A stretch of 14,077 bases of DNA. It comes from Planctomicrobium sp. GTDB lineage: Bacteria; Planctomycetota; Planctomycetia; Planctomycetales; Planctomycetaceae. The translations under genes and the position numbers were made by a program. The stretch covers positions 1 to 14,077 of the forward strand of contig JABJMI010000663.1 of assembly GCA_018659505.1 (NCBI GenBank). The letters are read 5' to 3'. Shown here one piece after another: positions 1-14,077 of the stretch; the first letter of the stretch is position 1, and every line of letters starts with the position of its first letter. Below the pieces are notes generated by a model. It was not told where the DNA came from, did no database searches, and saw only the letters and a list, made by a program, of their open reading frames with translations.

Positions 1-318
1 AGGTTTTGATTGTGTAAAGCCGAAAGGGAATCACAGAGTCTGAAGAATCATTCAAGCACATGCAAACCCTGTTGGCAGATAGAGTTTACAACTCTGTGAA
101 GTTTGATGTGTTCCGATGATGAGTTTAGTTTCCTTCAACACTCAGTCTTACAAATTGAGAAAAGAATCATCTCCGAGAAAGCTGAGATTGTGGACCGTCA
201 AGGCGTTGTTTCATCAACAATGGTATCTAAACTTATGAACAGATGAAGCGAGTGAAGCAGTTTGCTCACTCTACAGAAAATATCTTTCGCAGTATGTTTA
301 AGTATTGGAAGTATGAAG
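1..318. other. Upstream region with no recognised gene
   Basis: This stretch before the mrp start holds no ORF I can support. Two short plus-strand ORFs begin at 60 (19 codons) and 116 (40 codons, basic). Neither has a Shine-Dalgarno sequence or recognisable content. The mrp frame stays open back to a TTG at 262, but the extra residues do not resemble the family N-terminus. I found no convincing -35/-10 pair for mrp and no tRNA. The region presumably carries the mrp promoter. Confidence 0.5.
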
Positions 319-1386
319 ATGGTGACAGCGGCAGAAGTTCAGACAACAGTTGAAGCATTTGAAGATCCTCAGTTCGGGAAAAATCTGAAATCCCTGAAAA
401 TGCTCAAAGGAGTTTCACTGGACGGGTCGAGCGCGACTATTCAGATTGAGCTACCGACTCCTGCATACCCCAATCGACCTGCTCTTGAAGATGCGATTCA
501 ATCGAGCGTCCGTAGCGCTCATGCTGATGTTGATCAGGTGAATGTTCAATTCACAAGTGTCGTGAGAGGCAAAGACTCAGGAGCCAAAGTTGGCTTGAAG
601 GTCAAAAATGTGATCGCTGTCGGAAGTGGCAAAGGGGGAGTCGGGAAATCGACCGTCGCTGCGTCACTGGCTTATGGATTGAAACATTACGGAGCGACCG
701 TAGGTCTGATGGATGCAGACGTTTATGGTCCAAGCATTCCTCATTTGCTGGGCGCGACTGGACAGCCAGCGATGAAGCAAATCCAAACTCCAGATGGAAA
801 AACGATTGAACGCATCGTCCCAATCGAGGTCGACGGTATCAAATTGATGTCGATGGGCTTTATGGTCGGAGAAGATCAAGCAATCGTCTGGCGTGGACCG
901 ATGCTGCACAAAGCTCTCACCCAGTTTCTACAACAAACAGAATGGGGCGAGCTCGATTATCTGGTTGTCGACATGCCACCAGGAACGGGCGACGTCGCCC
1001 TGACGCTCTCCCAAATGGTTCAACTCGCAGGTGCTGTCGTAGTTTGCACTCCGCAGAAGGTTGCTCTCCTCGATGCCGGCAAAGCGATTTCGATGTTCAA
1101 GACGGTCAAGATTCCAATTCTCGGCATGGTCGAAAACATGACCGGCGAAATCTTTGGACAAGGCGGAGCCAAAAAGAAAGCTGAAGAAATGGGCGTTTCA
1201 TTCCTCGGTGAACTTCCTTCGATTGCGGAAGTTCGCGTGCGTGGAGATGAAGGGAAAATCTCAGCACTCGTCAATGAAGAGAATCCGGCTCAGCAACCAA
1301 TTCTGGACATCACCAGCAACGTCGCTATGGAGATCGCTAAAGAAATCCTCAAAAACCCAACGATGCCAACACTTGAAATTCTTTAG
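319..1386 (+). CDS. mrp: Mrp/ApbC (NBP35-like) P-loop ATPase lacking the CPxC motif
   Basis: Mrp/ApbC proteins are cytoplasmic ATPases that bind and hand on Fe-S clusters. The 355-residue product has an N-terminal MIP18/DUF59 domain (about residues 3-80) and a SIMIBI ATPase domain. The ATPase shows a deviant Walker A GKGGVGKST (104-112), MDADVYGPSIPHLLG after it (switch region, D132), and Walker B with VVDMPPGTGD (D218). The start is set at ATG 319 because GGAAG (307-311) lies 7 nt upstream and the protein then begins like other DUF59 domains. An in-frame ATG at 313 and a TTG at 262 are alternatives. Oddity: after VENM (271-274) the usual segment with CPxC is replaced by TGEIFG, and the only cysteine in the protein is C233. 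The ATPase fold is intact, so this is probably a functional lineage variant rather than a pseudogene, but Fe-S binding through CPxC is not possible. The family call is very secure; the role is less so. Confidence 0.93.
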   Translation: MVTAAEVQTTVEAFEDPQFGKNLKSLKMLKGVSLDGSSATIQIELPTPAYPNRPALEDAIQSSVRSAHADVDQVNVQFTSVVRGKDSGAKVGLKVKNVIAVGSGKGGVGKSTVAASLAYGLKHYGATVGLMDADVYGPSIPHLLGATGQPAMKQIQTPDGKTIERIVPIEVDGIKLMSMGFMVGEDQAIVWRGPMLHKALTQFLQQTEWGELDYLVVDMPPGTGDVALTLSQMVQLAGAVVVCTPQKVALLDAGKAISMFKTVKIPILGMVENMTGEIFGQGGAKKKAEEMGVSFLGELPSIAEVRVRGDEGKISALVNEENPAQQPILDITSNVAMEIAKEILKNPTMPTLEIL

Positions 1387-1440
1387 TTTCCGGTGAATGA
1401 GCGTACCGTAAGGCATCAGCATGTTTTTAATCTAGCAGTA

Positions 1441-1500
1441 CGTCGGACTTCCAAGTCCGACGGAACTCAGCGGTCGGACAAGGATGTCCATCCTACGACG
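1441..1500. repeat. Palindromic intergenic element, GTCGGAC type
   Basis: A perfect 10-bp inverted repeat, CGTCGGACTT / AAGTCCGACG, with a 2-nt centre lies at 1441-1462. It is followed at 1475-1500 by a second GTCGGACA stretch that can fold two exclusive ways: GGACA/TGTCC around 1476-1489, or AGGATG/CATCCT around 1481-1494. The outer ends are CGTCG and CGACG. The element lies just downstream of mrp and could stall or end transcription. It resembles dispersed REP-like elements I associate with planctomycete intergenic regions; copy number elsewhere is not visible here. Confidence 0.7.
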
Positions 1501-1553
1501 GCGCCTTATTTTCACGCCAATGCCTAAGTACACCGCCACGAGTTTCCTTGTAC

Positions 1554-1613
1554 AACGGCTAACCGCAAGCATCGAGTTCCATTGATAAACTCCGACGCCT
1601 TCAGCTAGCCGTT
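1554..1613. repeat. Inverted repeat element, AACGGCTA/TAGCCGTT type
   Basis: AACGGCTA (1554-1561) is matched by its exact reverse complement TAGCCGTT (1606-1613) across a 44-nt spacer, giving a compact element of about 60 bp. It lies just beyond the end of the convergent CDGSH gene. It differs in sequence from the GTCGGAC-type element 50 bp away, so two repeat families sit side by side in this gap. No ORF is present. Function is unknown; convergent transcription ends here, so a terminator or REP role is plausible. Confidence 0.55.
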
Positions 1614-1640
1614 AAACGGGTTCTTCTCAACAAATAGCGA

Positions 1641-1910
1641 TTATTGCAGACTTGTTGTGTCAGGCTCGCTCAGGCATTTGTGCTTTCCATCACAACGGGG
1701 GGCGTTCTCCGTAAGTTTGCACATGCACATCGGGATCGTCTGATTGGCTTCCGCTGTAAAGACAATCGGATTGAACCCACTTCCTTTATGCTGCCCATCA
1801 CAAAAGGGTTGATTAGAAGAGAGACCGCAAGTGCAGTAGGCGTACTTCTTGCCCTCTTCGAGTTCAACTTTTACAGGAGACGTTCCAGCGACTTTGGGGA
1901 GATCAGACAT
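1641..1910 (-). CDS. Small double-CDGSH iron-sulfur protein
   Basis: The 89-residue soluble protein carries two complete CDGSH [2Fe-2S] sites of the form CxCxxxxxxPxCDGxxH: CTCGLSSNQPFCDGQH in the first half and CMCKLTENAPRCDGKH in the second. Each supplies three cysteines and one histidine. Proteins of this family bind redox-active 2Fe-2S clusters. Bacterial members are thought to act in electron transfer or Fe-S/redox balance, but the exact role of this one is not known. ATG 1910 is chosen because the protein then starts directly before the first motif (MSDLPKVAG); an upstream in-frame start at 2000 would add 30 unconvincing residues and run into the rpsB terminator. The Shine-Dalgarno is weak. 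The gene lies 153 bp downstream of rpsB, beyond its terminator, so it is expressed from its own promoter or by readthrough. Confidence 0.88.
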   Translation of the reverse strand: MSDLPKVAGTSPVKVELEEGKKYAYCTCGLSSNQPFCDGQHKGSGFNPIVFTAEANQTIPMCMCKLTENAPRCDGKHKCLSEPDTTSLQ

Positions 1911-1980
1911 AGATGAAGTCCATCCGGGATGTGGGTGTGATGAAAGTGAAATTAATGCGCTAATAAGTTTACAGCTGAGA

Positions 1981-2020
1981 CCAAAAGAAAACCCTGTCAA
2001 ACATTCGCTTGACAGGGTTT
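1981..2020 (-). terminator. Intrinsic terminator of rpsB
   Basis: A perfect 12-bp stem, AAACCCTGTCAA / TTGACAGGGTTT (1989-2020), has an 8-nt loop. On the minus strand it is followed by a T-rich run ending in TTTTCTTTT. It sits 43 bp after the rpsB stop, so rpsB is probably transcribed alone and the CDGSH gene beyond is at least partly uncoupled. Confidence 0.88.
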
Positions 2021-2063
2021 GTTACTTCGAGAACCAAAATCATAAATTCAGACAAGACTGAAC

Positions 2064-2810
2064 TTATTGGACATTTGGAACTGCTTTAGGATCTTCAGCG
2101 TTACCGCCCTGCTCTTTTTTCTGCGGCAAGGTTGCTCGACCTTGTTTGATTGCATTCGCAAGGTAACCCATGATGATCCGGATCGAACGAATACTGTCAT
2201 CGTTACCAGGAATCGGTAAATCGACGGTATCTGGATCGGAATCAGTATCGATCAGAGCGACTGTTTTGATACCCAGAATTTTGCATTCGTGGATACAGTT
2301 GTGCTCTTTGTTTGGGTCGACGATTACGATCGCTTCTGGAAGGCGATTCATGTCCCGAATTCCACCCAAGTTGCGTTGAATCTTGTTCAACTCACGACGC
2401 AAACGTGACTGTTGTTTCTTGGAGTAAGTAGCCAGTTCGCCACTTTTGTCCAATGCTTCCAATTCTTCAAGTCGTTTGAGTCGACTGCGAACTGTTCGGA
2501 AGTTAGTGAGAGTTCCACCCAACCAACGCTCTGTACAGTATGGCATTCCGCATTCTTCAGCGACTTTGCGAACGATGTCGACTGCTTGTCGTTTGGTGCC
2601 AACGAAGAGAATCAAACTGCCCTGTGCAGAGACCTTGTAGAGGTATTTCTGGGCACGAACGAGACCGCGAATTGTCTCTTTCAGATCGATGATATGAATG
2701 TTGTTGCGCTTACCATAGATGTAAGGTCGCATTTTCGGGTTCCACTTACTGGTCTTGTGACCAAAGTGAACACCAGCATCAAGAATGTCTTTAACTACAA
2801 TTTCTGCCAC
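2064..2810 (-). CDS. rpsB: 30S ribosomal protein S2
   Basis: S2 binds the 30S subunit near the neck and helps recruit S1. The 248-residue product is a full-length S2. Near the start comes [17 protein letters not shown], then [43 protein letters not shown] and [32 protein letters not shown] in shorter recognisable blocks through the protein. The tail after about residue 225 is polar and lysine/glutamine-rich. The start is the GTG at 2810, which puts AEIVVKD directly after the initiator as is usual and has GGAG 9 nt upstream; extending to 2870 adds 20 residues unlike S2. The gene has its own promoter and leader upstream and a strong terminator downstream. tsf, the usual next gene, is absent. 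Confidence 0.97.
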
Positions 2811-2984
2811 GTCTATCTTCTCCAGACATGTGAGGTGACTTGTTTCAATCAACAAATCACTAGAAAACAATGTCAGACCAGTTACATCACCAGCCAGATC
2901 AAGAATTCGCTATATGCGGCGACAGAATTCCTACTGTACACCTAGTTACAAAGTGATGCCGAGACTTCAGCATCGTCATCAGAA
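2811..2984 (-). promoter_or_regulatory. Structured rpsB 5' leader
   Basis: If transcription starts about 7 nt after the -10 at 2991-2996, rpsB has a leader of about 174 nt with no ORF. It contains three foldable segments. The first is an 8-bp hairpin with a 4-nt loop at 2955-2974. The second is a pairing of two GAATTC sites at 2903-2908 and 2925-2930. The third is a 10-bp hairpin (one G-U pair, 6-nt loop) at 2835-2860, ending 11 nt before the Shine-Dalgarno. Bacterial rpsB is known to be autoregulated by S2 through its leader in some groups. That this leader does the same is inference. Confidence 0.45.
2820..2823 (-). promoter_or_regulatory. Shine-Dalgarno deciding the rpsB GTG start
   Basis: On the minus strand GGAG (within GGAGAAG) lies 9 nt before the GTG at 2810. 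No comparable site precedes the in-frame ATG at 2870. This fixes the S2 start and places translation initiation just after the hairpin at 2835-2860. Confidence 0.8.
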
Positions 2985-2990
2985 TGATGG

Positions 2991-3019
2991 ATAGTAATGA
3001 TTGTGAATGTAGTCGTCAA
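2991..3019 (-). promoter_or_regulatory. Candidate sigma70-type promoter for rpsB
   Basis: On the minus strand TTGACG (-35, 5 of 6 consensus) is followed after exactly 17 nt by TACTAT (-10, 4 of 6, with the key A and final T). It lies between the stop of the SMC-like gene (3075) and the rpsB start, pointing at rpsB. Confidence 0.55.
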
Positions 3020-3074
3020 ACGTGCTATTAACACACACTCCATCGACCATAACCATCTACACAGTAATAGCTTA

Positions 3075-6000
3075 CTACGCCGCCCGTAAACTTCGAGAGT
3101 TCCTTGCGTACTCAATCCAGTCTGTGACTTCAACCAAATCGGGAGTTTTCGCAGAGCGTAGTTGCCGTTGCCCCTTTGTAGAATGGACATAAGGCTTGAC
3201 CACAGAAAAGAGTTCATTCGGAGTCATCGCTGCGATTTTGTCAACATCTGTCAATTCACAGGCAACCAGAACCTGTGCATCATGCCCTCTCAACTCAGGA
3301 ATTCGGCAAACCAGGATTGCCTGTTGCTGCCATTCTTGAATGAGACTCTCAGTAAGCCGTCGAGTTTTCAGCCGAGAGCTCATCTCAACGGCATCGCGAT
3401 TCACCAAATCTGAAACTGTCATCACTCCAATTTTTTCAAATCGTGCAGCAGTCCTGGGACCAATGCTAGGAGCGTCAACAATGGCACTCTCCATATCGAG
3501 GTAGAATCGATACTCAGTTTTCTCAGAGGTCGACTCATCAACTTCATGAAGTCGGACTGTTCGCTGAGTCTCATTCGAACTCGATTCGACATTCGCTTGA
3601 GCCTGCGAAACTTTCGTGCCTCGCGAGGAATGCGAAGTTGGAACCTCGTGAGCAGCATGATGTCTCAATCGTTTCGAGCCATATTCTCTCGCAACTCGAT
3701 AAGATCGTGCTCGCTGACCACAAGCAATCCACTTTACAAAGTGTGATTTTGTTGGCCAGTTCGATTCGCCACTGAGCCAGCTGAACGAGTCGTATTCGCG
3801 TCCAACTTCTTGAAGTCGAGAAGCCCGAAAATGAAGATCATCGGCATCCGCTTCCGCTAACTCTGTAGGACTATAGACTCCACAAAGCACGAGTAATTGT
3901 GCATCCTTGCCAGTGAGATCAGGAATACAACAGAGCAAGCGTGCCTCTGCCTGCCAGTTTCGGAGAGTTGCAGCTGAGATCTGAAGACTTTCTAATGGAA
4001 TCTCGGTGTTCTCGGGATCAAGCTCGATCAAGTCAGAGACATTATGAACGCCAATGGCTCCGATTCGTCGTGCCATTTGTTCTCCCAGAGATGGCACAAG
4101 GGAGACCGCACTATTCGTCTGAATCCAAAAAGGATTATCGGGTTGAATTCGATCTAATGACGCTGAATTAAGTCGTCCGGCTTCCTCATTATTTTCATCA
4201 GTCGGTGACGACGATTGATGAGAAAGCGGAGTGATTCTGGTTGACTGGCTCTCTTCAAAGGTCTTCGCAAGTCGATTGTGCTGCGTTGTAGAACGCTGTG
4301 AGCCGGGAAGATTCTGTACCACGATGTCAGATTGCTCGAACAAATTTGCCAGATGTTCCTGGCAGGTCATGAAGATAATTTGATGATTGTCTGCACTGAA
4401 TTCGACAAGAGTTTCAATCGCAGCTGAGAGCCGATTTTCGTCGCTGTCTGCTAGGACTTCATCTAACACGAGAGGAAGATCAAATCCACGACGACGATAT
4501 TCACTCCACAGAGCAAGTCGAAAGCTAAGAGAGGCCTGTTCCAATGTTCCTCGGCTCAAAGCATGAACCGGGAGTTCGGCTCCTTGATCGCTGACGATAA
4601 GGAGCTCTTCCAATTGTGCATTGAATCGGAAGCATGTGTAGCGTCCCTGAGTCATTTTATTCAATAGAGTTGAAGCTTGCTCAACGACGGGTGATGCCGT
4701 TTCAACATTCATTTTGTCGCGAGTTCTAAGCAACACGGTTTGTAGAACCGCCAGAGAATGCCATTGTTCACGGGCGTCTGCGAGTTGCTGCTCGATAGCA
4801 CTATTTTCCAATTGCAACTTTTGAATCGAATCATCCATCGCGAATTGTTGCGGCAACTCTTTAGCTTCATTGAGTTCTTGTAGTGCTCGTGCCAGTTGCT
4901 CAAGGCTGTTCCACCACTGCCGTTGGAGTTGTAACTTACGTTCAAGGAGTTGCTTCTGAGCAACCGTATCTCCAGAACGAGCTTCTGTTTCGACGACTGT
5001 TCGGCTAGATGTGACGTAGTCGATTTCGGTTTTGGATGCTGTCTTGGGAATCGAAAGAGTTTTCAAGAATTGTTGATGCTCTTCACATTGACAGTACGCG
5101 GTTTCATGGCGTGTGCAGAATTGAAGCCTTTGTTCCGTTGGACGATTTTGCCCATGCAATATTTCATCACGCCGTAGTCTTAAACCTTGAATCTGCCGGG
5201 TCAATTCAACCTCGCAGCGATCAACTCCATCACGTTGAGAGAGCAATAACATTTGCTCGCTTGCCACTTGCTGGCGAGAGAGTTCCTGACAGAGCAACGC
5301 TATTTGTTGCTGAATTGAAGTTAGAGAACTTCCTAAATCACCTGCGACAGTCTGACAAAGACATTCTTTGCCACCCTGTTGTTGTTTCAATTCTTTAAGC
5401 AGACCTGCGAGCTGAACAGTTTGTGCTTCGATCGCAGCGATTGAAGCCCGCTGACGTTCGAACACAATTTCCTTCTCTGGAGTTTCGGTCCCAGTCAGTT
5501 CGGCGGTAGCGATTGACAGTTTGAAGCGAGAGTTTGCAAGGTCTCTTAAAACCTGCTGAGCGTGAGAAATCTGTCGATCAATCTCCGCGATTTCAGAGAT
5601 CCATTCTTGCGATTCTCCCTCGATAACCCTTTCGACTGCTTGCTCTTCGACGACAATTCTCTCGGTTCGCGACCAGAGTCGATCATTCACTTCCATCAGA
5701 TCAGCTTGAACTTGCTGAAGTTCGCTATGCAGCCAATCGGCTTCACTTCGAAGATGCTCAATTTTTTGTTCCAAGGACTGGACTTTAGAACACCAACTTG
5801 AATCACGCAGCTTCTGTTTCTTGAGACCTGATTTGATCTCAGAATCAATGTTTTGTTGCCGATGTTCAAGCGATTCGATGCTTGTTCGAGATGGTTGAGG
5901 ACCAAAAAGATCTTGGCGCTCTTGCTCCACAACATCAATCCGTTCCGCGATCCAGTTTACTTGCTTGCGTTCGGTTCTTAACTCAACACCATCATCCAAT

Positions 6001-6428
6001 GCAAAGCGAACCATCTCTTCAATCGAGTGTGCTTCCGGTCCACTGACGAAGAACAAGTTCTTAATGAAATCATGCTTCAGGCGGGACATTTGCTGCCGTA
6101 TTTCGGCACTCGCTTCTGGATCTCCAATTTGTGTTCGAATCGCAAGCGTGTCATGGTGACCGGGTCGCGAGTGACGAATAATTTCATAAACAGCAGGTCC
6201 AATTGCAACCTCAAGAGCGCCGCCAGGGTTGCCTCCTTTTAGCGGAGGCAGCAGGCGTAATCTCCGTGCCTGATCGAAATTGCAAAACATGCCTCTCAGG
6301 AACTGCAAAACAGTTGTTTTACCAGAACCATTCCTTCCGTATAGCACGTTCAAACCGGATGAGAGATGATCAATTTCAAGGTGAGAAAGAACACCAAAAC
6401 CATCAATCTTAATTGTACTCAATTGCAT
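3075..6428 (-). CDS. SMC/YhaN-like coiled-coil ATPase with tandem DUF4332 domains
   Basis: The 1117-residue protein is a split-head ATPase of the SbcC/Rad50/YhaN type joined to two helix-hairpin-helix-like domains. The N-terminal half-head (about 1-150) has FGVLSHLEIDHLSSGLNVLYG and Walker A GRNGSGKTT (31-39). Long helical, Gln/Glu-rich coiled coil runs from about 155 to 600. The second half-head (about 600-705) has the ALSRGTLEQ signature (623-631), Walker B LPLVLDEVLADSD (D656, E657) and IIFMTCQEHL. After a polar linker come two DUF4332 copies (about 776-910 and 985-1110). Each has a SLG/SIG hairpin, a GVxxVSDL stretch and W-QA-A-L----IP-L--DAQ-LV. Such ATPases clamp DNA and work with an Mre11-like nuclease in repair. 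The partner gene, 67 bp upstream on the same strand, is the degenerate phosphoesterase at 6496-7602, so the two likely form a complex. The start is ATG 6428, with a weak GGA 10 nt upstream. No classical CxxC zinc hook is seen; two CxC motifs (356-358, 446-448) lie near the coil apex. Confidence 0.9.
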   Translation of the reverse strand: MQLSTIKIDGFGVLSHLEIDHLSSGLNVLYGRNGSGKTTVLQFLRGMFCNFDQARRLRLLPPLKGGNPGGALEVAIGPAVYEIIRHSRPGHHDTLAIRTQIGDPEASAEIRQQMSRLKHDFIKNLFFVSGPEAHSIEEMVRFALDDGVELRTERKQVNWIAERIDVVEQERQDLFGPQPSRTSIESLEHRQQNIDSEIKSGLKKQKLRDSSWCSKVQSLEQKIEHLRSEADWLHSELQQVQADLMEVNDRLWSRTERIVVEEQAVERVIEGESQEWISEIAEIDRQISHAQQVLRDLANSRFKLSIATAELTGTETPEKEIVFERQRASIAAIEAQTVQLAGLLKELKQQQGGKECLCQTVAGDLGSSLTSIQQQIALLCQELSRQQVASEQMLLLSQRDGVDRCEVELTRQIQGLRLRRDEILHGQNRPTEQRLQFCTRHETAYCQCEEHQQFLKTLSIPKTASKTEIDYVTSSRTVVETEARSGDTVAQKQLLERKLQLQRQWWNSLEQLARALQELNEAKELPQQFAMDDSIQKLQLENSAIEQQLADAREQWHSLAVLQTVLLRTRDKMNVETASPVVEQASTLLNKMTQGRYTCFRFNAQLEELLIVSDQGAELPVHALSRGTLEQASLSFRLALWSEYRRRGFDLPLVLDEVLADSDENRLSAAIETLVEFSADNHQIIFMTCQEHLANLFEQSDIVVQNLPGSQRSTTQHNRLAKTFEESQSTRITPLSHQSSSPTDENNEEAGRLNSASLDRIQPDNPFWIQTNSAVSLVPSLGEQMARRIGAIGVHNVSDLIELDPENTEIPLESLQISAATLRNWQAEARLLCCIPDLTGKDAQLLVLCGVYSPTELAEADADDLHFRASRLQEVGREYDSFSWLSGESNWPTKSHFVKWIACGQRARSYRVAREYGSKRLRHHAAHEVPTSHSSRGTKVSQAQANVESSSNETQRTVRLHEVDESTSEKTEYRFYLDMESAIVDAPSIGPRTAARFEKIGVMTVSDLVNRDAVEMSSRLKTRRLTESLIQEWQQQAILVCRIPELRGHDAQVLVACELTDVDKIAAMTPNELFSVVKPYVHSTKGQRQLRSAKTPDLVEVTDWIEYARNSRSLRAA

Positions 6429-6495
6429 CAGTCGAGATTCCGAAAACAGAGATATCAGAGGAAATCAGTATTAATACGGTGAAGAAGCGACACTC

Positions 6496-7602
6496 TCAAA
6501 TACAGGCTTCGTTCATTAAATAAGGGAGACGTTGAGCGACAATTCTTCTTGAATTCTCAAATGAGGACGATTCAAATTCGAGAGCGTGGACATCCAGGTT
6601 TTCGTAGACTTCGTCAATTTGCATTGAAGAGAGTTCATCACAGGCAACTCGAAGTGCCGAGGACTCTCTACCAGAATATGATAAAGAAGCATGCTCAATC
6701 ACGATCTGCTTTGGCCACAGTGATGAATTTCGCTCAATCGCTTTTTGCAGTAATTTTCCTTGAAGTGATCGAAGCAAATCGTGCGTCAATTTCAGGTCGT
6801 CGATTGACTTGAGTTTTAAGAATATCGTCAATAGCGTGGGAACCGACTTCTGCCCTCGCGTTCGTTCAAGCTTCTCTAATTCAACATCTAATTGTTCTTG
6901 AATCGACGTAAAACTTTGACATTCGCTGACGATCAGTTTGGCACTTTCCCAGCAAACAACCTGTGATTGAATTGGAGAGTCTGTCACCCCAGTTTCTGGA
7001 GAAACTTCTACTAAAGTTCCCTCGAACGAATCGCATTCTTGAGGTGATTCAGGCTGCGGGAGGTGAACTTCGACAGTCCTTGGAGTCTGGTTTTCATGAG
7101 CAGAATAACTGACCGAAGTGACTTGTCCTCCCACTTCCATTAGTCGTAAATTGAAGCCAATTCGTGAATCATAAGCTTCCGAGGTCTCTGAAGTTTCCCA
7201 CTCGAACTCAACAGGAGGCTGATTCGCAGCCAGTCGAAAACCGATTGATTGATCACGAGTGATCACATTGACATTCTCGGGAAGATGAATTTCTGCTGGC
7301 CAATAGAATGTGTCTGTCGACTCAACGCAGACGACTTTAATGCCATGCTTTGCAAGTTGTTCGAATTCTTGTTGTAAGAACCAGTACGGTCTCGAACCAC
7401 CTTGCGGATCAGTAGGAGAACCCGTCAGTAAGACTAAGTCAACCTGTTCCGTAATTGCCGCAGCGAAGAGCTTTTCCGCTGCCTTAAACTTAGCGTTAAG
7501 AATTTGAGCCTGAATTTCTGCTGAAAAAGATGAAAGATCACCTTTCAAAGGATTATTCAGACGCAATTCTCCTACCTGAAGAATGCGCAATGCGCCCCCC
7601 AT
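6496..7602 (-). CDS. SbcD/YhaO-like phosphoesterase homologue with lost active-site residues
   Basis: This 368-residue protein follows the YhaO/SbcD/Mre11 pattern: LRILQVGELRLNNPL at the start, a helix, AITEQVDLVLLTGSPTDP (50-66), then LAKHGIKVVCVESTD (83-97), WPAEIHLPENVNVI, and later FEGTLVEVSPETG with a QVVCW strand, as in YhaO after its GHxH region. The metal ligands are replaced: DxH is E12-L-R14, GD is G61-S62, and GNHD is E94-S-T-D97. I see no GHxH motif. It is therefore probably catalytically inactive or works differently. About residues 215-368 would form the capping and ATPase-binding part. The gene lies 67 bp upstream of the SMC-like gene, as sbcD precedes sbcC, and is probably co-transcribed with it. 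ATG 7602 is chosen because GGAGG lies 8 nt upstream; ATG 7617 is possible. The frame is fully open, so this is not a decayed pseudogene. Homology is good by motif spacing, but function is unknown. Confidence 0.8.
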   Translation of the reverse strand: MGGALRILQVGELRLNNPLKGDLSSFSAEIQAQILNAKFKAAEKLFAAAITEQVDLVLLTGSPTDPQGGSRPYWFLQQEFEQLAKHGIKVVCVESTDTFYWPAEIHLPENVNVITRDQSIGFRLAANQPPVEFEWETSETSEAYDSRIGFNLRLMEVGGQVTSVSYSAHENQTPRTVEVHLPQPESPQECDSFEGTLVEVSPETGVTDSPIQSQVVCWESAKLIVSECQSFTSIQEQLDVELEKLERTRGQKSVPTLLTIFLKLKSIDDLKLTHDLLRSLQGKLLQKAIERNSSLWPKQIVIEHASLSYSGRESSALRVACDELSSMQIDEVYENLDVHALEFESSSFENSRRIVAQRLPYLMNEACI

Positions 7603-7610
7603 CGTCTCTG

Positions 7611-7615
7611 CCTCC
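7611..7615 (-). promoter_or_regulatory. Shine-Dalgarno favouring the ATG at 7602
   Basis: GGAGG on the minus strand is 8 nt before ATG 7602, an ideal spacing, and overlaps the second codon region of the alternative ATG at 7617. That alternative has GGGGA about 9 nt upstream, so both starts may be used, but the 7602 site is the stronger. Confidence 0.65.
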
Positions 7616-7617
7616 AT

Positions 7618-8143
7618 GCAATTTCCCCAACTTCAATCATTCATTATTTGAATTCCTGAAGCGAAAAAATCCTGATCTCTGGGTCAATATTTTACTGTTT
7701 GAGATTAAATTGGCTTCAATATCAAATTTCGCCAAAGTAAAAAATCTCAACAGACATTTGTACTCAATCACTTGCAGGTTGTTTGAGAACACCTTCGTTG
7801 AGTTGTCCGACAAATTTCAGAAGGTGAGGGCAAAACTATCAGAGAGTTGAAAATTTGACAAGACGAGTCTTATGCCGGAACTAGAGCGATATTAATGTAG
7901 TTTATGTGGAATCTCTGGAGATCTTTTCATCATGATCGCCAAAGAAAATTCGTATCTCTTCGAAACTGAAAATGATGATTACCAATCCTGAACAGTGCCC
8001 CGTGAACCATCGCATCCGTGGAGAGTCTCCAATATACTTCTGGAAATGTCTCAGAATCTGATGATGAATTGGTGAGTTTAACTTAATTCGAAATCATCGA
8101 TTCTGAAATTATCAAACAGTCTATTTACAGGAATTTCTGGCTC
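7618..8143. other. Divergent intergenic region between the phosphoesterase-like gene and purQ
   Basis: This AT-rich gap must hold promoters for both divergent transcription units. Seen directly: TTGACA at 7855-7860 on the plus strand without a good -10 at 17 nt, a TATTAA at 7890-7895, and two small dyads, AAGACGAGTCTT (7860-7871) and TGGAGAGTCTCCA (8019-8031), which share GAGTCT. A 19-codon ORF at 7932-7991 (plus) has GGAG about 11 nt upstream but nothing recognisable. I find no gene or RNA I can support. Confidence 0.45.
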
Positions 8144-8947
8144 ATGGCCGCTCCCAAAGTCTGCGTACTTCGTGCTCCTGGCACCAATTGTGATCGCGAA
8201 ACAGCATTTACATTTGATTCTGTCGGTGCAGAAGCGGAGCGTGTTCACCTGTTTCGTCTGCTTGAAAACCCCAAAATGCTTCAGGACTATCAAGTTCTCT
8301 GCATTCCAGGGGGATTCAGTTACGGAGACGACGTGGGAGCAGGAGTGGTTTTCGCTAGCCAGCTGAAATCACAACTCGCTGAAATGATCGGGGAGTTTCT
8401 GAACAAGGAGACACTCGTACTCGGGATCTGCAATGGCTTTCAAGTCTTATTAAAATCAGGCATTCTTCCCGGAGGGGCAGCGAACTGGAGCGATGGAGAG
8501 ACAGCCCCTCAACAATCTACACTCACTTGGAACGCAAATGGTCGCTACACCGACCTCTGGGTGAATCTCAAGAATACATCCTCGAAGAATGTGTTCCTGA
8601 AAGGGATCGATACGCTCGAGTCACCAATTGCTCACGCAGAGGGACGTCTGGTTGTTCAGAATGAAGAGACCCTCAAAACCTGGGAAGCAAACGGGCAAGT
8701 CGCATTGCGATATTGTGACGCAAATGGAAACACCGGTGAGGAACTCCTGCCTTATCCTGAAAACCCTAATGGCTCGCTGCAAAACATCGCAGGACTCGGC
8801 GATCCAACTGGTCGCGTCTTAGGATTGATGCCGCATCCGGAGAGATTTATCTTCGCGACACAACACCCTCAGTGGACACGAAAGAATCTCAAAGGCGAAG
8901 GAGCCGGCATACAAATTTTCCGCAACGCCATCGAGTTCTTCGCTTAA
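8144..8947 (+). CDS. purQ: Phosphoribosylformylglycinamidine synthase glutaminase subunit PurQ
   Basis: PurQ is a class I glutamine amidotransferase that supplies ammonia to PurL for FGAR to FGAM conversion in purine synthesis, in the cytoplasm. The 267-residue product shows VLRAPGTNCDRET near the start, the oxyanion strand LCIPGGFSYGDDVGAG (52-67), the nucleophile in LGICNGFQVL (C96), SPIAHAEGR (160-168), and the triad His and Glu in MPHPERF (H231, E233). It is longer than the roughly 225-residue Bacillus type and resembles the glutaminase domain of large PurL, with GEGAGIQIF close to the end. ATG 8144 has AGGA 11 nt upstream. It stands alone: purS and purL are not adjacent. A weak terminator overlaps its stop codon. 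The call is secure. Confidence 0.96.
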   Translation: MAAPKVCVLRAPGTNCDRETAFTFDSVGAEAERVHLFRLLENPKMLQDYQVLCIPGGFSYGDDVGAGVVFASQLKSQLAEMIGEFLNKETLVLGICNGFQVLLKSGILPGGAANWSDGETAPQQSTLTWNANGRYTDLWVNLKNTSSKNVFLKGIDTLESPIAHAEGRLVVQNEETLKTWEANGQVALRYCDANGNTGEELLPYPENPNGSLQNIAGLGDPTGRVLGLMPHPERFIFATQHPQWTRKNLKGEGAGIQIFRNAIEFFA

Positions 8948-8957
8948 GCGAATTTTT
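8939..8957 (+). terminator. Weak intrinsic terminator overlapping the purQ stop
   Basis: TTCGC (8939-8943) pairs with GCGAA (8948-8952) around a TTAA loop and is followed by TTTTT (8953-8957). The stop codon TAA (8945-8947) lies in the loop. The stem is only 5 bp, so termination strength is doubtful. Confidence 0.45.
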
Positions 8958-9046
8958 GGGACCAGTCATTCACTTAGCAGTAACAGGGACGAAATGAAGT
9001 CGGTTCGAAGTGAATTCATGGTCATCAACTGAACTGATTTTTTAGA

Positions 9047-9083
9047 ACGCGGATACACGCTGATGATGCGGATTTCCACGGAT
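9047..9083. repeat. Short-period element built on GCGGAT units
   Basis: Four imperfect units follow one another at 9-10 nt spacing: ACGCGGAT (9047), ACGCTGAT (9057), ATGCGGAT (9066) and CACGGAT (9077), then an A-run. The stretch lies in the gap after purQ with no ORF. It resembles a dispersed intergenic sequence I recall from planctomycete and other environmental genomes. Function is unknown. Confidence 0.5.
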
Positions 9084-9170
9084 AAAAAAGACTGGTGTTC
9101 GACTTTTACGGATCGATGACGATTCGTTTCATCGACTCACTCCTATGATGAGCTTTTTGAGATCAACATT

Positions 9171-9197
9171 TTCTCTGTGTTCTCGGCGTCCTCTGTG
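9171..9197. repeat. Short-period element built on 9-nt CTCTGTG units
   Basis: Three 9-nt units lie in exact register: TTCTCTGTG (9171), TTCTCGGCG (9180) and TCCTCTGTG (9189), followed by a partial GCTCTTC. It is in the same gap as the GCGGAT element, about 90 bp away. The middle unit is most diverged. Function is unknown. Confidence 0.5.
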
Positions 9198-9270
9198 GCT
9201 CTTCAATAATTTTCAGTCAATACGCGACTTCTGACAACTTCAGTCGGATGATCTATTACAAATTAAGCAA

Positions 9271-10446
9271 CTAAAACAGTTCCCCCAAGCTCGCATCCAG
9301 GTTTTGGGGGAGCGGATCTTGAAGATGATCAGCTCGCCAGGTGCGCCATTTTTGAATCGCTTTCTTGCGGATTTCTTCAGACCGAAATTTCGCTGTGCTA
9401 CCGATGTAGAGATAGCCTCTCTTTGGTCTTAGATCGTGGAAACCATAATCTTGATGTGATTGATCTGTGATATAGACAAGAGCAGCGAGTGCGGCATCCC
9501 GAACTTGAACATCCATCTCCGAACTGCGACGGCTGCCGAAGAGTTGTTGTTCTTCATCAAGCAGTTCTTCCAATTCTTCGATGACTTCTTCTTCTCCGTA
9601 CAAAGCCAAGTAGAATATTGAATTCACAAGATAGATTGCCGAGGAATGCAATCGCTGCCGACCTTCTATAATTTCTCGAGCGACATCGATTGCAGCGTCT
9701 AACTCGAAGGTAGCTGCGTCGCTGAGTCTTTGTACCGCAGAGGAGTTTCGACTTTTGCTGATCCACTCTGAAATCAATGACTTCAAGACGTCACTACTCC
9801 GGGATCGTGTGGCAGCGTCTCGAAACTTCCCATCACTGAGCAGCATATTGACCACAGAGGTCGCTGCTCCACTTGGTTGATTCTCAGGATGACTCGCCAA
9901 AAAAATCAGAGCGGCAATCGCACCAGGTTCAAGTTCAATTTGGCGACGTTGATGAGCAAATGCCTGAAGGTCTGCACAACGCTTTTCGAATTGCGACTGC
10001 CAACCAGAATGATTCAACGTCAACATCAAGTCGGTTTCGCTATTTAAGATCAGAACATAAAGTTCTCGCGAGTCTTCACCATCTCCTAAGAGTTGATGGA
10101 ACGCCTCCCAACCCGGAGCAAGTTCTTCAGGAACCAACCACGGATTGCGTCTCAATTGATGGTGTTGATCAGCGAAGGCGGCGCGTTGCAAGAGTTTGAG
10201 CAATCGCTGTGAACGATAACGAATCTCTGGATTATCAGAAGCGGCGCCTGCTGTGATTGCCTGATAGGAGCCATACCCCAGGTTCAGCAACTTTTCTTCT
10301 GCACGCGATCGAGTCGAGAATCTAGAAGCACCTAACTCTTGAACAAGTCTTTCTGATTCGCTCGCAGCTTGTGCAGAACAATTGAAGAGGCAAAGCAAGA
10401 TTAGACTCAGCAAACCAGAACAGATGAGTTGCCGTTTGCGAGACAT
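9271..10446 (-). CDS. Exported HEAT-like repeat protein
   Basis: The 391-residue product begins with a signal peptide, MSRKRQ followed by a leucine-rich core and cleavage near AQA|ASE (residue 27). A first helical repeat follows: LVQELGASRFSTRSRAEEKLLNLG in two blocks, then DNPEIRYRSQRLLKLL (71-86). This is the damage-insensitive helix-pair pattern seen at the N-terminus of many exported planctomycete proteins. The C-terminal part has MDVQVRDAALAALVYITDQ and EEIRKKAIQKWRTWR, again HEAT-like. No catalytic motif is visible, and I do not know its function; a periplasmic protein-binding role is a guess. ATG 10446 gives a normal signal peptide; an upstream GTG at 10479 would bury it. No Shine-Dalgarno precedes either start, and a candidate promoter places the transcript start near 10479. 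It is separated from the ABC operon behind it by a repeat element. Confidence 0.75.
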   Translation of the reverse strand: MSRKRQLICSGLLSLILLCLFNCSAQAASESERLVQELGASRFSTRSRAEEKLLNLGYGSYQAITAGAASDNPEIRYRSQRLLKLLQRAAFADQHHQLRRNPWLVPEELAPGWEAFHQLLGDGEDSRELYVLILNSETDLMLTLNHSGWQSQFEKRCADLQAFAHQRRQIELEPGAIAALIFLASHPENQPSGAATSVVNMLLSDGKFRDAATRSRSSDVLKSLISEWISKSRNSSAVQRLSDAATFELDAAIDVAREIIEGRQRLHSSAIYLVNSIFYLALYGEEEVIEELEELLDEEQQLFGSRRSSEMDVQVRDAALAALVYITDQSHQDYGFHDLRPKRGYLYIGSTAKFRSEEIRKKAIQKWRTWRADHLQDPLPQNLDASLGELF

Positions 10447-10485
10447 CAAAGCTACGAAAGTAATTGCTAACTTAAACACTCAACT

Positions 10486-10514
10486 ATCATCGAAGTTGAC
10501 TCGAACACTGGCAA
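10486..10514 (-). promoter_or_regulatory. Candidate promoter for the HEAT-like gene
   Basis: On the minus strand TTGCCA (-35, 5 of 6) is followed after 17 nt by GATGAT (-10, 4 of 6). The transcript would begin near 10479 with a short leader of about 33 nt, which supports the start at 10446 over the GTG at 10479. Confidence 0.35.
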
Positions 10515-10584
10515 CCCCAACAGGTTAGATTTTGCGAGACGTGTGTCATTTCAAGTAGTAGAGTGGGGGAGCAATCCGTTAATG

Positions 10585-10697
10585 AAATGGTGGGTTACGT
10601 ACTCGATTTACCCGAGGAGGAACAGTTAATTTTGATTTACAACTCATTGCGTAACCCACCGTTTACGTGGATCGACGTACTCCACCCACCCTACACT
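10585..10697. repeat. GTGGGTTACG-type inverted repeat element
   Basis: AAATGGTGGGTTACG (10585-10599) pairs with CGTAACCCACCGTTT (10650-10664) over 15 bp with one mismatch, around a 50-nt spacer. CCACCCACCCTAC (10683-10695) follows, repeating the CCCACC theme. The element lies between the stop of the permease gene (10705) and the promoter of the HEAT-like gene. It could fold as a long-armed hairpin in the 3' end of the ABC operon transcript. Sequences of this GTGGGTTA/TAACCCAC kind are dispersed in many bacterial genomes. Confidence 0.6.
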
Positions 10698-10704
10698 GAT
10701 TTGT

Positions 10705-13104
10705 TCAAACCTCAGTCGCGAGCACATTTTTCGTGTACGAGGAGACGGGATTCGTATCTGCTTGTTGATCTGCTTTATAGAGCCAATACAGCAACACTGC
10801 GGAGATAGCTGCACAGACAACAAGAAACATCGGTTGATATGCCATGGTCGGCTCCTTGCCTGTCGATTCGGTGACCTGAATCGCATAACGGGCGATTCCA
10901 TCCTTGAGTGTCACAATATCCACCCTCGTTGCCAGAACCTGAGTTCCATTGAAAATCAAGTGGAAGGTGATACACGGAATGAGACTGCGACTTCGAACAG
11001 CCAAAAGCCCCAGCACTAACCCTAATAGAGAAGCATTGAATTGCTGTTTGGGAATCATATGGATGACGCCGAACAGAATTGCGGTAATCACAATCGGCAG
11101 CCACTTATGTCGTGAACGTTGAAACCCGCTAAGTATGAAACCACGGAATGCCAGTTCTTCACAAACAGCCGGAGCAATGGCGAAGGTCGCAAACGAGAGC
11201 CACAACGGGACCGCATCTGTTGCCATCGCTTTCATCAATTGTTCGCCGCCCGCAGGCATCGGTGGGAAGAATGGATCAAGCCAGGAAAGAAGTGTTAGTG
11301 CCAATGGTTGCAATGTGAGTGGCAAAATGATTGCAGCAGCCATCATTTTCCAATCAGGGAGCCTAAGCTTCAAACTTCGAAGAGGTTTGGTCGTTAGCAA
11401 GACAGCCATCATGACAGGTGGAAAGCCGACGGTTGCAATTAAGTAGATCAACTGCACGACAACCATATCACTTGCATCACTCAAGAACGACGGATTCTTC
11501 TGAATCGAGGTTAAGAAGATGAATTGCAATAATGCGATGAGGACAAAACAGACTCCGCCTTCCATGAAACTGGGAGTCGATTCTTTATCTCGGAATAAAT
11601 GTTTGAACCACAGTCCCAGTTCAAAACGCTCAGCTTCTCGAAAGAGAATTCCTTCGCTTTGAAACTGTTCAATCGCCCACCAGAGCGCCAGGGCACTATA
11701 AGCAAAACTGGTCACCAACACCGGCACAACAAAGGTCGAGGCAGCGATGGCGGTCGCTCCTCCAAGAAGTAGCGATTTCAACAATAATGCCGGACCAACA
11801 ACGGGTAAGATACTGTAGTAGGGTGTCAATTCCACCGCTGGATTCAGGCAGAACATTGTTAATCCCATTGTCACCATTAGCAGCGGTGTCAAATAGTATT
11901 GACCTTCTTTACTACTCTTCGCGAACATCGCGAATGATAACGACATAGCACTGAACAACGCAGAAAGCGGGATTGCCAACAGCACGACCCACATCAGAGA
12001 GAGGAGAGGCGGAAAGGAGAGATCCCCCATGCCTGAGGCTCCTCCACCGGAGAGTGCGCCCAACATATTCTGACCAGTAATTCCCATACTCGTCAAATTC
12101 AACAATGCTGTCGTAATGCTGAACAGCATGACAGTCAGGAACTTGCCCAGGACAATCTCTGTTCGTGTTGCGGGAGAGATAAGGAGCGTTTCCATCGTGC
12201 CACGCTCTTTCTCACCGGCTCCTAGATCAATCGCTGGGTAGAACGCCCCAGTCACCGACATAATAACGAGCAACGCTGGAAAAATTTTGCTCCAGACGTT
12301 CGCTGCGATTTCATCCGCTTCTGCAAGATCGACTGTGGTCGATTGAACAGGATCGGGTAATGAACGTGGTAGCGACGCTTGCTCAAGACGTTTCTCAAGC
12401 AGTAACTCTTCCCATTGACTCAAAGCCTGCCGGACGAGCAGGTAAGCAGTTTCTGACTTATCATCGGCACTATTGTGCAAAATGATGGGGCTTGGCGGAT
12501 TATCGAATTCCGATCGTTTGAAGTCCCCTCGCGACATGCGTTCGTTCATTTGGTCATATTGATCCCGGAATCCATTCGGGAATAACACAAGCACTTGCGC
12601 TGGCGCAACTGAAAACCAGCTGGTCGCCTGCTGTCGGAGTTCTTTCTCTTCCTTCAGTAGTTCCTTTTTCTCTGAATCAGATTTCACTCCACGGTCAAGG
12701 CGATCTTGAACGGTAGCGAGACGATCCAAAGTAGGGCGTTTTTCATCAATCAGTTTCAGGAACTTACGAAATTCTACCTTGTCTTTTTCAACTAATTCAG
12801 GATTCTCAAGAGAATCGGCAGCGTCTGTAATGACACGCAGCTTATCTGCGTCGGTCGAATGGTTAAAATAAACCGGAACGAACCGGTGTTCCTGAATCAA
12901 TTCTGGCGAGGGAATTTCATCGACTCCGACGACCACCACATTCCGCATTTGTTCTGCAAATGCGACTGTCATTTGAGCCATACCGATCCCGAGTGCCGGG
13001 TACAACAGCAACGGCAAGACAGCGACCATGAACAGAGTTCGACGGTCCCTCAATTGATCACGAACTTCTCTTAAGAAGATAAGTTTGATGTTCTTCCAGT
13101 TCAT
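10705..13104 (-). CDS. ABC-2 permease (NatB-like) fused to a CPBP intramembrane protease
   Basis: The 799-residue membrane protein pairs with the ATPase encoded just upstream. The N-terminal part is an ABC-2 exporter permease of the NatB/YhaP type. It has an amphipathic start ([16 protein letters not shown]), TM1 about 24-44, a long exterior loop (about 45-268) with a charged coiled-coil-prone part (104-160), then a cluster of membrane segments (270-480) with the [14 protein letters not shown] coupling motif (298-311). The C-terminal part (about 545-770) is a CPBP/CAAX-type protease domain: EELAFR (E649, E650, R654), FGVIH (H682) and HLIFN (H715, N719), all putative active-site residues present. 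CPBP domains are glutamic-type intramembrane proteases, often tied to bacteriocin or peptide maturation. The substrate here is unknown; NatAB of Bacillus exports sodium. The start overlaps the natA stop by ATGA, implying translational coupling. Confidence 0.88.
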
Positions 13105-13880
13105 ACTGCTGTCCCCATCCCTGATGCCTTGAGGCTCAACTGTGGCTCTCGTTCGTGAATTAACTGGAAGAAGACTTCTTCAATATCCGGTTGATCGTAT
13201 TTAGATATCAGTTCGGAAACAGTACCTGTGTCGAGAATCTGACCTTTGTGAATGATGGCAACTCGGTCACAGAGTTTTTCGACTTCCCGCATAATATGAG
13301 TGGAAAAAATAATGCACTTGCCTATGTCTCGCAGAGCAGAGACTGCTTCCAAAACCGCACGAGCGACTAACACATCTAAGCCCGAAGTAGGTTCATCAAA
13401 GATCAAAACAGGAGGGTCGTGAATGATTGTTCGGGCGATAGAGACCTTCTGTTTCATCCCGGTCGACATCTTCAATCCAAGTACATCTCGAATTTCATTC
13501 ATCTGTAAAGTCTCGAAGATCTCTTCAATCCGCGCTTGCAGCGGTTCCTCTTCAATCCCGTAAAGCCGACCGTAATACTCGACCATTTCGCGGGCAGTCA
13601 TGCGATCGTAAATCCCGGTATTGCAGGACATAAAACCGATATTCGCCCGGACAGATTCTGGAAAGCGTGCGACATCATAGCCAGCGACCAGTGCCTGCCC
13701 CGCTGTCGGCTTGAGAACTGTACTTAAAATACGCAAGCAGGTCGTTTTCCCTGCTCCGTTTGGTCCCAACAGACCAAAGATTTCGCCGGGGTTCACCTCG
13801 AAGGAAACATTGTCGACCGCTGCGACCGCTCCTCGCTTCAGATCGGAGAACTCCTTTGTCAGATCTTGAACCTTGATCAT
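13101..13880 (-). CDS. natA: ABC exporter ATPase, NatA-like
   Basis: This 259-residue ATP-binding subunit energises the permease encoded immediately downstream. It has Walker [10 protein letters not shown] (39-47), signature STGMKQK (139-145), Walker B VLIFDEP (D162, E163) followed by TSGLD, and the switch histidine in IIFSTH (H195). Where most ABC proteins have a Q-loop glutamine it has [16 protein letters not shown], which is usual for the NatA group (STTGLYDR-like). The C-terminus ends with IEEVFFQLI, as in these ATPases. ATG 13880 is chosen because homologues start with MI-V--LTK; a GTG two codons earlier (13886) is possible. No Shine-Dalgarno is seen before either, and a 16-bp tandem duplication occupies that place. 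The stop overlaps the next start by 4 nt, so the two genes form an operon. Family is secure, the transported substrate is not; natA is used in the family sense. Confidence 0.9.
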
Positions 13881-13890
13881 GCGCACATCG

Positions 13891-13943
13891 CTATTGATTG
13901 AATTGACTATTGATTGAATTGAGACTGATATTTCTATTCAATC
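13891..13943. repeat. Tandem 16-bp duplication before natA with an inverted partial copy
   Basis: CTATTGATTGAATTGA occurs twice head to tail with no spacer and no mismatch (13891-13906, 13907-13922). An inverted 8-bp part, ATTCAATC, follows at 13936-13943 and can pair with GATTGAAT in either copy. The repeat begins 10 bp before the natA ATG, where a Shine-Dalgarno would be expected. It may be an operator, a leader switch or a slippage product. Confidence 0.6.
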
Positions 13944-14077
13944 CTATCTTCATGCCTTGTGAAGGAAAGGAGGAATCTTCAGTATTTCATACACTCCAAA
14001 ACTGAAGCAGGACGAAACCGATTGGGCTGCGATTCAAATTCTGCTGTTTCCCAAAGAGTCAATCACTTGAGACCAGC

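Follow-up and report, generated by a model that had tools for sequence, protein, structure and literature searches.

An Mre11/SbcD-type subunit lacking its metal ligands is encoded beside a Rad50-type ATPase in Planctomicrobium sp. and has relatives across the Planctomycetia

Organization of the locus

The window analysed here is the whole stretch of 14,077 nucleotides of contig JABJMI010000663.1 of Planctomicrobium sp. According to the ORF list and the sequence, a small-subunit ORF runs on the minus strand from an ATG at 7602 to a stop codon ending at 6496, and an ATPase gene begins 67 bases past that stop on the same strand. The features are listed below, the coordinates of the former motifs being counted from ATG 7602.

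6496..7602, minus strand: predicted nuclease-dead Mre11/SbcD (YhaO-type) subunit, 368 codons plus stop
7611..7615, minus strand: Shine-Dalgarno-like GGAGG, 8 bases upstream of ATG 7602
7561..7569, minus strand: former motif I, E12-L13-R14 replacing DxH
7417..7422, minus strand: former motif II, G61-S62 replacing GD
7312..7323, minus strand: former motif III, E94-S95-T96-D97 replacing GNHD
3075..6428, minus strand: Rad50/YhaN-type ATPase, 1117 codons plus stop, with SMC/Rad50-type matches
3075..4133, minus strand: C-terminal part of the ATPase with two DUF4332/helix-hairpin-helix-like modules, from about residue 766, boundary approximate

A sequence-only reading of this locus had described an intact 368-codon frame starting at 7602 behind a Shine-Dalgarno sequence, and both this frame and the Shine-Dalgarno-like sequence were borne out. 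An alternative in-frame ATG lies at 7617, but position 7602 is favoured as the start, since the N-terminus M-G-G/S-A-L is common to all nine rows of alignment A1, which combines the window protein with eight homologues from the first protein search.

Of the remaining window genes with a Pfam match, most have core functions: Mrp-type ParA, CDGSH, ribosomal protein S2, the purQ-like GATase_5 and an ABC-2 exporter with its ATPase. The gene at 10705-13104 is a fusion of an ABC-2 exporter permease with a CAAX-type (Rce1-like) protease domain. Within 1641-2870, the gene downstream of that for ribosomal protein S2, on the same strand, is a CDGSH iron-sulfur gene and not tsf, which is the usual gene in that place. 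Clustering the neighbours of the pseudo-nuclease operons revealed no shared pathway, apart from a purQ-like gene next to the operons of the window's genus. In loci L181-L183 the clustered large gene stands apart from the operon, and in the one copy scanned, that of L181, it has no Pfam match.

An Mre11 fold without metal ligands

The AlphaFold model of the small subunit (pLDDT 83.4, pTM 0.78) retrieved 39 PDB chains with Foldseek at E <= 0.001, every one of them Mre11/SbcD, with modest TM-scores of 0.39-0.51 on the query for these top 39. The alignments extend to residue 301 or further in the 39 Mre11/SbcD rows and so cover the capping domain. By its modelled fold, the small subunit is thus predicted to hold a calcineurin-like phosphoesterase and a capping domain and to belong to the Mre11/SbcD/YhaO superfamily. 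Since all structural matches are Mre11/SbcD, the YhaO/SbcD motif alignment on which the sequence-only reading relied is no chance fit, and the structural model that it had called for does show the Mre11 fold. As a single sequence, the small subunit matches no Pfam or NCBIfam model at E <= 1. Because the narrow profile A1 gave only chance matches against the PDB, a broader profile of 27 rows (A2) was built, which matches 1ii7 at E 1.5e-8 and SbcD 4lty at E 1.4e-7. Two of these 27 family rows weakly match Pfam DNA_pol_E_B (best E 0.0039). Towards the C-terminus the model places helices at 315-326, 329-333 and 345-365 with modest confidence, the block 301-368 having pLDDT 54-76. Conservation in the near family is highest in the N-terminal strand (0.82), followed by helix 71-86 (0.77) and residues 315-341 (0.65), against 0.41-0.53 for residues 119-304.

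The replacements ELR (12-14), GS (61-62) and ESTD (94-97) were confirmed in the sequence, and no GHxH occurs anywhere in the 368 codons. The eight positions that we scored are D8, H10, D49, N84, H85, H173, H206 and H208 in Pyrococcus Mre11 numbering. None of these dinuclear metal ligands (DxH, GD, GNHD, H, GHxH) is filled in the window copy (0/8), where the catalytic His of GNHD is T96. This His, H85, is described as essential for Mre11 activity (PMC4996933). The motif IV-V region is also shortened: the span from the Asp column of motif III to a conserved Gln column measures 84 residues in the window, compared with 118-138 residues in 47 copies holding six to eight ligands. Over the nine A1 rows the former metal sites vary (R/C/S/L at 14, S/A/K/R at 62, S/P/A/T at 95, D/N/V at 97), and position 12 is E in eight of them.

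Homologues and a graded loss of ligands

Among some 5.8 billion proteins searched, nine matched at E <= 0.001, the window's own protein included, and a second protein search with the alignment as query added one further homologue. One homologue, P0004, comes from Thalassoglobus polymorphus, of the class Planctomycetia. The ligand set is absent from all A1 rows, which indicates that the loss is not recent; together with the Mre11 fold, the same absence in near homologues supports the reading of the window protein as a pseudo-nuclease.

Within the GTDB family of the window, 118 of 170 genomes contain a match to profile A1; class-wide, 306 of 397 genomes have matches to A2, comprising both intact and dead copies. 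The scan of genome contigs returned one locus. We scored 121 YhaO-like ORFs, namely the window, 80 family loci and 40 loci from a set of 42 genomes (mostly of other families of the class): all eight ligands are present in 44, six or seven in 3, two to five in 16 and none or one in 58. These loci were picked by hand, so that the counts describe the sample, and we rejected their use as frequencies of intact and dead copies. Counts at single positions vary with the alignment, and L056 and L057, scored 4/8 over a poorly aligned stretch, may be over-counted. Frames are uninterrupted over 366-500 codons in many genera. Locus L203 (genome G314, family f15), with 2/8 ligands and a Walker-A partner, falls outside the three main groups of the partner tree and is possibly a separate ligand loss.

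The partner tree unites nine intermediate copies (L206-L214), which come from nine further families of the class, in one group (support 96). They mostly keep D8 (8/9), H10 (8/9), D49 (6/9) and H208 (7/9), and have lost N84 (0/9), H85 (0/9), H206 (0/9) and largely H173 (3/9). The Mre11 active site follows a two-metal scheme, and read by it, this pattern suggests that the first elements to be lost were the catalytic His and the site of the second metal. Judging from their residues, L206-L213 are candidates for one-metal, inactive proteins in which the first metal site (DxH, GD and the last H) is mostly kept.

The partner ATPase

Walker A, signature and Walker B motifs are all present in the window ATPase, as is a Rad50-type coiled coil; no CxxC of a zinc hook was found in it. 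DUF4332 (PF14229) matches it in two stretches with 115.5 bits, against a curated cut-off of 23.2, and the two modules are 34% identical over 98 residues. Their overlap with helix-hairpin-helix models suggests that they may bind DNA. The His of the switch loop is replaced by Cys; we dropped this as a mark of dead nucleases, because among the scorable partners of copies that keep their ligands, 10 of 32 also have Cys. In one genome, the ATPase of L076 (3886-7254, minus strand) has degenerate Walker A, signature and Walker B motifs and a DUF4332-like C-terminus that is kept, so that both subunits look catalytically dead; the ATPase is thus not kept everywhere.

Evolution of the dead operons

On the partner tree, whose backbone is poorly resolved, the operons with a dead subunit make up two groups besides the intermediate one: the first has 34 rows (support 100), and the three partners looked at in it all end without DUF4332; the second is the DUF4332 group that includes the window, with 26 rows (support 85). 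To compare one origin with several, 86 partners (58 degenerate, 28 intact) were used, 19 of 105 rows having first been dropped as long, partial or near-identical. Their free quick tree, taken literally, calls for two or more changes on starred branches, and the starred set of 23 rows to which the window belongs also has 2 intact rows. A tree keeping all 58 degenerate rows together exceeded this free quick tree in likelihood by 16.1 (p-AU 0.773). A single origin of ligand loss is compatible with these trees, though not proved by them.

We estimated dN/dS (Nei-Gojobori with Jukes-Cantor correction) for 21 hand-picked pairs, 20 dead and 1 intact, some sequences being used in two pairs. The ratio was 0.061-0.254 in 19 of the 20 dead-copy pairs and 0.178 in the intact pair. 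The ORFs were cut from stop to stop and include some untranslated upstream codons, which should raise the ratio and not lower it. The earlier claim that selection has kept the protein draws its support from the relatives; the window's own pair was saturated and gave no dN/dS.

Several genomes of the window's genus carry two dead operons. G157, G158 and G161 each have one of the window type (L045, L041 and L047, respectively) and one of another type (L183, L181 and L182), and G160 has the window type as well as fragments of the other type at contig ends. G159 (82% complete) yielded the other dead type alone, and G000 (75% complete) the window type alone. An intact query retrieved only dead copies, and no intact one, in these six genomes. 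The SbcD model TIGR00619 scores at most 24.0 bits in them, compared with 52.6-63.0 bits in G014, G083, G089 and G056, which hold intact copies; since none of the 12 genomes compared reaches the cut-off of 77.65, this model is no sharp test for YhaO. Family-wide, 18 of 135 genomes exceed the cut-off. Such a match coexists with a dead copy in G118, G120, G130 and G131 (dead L070, L067, L076 and L108, respectively), and we therefore claim replacement of the nuclease for the window's genus only. AddB- and AddA-sized ORFs with PDDEXK_1, recognized by size and by that domain, are separated by a few kb in G157, G158, G160 and G161; none were found in the incomplete window genome. At two loci elsewhere in the class (L191:952-7028 and L205:1177-6926) an intact YhaO follows AddB-like and AddA-like genes, in the order addBA-yhaO-yhaN.

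We tentatively propose, with somewhat less confidence than doubt, that the Planctomycetia hold an old, non-nucleolytic Mre11-Rad50 branch. Its nuclease would have been shut down stepwise and perhaps only once, the catalytic His and second-metal ligands going before the first-metal site. The operon would have been duplicated afterwards, the ATPase of the window's branch would carry tandem DNA-binding modules of its own, and in the window's genus the Mre11 nuclease would have been fully replaced.

Proposed function and alternatives

We consider it fairly probable that the YhaO-type Mre11 subunit, presumably dead as a nuclease, and the adjacent Rad50/YhaN-type ATPase form a complex that grips, senses or tethers DNA without cutting it. 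This proposal builds on the computed fold and gene order, the lost ligands, the ATPase motifs that the partner keeps, the purifying selection computed for relatives and the DUF4332 modules in the ATPase of the clade. Both genes would be read from one transcript, and the dead subunit, though unable to hold metals, would still offer a dimer and a DNA-facing surface. Its dimer would hold two ATPase heads, its C-terminal helices binding the Rad50 coiled coil; ATP binding would close the heads on double-stranded DNA and hydrolysis would release it, with the DUF4332/helix-hairpin-helix-like modules contributing extra DNA contacts. The DNA gripped would probably be ends or stalled forks, an ATP-operated clamp or end sensor being favoured, and AddAB or further enzymes may do the cutting. 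For SbcCD it is described that the nuclease-deficient H84Q mutation costs about 15% of the ATPase activity and that recognition of DNA ends requires the Mre11 subunit (PMC6265447).

The same parts could instead make a condensin-like pair, an SMC-like chromosome tether in which DNA ends have been abandoned and the dead Mre11 acts as a kleisin-like bridge between the ATPase heads; this we regard as rather unlikely. The sequence-only reading had allowed either a non-catalytic role, as scaffold, end sensor or ATPase regulator, or an enzyme with a new active site. The former is now the better supported, because the partner's ATPase motifs are kept and the old metal-site residues vary. If the Mre11 scaffold had acquired a new active site, this could draw on R71, H86, R116, E156 and E199, conserved in all nine A1 rows, and on the nearly constant Glu 12; however, positions 14, 62, 95 and 97 vary freely, and the invariant or near-invariant columns of 27 diverse rows (L15, L83, R6, A37, A41, G61, L76, I88, Q183) include no candidate acid or His, so that we hold such an enzyme to be quite improbable.

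An anti-phage or other defence system with its effector encoded elsewhere is suggested by the partner's weak PADLOC matches to defence ATPases (AriA 36.8 bits, mad3 30.5, LmuB 22.3) and by its structural matches to Lamassu. The window partner's PADLOC matches, however, lie mostly on the N-terminal P-loop region, the small subunit had none in the three copies scanned, the genes around the pair in the window have core functions, and the pair itself is common across the family. PADLOC found no single system matched by both subunits, the partners' matches being weak and scattered, and we consider a defence role unlikely. Finally, the fast change of the former catalytic positions and the loss of the ATPase motifs in one relative might point to a decaying relic on its way to a pseudogene, but the low dN/dS of 19 of the 20 degenerate pairs and the unbroken frames in many genera make this highly improbable.

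Comparison with known systems and implications

The window pair shares with SbcCD and Mre11-Rad50 the subunit fold with capping domain, the two-gene order and a Rad50-type ATPase with coiled coil; YhaO-YhaN is the pair of this type in Bacillus. Unlike theirs, the window subunit lacks metal ligands and catalytic His and has a shortened motif IV-V region, and the ATPase bears DUF4332 modules and has no CxxC hook. Lamassu LmuB and AriA-type ATPases have similar SMC/Rad50-like heads, with weak profile and structural matches; what sets the window pair apart from them is its small subunit, a dead Mre11 without a PADLOC match. A catalytically inactive calcineurin-like fold has likewise been kept in the B-subunits of eukaryotic DNA polymerases, retained as regulatory subunits (PMC4996933); their partner is a polymerase, whereas that of the window subunit is a Rad50-like ATPase. 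The components are known, and we found no description of catalytic loss in a widely kept Mre11-Rad50-type operon, nor an account of such a dead family, in literature whose coverage was partial, so that this absence is weak evidence.

Databases label such copies as hypothetical, or in one case as putative metallophosphoesterase YhaO, which may lead readers to expect a nuclease that is not there. Its members can be ordered in a graded series, from copies with all ligands through those keeping mostly the first-metal site to those with none, and in one case, L076, the ATPase is degenerate as well. Whether the nuclease of Mre11 can be separated from its role as end sensor or Rad50 regulator is usually probed with point mutants; the Planctomycetia seem to hold a natural counterpart, a complex of the same parts that is under selection and unable to cut by the known chemistry.
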